DNA from: Hymenobacter sp. YIM 151500-1
GTDB taxonomy: Bacteria; Bacteroidota; Bacteroidia; Cytophagales; Hymenobacteraceae
Direction: 5' to 3'
NCBI RefSeq assembly: GCF_025979885.1
Contig: NZ_CP110139.1
Coordinates: 558,001 to 622,000 of the forward strand
DNA: 64,000 bases
Made by a program: the position numbers and the translations under genes. The notes under the pieces were generated by a model. The model was not told the origin of the DNA. It worked only from the letters and a program-made list of their open reading frames with translations, and did no database searches. Position 1 is the stretch's first letter. Each line of letters opens with the position of its first letter. Shown here in pieces: positions 1 through 64,000 of this stretch.

Positions 1-109
1 GCGCTGGCAGTCAGCAAATAAAAGAGCCAGGCCAAATAGGCCCAGGGAAGCAGGAAATGGCATCAGAAACGGGCTGGAAAACTGCGAGGGTTACCGTAGC
101 TTTACGCCG

Positions 110-1324
110 GTGAACGTCTCGCGCTACATATCCAATAAGATTGACGGGGCCGACTCAGGTTCGTTTACCTCGTCGGTGACAAAGATAGCCATCATCAGCA
201 TTGCCATGGGGCTGGCGGTGATGGTCGTGTCGTTTGCCATTCTGGAAGGATTTCGCAACGAGATTCAGAACAAGATTTTCTCGTTCGGCGCCCACCTGCA
301 AATCAGCAAGTACGACACCAACAACTCCCTGGAAGCGGCCCCCATTGCCGGGCCGCGCCTGGTGCAGGAACTGCGCCAGAACCCCCAAGTGCACACCATT
401 CAGCCGTTTGCCCGCAAAACGGCCATCATCAAAACCAAGGAGGAAGTGCTGGGCGTGGTGCTCAAGGGCATCACCGAAGAAGCCGGCCGCTCGCCCATGC
501 GCCAGAACCTGGTGGCCGGGCAGTTTCTGACCTTTACCGACTCGGCGGCCAGCAACGACGTGCTGCTCTCGCGCAAGGTGGCCGACAAGCTCCGCCTCCG
601 GCCCGGCGACAAGGCCCTGTTTTATTTCATTCAGAACCCGCCGCGAGTGCGCCAGTTCACGGTGCGCGGCATCTACCAAACCGGCCTCGACGAGTTCGAC
701 GAGGCCTACGTCATCGGCGACCTGCGCCAGGTGCGGGAGCTGAACGCCTGGCCCGACTCCCTGGTGGGCGGCATGGAAGTAACCGTGCGCGACTTCAACC
801 GCCTCGACCCCGTAGCCGACAACCTCTACGAAAGCCTGCGCTACGACCTCAAGCTAGACAAGATTACCGACCAGTACGCCCAGCTGTTCGACTGGCTGCA
901 GCTGCTGAACCGCAACGTCATTATCTTTCTCATCCTCATCATCTTCGTGGCCACGTTCAACATGGTGGCCACCATTTTTATCATGATTCTGGAGCGCACC
1001 AACATGATTGGGGTGCTCAAGGCCGTGGGGGCCACGGATAACCAGATTCGGAGCATGTTCTTTTTCCGGGGCCTGAGCCTGACGGTGCGGGGCATGCTGT
1101 ACGGCAACCTTATTGGGCTGGGCTTCTGCGCGGTGCAGTACTTCTTTCACCCCATTCCGCTGGACCCGGAAAACTACTACATGGACCGCGTGCCGATTTA
1201 CTGGGACCCGTTCATTATCGTGGTGCTGAACGCGGCCACCTTTCTGACCTCCCTGCTGGCCGTGCTGATTCCGACCTACCTGATTGCCCGCATCAAGCCG
1301 GTGGTAGCCATCAAGTTCGACTAA
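110..1324 (+). CDS. LolC/LolE-type ABC transporter permease (FtsX family)
   Basis: 404-residue inner-membrane permease. One membrane segment lies near residues 25-47, then a periplasmic domain (about 50-265), then three C-terminal segments (about 270-297, 318-340, 365-392). This is the MacB/LolC/FtsX topology. The family moves lipoproteins or other periplasmic substrates using ATP from a separate ATPase; no ATPase gene lies beside it here. The start is GTG at 110: the frame stays open to the window edge, but the N-terminus from here (NVSRYISNKI) is the usual family beginning. TAGCTTTA at 97-104 resembles a -7 box but lies too close to the start to be certain. Confidence 0.85.
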   Translation: MNVSRYISNKIDGADSGSFTSSVTKIAIISIAMGLAVMVVSFAILEGFRNEIQNKIFSFGAHLQISKYDTNNSLEAAPIAGPRLVQELRQNPQVHTIQPFARKTAIIKTKEEVLGVVLKGITEEAGRSPMRQNLVAGQFLTFTDSAASNDVLLSRKVADKLRLRPGDKALFYFIQNPPRVRQFTVRGIYQTGLDEFDEAYVIGDLRQVRELNAWPDSLVGGMEVTVRDFNRLDPVADNLYESLRYDLKLDKITDQYAQLFDWLQLLNRNVIIFLILIIFVATFNMVATIFIMILERTNMIGVLKAVGATDNQIRSMFFFRGLSLTVRGMLYGNLIGLGFCAVQYFFHPIPLDPENYYMDRVPIYWDPFIIVVLNAATFLTSLLAVLIPTYLIARIKPVVAIKFD

Positions 1325-1359
1325 GGACGTGGAGCCAGCCCGGAAGGATACCCTGCCAC

Positions 1360-1399
1360 CGCAATGCCCACTGCAGCCTGAGCTGCGGTGGGCATTGCG
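1360..1399 (+). terminator. hairpin terminator after the permease gene
   Basis: A 17-base inverted repeat with one mismatch (CGCAATGCCCAC... / ...GTGGGCATTGCG) and a six-base loop follows the stop codon by 36 bases. The tail is only weakly T-rich. Confidence 0.6.
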
Positions 1400-1450
1400 T
1401 TTGGAACCCATTGGTAACACAACGGTAACCTACTGCCCGCCTTGCGGCGG

Positions 1451-1458
1451 TACTTTTG
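1451..1458 (+). promoter_or_regulatory. Bacteroidota -7 element (TACTTTTG)
   Basis: TACTTTTG matches TAnnTTTG exactly and lies 49 bases before the ATG at 1507. No clear -33 box is seen. Confidence 0.55.
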
Positions 1459-1506
1459 TATTTTCGAGTCTTAGAATCCCTCCACCTTTCACCTTTGCTT
1501 ACCTGA

Positions 1507-4500
1507 ATGAAAAACTCTACCCGTTTGTGGCCTACGCTGCCGGCTCTGCTGGCGGCGCTGGGCCTGAGCACCGGAGCTGCCGCGCAGGCCACCCTGCAAA
1601 ACAGCCCGTACGTCGAAACCTTTGACGCCATTGGGACGGCCCTGCCCACGGGCTTCACGGTGCGCACCGGCGCCTCGGCCACAGCCCTGGGCACGGAAGC
1701 TACACTAACCGCAACGGCTACGCCGTGGAGCAATACTGCGGGCCGCTTCAGCAACTATGCTTCGGCCGATGGCCTGACCGATGCTGCCGACGCCACGGCC
1801 CAGGCGGCCTCCACCGACCGGGCCTTAGGCGTGCGCCAAACGGGGTCCTTCGGCGACCCCGGCGCTGCTTTCGTGTTCCAGGCAGCCAACACCACCGGCA
1901 AAACAGACTTTAAGCTGGAGTTTAAGCTACAGTCCCTGGACAAGGCTTCGGTTCGCACGACGACTTGGCAGGTAGATTACGCCACCGGCGCTGCGCCCAC
2001 GGCTTTCCAAATCATCGGAAGTGGTACAACCCTGGGTGGTAGCACGTTTGCTAACAATCCCATCACCGTTGACTTCGGCAGCCGCCTGAACAACAGCACG
2101 GACCCAGTGTGGATTCGCATCGTGGCCCTGACGGCTTCGTCGGGCTCTGGCAGCCGCCCCACCACGGCCATCGACGATTTCTCGCTGAGTTGGCAGACGC
2201 CTGCTCCGGCCGCTCCGGCCCTCACGGTGCCTTCGGCGGCGCTGGCCTTCAACGGCCAGGCCATCAACACTACATCGGCCGCGCAAAGCTACCAACTGAG
2301 TGCCGTCAACCTTACGGCCGACGTAACGGTAACGGCGCCGGCCAGCTTCACGGTGTCGAAAGACAATACCACGTTCAGCCAGACTATCACCTTCACGCCG
2401 GCTGAGCTGGCTTCGGCCAAAACGGTGTACGTGCGGTTTGCGCCCACCGCGGTAGGGCCGGCCTCCGGCAATATCACGCATGCTACTACCGGGGCTACCA
2501 CTCAGAACGTGGCCGTATCAGGCTCCGGCTTCGACCCGGCTAACCGCCTGTTCGACTTCGATAACTGCACCACCGGCCTGCCCGATGGCTGGACCCAGTT
2601 CAGCGTGCAGGGGGCCCAGGTATGGGGCTGCACGCCGTTTGGGCGCGACGCGGCCGACGCCTCTGGCAAGACCAATAAGCCCAACGGCTTGCAGATGAAT
2701 GGCTTTGTGAGCGGCACCGGCAACCTTGCCAACGAAGACTGGCTGATTTCGCCGGCTTTCAACACCGCCGCCTTCACCATTCCGCTGCTGTCGTACTACA
2801 GCCGCACGGCCTTCAACGGGGCCCAGCTGCAACTGAAAGTATCGACCAACTACTCCGGCACGGGTAGCCCCACGGCCGCCGGTGTTACCTGGACCGACGT
2901 GTACGGCGCCTTCCCGGCCCAAGGCAGCGACACCTGGACGCTGACCGACAACGTGAACCTGTCGGCCTTCAAAGGCACGACCATGTACGTGGCCTTCGTG
3001 TACTCGTCGTCGGCGACGGAAAGTGCCCGCTGGACCCTGGACGACATCCGCCTGCGCGACGCCAGCGCAGCCCCGGCCCCGACGGTGGCCGCCGCGCCCG
3101 GCCTGGTTATTTTCGGCTACCAGGCCGAAAACACCAGCGGCACCCGCATCATCAACGCCTCGCTGCGCAACCTGACCGGCGACGTTACCATTTCAACCAA
3201 CGGCGGCGCCTTCCAGGTGTCGAAGGACGGTACCACGTTCAGCAACAGCATCACCTACACCCCGGCCGAAGCCAACAACTCGGCTAAGCCCGTGACGGTG
3301 CGCTTCCGCCCCACAATTGCAAATTCCACTTTCGCCGGCGTGCTTACCGTAGCCACGGCCGGCGCTACCAGCGCCACGGTAAACCTGAGCGGCAACTCCT
3401 ACAACGCCTCGGCCACGCTGGAAGTGGTGAACTGGAACATCGAGTGGTTTGGCGGCACGGGCACTAACCAGGGCCCCAACGACGAAGACAAGCAGCAGGC
3501 CAACGTAAAAAGCGTGTTGGCAGCGTTGAATGCCGACGTGTTTGCCTTGTCGGAAGTAGTGGACACCGTGCGCCTGGGCCGCGTGGTGCGCGAGCTGGGC
3601 GGCTACCGCTACAGCGTGTCGACGGCGGCCTCGGGTGGGGCCAGCAACTTTGGCACGGCCCAAAAGCTGGCCTTCGTGTATCGCCCCAGCGTGGTGCGCA
3701 ACCCTACGTTCTCGGTGCTGCTGGAATGCCCCGGCCAAGCCACAACCTGTGACGCCTACGAAGCCTGGGCCTCGGGCCGCTTCCCCTACGCCATGGAGGC
3801 CGATGTGACCTTAAACGGCAACACCAGCCGCGTGGCCTTTGTGCTTATCCACGGCAAGGCCAACACTGCCCCGCTGCTGGAGTCGTACGACCGCCGCAAG
3901 AAGGGCGCTGAACTGCTCAAGGCCAAGCTGGACGCCGACTACGGCAACAAGAACGTCATCATCCTGGGCGACTTCAACGACGACCTCGACCAGACCATCA
4001 CGGCCGGCATTGCTTCCCGCGAATCGACCTACAAAAACTTCGTGGATGATGCCGCTAACTACCGCGCCCTCACGCTGCCCCTAAGCCAGTCGGGCCAGCG
4101 CTCCACGGCTAGCTTCGGCGACATGATTGACCATGTAGTAGTGTCCAACGAGCTGGCGCCGAGCTACATTCCGAACTCGGCCGAGGTGCTAACGGCCGTA
4201 GCCGCTACCGTGGCCGACTACGCCAACACGACCTCCGACCACTACCCGATTCAGACCCGCTTCACTCCCGGCACCGTAACCGGCACCAGCAAGGCCGGGC
4301 GCCTCGCCCAGCGCCTCGTAGTGCAGCCCAACCCCGTGCACGGCGCCCTACGCCTGGAGCTGCCCACCCAGGCCGGCGAGCTGACCCTGCACGTCACGGC
4401 CACCGACGGCCGCGTGGTATTCGTGGGCCAGGGCCGCGCCGAGCAAGTCAACCAGCAGCTCAACCAACGGCTGGGTTCCTTCGGGGCGGGCCTGTACCTG

Positions 4501-4554
4501 GTGCGCGCCACCAGCGCCACCAGCACCTACACGGGTCGCTTCGTGAAAGACTAA
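1507..4554 (+). CDS. secreted endonuclease/exonuclease/phosphatase-domain protein with T9SS type A sorting domain
   Basis: 1015 residues. A signal peptide ends near GAAAQA (about residue 27). Then come an N-terminal beta-rich domain, an Ig-like module (about 240-345), a choice-of-anchor-J-like domain (about 348-525, starting FDFDNCTTGLPDGW), a second Ig-like module (about 530-635) and an endonuclease/exonuclease/phosphatase domain (about 639-917). The last shows NWNIEWFG, GDFNDD and SDHYPI, the metal and catalytic signatures of the DNase I-like fold. The C-terminus (VQPNPVHGALRLE to GRFVKD) is a T9SS type A sorting domain. Probable role: an outer-membrane-exported extracellular nuclease or phosphodiesterase. 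The substrate cannot be read from sequence. Confidence 0.85.
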   Translation: MKNSTRLWPTLPALLAALGLSTGAAAQATLQNSPYVETFDAIGTALPTGFTVRTGASATALGTEATLTATATPWSNTAGRFSNYASADGLTDAADATAQAASTDRALGVRQTGSFGDPGAAFVFQAANTTGKTDFKLEFKLQSLDKASVRTTTWQVDYATGAAPTAFQIIGSGTTLGGSTFANNPITVDFGSRLNNSTDPVWIRIVALTASSGSGSRPTTAIDDFSLSWQTPAPAAPALTVPSAALAFNGQAINTTSAAQSYQLSAVNLTADVTVTAPASFTVSKDNTTFSQTITFTPAELASAKTVYVRFAPTAVGPASGNITHATTGATTQNVAVSGSGFDPANRLFDFDNCTTGLPDGWTQFSVQGAQVWGCTPFGRDAADASGKTNKPNGLQMNGFVSGTGNLANEDWLISPAFNTAAFTIPLLSYYSRTAFNGAQLQLKVSTNYSGTGSPTAAGVTWTDVYGAFPAQGSDTWTLTDNVNLSAFKGTTMYVAFVYSSSATESARWTLDDIRLRDASAAPAPTVAAAPGLVIFGYQAENTSGTRIINASLRNLTGDVTISTNGGAFQVSKDGTTFSNSITYTPAEANNSAKPVTVRFRPTIANSTFAGVLTVATAGATSATVNLSGNSYNASATLEVVNWNIEWFGGTGTNQGPNDEDKQQANVKSVLAALNADVFALSEVVDTVRLGRVVRELGGYRYSVSTAASGGASNFGTAQKLAFVYRPSVVRNPTFSVLLECPGQATTCDAYEAWASGRFPYAMEADVTLNGNTSRVAFVLIHGKANTAPLLESYDRRKKGAELLKAKLDADYGNKNVIILGDFNDDLDQTITAGIASRESTYKNFVDDAANYRALTLPLSQSGQRSTASFGDMIDHVVVSNELAPSYIPNSAEVLTAVAATVADYANTTSDHYPIQTRFTPGTVTGTSKAGRLAQRLVVQPNPVHGALRLELPTQAGELTLHVTATDGRVVFVGQGRAEQVNQQLNQRLGSFGAGLYLVRATSATSTYTGRFVKD

Positions 4555-4616
4555 GCGGTCTGTAGAGGTGAGAAAGTAGACCTGAGAAGTCAGGCTCCGG
4601 CTTGCTCCCTACGTGA

Positions 4617-4649
4617 AAAGCCCCGCTGCCGGTTGGCAGCGGGGCTTTT
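4617..4649. terminator. bidirectional terminator
   Basis: AAAAGCCCCGCTGCC and GGCAGCGGGGCTTTT flank a four-base loop. A-rich and T-rich ends suit termination of both the converging plus-strand nuclease gene and the minus-strand M23 gene. Confidence 0.9.
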
Positions 4650-4673
4650 GGCATGTAACGCCGGGCTTCTGTG

Positions 4674-5363
4674 TCACAGCCAGCGGCTTTGCAAGATGAG
4701 GTTGGGGTCGGGGCAGAGGGCGGCCCATTTGTCGCGCTCCTCGGGCAGGGCCACGCCGGGAAAGTCGCCGGTCAGGCCCAGCATGTCGGCAATGACCTGG
4801 AAGTGAAGATGGGGCGGCCAGTCGCCGTTTTCGGGAGCGGGGCCGACTTCCGTGAACGTGTCACCTTTTTCGATGCGCATGCCGGGGCGCAGCAGCAGAG
4901 TTTCGCGGCGGCTCAGGTGGCCGTAGAGGGTGTAAAAGGGGGTGTCTTCGAGCTGATGTTCCAGAATGACCGTGGGGCCGTAGTCACCAAAAGAGGAGTT
5001 GTCCTGCACGCTGTGCACCACGGCGTCGAGTGGGGCCAGCACGGGCGTGCCGGCGCGCAGCCACACGTCTACGCCCAGGTGCAGGGAGCGGGCGGGCGCG
5101 CCGGGGTCGGGGCCGAACAGGCCGGGGCTGCGACGGTAGATGACGCGGTTTTCGAGGTAGCCGCCCACGCCGATATGGGCTTGCTGAGCGGCCAGCAGCC
5201 GGGCCACCAGCGCCTCGAAGGCGGCCGTGTCGCGCAGGTCGGCATCCTGAAGCAGGGAATTGTTAGCGGTGAAGTCCAGGCGGGCCACGTCGGGCGCGCT
5301 CAGGTCCACGGGCAGCACGGGGCCAAACTCGTGCTGGTGGCGTTCAAGCAAGTCTGCAAGCAT
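4674..5363 (-). CDS. M23-family metallopeptidase domain protein, apparently cytoplasmic
   Basis: 229 residues from ATG at 5363; a TTG ten codons upstream also keeps the frame open, but the ATG is preferred. The M23 (LytM) zinc motifs are present: HLGVD (His95, Asp99), YGH (147-149) and PHLHF (His185, His187). The family cleaves peptide cross-links in peptidoglycan. There is no signal peptide or membrane segment, which is odd for a wall hydrolase, so an intracellular or non-wall role is possible. Transcribed divergently from the paaE-like gene. Confidence 0.75.
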   Translation of the reverse strand: MLADLLERHQHEFGPVLPVDLSAPDVARLDFTANNSLLQDADLRDTAAFEALVARLLAAQQAHIGVGGYLENRVIYRRSPGLFGPDPGAPARSLHLGVDVWLRAGTPVLAPLDAVVHSVQDNSSFGDYGPTVILEHQLEDTPFYTLYGHLSRRETLLLRPGMRIEKGDTFTEVGPAPENGDWPPHLHFQVIADMLGLTGDFPGVALPEERDKWAALCPDPNLILQSRWL

Positions 5364-5492
5364 AGAAAAGGACACGGTGGCCGCGGCGGCCAAACCGGGA
5401 AGGTGAGAAGGATGTTACCAGACGCTACCGGCACAACAGTTTGTACGTACAACCGGCGCGGCGCAAGCTACGTCAAGCGCCACATTATCCTG

Positions 5493-5500
5493 TACTTTTG
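5493..5500 (+). promoter_or_regulatory. Bacteroidota -7 element (TACTTTTG)
   Basis: Exact TAnnTTTG match 40 bases before the ATG at 5540, in the divergent gap between the M23 and reductase genes. Confidence 0.6.
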
Positions 5501-5539
5501 CACCCCATCCATCAAGCCGAAAGTTCTCCCGTTCTTCTC

Positions 5540-6652
5540 ATGAGCAGCCCCTACCTCACGCTTACCGTTGTTGAGCTTACCCAGGAAACCCCCGACGCCG
5601 TTACCATTCATTTCGAGCGACACGACCGCCAGGCGGTTAGCTGCCTGCCAGGGCAGTTCCTGACCTTGATTTTGCCCTGCGGCCCCGGCGGCAAGAAAGA
5701 GCGGCGGGCCTACTCCCTGAGCAGCACGCCCAGCGAAGCCCCGCGCCTGGCCGTCACGGTGAAGCGCGTGGCCGGCGGCCTGATGAGCAACTACCTGCTC
5801 GATACCGTGCAAGTAGGGCAGCAGCTGGAGGTGATGGCGCCCATCGGCAACTTCACGCTCACGCCCCAGCCCGGCGCGGCCCGCTCGGTGGTGCTGGTGG
5901 GGGCCGGCTCGGGCATCACCCCGCTGATGAGCATGCTCAAGGCCGTGCTGCGCGAAGAGCCCCAGAGCCAGGTGCTGCTCGTGTACGGCAACCGCAACGA
6001 GGAGTCGGTCATCTTTGCTGAGCAGCTGCGCCGGCTGGAGCAGCAGTACGCCGGCCGCCTGCAAGTAGAGCACGTGTACAGCCAGCCCAAAGGCCCCGTA
6101 ACCGCCCACCAGCACACCGGCCGCCTCAACCGCACCATGCTGCTGCGCATTCTGGAGCAGCGCCACTCGTTTCCGCCGGCCCAGGCCGAGTACTACCTGT
6201 GCGGGCCCGAGGGCATGATGCTGGAAGCCCAGGCTGCCCTGGAACTGCTGGGCGTGCCGGCCAGCCGCATCCGCCGCGAAAGTTTTGTGGCCGCTGCCGA
6301 GGCCACCGAAACGGCCGCCGCCCAGCCCCACGGCCACGGCGACGTGTCGGCCGCCACCACCGACGAGGGCGCCAGCCTCACCCGCACCGTTACCATCCAC
6401 TACGAGGGCGCCGAGTACCAGTTTGCCGTCGAGCCCAACCAGACCATTCTGGAAGCCGCCCTCGACCAGGACATCGACCTGCCGTACTCCTGCCAGGCCG
6501 GCCTGTGCACCGCCTGCCGCGGCAAGTGCCTCTCGGGCAAGGTGCACCTGGATGAGCGCGAAGGGCTGTCGGATGCCGAAATGAACCAGGGCTACGTGCT
6601 GACCTGCGTGGGCCACCCGCTCACTAGCGACGTGGTAATTGAAATTGGCTAA
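5540..6652 (+). CDS. paaE: PaaE-type ferredoxin--NAD(P)H oxidoreductase
   Basis: 370 residues with three modules. The FAD-binding barrel (about 5-105) has RAYSLSS. The NAD(P)-binding domain (about 110-250) has GAGSGITPLMSML and CGPEGM. A C-terminal plant-type 2Fe-2S ferredoxin domain (about 285-370) has CQAGLCTACRGKC and a later LTC. This order is typical of PaaE, which passes electrons to the phenylacetyl-CoA epoxidase. The oxygenase genes paaABCD lie about 5 kb away on the other strand, which supports the role, but other oxygenases use similar reductases. ATG at 5540 was chosen because the upstream in-frame extension overlaps the promoter. Confidence 0.75.
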   Translation: MSSPYLTLTVVELTQETPDAVTIHFERHDRQAVSCLPGQFLTLILPCGPGGKKERRAYSLSSTPSEAPRLAVTVKRVAGGLMSNYLLDTVQVGQQLEVMAPIGNFTLTPQPGAARSVVLVGAGSGITPLMSMLKAVLREEPQSQVLLVYGNRNEESVIFAEQLRRLEQQYAGRLQVEHVYSQPKGPVTAHQHTGRLNRTMLLRILEQRHSFPPAQAEYYLCGPEGMMLEAQAALELLGVPASRIRRESFVAAAEATETAAAQPHGHGDVSAATTDEGASLTRTVTIHYEGAEYQFAVEPNQTILEAALDQDIDLPYSCQAGLCTACRGKCLSGKVHLDEREGLSDAEMNQGYVLTCVGHPLTSDVVIEIG

Positions 6653-6903
6653 GTTTAACCTCAACTTCTGAACGCCCGGCCGCTGGCTGCCCAGGGAGCC
6701 GGCGGAAAGTCAGCGGCCGGACAGCTAACCACCTGCTGTTCACTACCAAGTACCTATTTCGAGAACAGGGCCTTACGTTTGGCACATCAGCCAACCTTAG
6801 CCCACCGGCCGGAGTATTAGGGGGCCGGGTTTTGGCTGAACCGCTTTTGCTTTGGCGAAGCCGGGAAGTCAACGGGCTGCCCGCACATTTTTTTGTTCCG
6901 TCC

Positions 6904-8664
6904 ATGACACATTTCCCTTCTGCTGCCACTGCTGCTGTTCCGGCCGCCGACCTGGCCACCGACACCCAGCGTCCGCCCCGGAAGTACCTGCCCGAGTCGT
7001 TCCAGGTAACCGATTGGGCCAGCATTGAGCCGTATTTCGTTGAGCTGCGCGACCGGGCCATTGGTTCGGCAGCCGAGCTGGAACGCTGGCTGCTGGACCG
7101 CTCGGAGCTGGAGGCCGTGCTGAGCGAGGACCTGGCCTGGCGCTACATCCGCATGACCTGCGACACGCAAAGCCAGGAGCGGTCCGAGGCGTTTCAGTAT
7201 TTCGTGAGCGAGATTGAGCCCAACGTGGCGCCCTACGACCACGCCCTCAACGAGAAGATGATGCAGTCGGAGTTCTTGCCCGGCCTCGACCCCGAGCGGT
7301 ACCGCGTCTTCATTCGCTCGGTGCGGCAGGCCCTGGAAATCTACCGGCCCGAGAACATTCCGCTCAAAACCGAAATCAGCACCAAGCAGCAGCAGTACGC
7401 CGCCATTGCCGGGGCCATGACCGTGACCCTGGACGGTGAGGAGCTGACCTTGCCCCGCGCCGCCGACCGCCTCAAAAGCCCCGACCGGGCCGTGCGCGAA
7501 GAAGCCTGGCGGGCCATTCAGGCCCGGCGGATGCAGGATGCCCAACCCCTCGATAAGCTGTTCACCGAGCTGATTGACCTGCGCCACCAAGTGGCGCTGA
7601 ACGCCGACTTCGCCAACTTCCGCGACTATATGTTTGCCGCCCTGGGCCGGTTCGACTACACGCCCCAGGACTGCTTTGCCTTCCACCGGGCCATCCGCGA
7701 AACCGTGGTGCCGCTCATCGACGACCTCGACCTGGAGCGCCGCCAGGACCTGAGCCTGCCCGAGCTGCGGCCCTGGGACCTGGATGTAGACGTGAGCGGC
7801 AAAGCGCCGCTGCGGCCGTTTGAGACGGGGGAGGAGCTGCTGGAAAAAACCGTGACTGTGTTTGAGCGCCTCGACCCCTTCCTGGGTCAGTGCCTGCGCA
7901 CCATGCGCCAGATGGGCCACCTCGACCTGGAAAGCCGCAAGGGCAAGGCCCCCGGCGGCTACAACTACCCGCTGGACGAAACCGGGGTGCCCTTCATCTT
8001 TATGAATGCTACGTCGTCATTGCGCGACGTGGTGACCATGCTGCACGAGGGCGGGCACGCCGTGCATTCCTTCCTCACCCGCCGCCTCCCGCTGTCGGCC
8101 GACAAGCACCCGCCATCCGAGGTGGCTGAGCTGGCGTCGATGAGCATGGAGCTGATGAGCATGGACCACTGGGACGTGTTTTTCGAGGACGAAGATGAAC
8201 TGCGCCGTGCCAAGAAGACCCACCTCGAAAGCGTGCTCGAAACCTTCCCTTGGGTGGCCACCATTGATAAGTTTCAGCACTGGGTGTACGAGCACCCCCG
8301 GCACACGGAGGCGGAGCGCCACCAGCGCTGGACGGAGGTTTTCGACGAGTTCAACCAGCGCACGGTGAGCTGGAAGGGCCTCGAACACGTGAAGCCTTAC
8401 CTGTGGCAGAAGCAGCTGCACCTCTACGAAGTGCCGTTCTACTACATCGAGTACGCTATGGCTCAGCTCGGGGCCATTGCCGTGTGGCGCAACTTCCGCC
8501 AGAACCCGCAGGAGGGCCTGGCTGCCTATCAGCGGGCCTTGGCCTTGGGCTACACCGCTCCCATCGGCGACATCTACGAGGCCGCCGGCATCCGCTTCGA
8601 CTTCAGCACCGAGTACCTGCGCAGCCTCGCCGATTTCGTGCGCGACGAAATGGCGCGGCTGTAA
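6904..8664 (+). CDS. M3-family oligoendopeptidase (PepF-like)
   Basis: 586 residues. The zinc-binding HEGGH lies in MLHEGGHAVHSF near residue 382, followed downstream by the conserved ELASMSMELM glutamate region. These are the M3 thermolysin-fold signatures. The enzyme degrades oligopeptides in the cytoplasm; no signal peptide is visible. ATG at 6904 was preferred over a TTG 24 codons upstream. A strong terminator follows. Confidence 0.9.
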   Translation: MTHFPSAATAAVPAADLATDTQRPPRKYLPESFQVTDWASIEPYFVELRDRAIGSAAELERWLLDRSELEAVLSEDLAWRYIRMTCDTQSQERSEAFQYFVSEIEPNVAPYDHALNEKMMQSEFLPGLDPERYRVFIRSVRQALEIYRPENIPLKTEISTKQQQYAAIAGAMTVTLDGEELTLPRAADRLKSPDRAVREEAWRAIQARRMQDAQPLDKLFTELIDLRHQVALNADFANFRDYMFAALGRFDYTPQDCFAFHRAIRETVVPLIDDLDLERRQDLSLPELRPWDLDVDVSGKAPLRPFETGEELLEKTVTVFERLDPFLGQCLRTMRQMGHLDLESRKGKAPGGYNYPLDETGVPFIFMNATSSLRDVVTMLHEGGHAVHSFLTRRLPLSADKHPPSEVAELASMSMELMSMDHWDVFFEDEDELRRAKKTHLESVLETFPWVATIDKFQHWVYEHPRHTEAERHQRWTEVFDEFNQRTVSWKGLEHVKPYLWQKQLHLYEVPFYYIEYAMAQLGAIAVWRNFRQNPQEGLAAYQRALALGYTAPIGDIYEAAGIRFDFSTEYLRSLADFVRDEMARL

Positions 8665-8683
8665 TTGGCTAGTTGCCTGGCAG

Positions 8684-8717
8684 CAAAAAAGGGTCGGCTT
8701 AGCCGACCCTTTTTTTG
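8684..8717 (+). terminator. rho-independent terminator
   Basis: GGGTCGGCT-TA-AGCCGACCC with flanking A and T tracts follows the oligopeptidase stop codon by 20 bases. Confidence 0.92.
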
Positions 8718-8796
8718 GTTTGAAACCAGATGATACCGCTTGGAAGCTGGTTGCGTTTCTACAGCAGTCAATCAGTTTTTAGCTTCACCCTGCTTC

Positions 8797-9120
8797 TTAT
8801 TGATGGCGGGTAGTATCGGGGCGAGGGCCAGGAGGGGGAGTTTGCGGGCCACGGGTAGTGTCGCGGGGCGGCGTAGGAGTGCGCACGGTGTCGCGGGGCG
8901 GGGCTGGAACGCGCACGGTGTCGCGCGGAGGGGTGGGAGTACGTGTCGTGTCGCGCGGGGGCACCGGAACGCGCACCGTGTCGCGGCCTGCTCCGCCGCG
9001 GCCAGGATAATCGGGCCGCGGCGTTTCGGTGGGAAACAGACCACAGGCCACCAAGGAAAAACCCAGGGTACAGACGGCCAGCAGATTAGTTAGTGGAGTT
9101 ACGGCTGAGTTCTTTTTCAT
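8797..9120 (-). CDS. small lipoprotein with proline-rich RDT repeats
   Basis: 107 residues from ATG at 9120. An N-terminal lipoprotein signal ends SLVACGLF, so Cys about 25 is the probable lipid anchor. The rest is five ten-residue units of the type RDTVRVPVPP / RDTTRTPTPP, then a GPQTPPPGPRPDTTRHQ tail. It is probably an extended, disordered spacer on the periplasmic or outer-membrane side. No enzymatic motif is seen and the function is unknown. Confidence 0.7.
   Translation of the reverse strand: MKKNSAVTPLTNLLAVCTLGFSLVACGLFPTETPRPDYPGRGGAGRDTVRVPVPPRDTTRTPTPPRDTVRVPAPPRDTVRTPTPPRDTTRGPQTPPPGPRPDTTRHQ
8851..8990 (-). repeat. 30-bp in-frame tandem repeat in the lipoprotein gene
   Basis: The core GTGTCGCG recurs at exact 30-base spacing (about 8858, 8888, 8918, 8948, 8978). 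It encodes the ten-residue proline-rich unit, so unit gain or loss keeps the frame. Confidence 0.85.
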
Positions 9121-9279
9121 AGGAAAAGGGTTAACAGGTTCGGCGGCATGACCGGCCAATCCCCAGCGGGGTTGCGTCGGCTGAAAAAATACCAAGCCCC
9201 CACGTGCCCTCGCCGCCAACTTGTGCGCCACGTAATGACGCGGCTGTAAACCGTATGCCACGGAATAATGGAATACAAA

Positions 9280-9311
9280 ACGGCCCCGCTACTGGTGGCG
9301 GGGCCGTTTTC
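9280..9311 (-). terminator. terminator of the minus-strand gene ending at 9351
   Basis: ACGGCCCCGC and GCGGGGCCGT flank an eight-base loop. Read on the minus strand, the stem is followed by TTTTGTATT. Confidence 0.85.
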
Positions 9312-9350
9312 TTTCGTTGAAAAAGTACTGGTCACTCACTCCGTGTGCTG

Positions 9351-9665
9351 TTATAGTGACTGAACGCAGGTAATGTGCGCGTCTCTCCACGAGTTAGCCG
9401 ACTGGTTATTCACTAGCTCGAAGGAGATAGTAACCCGTTCGGGCGTAGTAGACAACGTGTTCCAGTAGTTATCCCACTGGGCGCCGACGGGCCGGAGCTT
9501 CTGGCCATCTTCTAAAACGAGCAGCAACGGGCTCTGCTGCGGGTCCGGGCTTTGCACGGTGGCCACCATTGCACACGCTAGTGTAGGTGGCGCGGGTGAT
9601 AGCTCGCACGTGAAAGCCATTTGTGAAAAGGCTGCAATAAGAAGAACTGTGCTGACACGACGCAT
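9351..9665 (-). CDS. hypothetical exported protein
   Basis: 104 residues. The N-terminus RRVSTVLLIAAFSQMAFTC looks like a signal peptide, possibly of lipoprotein type (Cys20). The remainder has a short beta-rich stretch (LLLVLEDGQKLRPVGAQW) and a C-terminal cysteine that could pair with others. No family recognised. Confidence 0.6.
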   Translation of the reverse strand: MRRVSTVLLIAAFSQMAFTCELSPAPPTLACAMVATVQSPDPQQSPLLLVLEDGQKLRPVGAQWDNYWNTLSTTPERVTISFELVNNQSANSWRDAHITCVQSL

Positions 9666-9798
9666 AGTTAAACAAGTTTAAAGGTTTGAGATAGTAATAA
9701 GAGATAGGGGATAGCAGAAAGGTTGTACACTGCAAAAAAAACTGGTTCCCCAAGAACAGGGTCAGATTCCTCCGCAGGCCAAGGCAAAATGTAGAGGC

Positions 9799-10389
9799 CT
9801 AGTTCTGGAGCGTAAACAAAGGCAGGGGTTGCAGCTTGCTGTACTTGCCGCCCAGCTGTTCCAGCTCGGCGGTGTGCAGTTGCAGGTAGTTGTTGAAGCG
9901 GGTGGCCGCTTGGTCGTAGCGCACCCGGAAGCTGACTACTTCGCTGTCGGCCGTCTGAATCTGGTCGGTGAGGAGCTTGACGGGCGCGGCGGGTTCCCGG
10001 CCGTTGGGCAGGGCCAAGGCATACACTACGCGCAGCAGCGAGTCCTGGGCGGTGTCGTAGGCGTCGATACGGGCCGACTCGGCCATGCTGGTTTGGGTGT
10101 AGCGGCGGCGGGGCAACCGGTCGTTGGCGTACTGGAGCTGGGCCAGCTGGCTGCGGTCGGCGCCGGGCTGGGCGGTCAGCTCCCGCAGCAGCTGGCGGGT
10201 CGCGCGCATCTTGGCGTCGTCGGAGGCCACCATCTCGCTCCACCGCGACTCCACCGTGTCGCGCAGGATGTCCAGTTGCACTTTAACAGCCTGGGCCGAG
10301 GCCGGGTCAACGGGCTTGGGAGTGCGGTTACAGCTGAACAGAGAAAGGCTAGCCACAACCAGCAGGAGGGAGACAAACTGCTTCGTCAT
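9799..10389 (-). CDS. hypothetical lipoprotein with helical, coiled-coil-like body
   Basis: 196 residues from ATG at 10389; a longer frame begins upstream but the signal peptide starts here. The signal ends LSLFSCNRTP, a lipobox with Cys about 20. The body is helical and rich in Gln, Arg and Leu. Family not recognised. TACTTTCG near 10425-10432 on the minus strand is a near match to the -7 consensus. Confidence 0.65.
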   Translation of the reverse strand: MTKQFVSLLLVVASLSLFSCNRTPKPVDPASAQAVKVQLDILRDTVESRWSEMVASDDAKMRATRQLLRELTAQPGADRSQLAQLQYANDRLPRRRYTQTSMAESARIDAYDTAQDSLLRVVYALALPNGREPAAPVKLLTDQIQTADSEVVSFRVRYDQAATRFNNYLQLHTAELEQLGGKYSKLQPLPLFTLQN

Positions 10390-10497
10390 ACAGAAATTAC
10401 AAGTATCGTAGGTGCATCCCAACGAAAGTATACCAAAAAACAATCAATAGCGCGGCGTTTTTCAGAAAACAAACTCAGTATCAACTCACTAATTATC

Positions 10498-11385
10498 CTA
10501 TTTCTCGTCCGAGAGTAAGGTGCTCTGCCAAGCCTTCCGAAGCAGGTGCGCGGCCGTGTACTGCGGCCGGTACCCCAGCACCCGCTGCGCCTTCCCGATG
10601 CTGTACACCCGGTCGATGGAATGGGGAAGCTGCCAGCTGAGCCGCTCATACACCGGTAGGGCGTCGGGCAGCCGCTGGGCAAGAACAGCGGCCGGATTTT
10701 GCTTCAGCAGCTCCACATCTTCACGCTGAAACGGGCTGCCCGCTGAGATATTGAATACCTCGAACCCGGCAAAGTCGTGCTCCAGGGCCAGCAGGTGGCC
10801 CACTGCTCCGTCGCGCTCATCCAGGCCGCGGTACAGGCGGTGGTTGGCAGTCAGGTTGGGCGGTTCGGGCAGAAAGCGCGCCACCCGCAGCGCCGCTGTC
10901 TGCACGTTATCTTTCTCGAAAAAGTCCCGGCACAGATTCTCGGCAGCCTGCTTGGTGATGTCGTAAATGTCGCGGGGCTGGGGCACCAGCTCCTCATCCA
11001 CCCACACGGCGCGGTCGGGGGCCACCATGGCCTGCCCGTAGATAGAAGTGGTGCTGGTGTAAAGAAACTTCCTGATGCCGTGCCGCACACAGGCGTTGAG
11101 CAGGTGCAGCGTGCCTTCGATGTTGGTGCGGACGAAATCGAGGCGCGGTACGCCCAGCTCGTACTGCCGGCCGTGCAGCGCGGCCGTATGGATAATGGCC
11201 TGCGCGCCGGCTGTCGCCAGCAAAACGGCGTCAGCATCCCGGATGTCGAGTAGGCAGTCCGTCGTAGGAGCCGGCACCAGGTCTGCGCCGCGGCAAGCGT
11301 AGCCACGGGCGCGCAGCAGCACCACGATTTCGCGGCCCAGCCGGCCAGAGGAGCCCGTAACCAACACGGGCGCAGAAGACGGCAT
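10498..11385 (-). CDS. NAD-dependent epimerase/dehydratase family protein
   Basis: 295 residues of extended short-chain dehydrogenase type. The N-terminal Rossmann motif is VTGSSGRLGRE, and the catalytic YxxxK is YDITK (about residue 146), preceded by TSTTSIYG. It probably acts on a nucleotide sugar or similar substrate, which cannot be assigned. It lies 84 bases downstream of paaD on the same strand, so read-through is possible, though no paa-type role is evident. Confidence 0.8.
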   Translation of the reverse strand: MPSSAPVLVTGSSGRLGREIVVLLRARGYACRGADLVPAPTTDCLLDIRDADAVLLATAGAQAIIHTAALHGRQYELGVPRLDFVRTNIEGTLHLLNACVRHGIRKFLYTSTTSIYGQAMVAPDRAVWVDEELVPQPRDIYDITKQAAENLCRDFFEKDNVQTAALRVARFLPEPPNLTANHRLYRGLDERDGAVGHLLALEHDFAGFEVFNISAGSPFQREDVELLKQNPAAVLAQRLPDALPVYERLSWQLPHSIDRVYSIGKAQRVLGYRPQYTAAHLLRKAWQSTLLSDEK

Positions 11386-11469
11386 AGCGTAAGTTGCGGG
11401 TCTTGGTTACCGTATGGGGCAGATGGATTGCGCCCCGCATCCTCTCCAGGCCGCCCAGACACTGAGCAG

Positions 11470-11955
11470 CTACACCGGCTTAAATTGCTCGAACAGCTGG
11501 CGGCAGTTGTGGCAGTAGTGCACGGCGCGGCACAGCGTGGCGCCGAAGGGTGTGCGTAGCTCGGTGTTGTGCTGGTGGCAGCGCGGGCACTCGGCGTACT
11601 CCAGAATGTCGAGGTCGAGCAGGGCGCCGTCGAGCTTGGGCGGCGTGGCCAGGCCGTGCCGGCGCAGGCCTTCCAGCCCCCGCTCCGTCACCATGTCCGA
11701 AGTCCAGGGCTCCTGCAAGCTGATTTCGGTGGTGACGTGAGGCACGCCGTGGGCGCGCAAAGTGGTTTCCACGTCGCGGCGCATGTAGTCCATGGCCGGG
11801 CAGCCGGCAAAGGTGGGCGTCAGCCGCACGTGCACGCTGCCGTCCGCCTGCACCCGCACCTCCCGAATCACGCCCAAGTCCACAAGCGAAACGGTCGGAA
11901 TTTCGGGGTCCGTTACGGCTTCCAGCCAGGTCAGGATGTCGGCTTCCGTTGTCAT
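11470..11955 (-). CDS. paaD: phenylacetyl-CoA epoxidase accessory subunit PaaD
   Basis: 161 residues. The N-terminal half is a MIP18/DUF59-type domain (VTDPEIPTVSLVDLGVI, TPTFAGCPAMDYM). The C-terminal half is a cysteine-rich module (CPRCHQHN and CHNC), as in PaaD/PaaJ. PaaD is needed for activity of the PaaABCE epoxidase, probably in cofactor or cluster assembly. Last gene of the paa cluster. Its ATG lies inside the left arm of the 11951-12038 inverted repeat. Confidence 0.92.
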   Translation of the reverse strand: MTTEADILTWLEAVTDPEIPTVSLVDLGVIREVRVQADGSVHVRLTPTFAGCPAMDYMRRDVETTLRAHGVPHVTTEISLQEPWTSDMVTERGLEGLRRHGLATPPKLDGALLDLDILEYAECPRCHQHNTELRTPFGATLCRAVHYCHNCRQLFEQFKPV

Positions 11956-12038
11956 TCCGAACGTAGTGAGAAATCTGGGTAAAGACAGGATGAAACGCTA
12001 GCTTGGAAACCCAGATTCCTCACTACGTTCGAAATGAC
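11951..12038. repeat. interspersed palindromic repeat between paaC and paaD
   Basis: A 30-base left arm (GTCATTCCGAACGTAGTGAG...) at 11951-11980 and its near-perfect complement at 12009-12038 can form a long hairpin. This is the type of intergenic repeat whose translation often yields HFERSEESGF-like tails. Confidence 0.85.
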
Positions 12039-12043
12039 AACTC

Positions 12044-12808
12044 TTACCAATCTGCGGTCGGGTCGAGGCGGAACACTTCGGCCATTTCGTCGAGCAGGGG
12101 CTGGAGGTGCTCGGTGTGCTGGCCCTGGCGGCCGCCCAGCACGGGCGTGAGGGTGCGCAGGTCGGGCAGCTCCAGGGCGGTTTGACGGAGCACCCGCGTA
12201 ATGCTTTCTTCCCAGCGTGCGCGCAGCTCATCCTCCCCAATAAACAGCCCCTCGGCCACAATAGCTTCTTCCTGAGCGGTTTTCTCGAAGATGCCCAGCG
12301 CGTAGGGCAGCGTGAATTCCAAGGCCCCCTGCATACGGCCGATGGCTTCTTCGGTGGCCGTGCCCAGGCGCTTCACCCAGGTGTTGGCGTGCAGCACGTG
12401 GTATTTCAACTCGCCTTTCAGCTTGCGGGCCACCTGGGCCAGGGGCTCGTAGGAACTGGCCGCCAGGGCCTCGAAGCGCAGCAGCTCAGCGTGGTCGAAC
12501 AGGAAGTGGCGGATAAGGCTGAAATCATACTCGCCGATGGGCAGCTCCACCAATTGGCAGCAGTGAAACTGCGGGGCGTTGCGGGTAAAGGCCACCGTGT
12601 CGGGTTCGGCCTCGCCTAGCTCATGCAGTAAGGTGTAAAGCTGCAAGGCGTGCCCCAGCTTGTCCTGGGCCATGCTCGAAAAGGCAATGTCCTCCTCCAG
12701 AATCGGCCCCAGCCCGTTCCACTCAGAGTTGCGGTGGCCCAGAATGAGCTGGTCGTCGGCGAGGCGGTACAGAAGATCAAGCGTGGGGTCTTGGAGGTTT
12801 GGGGGCAT
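12044..12808 (-). CDS. paaC: phenylacetyl-CoA epoxidase structural subunit PaaC
   Basis: 254 residues. The N-terminus LLYRLADDQLILGHRNSEW followed by LEEDIAFSSMAQDKLGHA is the PaaC signature: a ferritin-like fold that lacks a full di-iron site and scaffolds PaaA. It works with PaaA and PaaB in the epoxidase that oxidises the aromatic ring of phenylacetyl-CoA. Confidence 0.92.
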   Translation of the reverse strand: MPPNLQDPTLDLLYRLADDQLILGHRNSEWNGLGPILEEDIAFSSMAQDKLGHALQLYTLLHELGEAEPDTVAFTRNAPQFHCCQLVELPIGEYDFSLIRHFLFDHAELLRFEALAASSYEPLAQVARKLKGELKYHVLHANTWVKRLGTATEEAIGRMQGALEFTLPYALGIFEKTAQEEAIVAEGLFIGEDELRARWEESITRVLRQTALELPDLRTLTPVLGGRQGQHTEHLQPLLDEMAEVFRLDPTADW

Positions 12809-12874
12809 CGGGTCGTGGTGATTTTGGGCAGAAGAGTGCTAAGGAAAACAGGTAAGCCAAGAGCAGGAAAGCAG

Positions 12875-12907
12875 TCCAAGTCCCTAAGCCCCTAAGTCCC
12901 CAAGACC
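12875..12907. repeat. CCTAAGCCCCTAAGTCCCC-type repeat at the paaB 3' end
   Basis: A short repetitive stretch of AAGTCCC/AAGCCCC units in the paaB-paaC gap. It overlaps the paaB stop codon and encodes the GLGDLGA tail of that protein. Confidence 0.6.
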
Positions 12908-13507
12908 CTCCTTTTTAAACCGGTCGATGCGGTCCTGCACTTTGTAGGCAATGGCGTCGCGGTACTTCTTTTCGGGCGTGGTGGTCCACATGTCCCGGTC
13001 CGCCTCGTCGGAGCGCAGTACGTCCGCGGAGCGCACCACCCACACGTTCACCACCGGCCGCTGCTCGCCAAATGCTGCTTTGGCCTGCTGCAACGCCTCT
13101 TCCGCCGACGCGGCCCGCACCGTACCCGCGTGCACGTGGGCTTTACCGCGCTTTTTCAGATGGAAAATCTCAAATTCTTCCCCCACCGAAGAAGCCGCTG
13201 TCGGCACCGTGTCGTACACCGACTCCTGGTCGCCCACGTACGCCGACACCCGAATGGCATCGGTGGGCACCACCCACAGGCCCGTACACGGAAAGCGGCG
13301 GCTGTACTGCTCTTTGGCAAAGAGAAACGCCACATCAGCTTCCGGGGCGTGCACCGGCCCCACGTAGGTATACGCTGTACCTTCTTTCTTCTGGTGAAAC
13401 GCCTCGTAGGTCTGGAACTGGTCCAGCGCCGGCTTATCGGGCGGGGGCGGCGGAGCGTCCGGCAAACCCAGCCGGGCAATGCGCGGGTCGAGAGAGGAGA
13501 GGGACAT
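12884..13507 (-). CDS. paaB: PaaB-type subunit with two PaaB domains
   Basis: 207 residues, about twice the usual PaaB length (about 95). Two similar halves are visible. The first is FQTYEAFHQKKEGTAYTYVG through TGLWVVPTDAIRVS (about 30-90). The second is FEIFHLKKRGKAHVHAGTVR through VNVWVVRSADVLRSD (about 112-165), followed by MWTTTPEKKYRD. PaaB bridges PaaAC units in the epoxidase. The duplication may replace a PaaB dimer with one chain. The last residues (GLGDLGA) come from an intergenic repeat. Confidence 0.88.
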   Translation of the reverse strand: MSLSSLDPRIARLGLPDAPPPPPDKPALDQFQTYEAFHQKKEGTAYTYVGPVHAPEADVAFLFAKEQYSRRFPCTGLWVVPTDAIRVSAYVGDQESVYDTVPTAASSVGEEFEIFHLKKRGKAHVHAGTVRAASAEEALQQAKAAFGEQRPVVNVWVVRSADVLRSDEADRDMWTTTPEKKYRDAIAYKVQDRIDRFKKEGLGDLGA

Positions 13508-13603
13508 GGGAAGTTGAGAAGATAGAAAGTTGAGAAGTTAAAAAGTTATGAATTAGCCTTTTGCCGACTTTCTACCTTTCTAACTTCTCAACTTATAAAC
13601 TGC
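13508..13603. repeat. AGAAGTTGAG-type inverted repeat between paaA and paaB
   Basis: The left part is rich in AGAAAGTTGAGAAGTT; the right part is complementary (ACTTTCTACCTTTCTAACTTCTCAAC). It fills the whole gap between the two genes. Confidence 0.75.
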
Positions 13604-14593
13604 TTATGCCAGCGGCTTTACGTATTGGGCTTTGGGCGTGAGCAGGGCCCGGCGCACCCAGGCGCCGTTTTCCTCGGCGGCGCGGCGCACGGCCAGGCGC
13701 TCCTGGTTGCAGGGCCCGTCGCCGTTGATGACGCGCTTGAAGTCGTCCCAGTCGGGCTCGGTGAATTCCCACACGCCGTCCTCATTTTTGCGCAGGTTGG
13801 GGTCGGGCAGGGTCAGGCCGATTTCCCAGATTTTGGGCACGTACATATCGAGGAACTGCTGGCGGCAGGCGTCGTTGGAGGCCATTTTTACCTTCCAGCG
13901 CATCAGAATCTCGGTGTGCACGCTCATCTTGTCCGACGGCCCGAAAAAGGTCATGATGGCGGGCCACCAGCGGTTCAGGGCCTCCTGCATCATGCGGCGC
14001 TGCACGGGCGTGCCCGTGGCCATGTGCACCACGGCGTCGTGCCCGTACTTGAGGTGGAAAGCTTCCTCGGCGCAAATCCGCTCCAGCGCCCGGCAGTAGG
14101 GCCCGTACGAGCCCTTGGCGTTGGCCATCTGGTTGACGATGGCGCCGGCGTCAATCAGCCAGGAAATTACGTTGGAGTCGGCCCAGGTGGGCGTGGGGTA
14201 GTTGAAGACGTTGGAGTATTTCGACTTGCCGTTGATGAGGTCGGTCAGCATCTGCTCCCGCGTCTTGCCCAGGGTTTCGGCCGCCGAGTACAAGAGCTGA
14301 GCGTGGCCTACTTCGTCCTGCACCTTGGCCATCTGGGCCATCTTGCGCCGAAAGCCGGGGGCGCGCGTAATCCAGGTGCCCTCGGGCAGGGAGCCGATGA
14401 TTTCGGAGTGGGCGTGCTGCTCAATCATGCGGATGAGCTGCTTGCGGTACAGGGCCGGCATCCAGTCGTTGGGCTCGATTTTCTCGCCCCGAGCAATGCG
14501 GGCCTCAAACTCGGCCAGCAAAATCGGGTCTTCGTTTTCGAGGCCGGTAGTAGCCTGGGCCGGCAGGTCGTGGGTGGAAGCGGAGCCGTACAT
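13604..14593 (-). CDS. paaA: phenylacetyl-CoA epoxidase catalytic subunit PaaA
   Basis: 329 residues. Di-iron ligand motifs of the bacterial multicomponent monooxygenase fold are visible as QDEVGHAQ (ExxH type) and [13 protein letters not shown]. PaaA binds phenylacetyl-CoA and catalyses 1,2-epoxidation of the ring with electrons from PaaE. First structural gene of the cluster, just downstream of a TetR gene on the same strand. Confidence 0.94.
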
Positions 14594-14712
14594 GGTGGAA
14601 GTTGGGAAGTTGGTAAGTTGGGGAGTTAGAAAGTTGGGAAGTTTTGAAGTAGAAGCATGAAAAGATGGTCGACTGCCAACTTTCTAACTTCCCAACTTCT
14701 CAACTTCTAAAC
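14594..14712. repeat. GAAGTTGGGA-type inverted repeat between tetR and paaA
   Basis: The left part is runs of GAAGTTGGTAAGTTGGGGAG; the right part is the complement CCAACTTTCTAACTTCCCAACTTCTCAACTTC. It resembles the 13508-13603 repeat and reaches into the TetR 3' end, encoding its final EVEKLGS residues. Confidence 0.75.
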
Positions 14713-15286
14713 CTAAAAGCAGCTGGTCAGTCAGCCGGTGGGCTATGTCTTCGGGGGTAAGCTTGCCGTCGGGGCGGTACCAGGTGGGCAGCCAGTTGAG
14801 GCTGGCCAGCAAGGTGAGGGTAGCAAAGGCCGGGTCGGGGGCGCGGAGGGCGCCGGTAGCGGCTCCGCGGCTGATAAGCTGGCGGAAGCCGGCTTCGTAC
14901 CGCTCCCGCAGTTGCAAAAACTCGGTGCGGGCGGGCTCCGACAGGTGGCGCCACTCGTGCAGAAACACGGCCGAAGCGGCTACGTCCTGGGTCAGCACCT
15001 GCACATGGCTCTCGATGGCGCGGCGCAGGCGCTCGGCTACCGGCAGCTCCTCATTCAGCACCGCTTCCTCGAAGCCAGCAAAAAACGCATCGGCCAGCCG
15101 GAAGCAGATGCGGTGCAGAATCTCTTCTTTGCTTTTAATGTGGGAATAGATGCTGCCCGCCTCAATGCCCAGGGCCGTAGCCAGCTCCCGCATGCTCGTA
15201 GCCGCAAACCCCCGTGCCCGGAACAACACCGTAGCCGTGTAGTCGATTTGCGCCTTGCGCGAAAGGGTGGGAACAGTGGATTCCAT
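14684..15286 (-). CDS. TetR/AcrR-family regulator, probable regulator of the paa cluster
   Basis: 200 residues. The N-terminal helix-turn-helix is TSMRELATALGIEAGSIYSHIKSKEEIL (about residues 32-59), followed by a divergent ligand-binding domain. It is upstream of and co-directional with paaA, a common place for a phenylacetyl-CoA-responsive repressor; that role is inferred. The final residues derive from an intergenic repeat, so the C-terminus may be non-native. Confidence 0.85.
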   Translation of the reverse strand: MESTVPTLSRKAQIDYTATVLFRARGFAATSMRELATALGIEAGSIYSHIKSKEEILHRICFRLADAFFAGFEEAVLNEELPVAERLRRAIESHVQVLTQDVAASAVFLHEWRHLSEPARTEFLQLRERYEAGFRQLISRGAATGALRAPDPAFATLTLLASLNWLPTWYRPDGKLTPEDIAHRLTDQLLLGLEVEKLGS

Positions 15287-15466
15287 GTTGTAGTAAACAG
15301 CTCGTCAAAGATATGGTTCCTAACGTTCGTTAGCAAGATAGGGTTGCTCGTAAATTTCCCGCAGGGTTTCGCAGTGTGCTGACGATTGAACACTGCGCAA
15401 CACTGCGTTTTTACACTGCGAAACCCTGCGAGAAACCACGCCACAAACCATTCTCACTCGTAGCTA

Positions 15467-15474
15467 TACCTTTG
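15467..15474 (+). promoter_or_regulatory. Bacteroidota -7 element (TACCTTTG) for thiL
   Basis: Exact TAnnTTTG match 22 bases before the thiL ATG, so the leader is short. No TPP riboswitch is visible. Confidence 0.6.
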
Positions 15475-15495
15475 CGCCTCATATTTCCGAAACTC

Positions 15496-16530
15496 ATGAG
15501 CGACATCACGCCCCTCCACCAAATCGGCGAATTCGGCCTGATTCGCCGCATTCAGGACACGATTCAGCTGCACCAGCCCAGCACCGTGCTTGGCATCGGC
15601 GACGACGCGGCCGTGCTGGCGCCTTCGGCCGGTCATCACATTGTCGTCAGCACCGATTTGCTGGTCGAAGGCGTCCATTTTGACCTTACTTTCTGCCCGC
15701 TTAAGCATCTGGGTTACAAAGCCGTGGCCGTGAACGTGTCCGATATTGCCGCCATGAACGCCACGCCTACCCAGCTGGTAGTGGCCCTGAGCTTGCCCGG
15801 CCGCTTCTCGGTAGAAGCCGTGGAAGAGCTGTACCAGGGCATGCGCCTGGCCTGCGAGGCCTACAACGTCGACATTGTGGGCGGCGACACTACCAACAGC
15901 CGCGCTGGCTTGGTCATTAGCATCACGGCTCTGGGCCAGGTGGAGGCCGGCCAGGCCGTGCACCGCTCCGGCGCCGGCCCCAACGACCTGCTCTGCGTAA
16001 CCGGCGACCTGGGCGGGGCCTTCCTGGGCCTGCAGGTGCTGGAGCGCGAAAAGCAAGCCTGGCAAGCCGACCCCGACACCCAGCCCGAACTAAGCAAGTA
16101 CCCCTACGTGCTCCAGCGCCAGCTCCGCCCCGAGGCGCGCATGGACATCATTCACGAGTTGCGCGAGCTGGGCGTGCGGCCCACCAGCATGATTGATGTC
16201 TCGGATGGGCTGGCCTCAGAGGTGCTGCATCTGTGCCAGGCCAGCGGTACTGGGGCGCGCATCTTCTCCGAGAACCTGCCCATTGCCAACCCCAGCCTGG
16301 AAGTAGCCAACGAGTTCAACCTCGACCCCATCATGTGCATGCTCAACGGCGGCGAAGACTACGAACTGCTCTTCACTGTGCCCCTCGCCGACCACGCCCG
16401 CATCAAAAACCACCCCGACATCACCATCATCGGCCACATGGTCGACCAGAGCGAAGGCGCCAACCTGATTACCAAAGCCGGCCAGCCCGTGCCATTACGC
16501 GCCCAAGGGTTCAGTCATTTTGACCACTGA
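15496..16530 (+). CDS. thiL: thiamine-monophosphate kinase
   Basis: 344 residues. The N-terminus LHQIGEFGLIRRIQ and the Mg-ATP motif GIGDDAAVL are typical of ThiL, as are VEGVHFDLT, AVNVSDIAAMNATP and the later MIDVSDGLASE and GGEDYELLF. It phosphorylates thiamine monophosphate to thiamine pyrophosphate, the last biosynthetic step. ATG at 15496 matches the family start. The stop codon falls in the left arm of the 16521-16710 repeat. Confidence 0.94.
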   Translation: MSDITPLHQIGEFGLIRRIQDTIQLHQPSTVLGIGDDAAVLAPSAGHHIVVSTDLLVEGVHFDLTFCPLKHLGYKAVAVNVSDIAAMNATPTQLVVALSLPGRFSVEAVEELYQGMRLACEAYNVDIVGGDTTNSRAGLVISITALGQVEAGQAVHRSGAGPNDLLCVTGDLGGAFLGLQVLEREKQAWQADPDTQPELSKYPYVLQRQLRPEARMDIIHELRELGVRPTSMIDVSDGLASEVLHLCQASGTGARIFSENLPIANPSLEVANEFNLDPIMCMLNGGEDYELLFTVPLADHARIKNHPDITIIGHMVDQSEGANLITKAGQPVPLRAQGFSHFDH

Positions 16531-16710
16531 TTGCACGGATGTTGAGCAGATTACACGGATTTTGTAGACGGGTTATATTCTGCTTTTTCCTGAGTGCAAA
16601 AAAGGGCTTGCCGCGTAGTAAGCCCTTTTTCATTAAAAGTTTAATAATTGACTTGCGCACCAGCTACAAGATCCGTGAAATCCGTTCAACATCCGTGCAA
16701 TCAGTGGTCA
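16521..16710. repeat. 43-base inverted repeat spanning two convergent stop codons
   Basis: The left arm (TGACCACTGATTGCACGGAT...) is at 16521-16563. The right arm at 16668-16710 is its near complement. The thiL stop lies in the left arm and the stop of the opposing minus-strand gene in the right arm. Confidence 0.85.
16598..16630. terminator. bidirectional terminator between convergent genes
   Basis: AAAAAAGGGCTT and AAGCCCTTTTT flank a short loop, inside the larger 16521-16710 inverted repeat. Confidence 0.85.
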
Positions 16711-17082
16711 GTCTTCCGGGTAGGGCACGTACACGAAGTTGGTAAACTCCTCATCCAGCACAAACAGGCAGCAGTACTCGTCGGCGTCTTTGTAAGTGCT
16801 CTGAAAATCCTCCACCTTGTCCGGAGCTACAACGCGCTGCTGCACCAGCAGCTCCAGGTAGCTGGCAAACACGTGCCACTCCAGGTGTAGCTCGTCGGCA
16901 TTCACCAGCAAGCCACCCAGCGGCACTTCCTGGCGGGCAAAAACGAAAATCGGATACTTGGAAATGTCGCGCTTCCGGATTTGGTAGGCGGCTTCCTTGA
17001 GCGTGTCAGAAACCGTAGCGAAGTCCTTGGTGATGGTGCCGAGGTATTTACCGTTGAGTTCAGGGTCGTTGGTGTAGTCCAT
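16708..17082 (-). CDS. hypothetical cytoplasmic protein
   Basis: 124 residues from ATG at 17082; upstream in-frame codons look non-coding. Acidic, with no signal peptide. Notable stretches are KYPIFVFARQEVPLGGLLV, LHLEWHVFASYLELLVQQ and EEFTNFVYVPYPED. It looks like a globular alpha/beta protein; family not recognised. The TGA stop is supplied by the flanking inverted repeat. Confidence 0.75.
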   Translation of the reverse strand: MDYTNDPELNGKYLGTITKDFATVSDTLKEAAYQIRKRDISKYPIFVFARQEVPLGGLLVNADELHLEWHVFASYLELLVQQRVVAPDKVEDFQSTYKDADEYCCLFVLDEEFTNFVYVPYPED

Positions 17083-17255
17083 TTGTAGACAGATATTTTG
17101 TGCTGTTGTAAACGGTGACTGTTGACTAGTAGTCGCAGGCTGCAGATGCAAAGCTTACACAAAGTCACCAATACAGCCGGTACAAATGGCAAGAGGTGCC
17201 CCACCGAACGAGCGGCGGAGCACCTCCTGGGGGGGCAGCGCAAAGCGGGAGGTAC

Positions 17256-18047
17256 CTACTCAGGGTAGATAATCTGCGTGGCCAGGATGTCGCCGGCAGT
17301 GAATCCCTGCCAGGCCAGCACCGATGCGTTCATCACCGAGTTGGGGTCCGAAGAGGGCGTGCCGGGAATGAACACACCTTGGGTCTGGTTGGTGTGGAGC
17401 AGACCGTGGATGTGGCCCATCTCGTGGGTCATGGCAAACTGCTTGCGGCTGGCATCCAGCGAGTTGTATTTGGTGTTAATGGTGACCGTGTTACCGGGGC
17501 GACCGTTGGAGTACGGCAGGTAAGCCTGGGCAATCCAGTTGGCGTCTGCGTAGCTGGTATTCACGATTACGTCGGCCTGGCTGCGGGTGGTGGTTTCCCG
17601 CAAGAACAGCCTGGTGCCATTCACGGCGTTCCAGTTGGCAATGCCCTGGCGGGTGGCCGTTCTCCAGGCGCTCGACACACTCGACTCAATGAAGTAGTCG
17701 ATGTTAGTTACGTACGTGTTGGACACCAGGTAATTCCCGCGCCAGTGCTCACCCTGCGGAGCCTGGCCGGCGGCCATCCGCTCGCGGGCATCGGTTTCCG
17801 TAATCAGCACGTCCCCATCCAGAACGAAGGTCTTGTGGGCGGCATCAAATACGATGTTGTCCGCTTTGACGCCGGTTGAGGTAGCCAGGAAATCGGTGAG
17901 CTTGGCCAGCTCCTCTTTTTGAATAGCGGCCGGAGCCACTTCTTCTTTCACGTTGGACTCGCAAGAAAACAAAAGCGCCGCGCCGCAGACGAAGCCGAGT
18001 GTTTTGGATAATCCAAATGTGTCTGACTTTACAATGTGCTTGAACAT
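17256..18047 (-). CDS. M57-like (HEIGH-type) metalloprotease lipoprotein
   Basis: 263 residues. A lipoprotein signal ends ALLFSCES (Cys about 29). The zinc-protease motif is HEMGHIHGLLHTN (about residues 211-223), matching the dual-action HEIGH peptidase form HExGHxxGxxH. Residues 45-105 may be a prodomain, and FIESSVSSAWRTATRQGIANWN is typical of the family just before the catalytic domain. Expected on the cell surface or in the periplasm. The substrate is unknown. Confidence 0.85.
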   Translation of the reverse strand: MFKHIVKSDTFGLSKTLGFVCGAALLFSCESNVKEEVAPAAIQKEELAKLTDFLATSTGVKADNIVFDAAHKTFVLDGDVLITETDARERMAAGQAPQGEHWRGNYLVSNTYVTNIDYFIESSVSSAWRTATRQGIANWNAVNGTRLFLRETTTRSQADVIVNTSYADANWIAQAYLPYSNGRPGNTVTINTKYNSLDASRKQFAMTHEMGHIHGLLHTNQTQGVFIPGTPSSDPNSVMNASVLAWQGFTAGDILATQIIYPE

Positions 18048-18387
18048 GGTGGAAAGGATTTGGTTGTGGATAGGCTAAAATAGCTAATACGCCGTATTTA
18101 CAAGGAATCCTACGGATATAAAATTATGTGCATCCAAGCAAAATTATAAATATAATATATGAAAAATTGTAGGATTTGTTCGAGTGGCGTATGTTAAGTA
18201 CAACGGCCGCTTTCTGGAAAAGTAATATCAAAGTGGTGTAAGCTGGTTGGGAGTAGCGTGTAGAAGCGCCTGGTTTCTACACGCTACTCCCAACCAGTTT
18301 ATAACACTCTATCTAGGTTGAAAAGTTAGCCATTCCTGGTGTGGCTTACTTGGCTGGTCGCCACCAGAGCCGGCGTACGACGCGCCC
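18048..18387. other. gap with AT-rich promoter region and strong hairpin
   Basis: 18060-18180 is AT-rich and probably holds the promoter of the metalloprotease gene, but no exact TAnnTTTG was picked out. The rest contains the hairpin at 18242-18300. No ORF is convincing. Confidence 0.5.
18242..18300 (-). terminator. 24-bp stem hairpin downstream of rlmD
   Basis: The left arm starts GCTGGTTGGGAGTAGCGTGT and the right arm is complementary over 23 of 24 bases. It sits 88 bases past the rlmD stop. It may be a terminator or a palindromic repeat, since the tail is not strongly T-rich. Confidence 0.6.
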
Positions 18388-18391
18388 CTAC
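18372..18391. repeat. GACGCGCCCCTAC repeat overlapping the rlmD stop codon
   Basis: One of four copies in the window of a CGCGCCCCTAC-type element (others at 37071, 37419 and 46143). Read on the minus strand, its TAG provides the rlmD stop. Confidence 0.65.
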
Positions 18392-19797
18392 CGCAGCTCC
18401 AGCGCCACTACGTTCTCCACGTGGTGCGTGTGCGGGAACATGTCCACGGGCTGCATGCGAGTTACTTTATACGCTTCGTCGAGCAGCTCCAGGTCGCGGG
18501 CCTGGGTGGCGGGGTTACAGCTGACGTACACGATGCGCGGGGCGCGCATGTCGAGCAGGCGGCGCACTACGTCCTCGTGCATGCCGGCGCGGGGCGGGTC
18601 GGTGATGACTACGTCGGGGCGGCCGTGCTGCTCGATGAACTCGGCGCTAAGCACGTCCTTCATGTCGCCGGCGAAAAACTCCGTGTTCGTCACGCCGTTG
18701 ATTTCCGAGTTGATGCGGGCATCGGCTACGGCTTGCTCCACGTACTCCACGCCGATGACGTGCCGAGCCTGGCGGGCCACGAAGTTGGCAATGGTGCCGG
18801 CGCCGGTGTAGAGGTCGTACACCAGCTCCTGGCCCGTGAGCTGGGCGAAGTCGCGGGCTACTTTGTAGAGGTTATAAGCCCCTTCGGAGTTGGTTTGGTA
18901 GAACGACTTCGGGCCGACGCGGAAGCGCAGCCCTTCCATTTCCTCGTGAATGTAGGGCTCCCCGCGGTAGCACACCACTTCCAGGTCGTGGAAGGTTTCG
19001 TTGCCTTTGTCGTTGAGCACGTAGTTGAGCGAGGTAATCTGCGGGAACCGCTCGTGGAGGTAGTCGAGCAGGGGCTCGATGGCTTGGTGCTGGCGGTAGC
19101 ACTGCAGAATCACCATCAGGTCGCCGGTGTTGGCCGTGCGGATGATGAGGTTGCGCAGCAGGCCGGTTTGCTTGATGATGTTGCCGAAGCGCAGCATGTT
19201 TTCCCGCGCGTAGTCGCGGATGGCCAGGCGAATCTGGTTGCTCGGGTCGGGCTGCAGCCAGCAGTGTTCGATGTCGATAATCTTGTCAAACCGCGCGGGC
19301 GTGTGGAAGCCCAGCACGCGCCGGTCGTACTGCTGGCTTTCGTCTTTGATCTGGTCTTCCGTCAGCCAGCCCATAAAGCTGAACGTGAATTCCAGCTTGT
19401 TGCGGTAGTAGGTCTGCGAAGGCGAACCAAGAATCGGCTGGATTTCGGGCAGCGCCACCTTGCCGATGCGCTGCAACGTGTCCGTGACCTGCTGCTGCTT
19501 GTACTGCAGCTGCGTTTCGTAGCCGAGGTGCTGCCACTTGCAGCCCCCGCACACCCCAAAGTGCTGGCAGAACGGCGTCACGCGCAGTTCCGAGTACTTG
19601 TGGAAGTGCGTGGGCACGGCTTCCAGAAAGCTTTTCTTGCTCTTGGTGATGCGCAAATCCACCACGTCGCCGGGGGCTACTTGCGTCACGAAAATGACGA
19701 GGTTGTCGTGGCGGACAATGCATTTGCCCTCGGCCACCATGTCCTGAATCTCGATGTTGCGGAGCGCCTCCGCCGGAATTTTCTTGGCTTTACTCAC
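18388..19797 (-). CDS. rlmD: 23S rRNA (uracil-5-)-methyltransferase RlmD-like
   Basis: 469 residues from GTG at 19797 (MSKAKKIP), preferred to a GTG six codons upstream. An N-terminal TRAM domain is followed by the [4Fe-4S] cysteine cluster CQHFGVCGGCKW, a SAM-binding region (ELVYDLYTGAGTIANF) and the catalytic cysteine in YVSCNPATQARDL. The family uses SAM to make 5-methyluridine in rRNA (or tRNA in close paralogues, so the exact target is inferred). The stop codon lies in an interspersed repeat. Confidence 0.9.
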   Translation of the reverse strand: MSKAKKIPAEALRNIEIQDMVAEGKCIVRHDNLVIFVTQVAPGDVVDLRITKSKKSFLEAVPTHFHKYSELRVTPFCQHFGVCGGCKWQHLGYETQLQYKQQQVTDTLQRIGKVALPEIQPILGSPSQTYYRNKLEFTFSFMGWLTEDQIKDESQQYDRRVLGFHTPARFDKIIDIEHCWLQPDPSNQIRLAIRDYARENMLRFGNIIKQTGLLRNLIIRTANTGDLMVILQCYRQHQAIEPLLDYLHERFPQITSLNYVLNDKGNETFHDLEVVCYRGEPYIHEEMEGLRFRVGPKSFYQTNSEGAYNLYKVARDFAQLTGQELVYDLYTGAGTIANFVARQARHVIGVEYVEQAVADARINSEINGVTNTEFFAGDMKDVLSAEFIEQHGRPDVVITDPPRAGMHEDVVRRLLDMRAPRIVYVSCNPATQARDLELLDEAYKVTRMQPVDMFPHTHHVENVVALELR

Positions 19798-19906
19798 GCG
19801 GGCAAAGGTAAGCACAGATTTTGCCGATTGGGCTGATTTCAGGTAAGCACAGCGGCCCCGAAGCGCAGCTTCAGTTATTTAGTGCTTACAGCTTTCAAAT
19901 AAAGAG

Positions 19907-19940
19907 AGAAGGCCGCTCGGTCATCTCCGAGCGGCCTTCT
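19907..19940 (-). terminator. terminator of the giant T9SS protein gene
   Basis: AGAAGGCCGCTCGG and CCGAGCGGCCTTCT flank a six-base loop, 18 bases past the stop at 19958. T-rich sequence (CTCTTTATTTG) follows on the minus strand. Confidence 0.85.
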
Positions 19941-19957
19941 AAATGAGTTAGGAGTAC

Positions 19958-22900
19958 TTAGCGGGCTATTTCAAACCAGCCTTTGTAGCTGGTACCGTCC
20001 TGGAGCTTAAACAGGTAGTAGTACATGCCCGCGCTGCAATTGTCGCCGCCGAAGGTATTGCGGTAGTTGCGGGTTTCGTACACCTGCTTGCCCCAGCGGT
20101 TGAACACGGTGAGGGTGTTGCTGGGGTAGAGCTGCACGTTGTCGATGATGAGCACGTCGTTTTTGCCGTCGTTGTTGGGCGTGATGATGTTATAGAACCC
20201 GAGGCGGTTGGCAAAGTCCACGCAGGCATCGTTGGAGCGGGCCAGCAGAGGCTGGGCGTCGGTGCTGACGGCCTCCACCCGGAAGCACTGGTTGAAGCCG
20301 TCCTTGCTGAGCTGGAACTCGGCGCGCAACGGGCTACCGGCGGCCACGGTGGCTACAAGCTGGGCTGGGCCATTGTCGACCACGCGGCTCACGCGGTACT
20401 CCTTCACCGCGAAGCCCTGGTAGGCGGTCCACGTTACCTCAGTTTTGCCGGTGAGGCGGGTGTCGGTGGGCTCGGTGCCGGTGGCTTTGGTGAGAATGGT
20501 GGTGTGCTCCCGGCTGGCCAGCACCGTGCCGCAGCCGTTGGTCAGCTCCAGGCGGTACTGGTAGGCGCGGGCGTCGGCGTCCACGCTGGTGTTGTCGGTA
20601 TACGACGTAGCCGTGTTGGCTGCCGAGCCCACGGTCGTGAAGGCGCCCGTGCTGCCAGCCTCGCGGCGCAAAATGTTCACGCGGCCCGTATTGCCGGCCA
20701 CGTTGGGCACCGTAAGGGCCAGCGTAATGCTCTTGTCGCCGGCCGCTACCGAGGCCACGCTCAGGCTCACCGTAGCGTTGTCGGGGCGGATGGTGAACGT
20801 GGCCGCGCAGGTCTGGCTGGTGGTTTCCGTGACTTGCAACGTGGCGGCGCTGGTGCCGGCCGGCAGGTCAATCCGCACCGAGCTGGTGCCCTGCCCGCTC
20901 ACGATGGTGCCGCCGGTCAGCGTCCACTGGTACACGCCGCCCGTGAAGGCCGTAGCTGAGTACGTAAGGCCGGTGCGGGCTTCGGGGCAGTAGTTGGCCG
21001 GCCCGGTAATGGCCAGCGGCGGCGCTACCACGAAGGTTTTCGAGTACACCGGGCCCGCACAGCCGTTGGCGTTGGTTTCCTGAGCCGTGATGGTGTAGGG
21101 CGTGGCACTAACGGCCGGTACGGGCAAGGTGATGGAGCCCGCCGTGCCGCCCGTTAGGGCCGTGCCATTCAGGGTGAAGGCATAGGTGGAAGAAGCCGCG
21201 CCGGGCAGGGAGAAGGTAAGCGTGCCGCCGGCCTGGGCGCACACCCGGCTGGGGCCGGCCAGGGCCAGGCCCGCGTCGGGGCCTGGCAGCACCGTCACGT
21301 ACAGCGTATCACTCTGGCCCCGGCACACGCCGCCGGCCGGGTTGCTCGACTCGGTCACGACCAGCTTGCCCACGCCGGGCCGCGTCCAGCGCACCTGCAC
21401 GGCGCCCTGGCTGGTGCTCACCTGCGTGCCGCCGAGTATCTGCCAGGCGTATACCGAGCCATTGGTAAACTGAGTTTGGTAGGTGAACGGCCCACCCGAC
21501 TGGCACACCCGCGCCGGGCCCGTAGGCGTAGCCGTAGCCAGGATGGGGTTGATACGCACGGGCAGGGAAACTGTGTCGGAAGAACAGCCTTGGGCGCTGA
21601 GGCGGAAAGCCCGCACGCGGGCCGTGGCACTGGCCGCGCCCCAGTTCACCGTGATGCTGGCGCTGCCCTGTCCGCTCACCAGTGTGCCGCCCTCCACCAG
21701 CCACTGGTAGGCCGTGGCCCGCGGGTTGTCGATGGTGTAGGCAACGCCCTGCACCGTGGGGCACACCGAGCGGCTGCCCACAATGTTGTCGGGTTCGGGC
21801 TGGGGATTCACCGTGATGCGCACTGTGTCGGTGGCCACGCAGCCGGCGGCAGTGGTGGCTTTCAGCACGTAGGTCAGCAGCTGGGCGCTGCCGGTGGCGC
21901 GCGGGGCCGTTAGGGTGGGCTGGGCGGCGGTGGTGCTGCTCAGGCCAGTGGCTGGGCTCCACTCATAGCTATAACCGGCCACGGCGGCCGTGCCGAGCCG
22001 CAGGCGCTGCTGGCTGCACACGCTGGCGTCGGGGCCGGCATTGGCCAGGGCCGGTGGGTTCACCGTTACCGTTACGGTGCTGGTGGCCGAGCAGCCCTGG
22101 GCCGTCGTCACGCGCAGCGTGTACGTGAAGGTTTGGGGCGAAGCGGTGGTGTTGGGCAGCGTCAGCGTCGGCTGGGCTACAGTGGTGCTGCTCAGGCCGG
22201 TAGCCGGGCTCCACTGGTAGGTGTAGCCGGCCACGGCCGCGGCGCCCAGCGTCGTAACTTCCTGGGGGCACACCGCCCGGTTAGCTCCGGCCTGGGCCAC
22301 GGCCGCCGGAAATACCGTCACCGTCACCTGGCGGCTGGCCGTGCAAGTTCCCTCCTGCGACGTCACCGTGTACGTAGTAGTTTGGGTGGGCGCCACCGTG
22401 ATGCTGGCCCCGGTGAAATTCTGCCCGCCCCCGGTCCAGGTGTAGTTGGCGCCGCCGCTGGCCGTAAGCGTGGTGTTGGTGCCGGGGCAAATGCTCACCC
22501 CGGCGCTAATGGACAGCGTCGAAACCGGGCGCAGGTCCACGGGGCGCGTTACGGAGTCGGTGGGGCAGCCCAGGCTCGATACGCCGCGCAGCACCAGCGT
22601 GCCCGTGGTGCCGGAGCCCCACAGCACCCGCACCGAGCTGCCGGTGCTGGAGCCCTGCACCGTGCCGCCGCGTACGGTCCAGCGGTAGCTGGCCGCCGTG
22701 GGGCCGCCGGCCGTGTACTGAATGGCCTGGCTTCGGTCGCACACCACCGTGTCGCCCAGGATGCGGTTGGGGCCGGCGGCGCGCGTCACCGTAATGCGAA
22801 ACACCTCGGCTATAGTTTTGCTGCCGCAGGCATCGTCGGTCACGGTTACTACCACGTCGTAGGGAGTGGCGCGGGCGTTGCCGCAGGCCGCGTTGTAGCG

Positions 22901-24064
22901 GAAGGCACCCGTTACGGTGCCCGTGCCCGCTATTGAAACCGAGCCGGTGGGGTTGCCGGCCGGCACAGTGCCGGGGTTGCCGCCCAGGGTGGCATCAAAG
23001 GGGCCGGGCCCGTCCAGCAGCACGCTGTTCACTTTCATGGTCAGCCGCTGCCCTTCGGGGTCAGTGGCCGTCAGGTTGAAGTTCAGCGTTTGCCCTTCCT
23101 CCACGGTGTAGTTCTTGACTTGCACGGTAGGAGCCGAAAACACGGGCGGGCGGTTGGGCTGGCAGGCCCTTGATACCAGCTGAATGTCGCGGCGGGTGGT
23201 GCCCACCAGCACGTCGCGGCCGTTGATGGTGCGGTACTCCTTCACATCCACAGCCACCACAAACTTGCCCAGCATGGGCGACAGGTAGCGGCTTACGCCG
23301 GTGCTGGCATTGAGGGCCGCGTAGCCCTGGGGCCCAAACGGCTGGGCAAAGCTGTAGCCGGCCGCGTACGTCACGGGTGGGGGAGGGGGCGCGAAGTTGC
23401 CGAACGGCGGGTTGCCCTGGTAAGGCGTGCCAAACGAGTAAATCAGCCGGTCGCCGTCGGCGTCGTAGGCGTTGTTGAGCAGGATGCTGGTGTCGCCCTG
23501 GCAGATTACGGCCACGGCCGTGTCCGAAAACACCGGGGAGGTGTTCGGCAGCAGGGGCGGGGCCATGTCCGTGTACAGGGTCATGTTGGTGTTGCCCGGG
23601 TTGAACAGGTTGGTCACGTCCACGTTGCGGGCAATGTCGGTGTACACGGCGTAGTAGCCGTCAAACGACAGCGGCAGGTTTACCGTGGTGACGTACTTGG
23701 CCAGCGTAACCCGCGGCGGGGCGCTGCCCGGCAGCGTGCAGGTGCCCGGTGTGGGCGGCGTAATCTCGGCGAAGCTGGTGCGCGGCACGGTCAGGTTCAG
23801 AATCCGGGCCCCGTTCTGCGACTTGTTATAGAAGGCAATGCTGATGTCGGGGCGCCCGTCGGGGGCCGCCGAGCCGAATTCCTTGTTCAGATACACCAGC
23901 ACCGTTACCTGGTAGCGGAAGGGCGCCGTGGCGGGCCCGTTGGCATCGAGGTACTTATAGTTCATTTCGCCGCCGAGCAGGTGCGTGGCCGCGGCAGGAC
24001 GGCTCAGCCCCACCAGCAGCACCAGCAGTACCAGCCAGCCGCGCCGCAGTAAACGTGTATGCAT
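19958..24064 (-). CDS. giant surface protein with PKD-like repeats and T9SS type B (gliding-associated) C-terminus
   Basis: 1368 residues from ATG at 24064. The signal peptide is HTRLLRRGWLVLLVLLVGLS...AAAT. The N-terminal region (THLLGGEMNYKYLD) is typical of large adhesin-like Bacteroidota proteins. Many tandem Ig/PKD-like modules follow, including two with the shared phrase YQWSPATGLSSTT/YEWSPATGLSSTT (about 610-750). The C-terminus (ITPNNDGKNDVLIIDNVQLY, then FNRWGKQVYE) is the type B sorting domain. Probable role: a cell-surface adhesin or structural protein exported by the T9SS. No catalytic site is seen. Confidence 0.88.
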   Translation of the reverse strand: MHTRLLRRGWLVLLVLLVGLSRPAAATHLLGGEMNYKYLDANGPATAPFRYQVTVLVYLNKEFGSAAPDGRPDISIAFYNKSQNGARILNLTVPRTSFAEITPPTPGTCTLPGSAPPRVTLAKYVTTVNLPLSFDGYYAVYTDIARNVDVTNLFNPGNTNMTLYTDMAPPLLPNTSPVFSDTAVAVICQGDTSILLNNAYDADGDRLIYSFGTPYQGNPPFGNFAPPPPPVTYAAGYSFAQPFGPQGYAALNASTGVSRYLSPMLGKFVVAVDVKEYRTINGRDVLVGTTRRDIQLVSRACQPNRPPVFSAPTVQVKNYTVEEGQTLNFNLTATDPEGQRLTMKVNSVLLDGPGPFDATLGGNPGTVPAGNPTGSVSIAGTGTVTGAFRYNAACGNARATPYDVVVTVTDDACGSKTIAEVFRITVTRAAGPNRILGDTVVCDRSQAIQYTAGGPTAASYRWTVRGGTVQGSSTGSSVRVLWGSGTTGTLVLRGVSSLGCPTDSVTRPVDLRPVSTLSISAGVSICPGTNTTLTASGGANYTWTGGGQNFTGASITVAPTQTTTYTVTSQEGTCTASRQVTVTVFPAAVAQAGANRAVCPQEVTTLGAAAVAGYTYQWSPATGLSSTTVAQPTLTLPNTTASPQTFTYTLRVTTAQGCSATSTVTVTVNPPALANAGPDASVCSQQRLRLGTAAVAGYSYEWSPATGLSSTTAAQPTLTAPRATGSAQLLTYVLKATTAAGCVATDTVRITVNPQPEPDNIVGSRSVCPTVQGVAYTIDNPRATAYQWLVEGGTLVSGQGSASITVNWGAASATARVRAFRLSAQGCSSDTVSLPVRINPILATATPTGPARVCQSGGPFTYQTQFTNGSVYAWQILGGTQVSTSQGAVQVRWTRPGVGKLVVTESSNPAGGVCRGQSDTLYVTVLPGPDAGLALAGPSRVCAQAGGTLTFSLPGAASSTYAFTLNGTALTGGTAGSITLPVPAVSATPYTITAQETNANGCAGPVYSKTFVVAPPLAITGPANYCPEARTGLTYSATAFTGGVYQWTLTGGTIVSGQGTSSVRIDLPAGTSAATLQVTETTSQTCAATFTIRPDNATVSLSVASVAAGDKSITLALTVPNVAGNTGRVNILRREAGSTGAFTTVGSAANTATSYTDNTSVDADARAYQYRLELTNGCGTVLASREHTTILTKATGTEPTDTRLTGKTEVTWTAYQGFAVKEYRVSRVVDNGPAQLVATVAAGSPLRAEFQLSKDGFNQCFRVEAVSTDAQPLLARSNDACVDFANRLGFYNIITPNNDGKNDVLIIDNVQLYPSNTLTVFNRWGKQVYETRNYRNTFGGDNCSAGMYYYLFKLQDGTSYKGWFEIAR

Positions 24065-24100
24065 AGAAAGCAAGAAGAAAAGAGGTAGTCAGCAGAAAAG

Positions 24101-24125
24101 CGGCCGGCCCGCGCCGGACCGGCCG
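24101..24125 (-). terminator. GC-rich hairpin after the GEVED protein gene
   Basis: CGGCCGG and CCGGCCG flank an eleven-base loop, 14 bases past the stop at 24139. On the minus strand it is followed by CTTTTCTGC. Confidence 0.7.
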
Positions 24126-24138
24126 CCGATAGGCGGGG

Positions 24139-26397
24139 TTAGTCGCGCGCCATCCGGCGGATGGCTTCGCGCCCCTGCGCGTCGCGCAGGCGCAGCACGT
24201 ACACGCCGGCCGGCAGGGCGCTCAGGTCGAGGGCGGCATCGGTGGCCGGGCTCAGGCGCAGGGCCTTGGTCAGCACCTGGGCCCCGTGCAGGGTTTCGAC
24301 GGTGGCCGTGTACAGGCCGGCCGCCGTGGGGTCGGGTAGGCGCAGGGTCAGGTGGCCGTCGGCGGTGGGGTTCGGAAACACGCTCAGGGCCGGCAGGTGC
24401 AGGGCCGCCTGCGTGTTGGTGGTCGTGCCCCCCGTTATCCGCACCGTGTAGTCCTCGGTTTCGGCGTTGAACTGGTTGGTCACGCAGGCGGCCGCCTGGT
24501 TGAAGTTGAGGCGGCTGATCAGGCGCAGGCGCGTGAGGGCCGGCCCGCGGTACTGCGCCGGCACCGCAAACGTGAAGCTGGCCGGCTCCCCGCCGCTGGT
24601 ATTCGCCAGCAGCTCCGTCGTGGCAAAGAACCCATCCCCGTTCAAGTCAATCCAGACCGAAGTGCTGCGCTGAAAAGAGGCGTTGCCCGTTACGGTCATC
24701 GTGGGGCTGGTGCCGGCCTGGAGCTGCATCACCCGGTCGAGGTAGTTGCCGTAGCCGTTGGCGTCGGCGCCGGAGTTGCTGGTGAACGTGGTCTGCCCGT
24801 TCAACGACAGCCGTACCGTCGTAATCCAGAAGTTGCTGGACGCCTGGCCCGTGGAGGCGCAGTAGGTCAGGCACGGCACCGTCACGACCACCGGCGAGGC
24901 CAGCGTGGCCGAGGCCGAGCCGAAGGCGTTGGTAGCCGTCAGCCGCACGGTGTAGGTGCCGGAGGCGGTGTAGGTGTGGCTGGGGTTCTGCTGGGTGCTG
25001 GTGTTGCCGTCGCCGAAGTCCCACAGCCAGCTGGTGGGCGCGTTCTGGCTTTGGTCGGTAAACCGAATCGGCGTTTGGCAGGAGCCCGGCACGTAGCTGG
25101 AAGTAAAGGCCACGACGGGCGGTGAGGTGTTGGGCTGCACCACCACGGTATAATCTTCGGCCTGCCCGAGCTGCACGCCGGCACAGGCCGTGAAGCCCGA
25201 GCCCACAAAGTCCGATACCACCCGCAGGCGCAGGGGCTGGTTGCGCGGGGTGCCGGCCGGAATCAGCACCTGGCCGGTGGGGTTGGTGGTGTTCAGGGCC
25301 TGAAACAGCAGCTCAGTGGCCGCAAACGTGCCGTCGTTGTTCAGGTCCAGCCACACGCGGGTGTCCTGGGGGTTGGTGGGGCTGGTGGTCAGGCGCAGGG
25401 TCGAGCGGACGCCTTCCGTCACCGAAATCTGGCCCGCGCAGGTGAAGTCCTCGTAGCCCGCCCGCCCGTCGGCGGAGGTGTTGCTGAACGTGCCCAGGGC
25501 AAACTGCGTGATGCCGTAGTTGCAGCAGTAGGCTGCGGTGGCCGGCGTGCAGGTGGCGCGCACCGGCGCCTGGGCGCTGTACACCACGTAGTTGGTGCGG
25601 GTGCGGGTGTTGCTGCCCTGGCTGTTGGTGGCCGTCAGCGTGACGGTGTAAGTGCCGGCGGTGGTATAGGTGTGGCTGGGGTTTTGCTGGGTGCTGGTGG
25701 CACCGTCGCCGAAGTTCCACAGCCAGCTGGTGGGCGCGTTCTGGCTCTGGTCCGTAAACTGCACCGTGCCCGAGCAGGTCTGGGGCTGATTGGCCACGAA
25801 CTCGGCCACGGGCGCCGCGGTGGGCAGGCTGGCAATGATGGCGTAGTCCTCGATCTGCGAGTATTCGGGCCGGGAGCAGGGCGTGGGCACGGCCGAGTTG
25901 GCGTAGTCGGCGGCCACGCGCAGGCGCAGGCGCACCCCCGTAACGGTAGAGCTGGGCAGGCGAATGGTGCCCGTGTGCAGGCGCTTGGCGTCAGAGCTGA
26001 ACACCAGCTCGGAGGTGGGGCTGAAGGTGCCGTCGTTGTTGAGGTCCAGCCACACGCGCACGTTTTCGTCGGCGCTGGGGTTGGTGCGCACGCTCAGGGC
26101 GGCATCAGTCCCCACCGTGAGCTGGGCCGGGGCCAGGGTGCAGGCATAATCCCGGTAGGAGCCGTCAGCGCTGGCCGGCGTGGTGTTGTTGAGGCTGCCC
26201 AGCGTCACGTTCACGATGCCCATGCCGAAAGCCGCCGTGGTGGGCACCGCCGTGCTGATGGTGCAGAAGCCCGTAGCTGGCGGGCAGGCGGCCTGCTGGG
26301 CATGGGCCGCGCCGGAAGCCAGCAGCCCCAGGCTGAGCAGCAGGGCCGGAATGAGTGGACGATATGGGGAAAACAGCCGGGGTAAAGGTAGCGTCAT
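24139..26397 (-). CDS. secreted protein with three GEVED-like and two PKD domains, T9SS type A sorting domain
   Basis: 752 residues. The signal peptide ends ASGAAHAQ (about 34). Three similar GEVED-type modules each contain [11 protein letters not shown] or [11 protein letters not shown] and end AEDYTV or IEDYAI. Two PKD domains carry [16 protein letters not shown] / [16 protein letters not shown]. The last about 80 residues ([17 protein letters not shown] to EAIRRMARD) form a T9SS type A sorting domain. Probable surface or extracellular binding protein. It lies upstream of the type B giant in the same orientation, with a terminator between them. Confidence 0.88.
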
Positions 26398-26516
26398 AGA
26401 AACCAGGAACCAGGTACAAGGATAGAAGCCGAAAGTGCCCTAAATGTAGACAGATTACGCCGATATTCCGGCCTGTCCCGTTCAGCGGCGCGGCGCAGCT
26501 CCCAGGCAAAAAAGCG

Positions 26517-26524
26517 TAGTTTTG
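26517..26524 (+). promoter_or_regulatory. Bacteroidota -7 element (TAGTTTTG)
   Basis: Exact TAnnTTTG match 57 bases before the SDR gene at 26581, in the divergent gap with the GEVED protein gene. Confidence 0.6.
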
Positions 26525-26580
26525 CGCCCTTTCGGCCTGCGCAACATTCAGGCCGAAAGCGCACTTGCAAGCTGCACCCT

Positions 26581-27402
26581 ATGCAACCTACTTCACTACA
26601 GGATAAGGTCGTGCTGATTACGGGCGGCTCGTCGGGTATCGGGCGGGCTACGGCCCTGGCGTTTGGGCAGGCCGGGACCCGCGTGGTGGTAACCGGCCGC
26701 GACGAAGCCCGCCTGCGCGACACGGCCCAGGAGCTGGCCGGCCGGGGCATTGCCCACCTCACCGTGCAGGCCGACGTGGGCGTGGAAGCCGACGCCCGCC
26801 GCGCCGTGGAAGAAACCGTGCAGCACTTCGGCCGCCTGGATGTGCTCATCAACAACGCCGGCATCAGCATGCGTGCCCTGTTCCGCGACGCCGACCTCGA
26901 CGTGATTCACCGGCTTATGCAAACCAACTTCTTCGGGACGGTGTACACCACCAAGTTTGCCTTGTCCTACGTCACGCAGGCCCGTGGCTCCATTGTGGGC
27001 ATCAGCAGCATAGCCGGCTACCGGGGGCTGCCGGCCCGCACGGGCTACTCGGCCTCCAAGTTTGCCATGCACGGGTTTCTGGAGGCTCTGCGCACCGAGC
27101 TGCTGCCCCAGGGTGTGCACGTGCTGCTGGCCTGCCCCGGCTTCACCAGCTCCAACATCCGCAATGTGGCCCTGGCCGCCGACGGCACTTCCCAGGGTGA
27201 GTCGCCGCGCAACGAGCAGCAGATGATGAGCAGCGAAGAAGTGGCCCGCCACCTGCTGCACGCCGTGCGCCACCGCCGCCGCGACCTGGTGCTCACCCGC
27301 CAGGGCAAGCTCACCGTCTTCCTCAACAAGTGGCTGCCCGCCCTCACCGACAAGCTCGTCCTCAACCACTTCCGCAAGGAAGAGCCGGACTTTCGGTTGT
27401 GA
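26581..27402 (+). CDS. short-chain dehydrogenase/reductase
   Basis: 273 residues. The cofactor motif is TGGSSGIGRA, followed by NNAG and the catalytic pair YSASK with ISSIAG before it. It looks NAD(P)-dependent and cytoplasmic; the substrate is unknown. The C-terminal FLNKWLPALTDKLVLNHFRKEE resembles DltE-like SDRs. The TGA stop is part of the first unit of an 8-bp tandem repeat. Confidence 0.88.
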   Translation: MQPTSLQDKVVLITGGSSGIGRATALAFGQAGTRVVVTGRDEARLRDTAQELAGRGIAHLTVQADVGVEADARRAVEETVQHFGRLDVLINNAGISMRALFRDADLDVIHRLMQTNFFGTVYTTKFALSYVTQARGSIVGISSIAGYRGLPARTGYSASKFAMHGFLEALRTELLPQGVHVLLACPGFTSSNIRNVALAADGTSQGESPRNEQQMMSSEEVARHLLHAVRHRRRDLVLTRQGKLTVFLNKWLPALTDKLVLNHFRKEEPDFRL

Positions 27403-27511
27403 ATGAGTGAATGAGTGAATGAGTGAATGAGTGAATGAGTGAATGAGGAAATGAGGAAATGAGGAAATGAGGAAATGAGGAAATGAGGAAATGAGGAAAT
27501 GAGGAAATGAG
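27400..27511. repeat. 8-bp tandem repeat array (6 x TGAATGAG, 8 x GAAATGAG)
   Basis: Fourteen uninterrupted 8-base units: six TGAATGAG (27400-27447), then eight GAAATGAG (27448-27511). A shorter complementary run (CATTCACTCATTTACCC...) is at about 27696-27739. The two arrays contain the stop codons of the two convergent flanking genes. Confidence 0.92.
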
Positions 27512-27520
27512 TGACTGGAT

Positions 27521-27680
27521 AGCCCCGGAGGGGCGGCATGTCGGTAGAAATCAGTAAGTCCTAGTTGTTCAAAGCCCCAGCGGGGCGACACCCACCGTCC
27601 GCAGACGGTTGTGTCGCCCCGCTGGGGCTCTCGGTTCTTTTCACTCGATCTAAGCTACCGATATGTCGCCCCGTTGGGGT
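27521..27680. repeat. nested palindrome of CCCCAGCGGGGCGACA type
   Basis: The inner hairpin at 27573-27629 pairs AGCCCCAGCGGGGCGACA with its complement, with ACCGTC/GACGGT near the loop. Outer arms (CCCCGGAGGGGCGGCATGTC at about 27524 and GACATATCGGTAG-type sequence at about 27652-27680, read in complement) are related copies. The whole gap between the convergent genes is repeat. Confidence 0.8.
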
Positions 27681-27733
27681 TGCCCGTCGACCTTCATTTA
27701 CTCATTCACTCATTTACCCATCCACTCATTTCC

Positions 27734-28450
27734 TCATTCCACCAGCAGCAAATCAGGGCGGCGGATGTAGGCGTCGCGGCCTTGCCAGCGCACTCGGTAC
27801 CAGATGTCCTGCTGGCCCCGCACCTCGAACCGGTCGCCGGCGGCGGCGGTGGTCAGCCAGGCGGCGCCGGCGCTGGGCCCGGCCATGAGCGGGACCCGCG
27901 GCCGGGCCACCAGGCCCACGCGGCCGGGTGCCAGCAGATTCAGAAACAACCCTACTCCCACCAGGTAGGCTGCGTAGGCGCCCCACCAGATGCGGCCCGC
28001 CGTGCGGCGGCGCACCAGCAGCAAGGTGCCGCCCACCACTGCCAGCACTAGCAGCCCTTGGAGCAGCCGGTAGTAGTAGCGCTGAAACGTAATTGCCAGG
28101 TTTTGCCGCCAGGTGTTGGGGTAGCCCGTGAGGCGGTGCTCCTGCGCCAGGTCGGCCATTTTCTGCCAGGTATCGTGGCGGGGCTGCCAGAGCTGGGCCA
28201 CGCTCAGGTAGTACAAGGCCGCCGGGTAGTGCCCCAGCTCCTCCTGCACGTAGGCCATGCGCAGCAGCTGCCGCGCCGACTGCACCCCGTCCTGCTCCCG
28301 CGCCTGCCGGTACAGCGGATAGGCCTGCGCCACCCGCCCGGCCTCGAACAAAGAATCGGCCTTAATGAGGCTGGGAGTAACTTTTTGGGCCTGAACGCCT
28401 TGGCAAAACAGCGCCAGAAACAGAAAAAAAAGCTGGACTTTTTTCAGCAA
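27734..28450 (-). CDS. TPR and SH3-like membrane protein (BatE-like)
   Basis: 238 residues with a TTG start; no ATG is available. Signal peptide LKKVQLFFLFLALFCQGVQAQ. Then TPR-like helices (about 25-105), two membrane segments (LLQGLLVLAVVGGTLLLV and WGAYAAYLVGVGLFLNLL) and a C-terminal SH3b-like domain (GDRFEVRGQQDIWYRVRW...AYIRRPDLLL). The order TPR, membrane, SH3 resembles BatE-type proteins, but no batABCD genes are adjacent. The TGA stop comes from a tandem repeat. Confidence 0.7.
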   Translation of the reverse strand: MLKKVQLFFLFLALFCQGVQAQKVTPSLIKADSLFEAGRVAQAYPLYRQAREQDGVQSARQLLRMAYVQEELGHYPAALYYLSVAQLWQPRHDTWQKMADLAQEHRLTGYPNTWRQNLAITFQRYYYRLLQGLLVLAVVGGTLLLVRRRTAGRIWWGAYAAYLVGVGLFLNLLAPGRVGLVARPRVPLMAGPSAGAAWLTTAAAGDRFEVRGQQDIWYRVRWQGRDAYIRRPDLLLVE

Positions 28451-28455
28451 AACAG

Positions 28456-28486
28456 TTGCACGATTAACCAGAGCCGTCTACTTTTG
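28456..28486 (+). promoter_or_regulatory. promoter of tRNA-Lys copy 1
   Basis: TTG (28456-28458), 20 bases, then TACTTTTG (28479-28486): a full Bacteroidota promoter 43 bases before the tRNA. It overlaps the 5' end of the divergent TPR/SH3 gene. Confidence 0.85.
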
Positions 28487-28528
28487 TGCCACAATCAGCA
28501 AAAATGGCTTGCTGACCGCAAAGAAAAC

Positions 28529-28601
28529 GATTCTGTAGCTCAGCTGGTAGAGCAATACACTTTTAATGTATGGGTCCTGGGTTCGAATCCCAGCGGAATC
28601 A
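28529..28601 (+). tRNA. tRNA-Lys (TTT), copy 1
   Basis: 73 bases. Acceptor stem GATTCTG/CGGAATC, D arm AGCTCAGCTGGTAGAGC, anticodon loop CTTTTAA with anticodon TTT, T arm CTGGGTTCGAATCCCAG. No encoded CCA. Identical to 30768-30840. Confidence 0.98.
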
Positions 28602-28607
28602 CTACCG

Positions 28608-28636
28608 CCCTCTTAGCATCTGGCTAAGAGGGTTTT
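28608..28636 (+). terminator. terminator after tRNA-Lys copy 1
   Basis: CCCTCTTAGC and GCTAAGAGGG flank a short loop, then TTTTGCTTTTT. Confidence 0.88.
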
Positions 28637-28707
28637 GCTTTTTATAAGCCTTTTCAAGAGCCGACGAGGCAAGATTTACTGCTTGTATGCATGGTGTACC
28701 GTAGCAC

Positions 28708-30309
28708 CTAGCCTTTGTCGAGGGTGAGGCGGGCTTCTTCCAGGTCCAGCTCGTTTTCCAGCTTGCGCAAGGCTTCTTCGCTGGTGTTTTGCTCGCGGCG
28801 CAGCTGCTCCAGCACCTCCCGCTCAAAGTGAATGACGGCTTCCTGCAGCTGCTGGAAGGGCGTCAGGGTAGGCGGCGCTTCCGGCTGCTGGCCGGCCGGA
28901 GCGTCGGGCAGGTGCTGCTGCAAGCGGTGCAGGCGGTGCTCGTAGCGGGTTTGCATCCGGACCAGCACCTCAGCCGGAGCCTGGGCAGCGGCGGCCGGTC
29001 CGGCCAGGTAAGCGGCCGTCTGCTGGGCCAGGTGCAGGCGCAGGGCATGTTCTTCCCGTCCGGCTTGGCCGTCTTCCCGAATGCCCAAAACGCGAATCAG
29101 CAGGGGCAGGCTCAGCCCTTGCAGCACCAGCGTCACAAAAATCACCATGAAGGTGAGCAGCAAAATCAGGTTGCGCTGCGGAAAAGGCGCCCCCGAGGGC
29201 AGGGTGAGGGGCAGGGCCAGGGCCGCCGCCAACGACACCACCCCGCGCAAGCCCGCCCAGCCTATTACCGTAGCCAGCGCCACCGGCGGCCGCGGCTCCC
29301 GCTCCCGGATGCGGTGGCTCAGCCAGCGCGGCAGGTAGGTGCCGGGGTACACCCACAGCAGCCGCCCCACCACCACGGTGAGGCTAATCAGGGCCCCGTA
29401 GCCCACCAGGTGGCTCCACGCGGCCGGCCCCACGCCCTCCATAATGGTGGGTAGCTGCAAGCCAATGAGGATGAACACCACACCGTTAAGCAGAAAAACC
29501 AGCGCATTCCACACGGCGTAGGCCTGTAGGCGCCCCTCGTGGGAGAAAATGCGGGCCTGGTGCCGGCTCAGCACCAAGCCCGCCGTCACGACGGCCAGCA
29601 CCCCGGACACGTGCGCTTCTTCGGCCACCACGTAGGCCACGTAGGGCGTGAGCAGGGTCAGGCTGGTATCTACCACGGAGTTGTTATGGGTGTGGAGGTG
29701 GGCGAAGTACACCACCCGGCCCAGCAGCCAGCCAATAGCCACGCCGGCGGCGGCCACCCACAGCAGCTGCAAGCTGGCCGGCCCCAGCGCAAACTGCCCG
29801 GTGAGTACGGCCGCCACAGCGTAGCGGTAGGCAATCAGCCCGGTGGCGTCATTCACCAGGCTTTCCCCCTCCAGTATGGTCAGCACCCGCTTGGGCACGG
29901 GCAGGCCTTTGAGGGCCGCGGCGGCAGCCACGGCATCGGGGGGCGAGACGATGGCGCCTAGCACAAAGGCCGTGGCCCAGTCGAAGCCGGGCAGGGCGTA
30001 GTGGGCCACGGCCGCGACCAGCGTAGTGGTGAACAGCACGCAGCCCAGGGCCAGCAGCCCAATGGGGCGGTGGGCGGCTTTGAAGTCGGGCCAAGAGGTT
30101 TGCCAGGCCGCCGAGTACAGCAGCGGGGGCAGGAACACGAAAAATACCAGGTCGGGGGGCAGGGCCACGTGCGGCAGGCCCGGTACCAGCCCGATGGCAC
30201 TGCCGACCAGCACCAGCAGGATAGGATACGGAACCTTGAACCGGTCGGCCACAACGGCCAGCAGGACAATGATAATCAGCAGGGCCGTGATGAGTTCAAT
30301 TTCGTGCAT
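28708..30309 (-). CDS. CPA1-family Na+/H+ antiporter
   Basis: 533 residues. About twelve membrane segments span residues 1-410; the start IELITALLIIIVLLAVVADR and the conserved AFVLGAIVSPPDAVAAAA are typical of NhaP/CPA1 exchangers. A cytoplasmic tail (about 415-533) is helical and charged (EQLRREQNTSEEALRKLENE). It exchanges Na+ or K+ for H+. It lies between two identical tRNA-Lys genes that read in the opposite direction. Confidence 0.9.
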   Translation of the reverse strand: MHEIELITALLIIIVLLAVVADRFKVPYPILLVLVGSAIGLVPGLPHVALPPDLVFFVFLPPLLYSAAWQTSWPDFKAAHRPIGLLALGCVLFTTTLVAAVAHYALPGFDWATAFVLGAIVSPPDAVAAAAALKGLPVPKRVLTILEGESLVNDATGLIAYRYAVAAVLTGQFALGPASLQLLWVAAAGVAIGWLLGRVVYFAHLHTHNNSVVDTSLTLLTPYVAYVVAEEAHVSGVLAVVTAGLVLSRHQARIFSHEGRLQAYAVWNALVFLLNGVVFILIGLQLPTIMEGVGPAAWSHLVGYGALISLTVVVGRLLWVYPGTYLPRWLSHRIREREPRPPVALATVIGWAGLRGVVSLAAALALPLTLPSGAPFPQRNLILLLTFMVIFVTLVLQGLSLPLLIRVLGIREDGQAGREEHALRLHLAQQTAAYLAGPAAAAQAPAEVLVRMQTRYEHRLHRLQQHLPDAPAGQQPEAPPTLTPFQQLQEAVIHFEREVLEQLRREQNTSEEALRKLENELDLEEARLTLDKG

Positions 30310-30698
30310 AGAAGCAGAAAAGCTGAAAAATGCCGTGAAGCGCAGAAGCTACCGGCCGTGGCTACGGAACCAAAAAGGCACGTGCACGGCTCAGGTACCG
30401 CCTCGGCCGCAGGAAACCCAAGCAGCTGGGAAATACGAAGGCCGAAAATATACGTGGCAGCTTCGCCAGCAAAGCAAAGAGCGCCACAACGTTCCTGCGC
30501 CTACGCCGATTCAGAGCACCACCTGCCAGCGGCTGGCCGTGCAATGCAGGCCAGCCCCATCAAGCAAGGCCGCACCAGCAGCGACGGTGTACTGCGTAGA
30601 AAAAGCAGCTGCGCCGCCCCCAGAGCGGCTATTGCCGCATGAGCTGCCGGCAAGAAACACGGGTGGCCGCTTTCCCAACGCCAAAATTGCCGGCCAGC
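30310..30698. other. non-coding gap upstream of tRNA-Lys copy 2
   Basis: Apparent reading frames here have atypical composition and no family resemblance. It probably contains the antiporter promoter on the minus strand; no exact consensus was identified. Confidence 0.4.
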
Positions 30699-30729
30699 TT
30701 GCATTACTCCACGGCTTGCTCTACTTTTG
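30699..30729 (+). promoter_or_regulatory. promoter of tRNA-Lys copy 2
   Basis: TTG (30699-30701), 20 bases, TACTTTTG (30722-30729). Spacing is identical to copy 1, although the surrounding sequence differs. Confidence 0.85.
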
Positions 30730-30767
30730 CACTCCCTTCGGCAAAATAGCCGCCCAAAGGGCTTTCT

Positions 30768-30840
30768 GATTCTGTAGCTCAGCTGGTAGAGCAATACACT
30801 TTTAATGTATGGGTCCTGGGTTCGAATCCCAGCGGAATCA
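30768..30840 (+). tRNA. tRNA-Lys (TTT), copy 2
   Basis: 73 bases, identical to copy 1 at every position, anticodon TTT. Confidence 0.98.
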
Positions 30841-30854
30841 CTATCCAACGTAAC

Positions 30855-30891
30855 AAAAAGCCCCGTAGCATGATGCTGCGGGGCTTTTTGC
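30855..30891 (+). terminator. terminator after tRNA-Lys copy 2
   Basis: AAAAAGCCCCGTAGCA and TGCTGCGGGGCTTTTT form a strong stem with a T tract. Confidence 0.92.
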
Positions 30892-30955
30892 TTGAATTAG
30901 CCGAGCCAGCAGGCTTAATCCATCTGGTTTTCCTGTAAGCTGGGAAGCCTCTGTG

Positions 30956-32725
30956 CTAGGGCTGCCCAATGCTCACGCGCTGGGCGGCGTGGTGGCGGCC
31001 TTGGTCAACACGTAGCAGGTACACGCCAGGGGCCACGCTGCCCACTTCCAGCGTCAGTTGCTGCGGGCCCTTCCGCACTAGGTGCCTGTGGTGCAGTACG
31101 GTACGCCCCAGCGCATCTACCAAGGTCAGGTCTACGGGGCCAGTCTCCGCAAACGGCTGTCTTACCATCAGCTGCCTCACGGCCGGGTTGGGGGCCACGG
31201 TCAGCTCGGAGCTGGGAGCCGGGGTGGCAGCGGCCGGAGCCGGCCGTTCGTAGTCGGCCACGGCCTCAAACTTCCACCGTTGGCAGTTGCCCCCCAGCCA
31301 GTTCCAGGTGCGCACATCAGTACCGGGCGTCGCATTGCAGCCCGACACATCCAGCACGTTGCCGCTTTGCTTGGACACTAGGCGGTAGTACCCGTCGCCG
31401 ACGGCCTCAATGCGCCAGCGCTGGCAGTCTAAGCCATTGTCGGAGTAGGCGCGCACGTCGGTGCCGGCCTTATGGTCGCAGCCCGAGAGGTCGAGGGCGC
31501 GGTGGGAGGGTAGCTGGGAGGTAATTTTATAGAATCCGTCGCCGGTCTTCTCCACCCGCCACCGCTGGCAGTTGCCGCCTTGCCAGCGCCAGGTGCGCAC
31601 GTCGGCGTCCTGCTTGTCGCTGCACTCAGATACATCGAGCACAATGGTCTGATTGGAACTGCTCAGCTTCGACACGAGCCGGTACGTGCCCGTGCTGATG
31701 TCTTGGTCGGCAATGCAGCCGGCGCTGCCGCTGCGGGCCGCCACGCCGGTCCAGGTCATGTTAATGGGGAGGATGTCGCCGTTGGGCCGGAAGTACATGC
31801 GGTCCAGGCACACCTTCCGAGTGCTGTAGTCGCCGTTTTCGTAGCGGTGGTAAGCTACATAGTACTCGTCGTAGCAGCCGGGCCGCCGCAGCACGGCGTG
31901 GTGTCCTGGTCCGCTAAAAGGCCCGCTCGACGAAAGAATGGTGCCCTTGTAAGTCCACGGGCCCATAGGGGAGCTAGACGTGGCGTACTGCACGTTGTAG
32001 GAGCCGTTGTACCAGGCCCCGTTGGAGTACATTAGGTAGTAGATGCCGTTGCGCTTGAGCAGAAACGGTGCCTCGGTGTAGTTCTGGGGCGTGGCCAGCG
32101 TAGGGCTGCCGCTGAACGAGGTCATGTTGGCGTTTAGCTTGCGAATCACCATCCGGCTGCCATTGGACCCCCCGTAGTACAGGTAGGCTTGGCCATCATC
32201 GTCCACAAACACCATGGCGTCAATTATGTCGACGGTGTAGGGGTCGGAGCCCACCAGAGCATAGCCCAGGTCGGTAAATGGGCCGGTGGGGCTGTTGCCC
32301 ACGGCTACACCAATCTTGGCCTCGGCCGTGTAGTAGAAGTAGTACTTGCCGTTGCGCTCCACCATATCGGGGGCCCAGCCGTTGGTGTTAGCCCAACTGC
32401 ACTGCGGGCCGAGGTCAAAAATTACCCCATCGTCGCGCCAGTTGGTTAGATCAGTTGAGGAGTAGGCTCGAAACTGATTGCCACCAGTAGGATAGATGTA
32501 GTAGCGCCCGTTGAAGTAGTCGATGTCGGGGTCGGCTTGGTACTGCCCGATAACGGGATTGCCGCTGGTTTGCGCCAAGGCCGGAGAAAGAGGCGCAATG
32601 CTTAGCGTTAGAAAGCCCCAAACACATGCAAAAAGAACGTTGGATTGCGCAAAATTTTGCGCAATCCAACGCAAAGAATTGTGCTGTTGGCAGCACCTAA
32701 GCCAAGAAGAGTACGTGGTGAACAT
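30956..32725 (-). CDS. secreted GH43-like glycosidase with ricin-type lectin and T9SS type A domain
   Basis: 589 residues. The signal peptide has an unusually long N-region (to ALAQ, about residue 52). The GH43-like five-blade propeller (about 55-330) begins YQADPDIDYFNGRYYIYPT, with the conserved early Asp, and has MVFVDDDGQAYLYYGG. A ricin B lectin module (about 350-490) shows QxW-type repeats such as GGNCQRWRVE and GLDCQRWRIE. A T9SS type A sorting domain ends the protein (VAPNPAVRQLMVRQ onward). Likely an arabinan/xylan-type hemicellulose hydrolase. A TTG at 32674 is an alternative start giving a normal 35-residue signal peptide. Confidence 0.88.
   Translation of the reverse strand: MFTTYSSWLRCCQQHNSLRWIAQNFAQSNVLFACVWGFLTLSIAPLSPALAQTSGNPVIGQYQADPDIDYFNGRYYIYPTGGNQFRAYSSTDLTNWRDDGVIFDLGPQCSWANTNGWAPDMVERNGKYYFYYTAEAKIGVAVGNSPTGPFTDLGYALVGSDPYTVDIIDAMVFVDDDGQAYLYYGGSNGSRMVIRKLNANMTSFSGSPTLATPQNYTEAPFLLKRNGIYYLMYSNGAWYNGSYNVQYATSSSPMGPWTYKGTILSSSGPFSGPGHHAVLRRPGCYDEYYVAYHRYENGDYSTRKVCLDRMYFRPNGDILPINMTWTGVAARSGSAGCIADQDISTGTYRLVSKLSSSNQTIVLDVSECSDKQDADVRTWRWQGGNCQRWRVEKTGDGFYKITSQLPSHRALDLSGCDHKAGTDVRAYSDNGLDCQRWRIEAVGDGYYRLVSKQSGNVLDVSGCNATPGTDVRTWNWLGGNCQRWKFEAVADYERPAPAAATPAPSSELTVAPNPAVRQLMVRQPFAETGPVDLTLVDALGRTVLHHRHLVRKGPQQLTLEVGSVAPGVYLLRVDQGRHHAAQRVSIGQP
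32638..32671. repeat. 34-bp perfect palindrome inside the GH43 signal-peptide coding region
   Basis: CGTTGGATTGCGCAAAA is followed immediately by its exact reverse complement. It encodes about residues 19-30 of the longer start, or lies just after the alternative TTG start. It could form a hairpin in the mRNA near the start codon or serve as a protein-binding site. Confidence 0.9.
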
Positions 32726-33184
32726 AGTAGTAGAGTGTTTGGTGGGAAGTATGAAATGGAACAGATTATCAAAATATTAATTACTTGCGTAAGATAGGTG
32801 GCAAAATTTGGTGCTTACTCAGTGTTATTCAGAACACTCACGGCGAGGTGTCTACGGGTCGTGTGGGAGCAAACGTTTGTGTAGTTACCTCATTCATACC
32901 CCCACCGCACATGCTGAGAGAAAGGAAAGAGCCATTGGATCTGCCTTAGCTAAGGCTATATGTTTAACCCTACTTTCTAGTAGGTAGGCAGGTGCACGAA
33001 GGCAGTCTGGCTGATAACTGCATACAGACTGTTGTGGCAATCCTTCGCAGATGGACGTTAGCGCGCCAGGCTTTCTAACCTAGACGCCCAAGAAGTAGCG
33101 CGACTGTTCTGCTAAAAAAGCCGTACATAGGCTACATTCCTGCCTCAGCCGGAGCTATTCTCCGGTGCATCCTGTTTAGCCTGC
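32726..33184. other. gap between divergent genes with no gene visible
   Basis: 459 bases holding the promoters of the GH43 and PD-(D/E)XK genes. The part nearest 32750-32830 is AT-rich. No ORF, RNA or repeat is convincing. Confidence 0.4.
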
Positions 33185-33889
33185 GTGACTGACTCTACCA
33201 CTACGCCGCGCCCCGACCTGCTGCGCATCCCTTACGACGACTACCGGGCCCTGCCGGCCATTGCCAACTCCGACCTGTCGCGCCTGCGCGACGCCCTGTA
33301 CGGGCGCCCTCCGCGTCCCGTAACCACTTCCCACGGCGCGCTGGGCCTGGGCACGGCCTTTCACACAGCTCTGCTGGAGCCCGATTTGTACGAGCCCGGC
33401 CTGCCCGGCGTCAACGATACCCTGATTTGGTGGATGGTGGATGGCGTGAAGCTGGACTCGGAGCTGAACCAGCTGCTGGAAACCGGCACGCCCGAGCCCA
33501 GCTGCATTTTCACCGAGCCCGTTACGGGCACGCTCTGCAAGCTCCGCGCCGATTTGATTGTACATCAGCCCGGCCAGCCCTACACTATCATCGACTTCAA
33601 GACCACGCTGGCCCGCGACCATAACCACTTCGTGGAGCAGTGCACCGGCTACGACTACGACCGCCAGGCCGCTTTCTACGCCGATGCCCTGCACGCCGAC
33701 CGGTTTTTGCTGGTGGGCGTGCAGAAAGTCGAGCCCTTCAAAATTTTCGTGTACGAAGTGCCGCCCCACATGCGCAACGAAGGCCGCGCCAAGTACCTGC
33801 GTCTGCTGCGCCTGCTGCAGCCCGACGCCGCTGTGCCCCGCGCCGTAGCCGGCGCCGTGCGCGAGGTCCGCGACTCGTTGCTGGGCTAG
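33185..33889 (+). CDS. PD-(D/E)XK nuclease-like protein (phage RecE/DUF3799-like)
   Basis: 234 residues from GTG. Core motifs are GLGTAFHTALLEP, then LRADLIV with IIDFKTT (Asp...Asp-x-Lys), and YDRQAAFYADAL (QxxxY-type helix). This is the pattern of PD-(D/E)XK exonuclease VIII/Cas4-like folds found in phage recombination modules. No recombinase or other phage gene is nearby, so it stands alone. It may be a domesticated prophage remnant or a conserved host DNA-repair protein. Confidence 0.75.
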   Translation: MTDSTTTPRPDLLRIPYDDYRALPAIANSDLSRLRDALYGRPPRPVTTSHGALGLGTAFHTALLEPDLYEPGLPGVNDTLIWWMVDGVKLDSELNQLLETGTPEPSCIFTEPVTGTLCKLRADLIVHQPGQPYTIIDFKTTLARDHNHFVEQCTGYDYDRQAAFYADALHADRFLLVGVQKVEPFKIFVYEVPPHMRNEGRAKYLRLLRLLQPDAAVPRAVAGAVREVRDSLLG

Positions 33890-34132
33890 CCAGCTTCTTC
33901 AACCGCCGATGTTACCGCGGAGCCTGAGCCCGGAGCTGTTGCGTCGCCGTCTCGTGCACCGCGCAGAGGAGCGGTGGCTGGGGATAACTGAAAACGTGGT
34001 TCTGGGCGTAATCCAGAATCTGACGTATTTACCGCTGAACGCCATGCTGCGCAGAGCAGAAGGCTGTCGAAGGCCAGCATCGGGTGGGCTGACACAGGCG
34101 CAGCAGGACATGACCTCCCACGCGGCTGCGGC

Positions 34133-34471
34133 TTAGCGCAGGGAGGTCCAGTTGGGGCTGGCTGGCAGACTGGCCGGAATAGCCTGAACCGGCGTCGATA
34201 GCGCGACGATAGTGCCGGCGGCATTGCGGTAGCGCACCTGGTACTCGGGCACGGCGCCCATGGGCAGGGCGGTACGGTCGAGGAAGGGGCTGCAAGCGTT
34301 TTGAGCAATGCACTGCCAGGCTTGCTGAGGCAGGCGCCGGTACACGTAGGCGTACTGGCCGGGGGGCGTGGTGAAATCGAGGCGGCGGCCGGCGGGCACC
34401 AGGTAGAGTTGCAGCGGCGCCTGGGTGCGCGTGGCGGGGGCAGCGGAAGAAAGAAGCAGGGGTGCGTTCAT
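34133..34471 (-). CDS. hypothetical protein
   Basis: 112 residues. The pattern LYLVPAGRRLDFTTPPGQYAYVYRRLP, with alternating beta segments and two cysteines, suggests a small beta-sandwich. No signal peptide is evident and no family is recognised. The 33890-34132 stretch upstream on the map holds only weak frames. Confidence 0.6.
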   Translation of the reverse strand: MNAPLLLSSAAPATRTQAPLQLYLVPAGRRLDFTTPPGQYAYVYRRLPQQAWQCIAQNACSPFLDRTALPMGAVPEYQVRYRNAAGTIVALSTPVQAIPASLPASPNWTSLR

Positions 34472-34692
34472 AGCCAGGGCGGGCTAAAGCCCAAGGACAG
34501 GTGTGACAGAGAAGTAACGCAGCACTCAGCCGGAGAGTCTTGAATAAACACTGATTCTGCCGGGTATTACCTCTGATTTTGTTTCCCAATAAATACGTAA
34601 CGGGGCTAAAAAAGGACATCCAACACCCCATACCTATCAACAAGAAACTGCGGCTTGCCGTACCTCTGGGCTGAGCCAACAACCACACCGCC

Positions 34693-35493
34693 ATGACAGC
34701 AAGCCCCACATACGCCCTGATTACGGGCGCTACCAGCGGCATCGGCCGCGAACTGGCCCGGCTATTCGCCCAGGACCGGTACAACCTCATCATCGTGGCC
34801 CGCCACCAGCAGGAGCTGGACCACACCGCCGCCGAATTTCGGGAGCAGTACGGCGTGGAGGTGGTGCCGCTGGCCCAGGACCTGTTTCGGCGAGAAGCAC
34901 CGTTTGAGCTGGTAGCAGAAGTAAAGCGCCGCGGCTTGCAGGTCGAGGCCCTCGTCAACAACGCCGGCCAGGGCCAGTACGGCGAGTTCGTGGACACCGA
35001 CCTCAACCGGGAGCTGGACATTATTCAGCTGAACATCGGGGCCTACGTGGTGCTTACCAAGCACTTTTTGCAGGAAATGGTGGCTCGTGGCAGCGGCAAG
35101 ATTCTGCAGGTGTCGAGCATCGGCGGGGAGCTGCCGGGGCCATTGCAGGCGGTGTATCACGGCACCAAGGCCTTCGTTACCTCGTTTACGGCAGCCATTC
35201 GGGAGGAAACCAAGGACCGGGGCGTGACCATCACGGCCCTGCTGCCGGGCGTCACGGACACCGACTTCTTCAACAAAGCCGACATGACCGAGGCCAAGAT
35301 GGTGAAGGAAGGCCACCGCGCCGACCCCGTCGACGTAGCCAAAGACGGCTACGAGGCCTTGATGGCTGGCAAAGACAAAATCGTGTCCGGCTTCCTGAAC
35401 AAGGTGCAAGTGGCCATCAGCAACGTTGTGCCCGACAACCTGGTAGCCGCCGGCCTGCACCAGATGGTCAAGCCCGCCGACGAGGATAAGTAG
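34693..35493 (+). CDS. short-chain dehydrogenase/reductase (DltE/YqjQ-like)
   Basis: 266 residues. TGATSGIGRE is the dinucleotide-binding motif, then NNAGQGQYGEF, and YHGTK is the catalytic pair (about 157-161), after VSSIGGELPG. The substrate is unknown. A near-consensus -7 box (TACCTCTG) lies at about 34660. A very strong hairpin follows the stop codon. Confidence 0.88.
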   Translation: MTASPTYALITGATSGIGRELARLFAQDRYNLIIVARHQQELDHTAAEFREQYGVEVVPLAQDLFRREAPFELVAEVKRRGLQVEALVNNAGQGQYGEFVDTDLNRELDIIQLNIGAYVVLTKHFLQEMVARGSGKILQVSSIGGELPGPLQAVYHGTKAFVTSFTAAIREETKDRGVTITALLPGVTDTDFFNKADMTEAKMVKEGHRADPVDVAKDGYEALMAGKDKIVSGFLNKVQVAISNVVPDNLVAAGLHQMVKPADEDK

Positions 35494-35502
35494 TAAACTG
35501 GT

Positions 35503-35592
35503 AAGCTGCAAGCTGTAAGCCACAAGCTGCAAGCTTCGTTCTAGTGGTATCTAGAACAGAGCTTGCAGCTTGTGGCTTACAGCTTGCAGCTT
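35503..35592. terminator. long perfect hairpin between convergent genes
   Basis: The 32-base left arm (AAGCTGCAAGCTGTAAGCCA...) at 35503-35534 is the exact complement of 35561-35592. An inner TTCTAG/CTAGAA extends the structure. A T tract follows. It also looks like an interspersed repeat. Confidence 0.85.
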
Positions 35593-35599
35593 TTTAAGC

Positions 35600-35863
35600 T
35601 CATCCCGGTTGGGCCGTAATGTCTTGTACCGCGAAGCCGGCGGCGTGCAGGGCCTGCCGGATGCCTTCGGGGCCTGGGCCGGGGGCTTGCAGCACGGCTA
35701 CTTCTGCTTCGCCGGCCTCAATCCGGTCCACGAGCAGGCCCAGGCTCATGAGCACCTGGCGCACCTGTCCGATGCTATTAGTGTCCTGCATAGCGTCGAT
35801 TTGCACTACGTAGCGGACCAGCTGGCCCGGATTTATATCGGGAGAGGGAAGGGGAGTATCCAT
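35600..35863 (-). CDS. small HMA-like ferredoxin-fold protein lacking CxxC
   Basis: 87 residues. The pattern VRYVVQIDAMQDTNSIGQVRQVLMSLGL, then AEVAVLQ and ALHAAGFAVQDI, has the beta-alpha-beta-beta-alpha-beta rhythm of heavy-metal-associated domains. The metal-binding CxxC between strand 1 and helix 1 is replaced by DTNS, so metal binding is unlikely. Possible role in protein interaction; inference only. Confidence 0.6.
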   Translation of the reverse strand: MDTPLPSPDINPGQLVRYVVQIDAMQDTNSIGQVRQVLMSLGLLVDRIEAGEAEVAVLQAPGPGPEGIRQALHAAGFAVQDITAQPG

Positions 35864-36014
35864 AAGAAAGAAGGTGCTGTTGGCGAAATGTGAAAGGAAA
35901 AGTGCCCGCGCCTAGTACCCTGGAGCACGGCTTCGGCCTACGAAAACGAACCGATACGCGGCGTGCTTTTGGGCCCGGCCCGGCTGCGGGACACGTGTGG
36001 GGTAAACGTGCGGC

Positions 36015-37016
36015 CTACCCCTGGCTGGCCTGGCTCCGGCCCCAGGCGTAAAGGCCCGCGGCCAGTCCGGCGGCCAGGGCCGCGCCGCCTAGCCACCGGG
36101 TGCTGCTGGATTGCTCCGGCTGCCGCCAGCCGCCGGTTACTTCGGCCCCGTGCGGGGCGGGACGGGGCTCGAACAGGCTACCCTCGGTGATGGGAGCGGG
36201 CTGGGCCTGGTTGAGGTAGCGCCGGAACAGGCGCATGGCGGTGCGGCGCGTGAAACCCGGCGCCAGCCCGTACAGCACGCGGAAGGCCGGGGCCGTCCAG
36301 CCCACCATGGTGTGGGGCCGTGGCCGGTGCACCAGCCGCACAACGGCGTCGGCGACTTGCTGAGGCGGAAACACGGGCGGGGCCGGCTTGATAACGCGGC
36401 CCGTGAAATTGGCTCCGTGCTGGAAGCCGGGCGTGTCAATGTAGGCCGGATGCACGTCGCAGACGTGGATGTCGGGCGTTTCGGTCAGCTCCAGCCGGAG
36501 CGTGTCCATCAGCCCGCGCACCCCAAACTTGCTGGCACTGTAGGCCACCGTGTAGGGCTCAGGCACCCAGGCCCCTAGCGACACCACGTTGATAAGCGTG
36601 CCGCGGCCCTGGCGCCGGAAGTAAGGCAGCACGGCGTAGGCCCCGTACAGGTAGCCCAGCAGGTTGAGGCGAATCACTTGCTCATGCGCGGCCAGCGGCG
36701 TGGCATCAAACTGCCCAATGGCTCCGCTGCCGGCGTTGTTTACCCACACGTCAATATGGCCCCGGCCGAAGTCGGCGGCGGCTTGGGCCAGGCGGTGCAC
36801 GGCGTCGGCGTCAGTGGTATCGGTGGGCACGGGCAGGGCGTCCGGGGCGCCCAGGCGGCGGCACTCTGCCGCTACGTCCCGGAGCACATCGGCGCGGCGG
36901 GCAGCCAGCACCAGGCGGGCACCCTGGCGGGCAAACGCCTGGGCCGTGGCCCGGCCAATGCCGCTGGTGGCCCCCGTAATAACTACAGTGGCGTTTTGGA
37001 GAAGTTCGTTGTTCAT
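36015..37016 (-). CDS. short-chain dehydrogenase with C-terminal membrane segment
   Basis: 333 residues. TGATSGIGRA, NNAGSGAIGQF and the catalytic YSASK are present. The C-terminal extension ends with one predicted membrane helix (GGAALAAGLAAGLYAWG), so the enzyme may be tethered to the membrane. Substrate unknown. Confidence 0.87.
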   Translation of the reverse strand: MNNELLQNATVVITGATSGIGRATAQAFARQGARLVLAARRADVLRDVAAECRRLGAPDALPVPTDTTDADAVHRLAQAAADFGRGHIDVWVNNAGSGAIGQFDATPLAAHEQVIRLNLLGYLYGAYAVLPYFRRQGRGTLINVVSLGAWVPEPYTVAYSASKFGVRGLMDTLRLELTETPDIHVCDVHPAYIDTPGFQHGANFTGRVIKPAPPVFPPQQVADAVVRLVHRPRPHTMVGWTAPAFRVLYGLAPGFTRRTAMRLFRRYLNQAQPAPITEGSLFEPRPAPHGAEVTGGWRQPEQSSSTRWLGGAALAAGLAAGLYAWGRSQASQG

Positions 37017-37070
37017 AGCAGGCAGAAAAGGTCTGCTGCTGCTAACGAGACCCTGCCGGCGAAGTTATCA

Positions 37071-37095
37071 TGTAGGGGCGCGTTGCACGCGCCCG
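37071..37095. repeat. TGTAGGGGCGCG...CGCGCCCG repeat
   Basis: A copy of the element also seen at 18372, 37419 and 46143, here in the opposite orientation to 37419. Internally palindromic (GGGCGCG/CGCGCCC). Confidence 0.75.
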
Positions 37096-37418
37096 CCCAG
37101 TCCGCTCAGTTCATGTTCAGTGCGCTCATACTCGCTCAGCTCATACTCGCCTGGCAGGTTAACCTCGGAGGTATAGCTCCGGCCCCGGAACGGTTGCCGC
37201 GTTTCCTGTGTCTGATGCCGTAGCTGCCACTACGGGCGGTTACGGCTGAAGCCGGCTGCATTGCCACCGAAAACGTAACCCGAGCCTGAGAAGGGCGGTA
37301 GCTAAGGTTTGCCTTGATGCCATTTTTTCGCGCGGTGAAACCGAGGCAATAAGTTTCCTCTGGTTCCCTTTGGTTTCCAGTGGTTCGCGCTACATCCTGC
37401 GTATACCGTTCAACGACC

Positions 37419-37441
37419 GGGCGCGTGCGACGCGCCCCTAC
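37419..37441. repeat. GGGCGCGTGCGACGCGCCCCTAC repeat in the selO leader
   Basis: Internally palindromic copy ending four bases before the selO start codon. It could form a hairpin over the ribosome binding region. Confidence 0.75.
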
Positions 37442-37445
37442 AACT

Positions 37446-39047
37446 ATGACAACTTCCATCGACCAAGCCACCTTTCATAACTCTTTTGTGGAGGAGCTGC
37501 CCGGCGAAGCTTCCTTCGACAACCGCCCGCGCCAGGTGCCGGGCTACACCTATTCGCGGGTGCGGCCCACGCCCGTGTCCGCGCCGCACCTGCTGGCCTG
37601 GTCCGACGACCTGGGCCGGCAGCTGGGCCTGGCCCGGCCCCCGGAGCGCGGGCCCGCCGTGGGCGTGCTGGCCGGCAACCTCGTCACCGACTCCATGAAG
37701 CCTTTCGCCGCCCGCTACGGCGGCCACCAGTTCGGCAACTGGGCCGGGCAGCTCGGCGACGGCCGCGCCATGTCTTTGGGCGAAATCACGGCCCCCGACG
37801 GCAGCAGCTGGGAAATCCAGCTCAAAGGTGCCGGCCCCACGCCCTACTCGCGCCGCGCCGACGGGCGGGCCGTGCTGCGCTCCTCGCTGCGGGAGTTTCT
37901 GTGCTCCGAGGCCATGCACTACCTGGGCGTGCCCACCACCCGCGCCCTGAGCCTGGTAGCCACCGGCGACCTGGTGGTGCGCGACATGTTCTACAACGGC
38001 AACCCCCAGCAGGAACCCGGCGCCATTGTGGCGCGGGTGGCGCCCACATTCATCCGCTTCGGCAACTTCCAGATTATGGCCGCCCTCAACGAGCTGGACA
38101 ACCTGCGCGCCTTGGCCGACTACGTGATTCGGCGGCACTACCCCGAGCTGGGTGAGCCGGGCTCGGCGGAGGTATACCGGCGCTGGTTCGAGGAAATCTG
38201 CCGGCGCACGGCCGTGATGGTGGCGCACTGGCAGACGGTGGGCTTCGTGCACGGGGTGATGAACACCGACAACATGAGCATCCTGGGCCTCACCATCGAC
38301 TACGGCCCCTACGGCTGGCTGGAGCCCTACGAGCCCGGCTGGACGCCCAACACCACCGACTTCAGCTCTTACCGCTACGCCTACGGCCAGCAGCCCCGCA
38401 TTGCCCTCTGGAACCTGATGGCCCTGGCCCAGGCCCTCACGCCGCTCGTCGGCGACGACCCGCAAGCCCTGCGCCCCAGCCTCGACGTGTACGCCGACAC
38501 CTTCAACGCCACTTACACCCAGCGCCTCACCCAGAAGCTCGGCCTCACCGCCTTGCGCTCCGAGGCCGACCAGGCCCTGCTCGAAGCTCTACCCGCCGCC
38601 CTGGAGGCTGCCGAAATGGACCTGACCCTGTTTTTCCGCCGCCTCTCGCACGCCGCACCCGTGCTAGTAGCGGGCGGCAGCGGGGAGGAAGCCATAGTGG
38701 ACGACCTGCTGGAAGCCGCCTCCTACGCCGCCCCCGGCGCCGAGGGCCACGAAACCATGCGGCAGTGGCTGGGGCAGTACGCCGGGCGCCTGCGCCAGGA
38801 AGCCGGGCCGGCCAGCGCCATCCGCGACGCCATGCTGCAAGTCAACCCCAAGTATGTGCTGCGCAACTACCTGGCCCAGCAAGCCATTGACGCTGCCGAG
38901 CAGGAAGACCTGTCGGTGCTGAACCGGCTGATGGAGGTGCTGAAGAAGCCCTACGCCGAGCAGCCCGAGCACGACGACCTGGCCGCCAAGCGCCCCGAGT
39001 GGGCCCGCCAGAAGCCCGGCTGCGCTACGCTTTCGTGCAGCTCGTAA
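37446..39047 (+). CDS. selO: SelO-family protein adenylyltransferase (YdiU/UPF0061)
   Basis: 533 residues from ATG at 37446; an upstream GTG-type extension lies in repeat DNA. Family signatures are KPFAARYGGHQFGNWAGQLGDGRA, GVMNTDNMSILG and IDYGPYGWLEPY. The cysteine-containing C-terminus is GCATLSCSS. SelO is a pseudokinase-fold enzyme that transfers AMP to protein Ser, Thr or Tyr and is linked to redox stress. Together with msrB 600 bases downstream it makes a plausible redox neighbourhood (inference). Confidence 0.93.
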   Translation: MTTSIDQATFHNSFVEELPGEASFDNRPRQVPGYTYSRVRPTPVSAPHLLAWSDDLGRQLGLARPPERGPAVGVLAGNLVTDSMKPFAARYGGHQFGNWAGQLGDGRAMSLGEITAPDGSSWEIQLKGAGPTPYSRRADGRAVLRSSLREFLCSEAMHYLGVPTTRALSLVATGDLVVRDMFYNGNPQQEPGAIVARVAPTFIRFGNFQIMAALNELDNLRALADYVIRRHYPELGEPGSAEVYRRWFEEICRRTAVMVAHWQTVGFVHGVMNTDNMSILGLTIDYGPYGWLEPYEPGWTPNTTDFSSYRYAYGQQPRIALWNLMALAQALTPLVGDDPQALRPSLDVYADTFNATYTQRLTQKLGLTALRSEADQALLEALPAALEAAEMDLTLFFRRLSHAAPVLVAGGSGEEAIVDDLLEAASYAAPGAEGHETMRQWLGQYAGRLRQEAGPASAIRDAMLQVNPKYVLRNYLAQQAIDAAEQEDLSVLNRLMEVLKKPYAEQPEHDDLAAKRPEWARQKPGCATLSCSS

Positions 39048-39090
39048 ACCAGTCCCCAGAGTGCCCCTGCGGCCCGCCAGCACAAGTATT

Positions 39091-39212
39091 CCGAAGTTCC
39101 GCTTCGGCCCCGGTAACCCAAGGGGCGCGCAGCTACTTTCGGCGGGCCGTAGGGAAATTCCGGGGGGCTGATTCGAGCGGGCTCGTTCACGCGGGCCGAA
39201 GCGGAGCTTCGG
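39091..39212. repeat. inverted repeat CCGAAGTTCCGCTTCGGCCC
   Basis: A 20-base arm at 39091-39110 and its complement at 39193-39212 (19 of 20 match). Each arm is also internally palindromic (CCGAAG...CTTCGG). It fills the selO-39243 gap. Confidence 0.8.
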
Positions 39213-39242
39213 GGTACTTGTTCTTGCTTACCTTTCCGCCTC

Positions 39243-39569
39243 ATGCCCCTCGACCCCGCCACTTTCCTCCAGCACACGGCTCCGGCCGAAAAGACTGTGG
39301 TGCACGTGCGCACCGCCACCGGCCAAACGCAGCCGCACGATGCCCTGCTGGTTGCCCAGACGCCCCGGCAGAAGCTGTTCGTAACCCTGGAACCCCGGCG
39401 GCGCTACCTCACCCATACCCAACACGCCGGCCCCGATGACGTAGAGCTGGACTTTGTGCAGGACTACGACGAGGTGGAGAGCCTGCTGGCCGCCGCCGGC
39501 CGCTTCGGCCCCTACGACGGGCAGCAGGGCATCCTGTACCACCACTTGCTGTACCTGTTGGTGAATTAG
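39243..39569 (+). CDS. hypothetical cytoplasmic protein
   Basis: 108 residues. No signal peptide or membrane segment. Beta-rich start (EKTVVHVRTATG), then QKLFVTLEPRRRYLTHTQ, and an acidic stretch DDVELDFVQDYDEVESLL. Family not recognised. It sits between selO and msrB, with repeats on both sides. Confidence 0.65.
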   Translation: MPLDPATFLQHTAPAEKTVVHVRTATGQTQPHDALLVAQTPRQKLFVTLEPRRRYLTHTQHAGPDDVELDFVQDYDEVESLLAAAGRFGPYDGQQGILYHHLLYLLVN

Positions 39570-39571
39570 CC

Positions 39572-39642
39572 TAGCGCGGGCTGTAGCCCGCAACTCCCCA
39601 CCCCACGCTACCGTGAAGAGCTGCGGGCTACAGTCCGCGCTA
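39572..39642. repeat. REP-like inverted repeat upstream of msrB
   Basis: TAGCGCGGGCTGTAGCCCGCA at 39572-39592 and its near complement at 39622-39642 (one mismatch). Each arm contains its own small palindrome. It ends four bases before the msrB ATG. Confidence 0.8.
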
Positions 39643-39646
39643 CCCT

Positions 39647-40087
39647 ATGCTCCGCTGGAAAGACGTCCTCATCTTTGCCACATACGGCAACCCGGAGCCG
39701 CCGCGGCGGGTGGAGAAAACCGAAGCCGAGTGGGAGGCCCAGCTCACGCCCGCGCAGTTTCGGGTGCTGCGCCAGCAGCACACCGAGCCGCCTTACCGCA
39801 ACGCCTACTGCCGCTCCTACGAGCCCGGCGTGTACCGGTGCGCCGCCTGCGCCACCCCGCTGTTCGATTCCACCGCGAAGTACCACGCCATTTCCGGCTG
39901 GCCCAGCTTCACCCAGCCCAGCAGCAAAGGTGCCATCCGCTACCGCTTCGACAGCTCCCACCGCCTGCACCGCATCGAAGCCAGCTGCAACGTGTGCGGC
40001 GGCCACCTGGGGCATGTCTTCAACGACGGGCCCGCGCCGGCGGGGCTGCGGTACTGCATCAACTCGGAGAGCTTGCGGCGGGAATAA
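39647..40087 (+). CDS. msrB: peptide-methionine (R)-S-oxide reductase
   Basis: 146 residues. Zinc-site cysteine pairs CAAC and CNVC, the MsrB core HAISGWPSF and GGHLGHVFNDGP, and the catalytic cysteine in RYCINSESL. It reduces methionine-R-sulfoxide in proteins. No signal peptide, so it is cytoplasmic. The family usually has 130-150 residues. Confidence 0.94.
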   Translation: MLRWKDVLIFATYGNPEPPRRVEKTEAEWEAQLTPAQFRVLRQQHTEPPYRNAYCRSYEPGVYRCAACATPLFDSTAKYHAISGWPSFTQPSSKGAIRYRFDSSHRLHRIEASCNVCGGHLGHVFNDGPAPAGLRYCINSESLRRE

Positions 40088-40275
40088 TACTTGAAACCCC
40101 TGTAGCGGCTAATTGCAATGAGAGTAACTATATGATAATACAACTAGGATCAATAGCGCGTCTGCACCGTTAAGAAGCATGGGAATGTACCGCGAAATCT
40201 TACTTCGCGCGGCAATAGAACGTATGCGCTTTCTAACACCAGCTACGAAGCGGCAGAGGTAGCCATGAGTCCCGA

Positions 40276-41502
40276 TTAGTGCAGCACCGGCTCGGGCGCA
40301 GCCACCGAGGCTGGCGCCTGAACCGGGCGTACCCGGTATACCACCAGCAAGCTCAGGATGCTGGCCGTGGCGGCCAGGTAGCCCACGTATTCGTAATGCA
40401 GCAAGGGGCCGGCGGGCGTTTTCACTACGATGAGGCCCGCAATAAACGCTGCCGCTCCGGCCGCTAGTTGCTGCACCGACGAGTTCAGGCTCATGAAACT
40501 GCCGCGTTGCTGAGGCTGCACCACCGCCGTGGCCAGGGCGGTGGCGGGCACGAAGCGCCCACCGAGCACGGCAAAAAACACGGCCGTAACCACCAGCACC
40601 AGCGGCAGCGGCGCCGGCTCCAGGCGCGTCACCAATAGTAGCATGGGCACGGCCGCCAGCGTGACCAGGCTGAACACGCGGGCTTTGCCGTAACGGTCGG
40701 CGAGGCGGCCCACCAGCGGGGAGCTAAACAGCGTGACGGCCCCGCCCACTAAGTACACGTAGCTCAGCTGCTGCGGCTGAAAGCCCACGTTGCTTACCAG
40801 CGAAGGGCTGAAAAACGACACCACCGAAAACTGCCCCAGCATAAGCAAAACGGTGAGCAGCAGCGCGTAGCGCACCGAAGGCTGCCGAAACAGCCCCAGC
40901 ACGGCCGCGGCCCGCTCAGCCAGCGGCAGCTGCGGCCCCAGGTGCCCACGCATACTGGGCATGGCCCGGTACATCAGCGCCCACACGCCCAGGCTCAGCG
41001 CCCCCAGTACCAGGAACGGCACGTGCCAGGAAAGGCGCGCCGCCAGAAACAGCCCGAACGGCACGCCCAGCACCGACGCCACCGAAAACGCGCCCATTAC
41101 CACACCCAGCGCCCGCCCGCGCCGCTCTTCCGGCACCGCGTCGCCGACCACCGCCAGCACCAGCGAGCCAAGCACGCCGCCGAAAGCCCCCGTGAGCACC
41201 CGCGCCGCCACCAGCCAGCCATACGTAGGGGCCGCCGCGCAAGCCAGCGTGCCCAGCGCAAAGCCCAGATACAGCGTGAGCAAGGCAGAGCGACGGTCGT
41301 AACGGTCGAGGAAGAAGGCGGCGGCCAGGCCCGTGAGGCCCGCGCTGAACGTGTAGGCCGAAATCACCAGCCCAAATTGCTTGGGACCGATGCCCAGGGC
41401 CGGCATCAGCTGCGGGCCCAGCGGCATCATTATCACAAAGTCGAGCACGTTGGTGAACTGCACCGTGGCCAGTAGCAACAGCAGGAGGCGTTCTTTTTTC
41501 AT
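40276..41502 (-). CDS. MFS transporter, drug-efflux type
   Basis: 408 residues from ATG at 41502; a longer frame upstream is not preferred. About twelve membrane segments. Motifs include FTNVLDFVIMMPLGPQLMPAL in TM1, DRYDRRSALL in the loop 2-3 region and RRGRALGVVMGAFSVASVLG. It belongs near the DHA1 family (AraJ/PbuE-like). Divergent from the uvrA2-like gene; UvrA2-type ATPases and exporters often co-occur in drug tolerance loci (inference). Confidence 0.87.
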   Translation of the reverse strand: MKKERLLLLLLATVQFTNVLDFVIMMPLGPQLMPALGIGPKQFGLVISAYTFSAGLTGLAAAFFLDRYDRRSALLTLYLGFALGTLACAAAPTYGWLVAARVLTGAFGGVLGSLVLAVVGDAVPEERRGRALGVVMGAFSVASVLGVPFGLFLAARLSWHVPFLVLGALSLGVWALMYRAMPSMRGHLGPQLPLAERAAAVLGLFRQPSVRYALLLTVLLMLGQFSVVSFFSPSLVSNVGFQPQQLSYVYLVGGAVTLFSSPLVGRLADRYGKARVFSLVTLAAVPMLLLVTRLEPAPLPLVLVVTAVFFAVLGGRFVPATALATAVVQPQQRGSFMSLNSSVQQLAAGAAAFIAGLIVVKTPAGPLLHYEYVGYLAATASILSLLVVYRVRPVQAPASVAAPEPVLH

Positions 41503-41831
41503 CAGTATAGCATACACTACCAACCCGGCAGCCGGCCCGATAACGCCCGGATGGCCTGGGTGGTTGTGCCGGCCGGCCAACTTGTGCGGCCGCAATGGTG
41601 CCGGCCAGCCCGACTACCGCTGTATTCAGCACTCAACTGCTTGGCAAGGGCCGCTAGCTACCTGAATGGATTGGCAACCAATCAATAGAAATAATACAGC
41701 AACAAACTCGGTGAGCAGTATTCGACTTGGCATAGAGAGTAGGTTGAGCCGGCATAAGGTAGAGCTTCCATCGCAGAGAATGAATTTCCGTATGCTCAGC
41801 GACCGATACGCCTCTTCTATTTCTGCTACCC
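41503..41831. other. divergent promoter region with small palindrome
   Basis: Contains GATTGG-CAA-CCAATC at 41669-41683, a possible operator between the MFS and uvrA2-like genes. No gene seen. Confidence 0.4.
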
Positions 41832-43498
41832 ATGCCCCAATCCTCTTCTTCTCACCAAGCAGCCACCATCTCTTCCGGCTTCGTGCGCGTGCGCGGGGCG
41901 CGGGAGCACAACCTGAAGAACATCGACGTGAACATTCTGCGGGATGCGCTGGTGGTGTTTACGGGGGTGTCGGGGTCGGGCAAGTCCAGCTTGGCGTTTG
42001 GAACCTTGTACGCCGAGGCCCAGCGGCGCTACCTGGAGTCGGTGTCGCCGTACGCGCGGCGGCTGTTTCACCAGATGAGCGTGCCGCAGGTGGATGCCAT
42101 TGACGGGCTGCCCCCGGCCGTGGCCTTGCAGCAGCAGCGCGGCACGCCGACTACCCGCTCCTCGGTGGGCTCGGTCACTACGCTGTCCAACCTGGTGCGC
42201 ATGCTCTACTCGCGGGCCGGCGACTATCCGGCGGGGCAGGGCATTATCTACGCCGAAGCCTTTTCGCCCAACACCCCGGAGGGCGCCTGCCCCACCTGCC
42301 ACGGCCTGGGCCGCATCTACGAAGTAACCGAGGAAAGCATGGTGCCCGACCCCTCGCTAACTATCCGCGAAAGGGCCATTGCCGCCTGGCCCCAGGCCTG
42401 GGGCGGGCAAAACCAGCGCGACATCCTCGTAACCCTGGGCTACGACGTGGACCGGCCCTGGCGGGAGCTGCCGCCGGAGCAGCGCCAGTGGATACTGTTT
42501 ACCGACGAGCAGCCGGTGGTGCCCGTGTACCCCGGCTATACGCCCGCGGAAACGCAGCGGGCCCTGAAACGCAAGGAGCCGCCCAACTACATGGGCACCT
42601 TCAGCAGCGCCCGGCGCTACGTGCTGCACACCTTCGCCACCACCCAAAGCCCGCTGATGAAAAAGCGGGCCTTGCAGTACATGCTCAGCCAGGAGTGCCC
42701 CCTCTGCCACGGCAAGCGCCTGCGCCCCGAGTCCCTGAGCGTCACCTTCGCCGGCCTCGACATTGCCGACTTCTCGGCCCGCCCGCTCAAGCAGGTGGCG
42801 GAACTGCTTCGGCCCTTTGCCGAGGGCACTGCCCGCCCCCAGGCCCACGATGCCGAGCATCCCGAACAGGCCGAAGTAGCCCGCCGCATTGCCCAGGACC
42901 TGTGTGCCCGCCTGGCGGTGCTGCTGGACCTGGGGCTGGGCTACCTGGCCCTGGAGCGCAGCACGCCCACCCTGTCGCCGGGGGAGTTGCAGCGGCTGCG
43001 GCTGGCTACCCAGCTCTATTCCAACCTGTTTGGGGTGGTGTACGTGCTCGACGAACCCTCCGCCGGCCTGCATCCTTCCGACACCGAGGCCCTGCTGGCC
43101 GCCCTGCACAGTCTCAAGCAGGCCGGCAACTCCCTGTTCGTGGTGGAGCACAACCTGGACGTGGTGCGCCAGGCCGACTGGCTCGTGGACGTGGGCCCCG
43201 CCGCCGGGGAGCAGGGCGGACAAATCCTCTACAGCGGCCCGCCCGCAGGTTTGCGCGAAGTTGAAGCCTCTCAAACCCGCCGCTACCTGTTCGCGGAAAG
43301 CAGCGGTGAAGCTGCCCGCACCCCGCGCACCCCGGCCGGCTGGCTGAAGCTGGCCGGCATCAGCCGCAACAACCTGCACAACCTCAGCGTGGAGCTGCCC
43401 CTGGGCGTGCTGACCACGGTTACGGGCGTGTCGGGCTCCGGCAAGTCCAGCCTCATTAGCCAGGTTGTAGTGGAACTCGTGGCCACGGAATTAGGAAT

Positions 43499-44245
43499 GG
43501 GGCTTAGGAAGCAAAGTTAGTTATGAGGTGGCGTAACTTCCTGTTATGCAGCCCGCTAACCGCTACTACAAGTGCGCAAAAATTTCGGAGGCCAAATTTC
43601 GCTACCTGCTGCGCCTGTTTGCCCTGGATTTGACCGCCTCCGACACGGCCCGGCTGACGGGTCTGAGTGTGCGCTCGGTGAACGATTTGTACCTGCGCCT
43701 GCGCCGCCGCTTGCACCAGCTCTGTCCGGTGCCGGCTGACCTGCAAGGGGCCGTGGAGCTGGACGAATCCTACTTCGGCCCGCGCCGGGTGCGGGGCAAG
43801 CGCGGGCGTGGCGCCGGGGGCAAAACCATTGTCTTCGGCCTGTTCAAGCGCGGCGGGCAGGTGTACACGGAAATCGTTCCGAATTGCCAGAAAAAGACCT
43901 TGCAAGCTATTATTCGCGGCAAAATTGACGTATCGGCCATGGTCAACACCGATGGCTGGCGCGGCTACGACGGCCTGGTAGACGTGGGCTTTGACCGGCA
44001 CTTTCGCGTACGCCACGGCCAGGACGAGTTTGTCCACGGGGCTTCGCACATCAACGGCATCGAGTCGTTCTGGAGCTTTGCCAAGGCCCGCCTGCAGCCC
44101 TTTCACGGGGTGTCTAAAGACACGTTTGAACTGCACCTGAAAGAATGTGAATTTCGCTTCAACCATCGTCACCAGGACCTCTACAAACTCCTGCTTAAAT
44201 TGCTTCGACAACAGCCCCTCTGACTCGTTTTGCTTCCTAAGCCCC
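43499..44245 (+). mobile_element. IS1595-family (ISXO2-like) insertion sequence
   Basis: 747 bp with 17-base perfect terminal inverted repeats (GGGGCTTAGGAAGCAAA) and a 7-base direct repeat TAGGAAT outside both ends; the family usually makes 8. It carries one transposase gene and is inserted inside a palindromic element in the uvrA2-like gene. Confidence 0.88.
43546..44223 (+). CDS. IS1595-family transposase
   Basis: 225 residues. The N-terminal helical part (LRLFALDLTASDTARLTGLS) resembles a helix-turn-helix. The DDE-type core shows ELDESYFG, VNTDGWRGY and NGIESFWSFAK. The frame is intact, so the element may still be active. Confidence 0.9.
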   Translation: MQPANRYYKCAKISEAKFRYLLRLFALDLTASDTARLTGLSVRSVNDLYLRLRRRLHQLCPVPADLQGAVELDESYFGPRRVRGKRGRGAGGKTIVFGLFKRGGQVYTEIVPNCQKKTLQAIIRGKIDVSAMVNTDGWRGYDGLVDVGFDRHFRVRHGQDEFVHGASHINGIESFWSFAKARLQPFHGVSKDTFELHLKECEFRFNHRHQDLYKLLLKLLRQQPL

Positions 44246-44330
44246 TAGGAATTAATAATGAGGAATTAAGAATTGATGCAGAGGAAGCAGAAGAATCAAT
44301 TCTTAATTCTTCATTACTAATTCCTAATTC
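44246..44330. repeat. right portion of an AATTAAGAATTGAT palindromic element
   Basis: Together with GAATTAGGAAT at 43488-43498 (split off by the IS), this forms 36-base arms matching at 34 positions around a 17-base spacer. Translated in the uvrA frame it gives INNEELRIDAEEAEESI then LNSSLLIPNS. Confidence 0.85.
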
Positions 44331-45254
44331 ACCAACCGGGGGCCGCATCATCAGCGGCTTGGAGCACATCAAGCGGCTGGTGCGCGTCGACCAGAAGCCC
44401 ATCGGCCGCACGCCGCGCTCCAACATGGCTACCTACACGGGCTTGTTCGACCACGTGCGCCGGCTGTTTGCCGCCACGCCCGCGGCCCGCAAGCGGCGCT
44501 ACGACGCCGGGCGGTTTTCGTTTAACGTAGCCAAGGGGCGGTGCGAGAACTGCCAGGGCGAGGGGTTTGTAATGGTGGAGCTGCTGTTTCTGCCCAGCGT
44601 GTACGCGCCCTGCCCGGTGTGCCGCGGGGCCCGCTATAACGCCCAGACCCTGGAAATCACCTACCAGGACCGGAACATTGCCCAGGTGCTCGACCTGACC
44701 GTAGACGCTGCCTACGAGTTCTTTGCCGATGAGCCTACCGTGCAGCGCCCTCTGGCTGTGCTGCGCGAAGTGGGCCTGGGCTACTTGCGCCTGGGCCAGC
44801 CGGCCACCGAGCTGAGCGGGGGCGAGGCCCAGCGCATCAAGCTGGCTACCGAGCTGCAACGCACCCAGCGCGGCCAGAGCCTCTACGTGCTCGACGAGCC
44901 CACTACCGGCCTGCACCCCGCCGACGTAGAAAAGCTCCTGGCCCAACTCCAGCGCCTGGCCGATGCCGGCAACACCGTCGTGGTAGTAGAGCACGACATG
45001 CGCGTGGTAGCCGCCTCCGACTGGGTGCTCGATATGGGCCCCGGCGCCGGCGACGAGGGCGGCCAGGTGGTAGCCGCCGGGCCACCCCAGCAAGTGGCGC
45101 AGGCCAAGGGCAGCAAGACATCACCGTATCTGCGGCGGTTCCTAGGTAATATAGATAAGTAGGATAAATAAAGGAAATTACTGTACCTTGCCAGCAACAT
45201 AGCTTTAGTGCTGCTGAATCGATACTTCCATCCTTGCTTGTTATCCACTACCCT

Positions 45255-45992
45255 GTGAAATTATTCCCTGTCCTTCTGGTGCTTGCTTTGCTGGCCGCTG
45301 GCTGTCAGAAAAAAGAGAACCAGCCCGCCCCCCGCAAAGCCGAGGACCCGGACTGGATTAAGCTGGAACTACCCGACAACGTATGGTCCGAAGATGTTGG
45401 GGATAATGCTTACGCTATAACGGGAGACATCGAGCGTACCCTATTGGTGGCCACAACTACGCACGTGTATGCTACCACCGACCAGGGCAAAACCTGGCAG
45501 GTGTCGCACGATTTCCAGGGGCCGCTAGCAGGACTGCTTCACCGCAACGACACGGTATTTGCGTTGCCATTTTTTGGCCGCAACAGCCAAGGCGAGAAGA
45601 TTGCGTTGCATGCCACGAAGTTCACCACCGACTTCGGCAAAACATGGTTCCATACCAGCATTACTTCACGGCTCTACTATGCGTACCGTGACTTGGTTAT
45701 TCCGATTGGGCGAACAGCGGCGGCAGGTGTGGCCTATCAGATCAAAGAAAACACCGCGCCTGGTTCCTCTTCCCGATTGATTGCCTCCGACCTGCTGCGT
45801 AGCACGGGCGGCGGGCAAACGGCCGTGCGTCTGCCCGGACGTCACTACCTCATGAATCTTCACCTAGACGCGCAAAACCGTTTGTACGTAGCCGCGTCGG
45901 GCCTGCGCTTCGACCCCAGCACCGGCGAAGCCATTAACCCCACCGTGGGACGGCGGGCGGTGGTGTACGTGTCGCGGCGGCCGCTGCCCTAG
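45255..45992 (+). CDS. lipoprotein with BNR-like repeats
   Basis: 245 residues from GTG at 45255; the signal peptide fits this start rather than a TTG seven codons earlier. Lipobox ALLAAGCQ (Cys about 16). Two Asp-box-like motifs, TTDQGKTW and TTDFGKTW, suggest a beta-propeller of sialidase/BNR type. Too short for a full six-blade propeller, so an accessory or truncated surface protein is likely. No catalytic motif. Confidence 0.7.
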   Translation: MKLFPVLLVLALLAAGCQKKENQPAPRKAEDPDWIKLELPDNVWSEDVGDNAYAITGDIERTLLVATTTHVYATTDQGKTWQVSHDFQGPLAGLLHRNDTVFALPFFGRNSQGEKIALHATKFTTDFGKTWFHTSITSRLYYAYRDLVIPIGRTAAAGVAYQIKENTAPGSSSRLIASDLLRSTGGGQTAVRLPGRHYLMNLHLDAQNRLYVAASGLRFDPSTGEAINPTVGRRAVVYVSRRPLP

Positions 45993-46142
45993 GGCTGGCT
46001 GCGTGGCAACCAAAACCTTCCAGGCTAGCTGCGCCGGAAGAAGTGTGCAGCGTGGTGGGGCGCGAATCTGAGCATGCAGGCTGACAGGTAGCGTTGACTG
46101 CATCCTCGTTTCTGGCTGGTCGTACTAAGGTGCACAACCAAC

Positions 46143-46165
46143 GGGCGCCTGCCACGCGCCCCTAC
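46143..46165. repeat. GGGCGCCTGCCACGCGCCCCTAC repeat in gene leader
   Basis: A copy of the 37419 element, ending two bases before the ATG at 46168. Internally palindromic. Confidence 0.7.
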
Positions 46166-46167
46166 CT

Positions 46168-46776
46168 ATGGCGTTTATCGAAGAGTTTCTGCGCAACCCC
46201 GCCACCGTGGGGTCGCTTATTCCCAGCTCCCGGGAGCTGACCGACGCCGTGATGGCGCTCATCGACTTTGGCCGCGCCGAGTGCATTGTGGAGTATGGGC
46301 CGGGCACGGGCGTATTTACTGACGTGCTTATGCAGCGCCGCCGCCCCGAAACCGTGCTGGTGCTGGTGGAGGTAAACCGGCGGTTCAGCCAGCTGCTGAA
46401 GGAGCGGTACGCAGCCCACGCCAACGTGCACGTAATCCACGGCTCGGCCGATAAAACCGGCGACTACCTGCGGGCCAGAGGCCTGCCCCGGCCCAGCTAC
46501 GTGGTGTGCGGGCTGCCGTTTACGTCGTTGCCGCGGCGCCTGGGGTGGCGCATTCTGGAGCACACCCGCGAGCTGCTCGCCCCCGCCGCCGGCCAGCTGA
46601 TTCTGTTCCAGTATACTCTGCGGAACAAGCGGCTGTTTGAGCGGTTTTTTCGCCTGCTCGACCACGTGCACGTGCTGCTGAATCTGCCCCCAGCCTACGT
46701 GCTGGTGTACGCGCCCGTAGAGGACACCACGAAGGCAGCACCGCAGCTGGCTGAAGCTGCGGCCCAGCAGCAATAG
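46168..46776 (+). CDS. SAM-dependent methyltransferase, PmtA/rRNA-adenine-methylase-like
   Basis: 202 residues. The start FIEEFLRNPATVGSLIPSSRELTDAV is typical of phospholipid N-methyltransferase-like proteins. The SAM motif VEYGPGTGVFT and an acidic residue at the end of strand 2 (LVLVEVNRRF) are present. The substrate may be a phospholipid headgroup; this is inferred. The leader contains a palindromic repeat. Confidence 0.8.
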   Translation: MAFIEEFLRNPATVGSLIPSSRELTDAVMALIDFGRAECIVEYGPGTGVFTDVLMQRRRPETVLVLVEVNRRFSQLLKERYAAHANVHVIHGSADKTGDYLRARGLPRPSYVVCGLPFTSLPRRLGWRILEHTRELLAPAAGQLILFQYTLRNKRLFERFFRLLDHVHVLLNLPPAYVLVYAPVEDTTKAAPQLAEAAAQQQ

Positions 46777-46886
46777 TTGCTAAGAGGCTGTTTGCTTACC
46801 CTACACTGTGCAACCTACCGGGTAGCGTATGGCAAGCAGCGGGCGGCTTCCGGCTGCACTGCCGCCAAAGCCGTTCCTTTGCAGGC

Positions 46887-47873
46887 ATGAGTTTACTAGA
46901 GGTATCGGGGGTGAGTGTGGAGGAGCGCGGCAACGCCGTGCTGACGGACATCAGCTTTACGCAGGAAACCGGGCAAAACCTGGCCCTGGCCGGCGAAACC
47001 GGAGCCGGTAAAAGCACCTTGTTGCAGCTGGTTGCAGGACTGGTGCAACCCACGGCCGGCACGGTGCACGTGGCCGGGCGCCGGGTGAAGGGACCCGCCG
47101 AGCAGCTGGTGCCGGGCCACCCCGGTGTGGCCTACCTGTCGCAGCAGTTTGAGTTGCCTAAGTTTCTGCGGGTGGAGCAAGTGCTGCGCTACGCTAATAA
47201 GCTGCCGGCCGACCAGGCGCCCACGCTGTACGAAGTGTGCCGCATCGGCTACCTGCTGGCCCGCCCCACCAATCAGCTTTCGGGTGGGGAGCGGCAGCGC
47301 GTGGCCCTGGCCCGCCTGCTGCTGGGGGCGCCCCGGCTGCTGTTGCTGGATGAGCCCTTTTCCAACCTCGACATGGGGCATAAAACCGTGCTGAAGGCGG
47401 TTGTCCGGGAGGTGAGTGAGCGGCTGGGCATCACCTGCCTGCTCATCTCCCACGACCCCCTGGACACCCTCTCCTGGGCCGACCACCTGCTGGTGCTGCG
47501 CCAGGGCCGCGTGGTGCAGCAGGGTCCGCCCCGGCAGCTCTACCAGCAGCCCACCGACGAGTACGTAGCCGGTCTGCTGGGCAGCTACGTGGTCCTGACC
47601 GAAGCCTTGGCGCCGCGCTTGTCCCGACCGGCCAGCCGGGCCAGGCGCGGCGCCAAGCTGCTGGTGCGCCCCGAGAGCTTTAGCCTGGGCCCCGCTGCCG
47701 CGGGCCTGCCGGGTACGGTGCAGCAGGTGCGGTTTTTCGGGGCCTACTGCGAGGCGGACGTACAGCTGGCCGGCGGTACCATCACGGCCCGAACCAGCTC
47801 TGCCGACGCCCCGGCGCCTGGCGCTGCGGTGGGCGTATCTCTGGCGGCCGGTGCGGGGTGGTACGTGGCCTGA
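46887..47873 (+). CDS. orphan ABC transporter ATPase with TOBE-like tail
   Basis: 328 residues. Walker A GETGAGKST, signature LSGGERQRVALA, Walker B LLLLDEPFSNLD and H-loop LLISHDP are intact. The C-terminal part (about 240-328) resembles the TOBE domain of Fe3+, spermidine or molybdate importers (KLLVRPESFSLG, GTVQQVRFFG). No permease or binding-protein gene is nearby, so it probably works with components elsewhere. Confidence 0.85.
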   Translation: MSLLEVSGVSVEERGNAVLTDISFTQETGQNLALAGETGAGKSTLLQLVAGLVQPTAGTVHVAGRRVKGPAEQLVPGHPGVAYLSQQFELPKFLRVEQVLRYANKLPADQAPTLYEVCRIGYLLARPTNQLSGGERQRVALARLLLGAPRLLLLDEPFSNLDMGHKTVLKAVVREVSERLGITCLLISHDPLDTLSWADHLLVLRQGRVVQQGPPRQLYQQPTDEYVAGLLGSYVVLTEALAPRLSRPASRARRGAKLLVRPESFSLGPAAAGLPGTVQQVRFFGAYCEADVQLAGGTITARTSSADAPAPGAAVGVSLAAGAGWYVA

Positions 47874-47969
47874 GCAAAGAGCAGCGCAGCGCCAGCTGCC
47901 GCTAGGAAATCGGCCGGGACTGGTGCACGTCACCAGAGCGGGCAGCTGGGCTAAGATGCTGAAAACAAA

Positions 47970-48016
47970 GCCGCCCTTCGCGCCGGGGCCGGGGTACGGT
48001 GGGCGGGAAGGGCGGC
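47970..48016 (-). terminator. terminator of the T9SS paralogue 1 gene
   Basis: GCCGCCCTTC and GGAAGGGCGGC form a stem. On the minus strand it is followed by TTTGTTTTC. Confidence 0.75.
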
Positions 48017-48051
48017 AACTGCTTCTGGAAAGGCTTCCGGCAACGAAGCGG

Positions 48052-49008
48052 CTAGTGAATAACGAGCTTGCGCGTAACGGGGCCCTGGGGCGTATCGAGC
48101 TGGAGCAGGTAGAGGCCGGGGCCGTGGCCGCGCAGGTCCACAGGGCGGCCCGTGCTCAGGCCGCGGCTGGCCGCACCCTGGCGCAGCACGAGGCGGCCGG
48201 CCGCGTCGGTGACGGTGAGCGGGGCCGTGGCCAGGGCTGGGTCGGCTGCCGAGGCCAGCGAGAACTCGCCGCTGCTGCTGGGGTTGGGATACACGCTCAG
48301 CGCCGCAGCCAGTGCAGGCTTAGTGGTGGGGGTAGTGGTGTTGAGCAGGGCCAGGTCGTCGAGGAACAGCGTGGAGGTGCTGGTTATCGCCACGCGGCGG
48401 CCATAACCAACCGTAACGTACATACGCAAGGTATCGGGCTCCAGAGTAGCGGGCAAGTTAGGGTTATACAGAAAGGGAACTGTAGCCTGGCCGTAGGTGG
48501 TCCGGTCGTACCGGTAGTCCAGCACCTGCGCCGAGTACCCGATTACCTGCCGAGTAGAACCACTGCCGCGGGTAAGCTCGGCATATACGATGGAGGAGTC
48601 GCCGGCGGCTGTGGCTAGCTTGTACCAGAACTGCATGGCTGCGGGCCGGTTGGTATAGGCCTGGCCGCCTTTAGCAAGAAAGTTGTTGAAATTCAACTTC
48701 TCGCCCAGCACCATAAACCCGCGAAACCAGCGGGGGCCTTGGGTGGTGTTGATGCCTTTGGCTTGCAGCCGCACCGCAAAGCTGCCGCCTTGCCGCTCAG
48801 TCGATTTATCGACCAAGCCCAGATCGTTGGGGGCGGAGGCGGCCCGCACCCAGTAGTCGTCGGCGCTGAACCAGCCCTGGGGGTTTTCGCCGGGGCCACT
48901 TTGCTGCCAGGTTTCAAAGTTGCCATTCGTCGGCACTTGCGCCGAGGCGGTACGCGCCGCGCACAGCAAAGATGCAGCGCAGCAGAGAAGGGGTAATAGG
49001 TGTTTCAT
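48052..49008 (-). CDS. T9SS type A secreted protein, paralogue 1
   Basis: 318 residues. Signal peptide MKHLLPLLCCAASLLCAARTASAQ. The body (NGNFETWQQSGPGENPQGWF to VAITSTSTLFLDDLAL) resembles carbohydrate-binding-like beta-sandwich modules that begin with FETW. The last about 85 residues are a T9SS type A sorting domain. The first half differs from the neighbouring paralogue, yet the sorting domain is almost identical at the DNA level. Confidence 0.82.
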   Translation of the reverse strand: MKHLLPLLCCAASLLCAARTASAQVPTNGNFETWQQSGPGENPQGWFSADDYWVRAASAPNDLGLVDKSTERQGGSFAVRLQAKGINTTQGPRWFRGFMVLGEKLNFNNFLAKGGQAYTNRPAAMQFWYKLATAAGDSSIVYAELTRGSGSTRQVIGYSAQVLDYRYDRTTYGQATVPFLYNPNLPATLEPDTLRMYVTVGYGRRVAITSTSTLFLDDLALLNTTTPTTKPALAAALSVYPNPSSSGEFSLASAADPALATAPLTVTDAAGRLVLRQGAASRGLSTGRPVDLRGHGPGLYLLQLDTPQGPVTRKLVIH

Positions 49009-49342
49009 CCAACAGGCGGGTTAAGAAGGTGAGGGAATGTGTCTAAGTATAGGCATATCGGCCCAAGAAAACAGGAAAGCTGGTTAGCAAGTTGGCTGCG
49101 CTCAGCAGGATGGCCTTCCTACGTTTGATGACTTCCTGAACAGCTTTATCATTTGATGATGCGGTAACCACCGGATGCGGAGCAGCTCCACCAGCGTAAC
49201 GGCCACCCTGGCCCAACGAAGCCGCAACTGTACGCGCTAAGTACAAAAGCAAGGCCGCCCCCGCACCCAGCTGGGATATGGCCGGAGCGAGGGGCGGCCA
49301 GTAACTTCGCCAGCGGGGCAGCGCCGGGGCCGGCTGGGCAGG
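49009..49342. other. gap between paralogues with a terminator
   Basis: The hairpin at 49253-49299 (GGCCGCCCC / GGGGCGGCC, followed on the minus strand by TTGCTTTTG) terminates the gene ending at 49343. The rest holds the promoter of the 48052 gene. No ORF is convincing. Confidence 0.6.
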
Positions 49343-50266
49343 CTAGTGAATAACGAGCTTGCGCGTAACGGGGCCCTGGGGCGTGTCGAGCTGGAGCAGG
49401 TAGAGGCCGGGGCCGTGGCCGCGCAGGTCCACAGGGCGGCCCGTGCTCAGGCCGCGGCTGGCCGCACCCTGGCGCAGCACGAGGCGGCCGGCCGCGTCGG
49501 TGACGGTGAGCGGGGCCGTGGCCAGGGCTGGGTCGGCTGCCGAGGCCAGCGAGAACTCGCCGCTGCTGCTGGGGTTGGGGTACACGCTCAGCGCCGCAGC
49601 CAGCTCCGGGTTAGCCGTGCGGGTGGTGACGCCTTGCAGCGTGATGTTATCCACCGACATAGTAGATGCGCCCGTGGCTCCTCTACCTACACCCACGAGG
49701 AAATAAACGCGAATGGTATCGGGTATAACCGTGGACCTGTAGTTGATCGGTACTGTGGTCTGCGTATAGGTGGAGGTATTGACACTAATCCCCACTCGGG
49801 AAATGAACCCCCCAATGGGTTGGGCATTCTTGCTCAAAATTACGGCCACCTCCAGCGTGTCATTGGTGCTTAGGTTGAGCTTGTACCAGAACTGTACTCC
49901 AGTTGGCCGGCCCGTGTAAGCTGCGCCCCCTGTTCTGGCAACGTTCTTTCGAGCCAGCTCCGTATTGGCGGGGCCGCCCAGGAGTAGTAACCCAGGAAGT
50001 CGTCTGGTACCTGCTTGCTGAGTCAGCAGCTGCGCCGCCGTCGTACCTTGCTGCGCATCGGCCGACTTGCTGACCGTGCCAACATCAAAGGTAGCGCCCT
50101 GTGTAAGGAAAAGGTCATCGGTTGTGTACCACCCCTGCGGGCTTTCAACAACGCCGCGCCGCTCCCAGGTTTCAAATCCGGTGTTCGAAATGGTTTGGGC
50201 GGAGGCGGTAAGCGTCGCCCCAAGGAGAGCCGCTGCGCAGGAGATAATGTGTAGAATGTGTTTCAT
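49343..50266 (-). CDS. T9SS type A secreted protein, paralogue 2
   Basis: 307 residues from ATG at 50266, where the signal peptide KHILHIISCAAALLGATLTASAQ begins; the upstream 29 codons are not signal-like. Same layout as paralogue 1: FETWERRGVVESPQGWY, a beta-rich body ending MSVDNITLQ, and a sorting domain that shares 261 bp with paralogue 1 at only two differences. Confidence 0.82.
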   Translation of the reverse strand: MKHILHIISCAAALLGATLTASAQTISNTGFETWERRGVVESPQGWYTTDDLFLTQGATFDVGTVSKSADAQQGTTAAQLLTQQAGTRRLPGLLLLGGPANTELARKNVARTGGAAYTGRPTGVQFWYKLNLSTNDTLEVAVILSKNAQPIGGFISRVGISVNTSTYTQTTVPINYRSTVIPDTIRVYFLVGVGRGATGASTMSVDNITLQGVTTRTANPELAAALSVYPNPSSSGEFSLASAADPALATAPLTVTDAAGRLVLRQGAASRGLSTGRPVDLRGHGPGLYLLQLDTPQGPVTRKLVIH

Positions 50267-50610
50267 GAAAAGATCTAGTTTGCCAGCGACAAATATACTT
50301 GTGCACACTCGTATAAGTACAATAAAAAACGTGTTTTTAGTCCGGCCTGGCAAGGTAGCCGGCTCCTGCCGCAGTTGAGCCCAGCGAAGCCAACTGCCTT
50401 AGTATATTCCGCGCCTTTTCAAGCAGTTCTGCGAATGATGAGGCGCGACCCGTGGCCGCACCAGCCTGCGGTCCGCGCCTCCTTGTTCGGGATTGTAAAA
50501 AAAATTGATAACCAGTGATTTGCATTTCATTGCGAGTGTCTGCCGGCCCTGGCCGGCTGCTGCGCACCCCCGCCTGCACGACTAGCAGGCCTTTGTAGCC
50601 TTACTGCCCA
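50267..50610. other. non-coding gap upstream of a decayed gene
   Basis: Contains the promoter region of the 49343 gene, AT-rich around 50285-50340. No ORF or RNA seen. Confidence 0.4.
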
Positions 50611-51082
50611 ATGAGTACAATTAGCAGCTCCGCCCAACTACTCCGCCCAACTACTCCGCCCAACTACGCCGCCCAGGCGGTACCGCCTAACCAGCTCACG
50701 CGCCCAAGCGGCCCAGACCCAGGCCATCGGGCAGCGCACAGCGGCCACCGCCGGCCAGCTGCCAACCTCGCTCAACCGCTTAGGGGCCCAGACCCGCCCG
50801 GCCGAGGTTCTCACGGTGCTGCTGTGGACCCTGAACAGCAAGGAGCTACACCAAGCCTACTCGGCGCCGTGGAAACCCTCGACATAGCTTCAAAGCTGCC
50901 GCTGCGCCACCTCCATGGACAATGCCGCGGCCCTGGAAGCCAAGTCCCACACCCCCGCCGACACTGAGCAGCTGCGCACCCTGCACCAGCCACTGATGCA
51001 GGACAACACGGCCCAGGACGAAAGCCAGCCCGCCAAGCGTGGTGTTGCTGCCGGTAGCGTAAGCGCAGCGTTACCCCGTTAA
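50611..51082 (+). pseudogene. decayed gene with 13-bp tandem repeat and internal stop
   Basis: From ATG at 50611 the frame runs STISSSAQLL into a 13-bp repeat. Removing one unit restores a frame with normal composition (AQAAQTQAIGQRTAATAGQL, then PAEVLTVLLWTLNSKEL) to a TAG at 50885. The same frame continues past it as MDNAAALEAKSHTPADTEQL to the TAA at 51080. Two lesions suggest a dead gene, or a gene switched by repeat number plus a separate short ORF. Family not recognised. Confidence 0.6.
50628..50666 (+). repeat. 13-bp tandem repeat, three units (CTCCGCCCAACTA)
   Basis: Three exact copies plus a partial fourth, within the first 20 codons of the decayed gene. A unit length of 13 changes the reading frame with each gain or loss. 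Confidence 0.9.
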
Positions 51083-51534
51083 AATAAGTCATTACGCCCA
51101 AGCGACTGAGCTATTATGAGCACTGTAAAAAAGATTTTCAACCTCCGAAATTCAAGCGGAGTTGCTGAAGCTGGCTGGTTCGACGGCTAACTACCACCGT
51201 TTGCTCGACAACCTGCAAGAGCAGGTGCGGTAAATGGCTAAAAAGCGCGGGAAAATCGGTTTGAACCTGAGCATCTTCGCTGCCCCCGCGCCACCCAACC
51301 GTACCCGGCGACGCACCGCTTCACCCAGCGCAGTTAGCTCCCGCCGCGGCGGATACTGACCAAGCCGCTGAACAGGCTGCTTGGAAAGACAAAAACGTTG
51401 TCGGCCCCCACTGGCCCATGGCAAGTGAGGGGCTGGTTTGTGTAGGTGGTGGTGTTGGTCTGGCTGCGGTGGCTGCGGGAGTTAGCCGCTCAGGTGGTTG
51501 TGGAAGCTAGGGCTGAAGGCGCTGGGCAGTGTAC
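51083..51534. other. further decayed coding remnants
   Basis: ATG at 51117 (STVKKIF) followed by a frame change into AELLKLAGSTANYHRLLDNL and a TAA at about 51233, then a short AKKRGKIGLNLSIFAAPAPP frame. These look like frameshifted remnants of small genes, not functional ORFs. Confidence 0.45.
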
Positions 51535-52545
51535 TCATTCGTCACTAGCTTCCAACCTGATGCTCTCCTCGTACAGCGGCCAGCAGCTTTCGGTTGCGGG
51601 CACCCGCTGCCATTCTTGGCCGCTTGGCCTGCCGAATTGAAACTGCCAGGTGCGGCAGTCGGCGAAGGAGCACGGGGCACGTAGTACGGGGCCTTTAGGA
51701 GTGTAATCTTCTCCTAAGAGTATGTAATCCTTAGGTGGGCATGGATGAAGCTTATCATTTTCAGAAACTCCCTCCAAGCCTAAATAAAAACCTTGCGCCG
51801 GCACTGGAATATTAAATTCACTTAAGTCGTACGTGATGGAGCGCCGTGGTTTTTCGGGGTTTAGGAACATACACAGCACGACGTTCTCCGTGAGCAAGTC
51901 AGCTCCAAAAGAGGTCCGAGTACTGTCCGTTTGATAGATGCGCAGACGAAAGAGAGTGGAGGAATAACCTAACTGATCGGTGACAAACGTAATAGTACGT
52001 AGGCGTTTGAAGGGGCGATGATGCGGATTATCGATAAAGAAAGCGTATTGTTGGCCTGGACCTACTTCCATTCCCCTTGGTAAAGAGCATTCGGCATAGG
52101 GACGTATGTGCGCAGAGTCAGCGGCCGTAACACAGGGACTAGGCCGAAAACCATTGCGTTTAAGCGGAATAACCACACTATTAGTGGAGTTCGGGGGGAT
52201 ACGAGCCTCACCTTCGTAGTAGAGCGTGGATACCCACAACAGCTTAGGGGAGTAGACAGGGTCTTCGCGAAAGGTCAGTGTAAAATTGCCCCGCGCATCA
52301 GTTAGAGCCTGTTCGGTCCAGTAGCGATGCACCCATACCTGAGATATCGGCTTTTGGGTTTGAGCATCTATGACCTGACCCGTGATGGTGCGAGTTGTGA
52401 TAGTGGGACGTCCGTCAATAGGTGTATGTACTGTAAGCTCGGGACGGTAGTAAGGAATGCGCACTGGCTTAGGCCTCCCAGCACAGGCTCCGAGGCTTAG
52501 CAGACTCCCGAGTATGAGGTAATGCAGTAAGTAACGGATAAGCAT
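51535..52545 (-). CDS. lipoprotein with carboxypeptidase-regulatory-like domain
   Basis: 336 residues. Lipobox SLLSLGACAG (Cys about 21). TRTITGQVIDAQTQKPISQVWV is typical of the carboxypeptidase-D regulatory/CarboxypepD_reg-like fold (about 50-130). The C-terminal 200 residues have no recognised family. Base composition is less GC-rich than in neighbouring genes, which may indicate transfer. Confidence 0.7.
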   Translation of the reverse strand: MLIRYLLHYLILGSLLSLGACAGRPKPVRIPYYRPELTVHTPIDGRPTITTRTITGQVIDAQTQKPISQVWVHRYWTEQALTDARGNFTLTFREDPVYSPKLLWVSTLYYEGEARIPPNSTNSVVIPLKRNGFRPSPCVTAADSAHIRPYAECSLPRGMEVGPGQQYAFFIDNPHHRPFKRLRTITFVTDQLGYSSTLFRLRIYQTDSTRTSFGADLLTENVVLCMFLNPEKPRRSITYDLSEFNIPVPAQGFYLGLEGVSENDKLHPCPPKDYILLGEDYTPKGPVLRAPCSFADCRTWQFQFGRPSGQEWQRVPATESCWPLYEESIRLEASDE

Positions 52546-52564
52546 AGTAACAGATGAAACTCTA

Positions 52565-54343
52565 TCAATGCGCCACTACCAGCCGCTGCACCGACACGGC
52601 GGGGCCGGACTGGATGCGGAGCAGGTAGGTGCCGTTGGCCCAGGTGCCCGTGTCGAGGGTGTGGAGGCGGCCGGCGAAACGGGCCGTGCGCAGGAGCCGG
52701 CCGTGCAGGTCATAGACCTGGACCTGCTGCTGGGCGGGGGCGGCCGAAGCGGGCAGCTCCAGGCGCACCTGCTGGGCGGCGGGGTTGGGGTAGAGCTTCG
52801 GGGCGAAGGCGGCCAGGGCGCCGGTGGTGGCGGTGGGCACGGCGGGCGCCAGGCGCAGCACCCAGGTGTGGTTGGCGGCCAAAGCGGGCAGGGTGGCGGC
52901 CCAGTTGCTGAACGCGCCCTGGGCATCGAGCGTGACGGTGCCGGCGGCCTGGCCCGAGAGCAGCTCGGTGACCTGGTAGGTGCCAGCCGGCAGCGTGGAC
53001 AAAGCCAGCGAGAGGGTGGGGCTAACGGCGGTGCTGCCCAGGTTGGCCACTGTGAGTACGGCCTGCTGCTGATGGATGCGGGCGTAGCCGAGGGCGGCGC
53101 TGGCCGAGGCCGCCACGGGCAGCAGGTAGCCTTTGCGCAGGGGCTCGTGGGCGGTGCGCAGACGGATGAGCTGCTTGTAGTGGTTGAGCAGGGAGGCGGG
53201 GTCGGCCTGCTGGGTGGCGACGTTGAACTGGGCGTAGTTGGGGTTGAGGGCCCGCCAGGGCGTGCCGGTGGTGAAGCCCGCCTGCGCGCCGGCGGTCCAC
53301 TGCATGGGCTTGCGCTTGTCTTCATCCACGCCCGCGCCGAGCATCCCCACTTCCTCGCCGTAGTAGAGGAAGGGCACGCCGGGCAGGGTGAGGTAGAGGG
53401 CCGCGGCCTGCTTCATGCGGGCCAGGTCGCCGCCGAGCAGGCCCAGCACGCGGTTCTGGTCGTGGTTGGTGAGGAAGGTGGCGTACTGAAGCTGGGGGTA
53501 GGAGCGGTCTACGAGGTCGAGCTGGGCGCGCAGGGCGGCGGGGTTGCCGGCGTTGAGGCTGCTGATGATGCTCTGGGCCAGATCGAACTCGAAGCAGGCA
53601 TCGAGGCGGTTGTTGAGCACGTAAGGCACCACGGCAGCGGTGTTGGACCAGGCCTCGCCCACGGTAAAGGCATTGGGGTTAACGGCCTTCACTGAGTCGT
53701 GGTACTCTTCGAGCAGGCTCAGGGTCTCGGGGGTGTTTTCGAGGGTGTTGCCGGTTTCGACGAGGTACTTCACGGCGTCGATGCGGTAGCCATCCACGCC
53801 GCGGCGCAACCAGAAGCGGGTGGCATCCCACATGGCGGCTTTGAGCTGGGGGTTGCGCCAGTTGAGGTCGGGCATACCGCCCCAGAACACGCCGTAGTAG
53901 TAGCTGCCATTGCGCGGGTGCCACACGGTGCCACCCCCCGGCCCGGTGCCGGGAATGGTGCTCGACCAGCGGTACCAGTCGCGGAAGGAGCTGGTGGGGC
54001 TGCTGGCGGCCTGCTGAAACCAAGGGTGCTGGCTGGAGGAGTGGTTGAGCACCAAGTCCACAATGACCTTGATGCCGCGGGCGTGGGCGGCAGCCAAAAA
54101 CGCTTCAAACTCGGCCAGGATGCCGTAGTCGGGCTCAGTGGCTTTGTAGTTGGTCACGTCGTAACCGTGGTAGCTCGGCGACTCCATCATGGGCATAAGC
54201 CAAAGGCCGGTCACGCCCAAGTCGGTGGTGGTGGCTGGGTTGCCGTCGTTGAGGTAGTCGAGCTTCTGGGTGAGGCCGGCGAAGTCGCCCTGCCCGTCGC
54301 CATTACTGTCGTAGAAGCTGCGCACGAAGACTTCATAGAACAC
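52565..54343 (-). CDS. GH13 alpha-amylase catalytic part, separated from its export signal by a frameshift
   Basis: 592 residues from the first ATG in frame. GH13 conserved regions are [18 protein letters not shown] (nucleophile Asp), VGEAW (acid/base Glu) and [10 protein letters not shown] maltogenic-type C-domain and a T9SS type A sorting domain ([15 protein letters not shown] onward) follow. The frame stays open upstream of the ATG ([19 protein letters not shown]), directly continuing the exported module encoded at 54399-55130. As it stands it has no signal peptide and could not use the T9SS. Confidence 0.88.
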
Positions 54344-54397
54344 GGCATCGTTCCACCAGTGCGTGGCATAACCCGTGCGCGAAGGCCCGCAGGCCTG

Positions 54398-54404
54398 GTC
54401 AGGT
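54398..54404 (-). other. one-base frameshift site (ACC TGA C)
   Basis: The upstream module stops at TGA (54401-54399). Skipping the T at 54401 places GAC CAG GCC TGC in the amylase frame. The joined frame is 854 codons from 55130 to 52565. No Shine-Dalgarno-like stimulator is seen upstream. Confidence 0.7.
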
Positions 54405-55130
54405 GCCGAAGCACGCCGCCGGCACCACGTTGACGGCCGCCGTAGCTTCCAGCACGCGGGCCAGCGTGCCGGTGCCGTCGTCGGTGCCGCAGGCGGCGGG
54501 CACAGTTTCGGCGGCGCCAGTGGTGTTGCCGTTCACGAAGCGGTACAGGAAGCGGCCGGGCGCGGGCAGGGCAATCTGCACCTCGTAGATACCGTCGCCG
54601 TTATCGTCGGCCAGGGGCAGGGCCGTAGCGTCCCAGTTGGCCCCATAGCCGGCCAGGGCCTGGAAGTTGCCCACCACGTGCACGCCAGTTCGTGCTACCG
54701 TCTGCCCGCGCATGTTCACCGCAAACCGCACCTGGGTATTGCACCCGCCAAAGGCCACGACGGGCAGACGCACGGCCGCCGCGCCCACCACCACCGGGCG
54801 GTTAACGTTGCCGCCCCCATCGGCCACTCCGCAGGTGGCAGTGGGCAGCTCGGCCCCGCCCCAGGCGTTACCGTTCACGAACTTGTAGAGGTAGGTACCC
54901 GCCGGCACGTTGACGGTGGTTTCGTAGATGCCGTCGTTATCGGCGTCAGTAAGCCGGGTGGTAGCAGGGTTCCAATCCGCCGGAAAGCCTGCGGCCGCCT
55001 GGAAGTTGCCCGCCACGTGCACACCCGCCGCCGCCACGGTTTGCCCGCGCATATCCACGCGGAAGGTAAGTGGGGTAGCCTGCGCGGCGTGGGTGAGTAG
55101 GATAAGAACGAGAAGGTAAAGGTGCTTCAT
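54399..55130 (-). CDS. signal peptide and twin starch-binding-like modules of the split amylase
   Basis: 243 residues from ATG at 55130. The signal peptide [17 protein letters not shown] is followed by two similar modules: [22 protein letters not shown] (about 20-130) and [20 protein letters not shown] (about 131-243). Each contains DNDGIYE or DNGDGIYE and a YLYKFVNG or FLYRFVNG motif. These are E-set/CBM-like modules often found before GH13 domains. The chain ends abruptly at VVPAACFGT. Confidence 0.85.
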
Positions 55131-55649
55131 TATAAAATAAAGAGGGAAAAGCTGTTGGATTTGCCTGCTCGTGCAGACGTTGGCCTGGGCAATGCCTATA
55201 AAGGTAAGGTGAAAGTTGGGAGGTTGAGTGGACGTTTGTGCTGCGCTTGGCGGAGCGTCCGGCGTGCTGACGTGGCGCCTCACCCCCGGCCCCTACCCTT
55301 GCCTGATGTGCGACATGGGAAGAGGGGATGCCTGACAAGTATAGTTACCCTCTAGCGGCATGCTATGCTTGCCTGCGGCGGCCTTCAATGCGGCGAGTTG
55401 ACGCCGGACGAAGCAGGACAGTCTTTTCCGGCCACTTTTCATATTTCGCCCAGGCCGTTGTCAATACCCTTCGGCTTAGCATCTGCTACACTTAAGCAGT
55501 GCCAGAGTGGAGCAAATGGGTTGCGGTGGCAACAAAGGCCATATCGACACGGCCTGAGCTTGCCGCGCGGGACAGGGTAGAAGCAGGAAGAAGCCGATAG
55601 TAGGTGCCGGGCAGTTTGGGTAGCCGGCAGGGACAAGGCTAGGCCGGGC
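55131..55649. other. gap with no convincing gene
   Basis: Upstream region of the amylase gene on the minus strand, then about 300 bases in which short frames lack family features. Confidence 0.4.
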
Positions 55650-55763
55650 TCAGGGAAACAGCCACTGGGCCACCCAGTCAAACACGTCCGACAACAGGCC
55701 GTCGAACAATACGTTACCCAGCCAGTGCAGGCCGGCTTTCAAATGGTCAAGTAGCTCAAGCAT
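55650..55763 (-). CDS. possible 37-residue amphipathic peptide
   Basis: LELLDHLKAGLHWLGNVLFDGLLSDVFDWVAQWLFP is rich in Leu, Trp and Phe with spaced acids and could form an amphipathic helix. The ATG is at 55763; an upstream start at 55835 is possible. No homologue recognised; it could be chance. Confidence 0.3.
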   Translation of the reverse strand: MLELLDHLKAGLHWLGNVLFDGLLSDVFDWVAQWLFP

Positions 55764-56002
55764 GGTGTATTGCAGGGTTAAGATGTGGTAAAGCAGGTAG
55801 GGATTCAGCGTGGTCGGCTGGCGAAATCGACACATGAAAGAACAAGTAAATATTGCACATTATTACAGGAATATTTCAACTGAGCAAATCATAAACTCAA
55901 CAACCTGAGACTTCAAGGATTTTAGGCTTGCCACCTGCCGTAGCCGAAGTACCGCCTTGGCCTGTAGGAAAGCAGGGCCTCTGAGCTATATACAACAAAC
56001 GC

Positions 56003-56470
56003 TCAGGCAGGCTGCATCAAGACGGGGTTGTAATGATGCCACTCCGTTTCTAAAGCAGCCAGCTGCGCGGGTACCTGGCCAACCAGCCAATCCATGGCAC
56101 CGGCCGCATCGGTGAAAAACTGAATGTCGTAGTGAATAAAGGGCTGGCCGGTTCGCAACACGCTTTCCACTACCATCTGATTGTACATATTGGTCTGAGG
56201 CAGCACCAGGGCCACCCGCTGCAAAACCGGCACCGACACCGTGGGCAGCCAACTCGTGGCTACCCAGAACTGCTCCTCCAGCCCCAGGCTGGGCAGCTTG
56301 TTCATGTCGAGCAGCACCAGTTCCACCGCCCCTTGTTCCAGCAGCTGCGCTATGGTGAGCATGCTCCGGCGAAACCCTGCTAAGCCGGGCCGAACGGGGT
56401 TCCATTGAAAACGCAGAAAGCCAAGCTCAGGAGAAAGCTGAGCCTGAATAGTGGCTAAATCTAAAATCAT
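56003..56470 (-). CDS. hypothetical protein with STAS/SpoIIAA-like pattern
   Basis: 155 residues. The start ILDLATIQAQL, then LVLLDMNKLPSLGLEEQFW and VALVLPQTNMYNQMVVESV, alternate strand and helix as in STAS-fold proteins. No signal peptide. The family assignment is tentative. Confidence 0.6.
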   Translation of the reverse strand: MILDLATIQAQLSPELGFLRFQWNPVRPGLAGFRRSMLTIAQLLEQGAVELVLLDMNKLPSLGLEEQFWVATSWLPTVSVPVLQRVALVLPQTNMYNQMVVESVLRTGQPFIHYDIQFFTDAAGAMDWLVGQVPAQLAALETEWHHYNPVLMQPA

Positions 56471-56703
56471 GCAATAGGTAGTGGCAGGAACAGCCTACGC
56501 AGGCAAGCTGCTTTACGGATTGGGGGCTGTACAATATAAATGCCTTTCTGTTGGAATCAGGATGGGAGCGTATAAGTAAATCAGCATTTTCGTTAAAAAC
56601 TCGTAGCCTCCAGATCAACTTTCCATATGACTCGATGAATATGTTGACGGTCTTGGAATAGCACAAATAGCAGGAGAGGATATAAAAAATTAAGCTCCTA
56701 TTG

Positions 56704-56723
56704 CTTACTTAGTAATAAGTAAG
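56704..56723 (+). promoter_or_regulatory. palindromic operator upstream of TetR gene
   Basis: CTTACTTA-GTAA-TAAGTAAG is a perfect inverted repeat 16 bases before the ATG at 56739, the size and form of a TetR operator. Autoregulation is inferred. Confidence 0.75.
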
Positions 56724-56738
56724 TACGTTTAGGCCGTC

Positions 56739-57332
56739 ATGACAACTACACCTGCTGCCACCGCGGCGCCTGATACGCGCACCCGCATCCTCGACCTGGC
56801 CGAGCAACTCCTGCTGGCTCGTGGGTTTAATGCCTTCAGCTACCAGCACATTGCCAAAGAGCTGGGCGTGAAGCCTGCGGCCGTCCACTACCACTACCCC
56901 GGCAAGGAAGACCTGGGCGCGGCCATCATTCAGCGGCAGCGGGGGCGGCTGCGCAAGTGGCGGGGGCTGCCTCGCCTGACCGAACTACCCCCCGCCGCCC
57001 AGCTCGAAAGCCTGTTTGACGTATACCGCACCCACCTGCGGCAGGAGCAGCGGGTGTGCCTGTTCGGGGCGCTGGCGGCCGAGTTTCGCACCCTGCCGGC
57101 TGCCATGCAGCGGGAGCTGCGCCTGTTTAACCAGGAGCTGACCGAGTGGCTGGCCGAGGTGCTGGCCGCGGGCCGGGCGGCCGGTACGCTGGTGTTTCGG
57201 GGCGAGCCGCTGGCCAAGGCAGCCCAGGTGCTTACTACCCTGGCCGGGGCCCTGCAAGTGGCCCGTGTGCACGACGAGCGGCAGTTTCACGTCGTGTTTG
57301 AGCAGTTGCGCAGCGAGCTGCTGCCGGAATAA
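56739..57332 (+). CDS. TetR/AcrR-family regulator
   Basis: 197 residues. The helix-turn-helix is FSYQHIAKELGVKPAAVHYHYPGKEDL (about 31-57). The C-terminal ligand domain is not assignable. It probably represses itself and the following hydrolase gene, which begins 122 bases downstream on the same strand. Confidence 0.88.
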   Translation: MTTTPAATAAPDTRTRILDLAEQLLLARGFNAFSYQHIAKELGVKPAAVHYHYPGKEDLGAAIIQRQRGRLRKWRGLPRLTELPPAAQLESLFDVYRTHLRQEQRVCLFGALAAEFRTLPAAMQRELRLFNQELTEWLAEVLAAGRAAGTLVFRGEPLAKAAQVLTTLAGALQVARVHDERQFHVVFEQLRSELLPE

Positions 57333-57454
57333 TTGGCTGCCGGTCCCTGCAAGAAAGCTGGCGCAGCTGCCAGCAGCCATTCTAGCTGCACTCGAAACGA
57401 CAAGCCGCCCGAAGCCACCAGATCAAGTTGCGTCACCACTTATGTTGCCCGGCC

Positions 57455-58399
57455 ATGCTTAATACCTACTCGCCCGCTCTCACCTACTTCCCGTTGGAAA
57501 ACCTGGACCAGCCCAGCGTGCCCGCGCCGGCCAAGGTGCAGTACCCGGCCGTGCCGCCGGCCCTCAAGCTGCTGCGTCTGCAGCTGCGCCTACAGGCTTT
57601 GGTATCGAGCGAGTGGGCGTTTCGGGCGGCGTGGCGGCTGTTTTGCACGCCGCGCCGGCTGCCCCTGAAGGCCTGGGAAGCCCAGGTGCTGGCCGCGGCC
57701 CGGCCGCACTTCACCACCTCGGCCGGCAGCGGCCGGGTAGCCTACTACGAGTGGAACCCTGGCGGCCGGCGCACCGTGCTGCTGGTGCACGGCTGGGAGC
57801 ACCGGGCCAGCTTCTGGGGTGCCCTGGCCCAGGCCCTGGTAGCGGCCGGCTACCGGGTGGTAGCCCTGGACGGCCCGGCTCACGGGGCTTCGGCTGGCAG
57901 CCAGGCTACACTGGTGAGCTTTGCGGCGGCCGTGCAAGTCGTAGCCGATGCGGTGGGGGCCGTGCACGGAGTGGTGGCGCACTCGTTTGGGGCGGCCTGC
58001 ACGGCCGGCGTGCCGGTGCAGTTCAATCAGGCCACGGGCGGGCACTTGCCGCGCCTGGTGCTGCTGAGCGCGCCCAGCAGCACCCGCAAGGTGGCCGAGC
58101 GGTTTGCCGAGCTGCTGCACCTGCCGGCCGGAGTGGTAGAGCACATGGCTCGCTTTATCCAGGCCCAATACGGCCGCTCAGCCGAGAGCTTCAGCCTCGT
58201 GGAAACCGGCCGCCGCCTACCTGTGCAGCGCGCCCTGCTACTGCACGACCGGCATGACCCCAACGTGCCCTTCGCCGACGCCGAGGAAATAGCCGCCCAC
58301 TGGCCCGGCCTCGACTTCCGGCCCACTACCGGCCTGGGCCACAACCGCATCATGCGTGACCCGGCCGTGCTGGCGCAGCTAGTCGAGTTCCTGGCCTGA
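57455..58399 (+). CDS. alpha/beta hydrolase
   Basis: 314 residues from ATG at 57455. The oxyanion region is LLVHGWEHRASFW, the nucleophile Ser is in VVAHSFGAAC (the usual GxSxG has Ala at its first position), the acid is probably in LLHDRHDPNVP and the His is in GLGHNRIM. Cytoplasmic; substrate unknown. Likely regulated with the upstream TetR gene. Confidence 0.84.
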   Translation: MLNTYSPALTYFPLENLDQPSVPAPAKVQYPAVPPALKLLRLQLRLQALVSSEWAFRAAWRLFCTPRRLPLKAWEAQVLAAARPHFTTSAGSGRVAYYEWNPGGRRTVLLVHGWEHRASFWGALAQALVAAGYRVVALDGPAHGASAGSQATLVSFAAAVQVVADAVGAVHGVVAHSFGAACTAGVPVQFNQATGGHLPRLVLLSAPSSTRKVAERFAELLHLPAGVVEHMARFIQAQYGRSAESFSLVETGRRLPVQRALLLHDRHDPNVPFADAEEIAAHWPGLDFRPTTGLGHNRIMRDPAVLAQLVEFLA

Positions 58400-58432
58400 T
58401 AGGGCAGTACGAGGCGCGGAGTAGCAAGAAGT

Positions 58433-59452
58433 TTACACCGTATCGTGTCCGGCGGCGGCCAGCTCGCGCAGAAGCTGGCGCAGGCCGGCGGGGTCCTGCA
58501 CGGCGTGCAGCACCTGGGTCAGGTACTCGGTTTCGGCGCGGAGGTGGCGCTTGAGCTGGCGGATTTCCTGCTCCCGCTTCTTGCCCGAGGTGCCCATAAA
58601 ACCGTTGTCGCCGAACTTCAGCTCGTTTAGCTGCTGCTTTAGCTTGGTTTGCTGGCGCTCCAGGGCCAGGGTGTAGCGGGCCAGCACGGTGTCGTCGGTG
58701 GGGGAGGCGGGGCCTGATTCGGCGAGGAGCTGGAGCAGGGTGTACAGGTCGTCGGTTTCGTAGGCCTCGGTGATGCGCTGCATCAGGGTTGTTTTCTGCT
58801 GCTGGGCAGCTGGGTCGCGGGCCAGGTCGGGGTGGTGGAGGCGGGCTAGCTGGCGGTAGAGAGCTTTGGTGTTGGAGAGCAGCAATTCCTGCTCCTGCCG
58901 GGCGGCCTGCTCGGCGACTTCCTGGGCGCGTTGGGCTTTGGTTTTGCGCCGGGCCTGAGCATAAGCCGCGGCCTGCTCCTGGGGCGGGAGCGAAGCCGTA
59001 GGCTGGTCCGCCGCTGGCGCCGCGTCGGTGTCGGGAGCAGCTTCTGCTTCCGCGGCCGAGCGGCGGCGCGGGGCGTAGCGGCGCAGAATGTCCGTGGCGT
59101 CTTCGCCAAACCGCTCCTGCAAGGCGCGGGCGTTGCCGAGTAGTAGCTCAGTAATCTGCCGTTCCTCCAGGCGGCTGAAGTAGCCGAGCAGCAGAGCTTC
59201 TTCCAGGGGCGCAAACAGGGCCCGGCGGGCCTGCACCACGGCCTGGGCCGCCGGGCCCACCTGCTGCCAGTAGCGGCGCCGGGCCTCGGCCTGCTCCTGG
59301 CGCAGCTCCCGCAGCCGCTGCCGCAAGCCCTCCACCCGCGCCACCGCCTCCCGAAACGCCCGTTGCGCCGGGGTGCCGGGTGCTTCGGAGCCGGCCGGTT
59401 TGGGCAGGGAGTTAGCGGCGGGCAGGTCGGCGAGTGGGTTGTGCAGGTTCAT
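58433..59452 (-). CDS. J-domain-like protein
   Basis: 339 residues from ATG at 59452. Long charged helices (about 30-75) suggest coiled coils. The region LYRQLARLHHPDLARDPAAQ has HPD and the spacing of a J domain (about 213-265), so it may stimulate a DnaK chaperone. A glutamine- and arginine-rich linker and a helical tail follow. It lies 14 bases downstream of the deacetylase gene, so the two are probably co-transcribed. Confidence 0.72.
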   Translation of the reverse strand: MNLHNPLADLPAANSLPKPAGSEAPGTPAQRAFREAVARVEGLRQRLRELRQEQAEARRRYWQQVGPAAQAVVQARRALFAPLEEALLLGYFSRLEERQITELLLGNARALQERFGEDATDILRRYAPRRRSAAEAEAAPDTDAAPAADQPTASLPPQEQAAAYAQARRKTKAQRAQEVAEQAARQEQELLLSNTKALYRQLARLHHPDLARDPAAQQQKTTLMQRITEAYETDDLYTLLQLLAESGPASPTDDTVLARYTLALERQQTKLKQQLNELKFGDNGFMGTSGKKREQEIRQLKRHLRAETEYLTQVLHAVQDPAGLRQLLRELAAAGHDTV

Positions 59453-59466
59453 GCGGCAAAGGTAGG

Positions 59467-60366
59467 TCACCCAAACACCTTGTACGCCACCCGGAACGTG
59501 TTGCAGTGGGCATCTACGATGTCAGCAATTCGCTCGGAGTAGCCGCCACCCATGCTCACGGCCACCGGCAAGCGGTGCTGCTGGCAGAGGCGCAGCACGT
59601 ACTCATCCCGCTGGCGGCAGCCGGCCAGGGTGAGGGCCAGCTTGCCCAGTTTGTCGGTGGCCAGTACATCCACGCCAGCCTGAAAGAACACGAAATCGGG
59701 CCGCACATTGTCAAAAAGGCCCGGCAGCGTATCGTGCAGGTGGCGCAGGTACGTGGCATCGTCGGTGCCCAGGGGCAGCTCCACGTCCAGGTCCGACTGC
59801 TCTTTGCGCAGCGGGTAGTTGGCGCCGGCGTGCATGCTGAAGGTAAACACCCGCGGCTCGTCGCGGAAGATGCTGGCCGTACCGTCGCCCTGGTGCACGT
59901 CCAGGTCCACGACCAGCACCTGCCGGGCCAGGCCGTGATGAAGCAGGTGGGCGGCGGCCACGGCTATGTCGTTGAGCACGCAAAACCCCTCGCCCCGGTC
60001 CCGAAAAGCGTGGTGGGTGCCCCCGGCCAGGCTCATCCCAATGCCGTCCTGCAAGGCCACCCGCGCCGACTGCACCGTGCCGGCCACACTGCTCAGGGAG
60101 CGGCGCACCAGCTCCGGGCTCTGCGGCAGCCCCAGCCGCCGCACTTCGGCCGCGCTCAGGCGCAAGTCGCGCACCCGCTGCCAGTAGTCCGGGGAGTGCA
60201 CCCGCAGAATGTCGTCTTCGGCGGCCAGCCCAGGGTCGTAGAAATCCTCGGGTGGCGCCACGCCCTGCCACAGCAGCTGTTCCCGAATCAGCTCGTACTT
60301 GGCAATCGGAAACCGGTGGCCCGTTGGCAGGGTGATGCTGTACCGTTCGGAAGTAGCCAGGCGCAT
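59467..60366 (-). CDS. histone-deacetylase-superfamily hydrolase
   Basis: 299 residues from ATG at 60366. Zinc-site and catalytic motifs are GGTHHAF, VDLDVHQGDGT and FQAGVDVL, with MGGGYS near the end. Bacterial members deacetylate acetoin-related compounds, polyamines or proteins; the substrate cannot be assigned. First gene of a likely pair with the J-domain-like gene. Confidence 0.9.
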   Translation of the reverse strand: MRLATSERYSITLPTGHRFPIAKYELIREQLLWQGVAPPEDFYDPGLAAEDDILRVHSPDYWQRVRDLRLSAAEVRRLGLPQSPELVRRSLSSVAGTVQSARVALQDGIGMSLAGGTHHAFRDRGEGFCVLNDIAVAAAHLLHHGLARQVLVVDLDVHQGDGTASIFRDEPRVFTFSMHAGANYPLRKEQSDLDVELPLGTDDATYLRHLHDTLPGLFDNVRPDFVFFQAGVDVLATDKLGKLALTLAGCRQRDEYVLRLCQQHRLPVAVSMGGGYSERIADIVDAHCNTFRVAYKVFG

Positions 60367-60541
60367 GAGGGGAAATGTGGTTGAATATGCAAAATGTGGG
60401 AAATGTGAAAATGTGTTATCCTTTACAATACTTATTGCCGTCGTTGCTGTGGTGCCGCGTGTTATAGGGTAGATAATTATGCAAAGCAATTCCTATGAAT
60501 GAAACGCTTATGAAAAAAATTAAAAAATATTTTATCGAATG

Positions 60542-60573
60542 TTTGGTGGCTTCAAAAACTCCTTTCATATTTG
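60542..60573 (+). promoter_or_regulatory. possible promoter of a short transcript
   Basis: TTG at about 60543, about 20 bases, then CATATTTG (one mismatch to TAnnTTTG). It lies about 20-30 bases before the short ORF at 60596. Confidence 0.45.
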
Positions 60574-60595
60574 TCGCACCAAACACAACAACGCC

Positions 60596-60673
60596 ATGCA
60601 ACGCTACTCACACAGCATTCTGAAACAAGACGATATGAAGCCAGGAGCTTCATACGCGGTTCGGTACAGCTAA
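60596..60673 (+). CDS. possible 25-residue peptide or small RNA
   Basis: The ORF MQRYSHSILKQDD then MKPGASYAVRYS is followed 30 bases later by a strong terminator. Promoter, short ORF and terminator form a unit of about 160 bases, which could equally be a non-coding RNA. Confidence 0.35.
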   Translation: MQRYSHSILKQDDMKPGASYAVRYS

Positions 60674-60703
60674 AGGTACAGCAGGCTTTCCTCTGACACT
60701 TCG

Positions 60704-60739
60704 CAACCCGAACCCTGAAGGTTCGGGTTGTTTGTTTTT
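60704..60739 (+). terminator. rho-independent terminator of the short transcript
   Basis: CAACCCGAACC and GGTTCGGGTTG flank a short loop, then TTTGTTTTTC. Confidence 0.9.
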
Positions 60740-60761
60740 CAACCTCTTATATCCTTCGACC

Positions 60762-60872
60762 ATGCAGTTGCCAGCTGATAACATGCTGCTCCGACCCGCA
60801 AACAAACGGCACTTTAGCCGGGAGTGGGATACGTATGGCCGGGATTTTTTGTCGGACGATTCGCGTAGGTAA
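60762..60872 (+). CDS. possible 36-residue peptide
   Basis: MQLPADNMLLRPANKRHFSR then EWDTYGRDFLSDDSRR. Charged, not hydrophobic. It lies between two strong terminators (60704 and 60892), so it forms its own unit. No homologue recognised. Confidence 0.4.
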   Translation: MQLPADNMLLRPANKRHFSREWDTYGRDFLSDDSRR

Positions 60873-60891
60873 TTCTTCGTGATATATCCGT

Positions 60892-60929
60892 AAAAAAGCC
60901 CGGCCGCCCACTAGCAGCCGGGCTTTTTT
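60892..60929. terminator. bidirectional terminator upstream of rsr
   Basis: AAAAAAGCCCGG and CCGGGCTTTTTT flank a loop of 14 bases. It isolates rsr from upstream transcription. The remaining 60930-61046 is AT-rich and probably contains the rsr promoter; no sigma-54 type -24/-12 element is visible. Confidence 0.92.
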
Positions 60930-61046
60930 ACTATCTGTATGTCAAATAAATAAAATTATTCGTCGCGGGATTATTATGTCCTTTTTACAGCTAAAAATTA
61001 GCCGGTAAGCAATTAAAAATAATTTCACCTAATCTAATTAACTGAT

Positions 61047-62573
61047 ATGCGCTTCAACTTACCCTTCCGTAAAAATCAACCCAACGCCGTAAACCACGAA
61101 GGTGCGGCGGCCTACACGCTCACGCCCCAGCTGGAGCTGTACGCGGCGGTGGCTACGGCTGCCCTGTCGGACCAGTTCTACGAAAAAGCCAGCACCCGCC
61201 TGGCCCGTCTGCGCGAACTGGTAGCCCAGTGCGAGCCGCTGTTTGTGGCCCAGCTGGCGGTGTACGCCCGGGAGCAGATGTACCTGCGTTCCGTGCCCCT
61301 GGTGCTGGCCGTGGAGCTGGCCCGCCTGCACCGCGGCGACAACCTGGTGAGCCGCCTGGTGGCCCGCATCGTGCAGCGCCCCGATGAAATCACGGAGCTG
61401 CTGGCCTTCTACGCCCAAGCCAACGGGCGCACCGGCGTGAAAACGCTGAACCGTCTGTCGAAGCAGCTGCAAAAAGGCCTGGCCCTCAGCTTCAACCGGT
61501 TCGACGGCTACCAGCTGGCCAAGTACGATCGGGCCGGGGCCGTGCGCTTGCGCGACGCGCTATTTCTGGTGCACCCTGCCGCCAAAAACGCCGAGCAGCA
61601 AGCCCTGTTCGACCAGTTGGTGGCCGGCACTTTGCCCACGCCCTACACCTGGGAAACCGAGCTGTCGGCCCTGGGTCAAGTGAGTTACGCCACCCCCGAT
61701 GAGCGCGCGGCGGCTTTCCGCCAGAAGTGGGAGGAGCTGCTAGCCAGCGGCAAGCTGGGCTACATGGCTTTGCTGCGCAACCTGCGCAACATCCTGGAAG
61801 CCGACGTGGCGGCCGAAACCATGGTGGAAGTATGCGCTGCCCTGGCCGACCGGCAAGCCGTAGCGCGCAGCAAGCAGCTACCGTTCCGCTTCCTGGCCGC
61901 CTACCGCGAAGTAAAAGCCTTGCAAGGCGGCCACGTGGCGGCGGTGCTCACGGCCCTGGAAGACGCCATAGCCCACAGCGTGGCCAACCTACACGGCTTC
62001 GGCCCCGAAACCCGCGTGGTGGTGGCCTGCGACGTGTCGGGCTCCATGCAGCAGCCGGTGTCACAGCGCAGCAAAGTGCTGCTCTACGACGTGGGCCTGG
62101 TGCTGGGTATGCTCTTGCAAAGCCGCTGCCAGCACGTCACGGCCGGCATGTTCGGCAACACCTGGAAGGTGCTCAGCCTGCCCCGCGGCCCCGTGCTGCG
62201 CAACGTGAACGAGTTCTACCGCCGCGAAGGCGAGGTGGGCTACGCCACCAACGGCCACCTGGTGGTGCGCGACCTGCGCCAGCGCCGGGAGGTGGCCGAC
62301 AAGGTGATGCTGTTCACCGACTGCCAGCTCTGGAACAGCGCCAGTGACGGCAACACGCTAGTCCAGGAATGGGCCGCCTACCGCCGCGAGGTGGCGCCCC
62401 AGGCCCGCCTCTACCTGTTCGACCTGGCCGGCCACGGAACCAGCCCGCTCGACGTGCGCGCCGAGCACGGCGTGGCCCTGATTGCCGGCTGGTCCGACAA
62501 AGTGTTCGACGTGCTAGCGGCTCTGGAAAGCGGCGGTTCGGCGCTGACGGAGCTGGAGAAAATCGAGCTGTGA
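61047..62573 (+). CDS. rsr: Ro60 orthologue Rsr (TROVE and vWA domains)
   Basis: 508 residues. The N-terminal TROVE region (about 10-320) is built of HEAT-like helices (YTLTPQLELYAAVATAALSD, RDALFLVHPAA, LGYMALLRNLRNILEA). The C-terminal vWA domain has a MIDAS: VACDVSGSMQQP (DxSxS), then LFTDCQLW. Ro60/Rsr forms a ring that binds Y RNAs on its outer face and misfolded RNAs in its cavity, working with exonucleases in RNA quality control. A Y-RNA-like array and an rtcB-like gene follow on the same strand, matching the known rsr-yrl-rtcB arrangement. Confidence 0.93.
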   Translation: MRFNLPFRKNQPNAVNHEGAAAYTLTPQLELYAAVATAALSDQFYEKASTRLARLRELVAQCEPLFVAQLAVYAREQMYLRSVPLVLAVELARLHRGDNLVSRLVARIVQRPDEITELLAFYAQANGRTGVKTLNRLSKQLQKGLALSFNRFDGYQLAKYDRAGAVRLRDALFLVHPAAKNAEQQALFDQLVAGTLPTPYTWETELSALGQVSYATPDERAAAFRQKWEELLASGKLGYMALLRNLRNILEADVAAETMVEVCAALADRQAVARSKQLPFRFLAAYREVKALQGGHVAAVLTALEDAIAHSVANLHGFGPETRVVVACDVSGSMQQPVSQRSKVLLYDVGLVLGMLLQSRCQHVTAGMFGNTWKVLSLPRGPVLRNVNEFYRREGEVGYATNGHLVVRDLRQRREVADKVMLFTDCQLWNSASDGNTLVQEWAAYRREVAPQARLYLFDLAGHGTSPLDVRAEHGVALIAGWSDKVFDVLAALESGGSALTELEKIEL

Positions 62574-62593
62574 GCTTTGCGCGAGCGGCCAGC

Positions 62594-62699
62594 AGATGTA
62601 GCGCGAAGTTGTACTTCGCGAGGCGCCAAAACGATGTAACTGAAATAGCAAGTTGGTGGCTCAGACGCGAGTCGCGAAGTACAACTTCGCGTTACATCT
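62594..62699. repeat. REP-like inverted repeat after rsr
   Basis: The 28-base arm AGATGTAGCGCGAAGTTGTA... at 62594-62621 and its near complement at 62672-62699. Each arm is also internally palindromic (CGCGAAGT/ACTTCGCG). Confidence 0.85.
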
Positions 62700-62956
62700 C
62701 AATCAATTTTCAACCGTGCGCCAAGCTCCGGCTTGGCGCTATATCAGCCCCAGGAGCGGCATTAAAGCAAAGCAGCGCCGCTCCTGGGTTGCTGCCGGAA
62801 CTCTACAAAACTCTCACCTCTCATGTCTCATATCTCACTTCTATAAACTGGGAAGGCGGCTGACCACGTACCGGCAGCCGCCGGCCGGAACGGTGCTAGC
62901 CGGGGCTAATCGGGCTCCGGCGGGCCGTTCCAACTGGGGCCGATGGTTTCAAGTTC
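62700..62956 (+). other. structured leader between rsr and the Y RNA array
   Basis: Several hairpins and no gene: GCGCCAAGC/GCTTGGCGC at about 62719-62740, CCCAGGAGCGG/CCGCTCCTGGG at about 62750-62790, GGCGGCTG/CAGCCGCC at 62855-62882 and GGAACGG/CCGTTCC at 62887-62931. None has a T tract, so transcription could continue into the array. Confidence 0.5.
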
Positions 62957-63077
62957 GGGTGCCGTAGGCGGGCGTTACTTCGTCTGGTGAAAGGCAGAAG
63001 CTTCGGCTGCTGTTCAGGGTTCGAATCCCCGGTTGCGGCCCCAAGCCGCAACTGACGCGCCGGCCGCTTGTTGCCCC
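62957..63077 (+). ncRNA. Y-RNA-like unit 1 (partial tRNA-like module)
   Basis: 121 bases. 5' box GGGTGCCGTAG, then the clamp strand containing GGCG, TTACTTCG, a UUCG-loop hairpin (AGCTTCGGCT), T-arm-like CAGGGTTCGAATCCCCG, an acceptor-like hairpin GTTGCGGC/GCCGCAAC, the clamp complement CGCC, and the 3' box GCTTGTTGCCCC. No recognisable D arm. Confidence 0.8.
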
Positions 63078-63111
63078 GTTTGAAAACCAGGGCCCATCCT
63101 ATTACGCTGCT

Positions 63112-63229
63112 GGGTGCCGTAGAAGAGCGTTACTTCGGGTTATACGTTCGATTCGTATCAGGACCGCACCGCCACATTCTGGTCCTGTAGCTCAATTGGT
63201 AGAGCAGAAGCGCTTTCGCTTGTTGCCCC
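63112..63229 (+). ncRNA. Y-RNA-like unit 2 (permuted tRNA-like module)
   Basis: 118 bases. 5' box GGGTGCCGTAG, clamp AGCG, TTACTTCG, T arm ATACG-TTCGATT-CGTAT (63142-63158), acceptor strand CAGGACC (63159-63165), 15-base linker, acceptor strand GGTCCTG (63181-63187), D arm TAGCTCAATTGGTAGAGCA, clamp CGCT, 3' box GCTTGTTGCCCC. The order T arm, acceptor, D arm is a circular permutation of tRNA without an anticodon arm. Confidence 0.88.
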
Positions 63230-63257
63230 AGCAGTTCTTTTCAATTGATTTCCGGGC

Positions 63258-63385
63258 GGGTGCCGTAGTCGAGCCATACTTCGCATTTCGGTTGCCCAGG
63301 TCGTGGGTTCGAGTCCCACCGGTGGCCGCAAGGTGGCCGTAGCTCAGCGGTAGAGCAGGAAAAAGGGGCTGGCGCTTGTTGCCCC
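63258..63385 (+). ncRNA. Y-RNA-like unit 3 (permuted tRNA-like module)
   Basis: 128 bases. 5' box GGGTGCCGTAG, clamp AGCC, ATACTTCG, T arm GTGGGTTCGAGTCCCAC, acceptor strands CGGTGGCC and GGTGGCCG (one mismatch, some wobble) joined by GCAA, D arm TAGCTCAGCGGTAGAGCA, clamp GGCT, 3' box GCTTGTTGCCCC. Confidence 0.88.
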
Positions 63386-63416
63386 GTTCGGAAAACAATA
63401 CCAATCTTACTTACCC

Positions 63417-63536
63417 GGTGCCGTAGCGCAGCCTTACTTCGTTTGGGACGATGGGGTCGTGGGTTCGAGTCCCACCTGCCGCGAGGCAGTAGCTCAGTTG
63501 GTTAGAGCACATACGTAGGCTGCGCGCTTGTTGCCC
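63417..63536 (+). ncRNA. Y-RNA-like unit 4 (permuted tRNA-like module)
   Basis: 120 bases. 5' box GGTGCCGTAG, clamp GCGCAGCCT paired perfectly with AGGCTGCGC, TTACTTCG, T arm GTGGGTTCGAGTCCCAC, acceptor CTGCC-GCGA-GGCAG with a GNRA loop, D arm TAGCTCAGTTGGTTAGAGCA, 3' box GCTTGTTGCCC. Confidence 0.9.
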
Positions 63537-63561
63537 GGCGTAGGTAAGCACATAACCGGAA

Positions 63562-63610
63562 GGTGTCGTAGGGCAGGCATACTTCGTCCATGAAAGGGCC
63601 TGTCCGCCCC
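63562..63610 (+). ncRNA. Y-RNA-like unit 5 (minimal, no tRNA-like module)
   Basis: 49 bases. 5' box GGTGTCGTAG, clamp GGCAGGC, ATACTTCG, short loop, clamp GCCTGTC (G-U allowed), then CGCCCC in place of the full 3' box. Probably a shortened or decaying copy. Confidence 0.6.
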
Positions 63611-63633
63611 ATTACCCTTCCTTTCGCGCGGCT

Positions 63634-63715
63634 GGGTGCCGTAGGGTCGCGCTACTTCGACCTGTCCCGTCCGATGAGGGCCTGGCCCTCACGCCCGCGG
63701 CCCGCTCGTTGCCCC
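63634..63715 (+). ncRNA. Y-RNA-like unit 6 (hairpin in place of tRNA-like module)
   Basis: 82 bases. 5' box GGGTGCCGTAG, clamp GGTCGCG paired with CGCGGCC (one G-U), CTACTTCG, internal hairpin TGAGGGC-CTG-GCCCTCA, 3' box GCTCGTTGCCCC. It has the Rsr-binding framework but no tRNA-like arms. Confidence 0.7.
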
Positions 63716-63760
63716 AGCTTCCGCGAAAAATCAACTATCAACTACAAAAAACGCCTTGTC

Positions 63761-64000
63761 ATGGCACAACAACTACGCGGCAACGACCTGCGGAAGCTAG
63801 GCTTCCCCGAAGGCCGGGCTATTGGGCTTGCGCTGGCCCAGTTGCAGCGCAAACACCTGAAGCGGCTCTCCCTCACCGACCAGCTGCTGCTGTTGCAGCA
63901 GGTGTTGGCCGAGCCCCACGACTTTGCCACCCACCTCGACTGGAGCCACGTGGCTGCGGCCCTGCTGCCCCCACCCAGCCGCCATATCGAGCTGGTGGCC
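63761..64000 (+). CDS. rtcB: N-terminal part of a probable RNA ligase RtcB (cut by window end)
   Basis: 80 codons from ATG at 63761; the gene continues beyond the window. The start QLRGNDLRKLGFPEGRAIGL, then ALAQLQRKHLK, and LLLLQQVLAEPHDFATH, resembles the N-terminal extension of Bacteroidota RtcB-family proteins. The catalytic region is not in view, so the call also rests on position: rtcB commonly follows rsr and Y RNA genes. RtcB joins 2',3'-cyclic phosphate and 5'-OH RNA ends. Confidence 0.6.
   Translation, partial: MAQQLRGNDLRKLGFPEGRAIGLALAQLQRKHLKRLSLTDQLLLLQQVLAEPHDFATHLDWSHVAAALLPPPSRHIELVA

What the first reader, a model, noticed from the sequence alone, without database searches (positions are those of the whole stretch)
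61047..64000. Rsr - six-unit Y RNA array - RtcB-like locus
Seen: a TROVE/vWA gene, then six tandem units each with GGTGCCGTAG (GGTGTCGTAG in unit 5), a variable stem strand, TACTTCG, an insert, the matching stem strand and, except in unit 5, a 3' box GCTTGTTGCCC (one change in unit 6), followed by an rtcB-like start. Known: bacterial Y RNAs of the YrlA family have an Rsr-binding helix and a tRNA-like module, and rsr-yrl-rtcB loci exist, usually with one or two Y RNAs. Inference: this is an expanded array, possibly giving Rsr several alternative RNA adaptors from one transcript.
Basis: partly seen in the sequence, partly recalled or inferred. Interest (0 to 1): 0.95.

Follow-up and report, generated by a model that had tools for sequence, protein, structure and literature searches.

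The report
Y RNA array with tRNA-like cloverleafs
Next to a bacterial Ro-protein gene and an RNA-repair gene sits a row of six small RNA genes, two of which look like complete tRNAs, anticodon included, cut open and grafted onto a Ro-binding stem; they may be decoys or sensors for enzymes that attack tRNAs.

Summary
A TROVE/vWA Rsr gene (61047-62573) is followed by six Y-RNA-like units (about 62945-63729) and rtcB (from 63761). Such arrays are normal in this group: 51 Hymenobacter-group loci carry 4-11 units (median 7) with rtcB 3' of them; 30 other Bacteroidota Ro loci carry 1-8. Most units recur as ordered classes with different heads. Rfam YrlA matches units 2-4, below its gathering score.

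The new point is in units 3 and 4. YrlA is described as mimicking three tRNA arms (D, T, acceptor); these units also have an anticodon arm, giving a circularly permuted full cloverleaf with the Ro stem inserted between positions 28 and 29. In 80 such units from 59 of 81 loci, 27-28 pairs with 42-43 in all 80 (partner shuffles: mean 35); U33 is kept in 77, a purine at 37 in 76. In class A the anticodon is the most variable of 13 compared blocks. The acceptor end is sealed, so these are mimics. I favour Rsr-bound decoys or sensors for anticodon-loop enzymes, with RtcB resealing what is cut; this function is inferred. Key Y RNA papers were not readable here.

The parts
61047..62573 (+). rsr (Ro60 orthologue): TROVE + vWA_Ro60 domains, 508 aa
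   Evidence: ORF; Pfam TROVE 103.2 bits, vWA_Ro60 28.3 bits, both over cut-off
62846..62945 (+). conserved structured element just 5' of unit 1 (two GC-rich hairpins), function unknown
   Evidence: blastn to 16 other loci at E<1e-3, some only in part; alignment A6 of 13 loci; 28 predicted pairs, 5 with double changes
62945..63090 (+). unit 1 (class D): Ro-stem, hairpin, T-arm, capped acceptor-like stem; no D arm seen
   Evidence: fold_alignment (28 pairs, 7 with double changes in 14 sequences)
63105..63237 (+). unit 2 (class Q): classical three-arm YrlA-like unit; 27-28 GA pairs with 42-43 TC
   Evidence: Rfam YrlA 40.0 bits, model 1-114; no class alignment was folded
63246..63397 (+). unit 3 (class A): four-arm permuted cloverleaf
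   Evidence: Rfam YrlA 32.3 bits; ARAGORN calls a tRNA-Arg(tcg) here
63283..63297 (+). unit 3 anticodon arm: 29-31 GCA (63283-63285), loop TTTCGGT (63286-63292, anticodon UCG), 39-41 TGC, 42-43 CC; partner 27-28 GG at 63358-63359
63303..63319 (+). unit 3 T-arm GTGGG-TTCGAGT-CCCAC
63342..63356 (+). unit 3 D-arm GCTC-AGCGGTA-GAGC
63405..63548 (+). unit 4 (class E): four-arm permuted cloverleaf
   Evidence: Rfam YrlA 40.3 bits; no class alignment was folded
63439..63453 (+). unit 4 anticodon arm: 29-31 TCG, loop TTTGGGA (63442-63448, anticodon UGG), 39-41 CGA, 42-43 TG; partner 27-28 CA at 63510-63511
   Evidence: the loop is identical to a tRNA loop of the same genome
63476..63489 (+). unit 4 acceptor stem, 5 bp capped by GCGA: no free acceptor end
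63558..63621 (+). unit 5 (class U, near J): short unit, no tRNA-like head found; 3' strand with ACCCTT instead of CTTGTTGCCC
   Evidence: 13 pairs, 8 with double changes in 11 sequences of classes J and U
63622..63729 (+). unit 6 (small cluster; aligned with class B): short unit, no tRNA-like head found
   Evidence: 25 pairs, 13 with double changes in 21 sequences
63761..64000 (+). start of rtcB (first of two copies; continues beyond the window)
   Evidence: ORF in L083; Pfam RtcB 276.1 bits

Best explanation
The locus makes Rsr and a set of six Y RNAs that share a conserved basal helix but carry different heads, followed by the RNA ligase RtcB. Unit 2 has the known three-arm tRNA-like head; units 3 and 4 have a complete, circularly permuted tRNA cloverleaf in which the basal stem enters the anticodon stem between positions 28 and 29 and the acceptor end is sealed by a short loop; unit 1 has a T-arm head without a D arm; units 5 and 6 have no tRNA-like head. 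Shown by sequence comparison: the conserved units, their classes and the four-arm architecture. Inferred from known Y RNA biology: Rsr binds each unit, and the three-arm head serves as tether. Proposed and untested: the four-arm units present an anticodon loop, with a changeable anticodon, to enzymes that act on anticodon loops (for example anticodon nucleases) as a decoy or damage sensor held by Rsr, next to the RtcB that can rejoin cut RNAs.
For: Array and linkage: 51 of 51 Hymenobacter-group loci have Rsr, 4-11 units and rtcB 3' of the units. In 395 Bacteroidota genomes the fixed motif is in 29 and TROVE in 28, both in 18; all 11 genomes with two or more motif matches have TROVE, and the 11 motif genomes without TROVE have one match each. 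Covariation of the classes of units 1, 3, 5 and 6. Classes in conserved order, head type mostly constant within a class. Four-arm architecture: of 147 parsed T+D units, 80 have the 29-41 hairpin with 3/3 pairs; in these 27-28/42-43 pairs in 80 of 80 with 10 pair combinations, against mean 35.3, max 47 in 2000 partner shuffles, and 0-46 in 12 shifted registers. The other 67 units pair there in 60, shuffles mean 15.7, max 28, as a three-arm head would. The hairpin is fully paired in 80 of 106 long-enough units at its register, 0-8 at shifts of 1-3. U33 in 77 and R37 in 76 of 80. The tertiary pair 15-48 is G-C (127) or A-U (14) in 141 of 147, shuffle mean 114.9, max 125. Among close class A pairs the anticodon triplet is the most variable of 13 compared blocks (0.236 differences per site; next 0.173).
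Against: No RNA, binding or cleavage data. Plain RNAfold does not choose the cloverleaf: enforcing it costs 4.3 (unit 3) and 5.0 (unit 4) kcal/mol, without tertiary contacts. The uninterrupted part of the anticodon stem is only 3 bp. Some triplets would read stop codons (UUA, UCA), and 33 of 80 loops equal one of the 32 tRNA loops collected from the window's genome (30 of its 43 tRNA places fetched, so a lower bound): the triplet may be unconstrained. 22 of 81 loci have no unit that passes the four-arm rule, and 67 of 147 T+D units do not pass it. rtcB is in held DNA of only 10 of 30 other loci, in one of them 5' of ro. Ten of the 28 TROVE genomes lack the fixed motif.
Confidence: 0.5

Rival explanations
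1. The anticodon arm is part of tRNA-shape mimicry only. The heads are recognised as tRNA (by PNPase, modification enzymes or other tRNA-binding proteins), the U-turn fold is kept for shape, and the triplet drifts freely.
For: Triplet highly variable while U33, R37, 15-48 and 27-28/42-43 are kept; some triplets would read stop codons; a review reports that YrlA is a substrate of the tRNA enzymes DusA and TruB (PMC8394870, passages).
Against: 36-37 follows tRNA usage (U36-A37 38, G36-G37 23, G36-A37 11 of 80), and in the 15 registered units of classes C and E G36 is invariant while 34 varies, so the triplet is not free at every position. Shared ancestry could also give this.
Confidence: 0.35
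2. Ordinary dosage expansion: redundant copies of one Rsr adaptor.
For: Tandem, same basal helix, variable number.
Against: Most units form classes that recur in the same order across the genus (84 of 355 units fall in small clusters), with their own head types (by regular expression A 51 of 55 T+D, B 32 of 32 without head, F 15 of 15 T only; class C is mixed).
Confidence: 0.1
3. The units are cis-acting elements of the rtcB messenger (attenuators or processing sites) rather than free RNAs.
For: They lie 5' of rtcB in all 51 Hymenobacter-group loci.
Against: The same units accompany ro in 20 of 30 other loci with no rtcB in the held DNA, and in L073 and L080 they lie 5' of ro.
Confidence: 0.04
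4. Units 3 and 4 are circularly permuted tRNA genes that RtcB circularises and that mature into working tRNAs.
For: Order 3' half then 5' half, RtcB next door; circularly permuted tRNA genes are described (PMC3978253, start of abstract in search listing).
Against: Acceptor stems are capped by short loops (unit 4: 5 bp plus GCGA); triplets UUA and UCA occur; the units keep the basal helix of the other Y units.
Confidence: 0.03

Closest known systems
YrlA / bacterial Y RNA (Rfam RF02553)
   Same: Gene beside rsr; long basal helix; circularly permuted tRNA-like head with T, acceptor and D arms (PMC8394870 and PMC11472068, passages). The Rfam model matches units 2-4.
   Different: Scores 32-40 bits against a gathering score of 69, while a Rhizobium Y RNA scores 95.1. 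The Rfam consensus has four unpaired bases between basal stem and T-arm, so no anticodon arm; units 3 and 4 have one. Units 5 and 6 have no tRNA-like head.
Salmonella rsr-yrlBA-rtcBA RNA repair operon
   Same: Rsr, Y RNAs and RtcB in one locus (PMC7790460, passages).
   Different: Six Y-like units instead of the two named there, and two RtcB genes. RtcA and RtcR were not systematically sought here.
D. radiodurans Rsr / Y RNA / PNPase complex (RYPER)
   Same: Rsr with Y RNAs; the proposed tether role is taken from it (PMC4726728 and PMC8394870, passages).
   Different: PNPase binding was not tested here; several head types per locus.
Phage tRNAs that evade tRNA-targeting defences through anticodon loop mutations
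   Same: Anticodon loop as the contested surface (PMC10264068, title and start of abstract in search listing); tRNA genes also lie among Y units in some Ro loci.
   Different: Those are described as tRNAs; here the acceptor is sealed and the RNA hangs on a basal stem like that of Y RNAs.

Membership tests
Bacterial Ro60 (Rsr) | TROVE domain over curated cut-off | tested here: met
   103.2 bits vs 23
Bacterial Ro60 (Rsr) | Ro60 vWA domain over curated cut-off | tested here: met
   28.3 bits vs 27.7
Bacterial Ro60 (Rsr) | binds Y RNA | not testable with these tools
   linkage only
YrlA (RF02553) | Rfam gathering score 69 bits | tested here: not met
   units 2, 3, 4: 40.0, 32.3, 40.3 bits; units 1, 5, 6 no match listed at E up to 10; none in 12 loci
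YrlA (RF02553) | permuted T, acceptor, D arms | tested here: met
   units 2, 3, 4; not found in units 1, 5, 6
YrlA (RF02553) | three arms only, no anticodon arm (as in the Rfam consensus) | tested here: not met
   units 3 and 4 have a 29-41 hairpin; unit 2 conforms
YrlA (RF02553) | Rsr-binding basal helix | tested here: inconclusive
   conserved helix with covariation in four classes; binding not tested
tRNA gene (ARAGORN tRNA-Arg in unit 3) | open acceptor end in linear order | tested here: not met
   a D arm lies 3' of the T arm and the acceptor is capped
RtcB ligase | PF01139 over cut-off | tested here: met
   276.1 and 271.8 bits for the two genes
rsr-yrl-rtcBA RNA repair operon | rtcA and RtcR nearby | not tested
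   only ORFs in L083 8700-16000 were listed, and three were scanned against Pfam

The most novel reading that the evidence does not exclude
Bacteria and some phages encode whole-cloverleaf Y RNAs: tRNA mimics with a real, rapidly changing anticodon loop mounted on Ro60. They act as bait or damage sensors in an arms race with anticodon nucleases, with RtcB in the same locus to reseal what is cut.
Probability: 0.3. Interest if true: 0.92.

Novelty: new variant of a known kind. Interest (0 to 1): 0.74.

Why it matters
What bacterial Ro60 and Y RNAs do inside RNA repair loci is open; Hughes et al. [quoted passage not shown] Y RNAs that really carry an anticodon loop, with a triplet that differs in 114 of 199 close class A pairs, make this directly testable. 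They also show that Y RNA annotation is incomplete: in the loci tested Rfam misses them at its gathering score, and tRNA finders or annotators call some of them tRNA genes.

Tried and rejected
Covariance model of my own: not built; class alignments with shuffles and register shifts were used instead. 'Unit 5 is a decayed copy': not favoured, because its class shares a 3' strand of its own with covariation, although the window's copy departs from the class consensus there. 'TACTTCG is a protein-binding box only': its last base (GCA type), last two (CGA type) or last three (TCG type) are positions in the anticodon stem. 'The anticodons are copies of host tRNAs': not a general rule on the data seen (33 of 80 loops), but the host set was partial and from one genome. 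Blind test of 291 T-arm units for a 7-nt-loop hairpin gave 96 canonical loops against a shuffled mean of 23.0, max 38; it mixes classes without an anticodon arm, so fixed-register tests replaced it. In one search the registers were chosen after seeing class A, by flanking bases only. Rows dropped: units without a recognisable T or D arm (147 parsed of 506 anchors), units outside the three registers (50 of 53 class A kept), class A units outside the four-arm rule and pairs of unequal length; acceptor stem, D loop, linkers and outer stem were not compared there, and rates are not corrected for phylogeny. Unit counts include a few weak matches (for example L037 9643, 3' of rtcB). The head-type expression is crude: it misses the T-arm of most class D units and the D-like GGTAGGGC segment of class F that the alignments show.
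Full report
What is there. The window's last 3 kb hold an Rsr gene (TROVE plus Ro60 vWA), a conserved structured element, six repeat units and the start of rtcB.

The array is general in its group. Of 199 Ro relatives found in named genomes the best 80 were kept; these plus this locus were scanned for the 5' motif: 506 matches on the + strand against 17 on the other strand and 6 in regenerated sequence; 481 lie within 4.5 kb 3' of ro. The 51 Hymenobacter-group loci have 4-11 units, median 7, a few weak matches included, and all have rtcB 3' of the units in the held DNA. The 30 other Bacteroidota loci have 1-8 units, in 28 of 30 on the 3' side of ro, and 10 of 30 have rtcB in the held DNA. These loci are the closest relatives of this Ro, so they do not sample the phylum evenly. 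In an even sample of 395 Bacteroidota genomes the fixed motif is in 29 and TROVE in 28, both in 18; all 11 genomes with two or more motif matches have TROVE; 10 TROVE genomes lack the fixed motif.

The units are structured RNAs of distinct kinds. In 355 Hymenobacter-group units clustering gives classes that recur in the same order; 84 units fall in small clusters. The window reads D, Q, A, E, U and a small cluster that I aligned with class B. By a crude expression the head type is nearly constant in many classes: T and D arm in 51 of 55 of class A, none in 32 of 32 of class B, T arm only in 15 of 15 of class F; class C is mixed, and the expression misses features of D and F that the alignments show. 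RNAalifold finds double-sided changes in 12 of 29 pairs for class A, 7 of 28 for D, 13 of 25 for B with unit 6 added, and 8 of 13 for J and U. Classes Q and E (units 2 and 4) were not folded as alignments. Rfam YrlA finds units 2-4 only below its gathering score, although it scores a Rhizobium Y RNA at 95.1 bits.

The anticodon arm. YrlA is described as having D, T and acceptor arms in circularly permuted order (PMC8394870, PMC11472068, passages), and the Rfam consensus leaves four unpaired bases between basal stem and T-arm. In units 3 and 4 this place holds a hairpin with a 7-nt loop. Read as a tRNA, 29-31, loop 32-38 and 39-41 form the hairpin, 42-43 and a 5-nt variable loop follow, then T-arm, capped acceptor stem, D-arm, base 26 and 27-28. 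If this is right, 27-28 must pair with 42-43 across the whole head. They do in 80 of 80 units that have the hairpin, using ten pair combinations (GG/CC 49, CA/TG 16 and others); partner shuffles give 35.3 on average and 47 at most; twelve shifted registers give 0-46, the 46 probably due to a run of C in class A. All 54 distinct sequences pair. The hairpin itself is fully paired in 80 of 106 units long enough, and in 0-8 at shifted registers. The 67 other T+D units pair at 27-28/42-43 in 60.

Loop and core follow tRNA rules. U33 in 77 of 80, purine 37 in 76 of 80; 32-38 is C-A in 35, U-U in 20, U-A in 11; 36-37 is U-A in 38, G-G in 23, G-A in 11. The tertiary pair 15-48 is G-C in 127 and A-U in 14 of 147 T+D units, above every one of 5000 shuffles. 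In class A, stems change in a compensatory way (GCA/TGC 35, CGA/TCG 7, GCG/CGC 6, mismatched 2 of 50), and 17 triplets occur in 50 units. Among 199 close class A pairs the triplet is the most variable of 13 compared blocks (0.236 differences per site; inner stem 0.173, T loop 0.144, others below 0.1), and it differs in 114; one pair is identical in all compared blocks except the triplet (L017 CCU, L030 UUU). Twenty-six triplets occur in the 80 units, UUU most often (22).

Limits. The sequences are related, so counts are not independent events; the register shifts and the ten pair combinations are the safer evidence. Plain RNAfold prefers another fold by 4.3 and 5.0 kcal/mol. Twenty-two of 81 loci have no unit that passes the four-arm rule. 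No expression or binding data were available.

Beyond Bacteroidota. Twelve Ro loci of phages and plasmids were read. Permuted modules appear in nine of them, with some false calls between neighbouring tRNA genes; a four-arm unit with U33, R37, three hairpin pairs and paired 27-28/42-43 appears in Caulobacter phage CcrColossus (overlapping an annotated tRNA-Gln), Xanthomonas phage Olaya and a Microcystis phage, and not in the other nine; a Deinococcus plasmid comes near with two of three pairs. A 192-kb viral contig (L239) has five motif matches at a loose threshold around its Ro gene, two of them with a permuted tRNA-like head, of which one passes the four-arm rule. Two other viral Ro contigs (L238, L240) showed none on the Ro strand.

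Function. That Rsr binds Y RNA basal stems and that a Y RNA tethers Rsr to PNPase is known for other bacteria (passages). Hughes et al. saw no fragments of YrlA when tRNAs were cut in Salmonella and suggest that it might inhibit the nuclease (passages). Four-arm units would offer such enzymes the very loop they cut, on an RNA with no acceptor end, beside RtcB. This is my favoured but unproven reading; shape mimicry with a free triplet is the serious rival.

Novelty. In the search listings and the passages read I saw no anticodon arm described in a Y RNA. The primary papers were not held, so I cannot say that it is not in print.

Noticed in passing
window 62846-62945: A GC-rich element of two hairpins is conserved 5' of a unit in 16 other loci (the first unit in 13 of them); it has no Y motif and no T-arm. 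It could mark the array's 5' end or be a separate RNA.
   Followed up: partly
window 62597-62700: Two copies of a palindrome around GCGAAGT-ACTTCGC lie between rsr and the array; a similar stretch lies at L083 10173-10274, just 3' of the first rtcB: REP-like.
   Followed up: no
L083 10315-11133 (minus) and 11122-12552: A methyladenine glycosylase gene lies between two RtcB genes in this genome; eight other Hymenobacter-group loci also show a second rtcB in the held DNA.
   Followed up: partly
L057, L058, L060, L061, L077, L078, L080: ARAGORN tRNA genes per locus among or beside the Y units (at least one call, in L078, overlaps a Y unit). Ten proteins from six of these loci include RNA ligase, WYL, Band_7, AAA, PcfJ, RlaP and RNaseH-like: RNA repair islands with their own tRNA sets.
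   Followed up: partly
Class D units, e.g. L005 7056, L013 8038, L014 6870, L020 6982: The hairpin before the T-arm reads TCTGA-CTGTTAA-TCAGA (CTATTAA in L014), the anticodon arm of the tRNA-Asn found in the window's genome; other class D units have unrelated hairpins there.
   Followed up: partly
L242 1649-1716; window 63258-63329: Four-arm Y RNAs are taken for tRNA genes: annotated tRNA-Gln in phage CcrColossus, ARAGORN tRNA-Arg in the window.
   Followed up: yes
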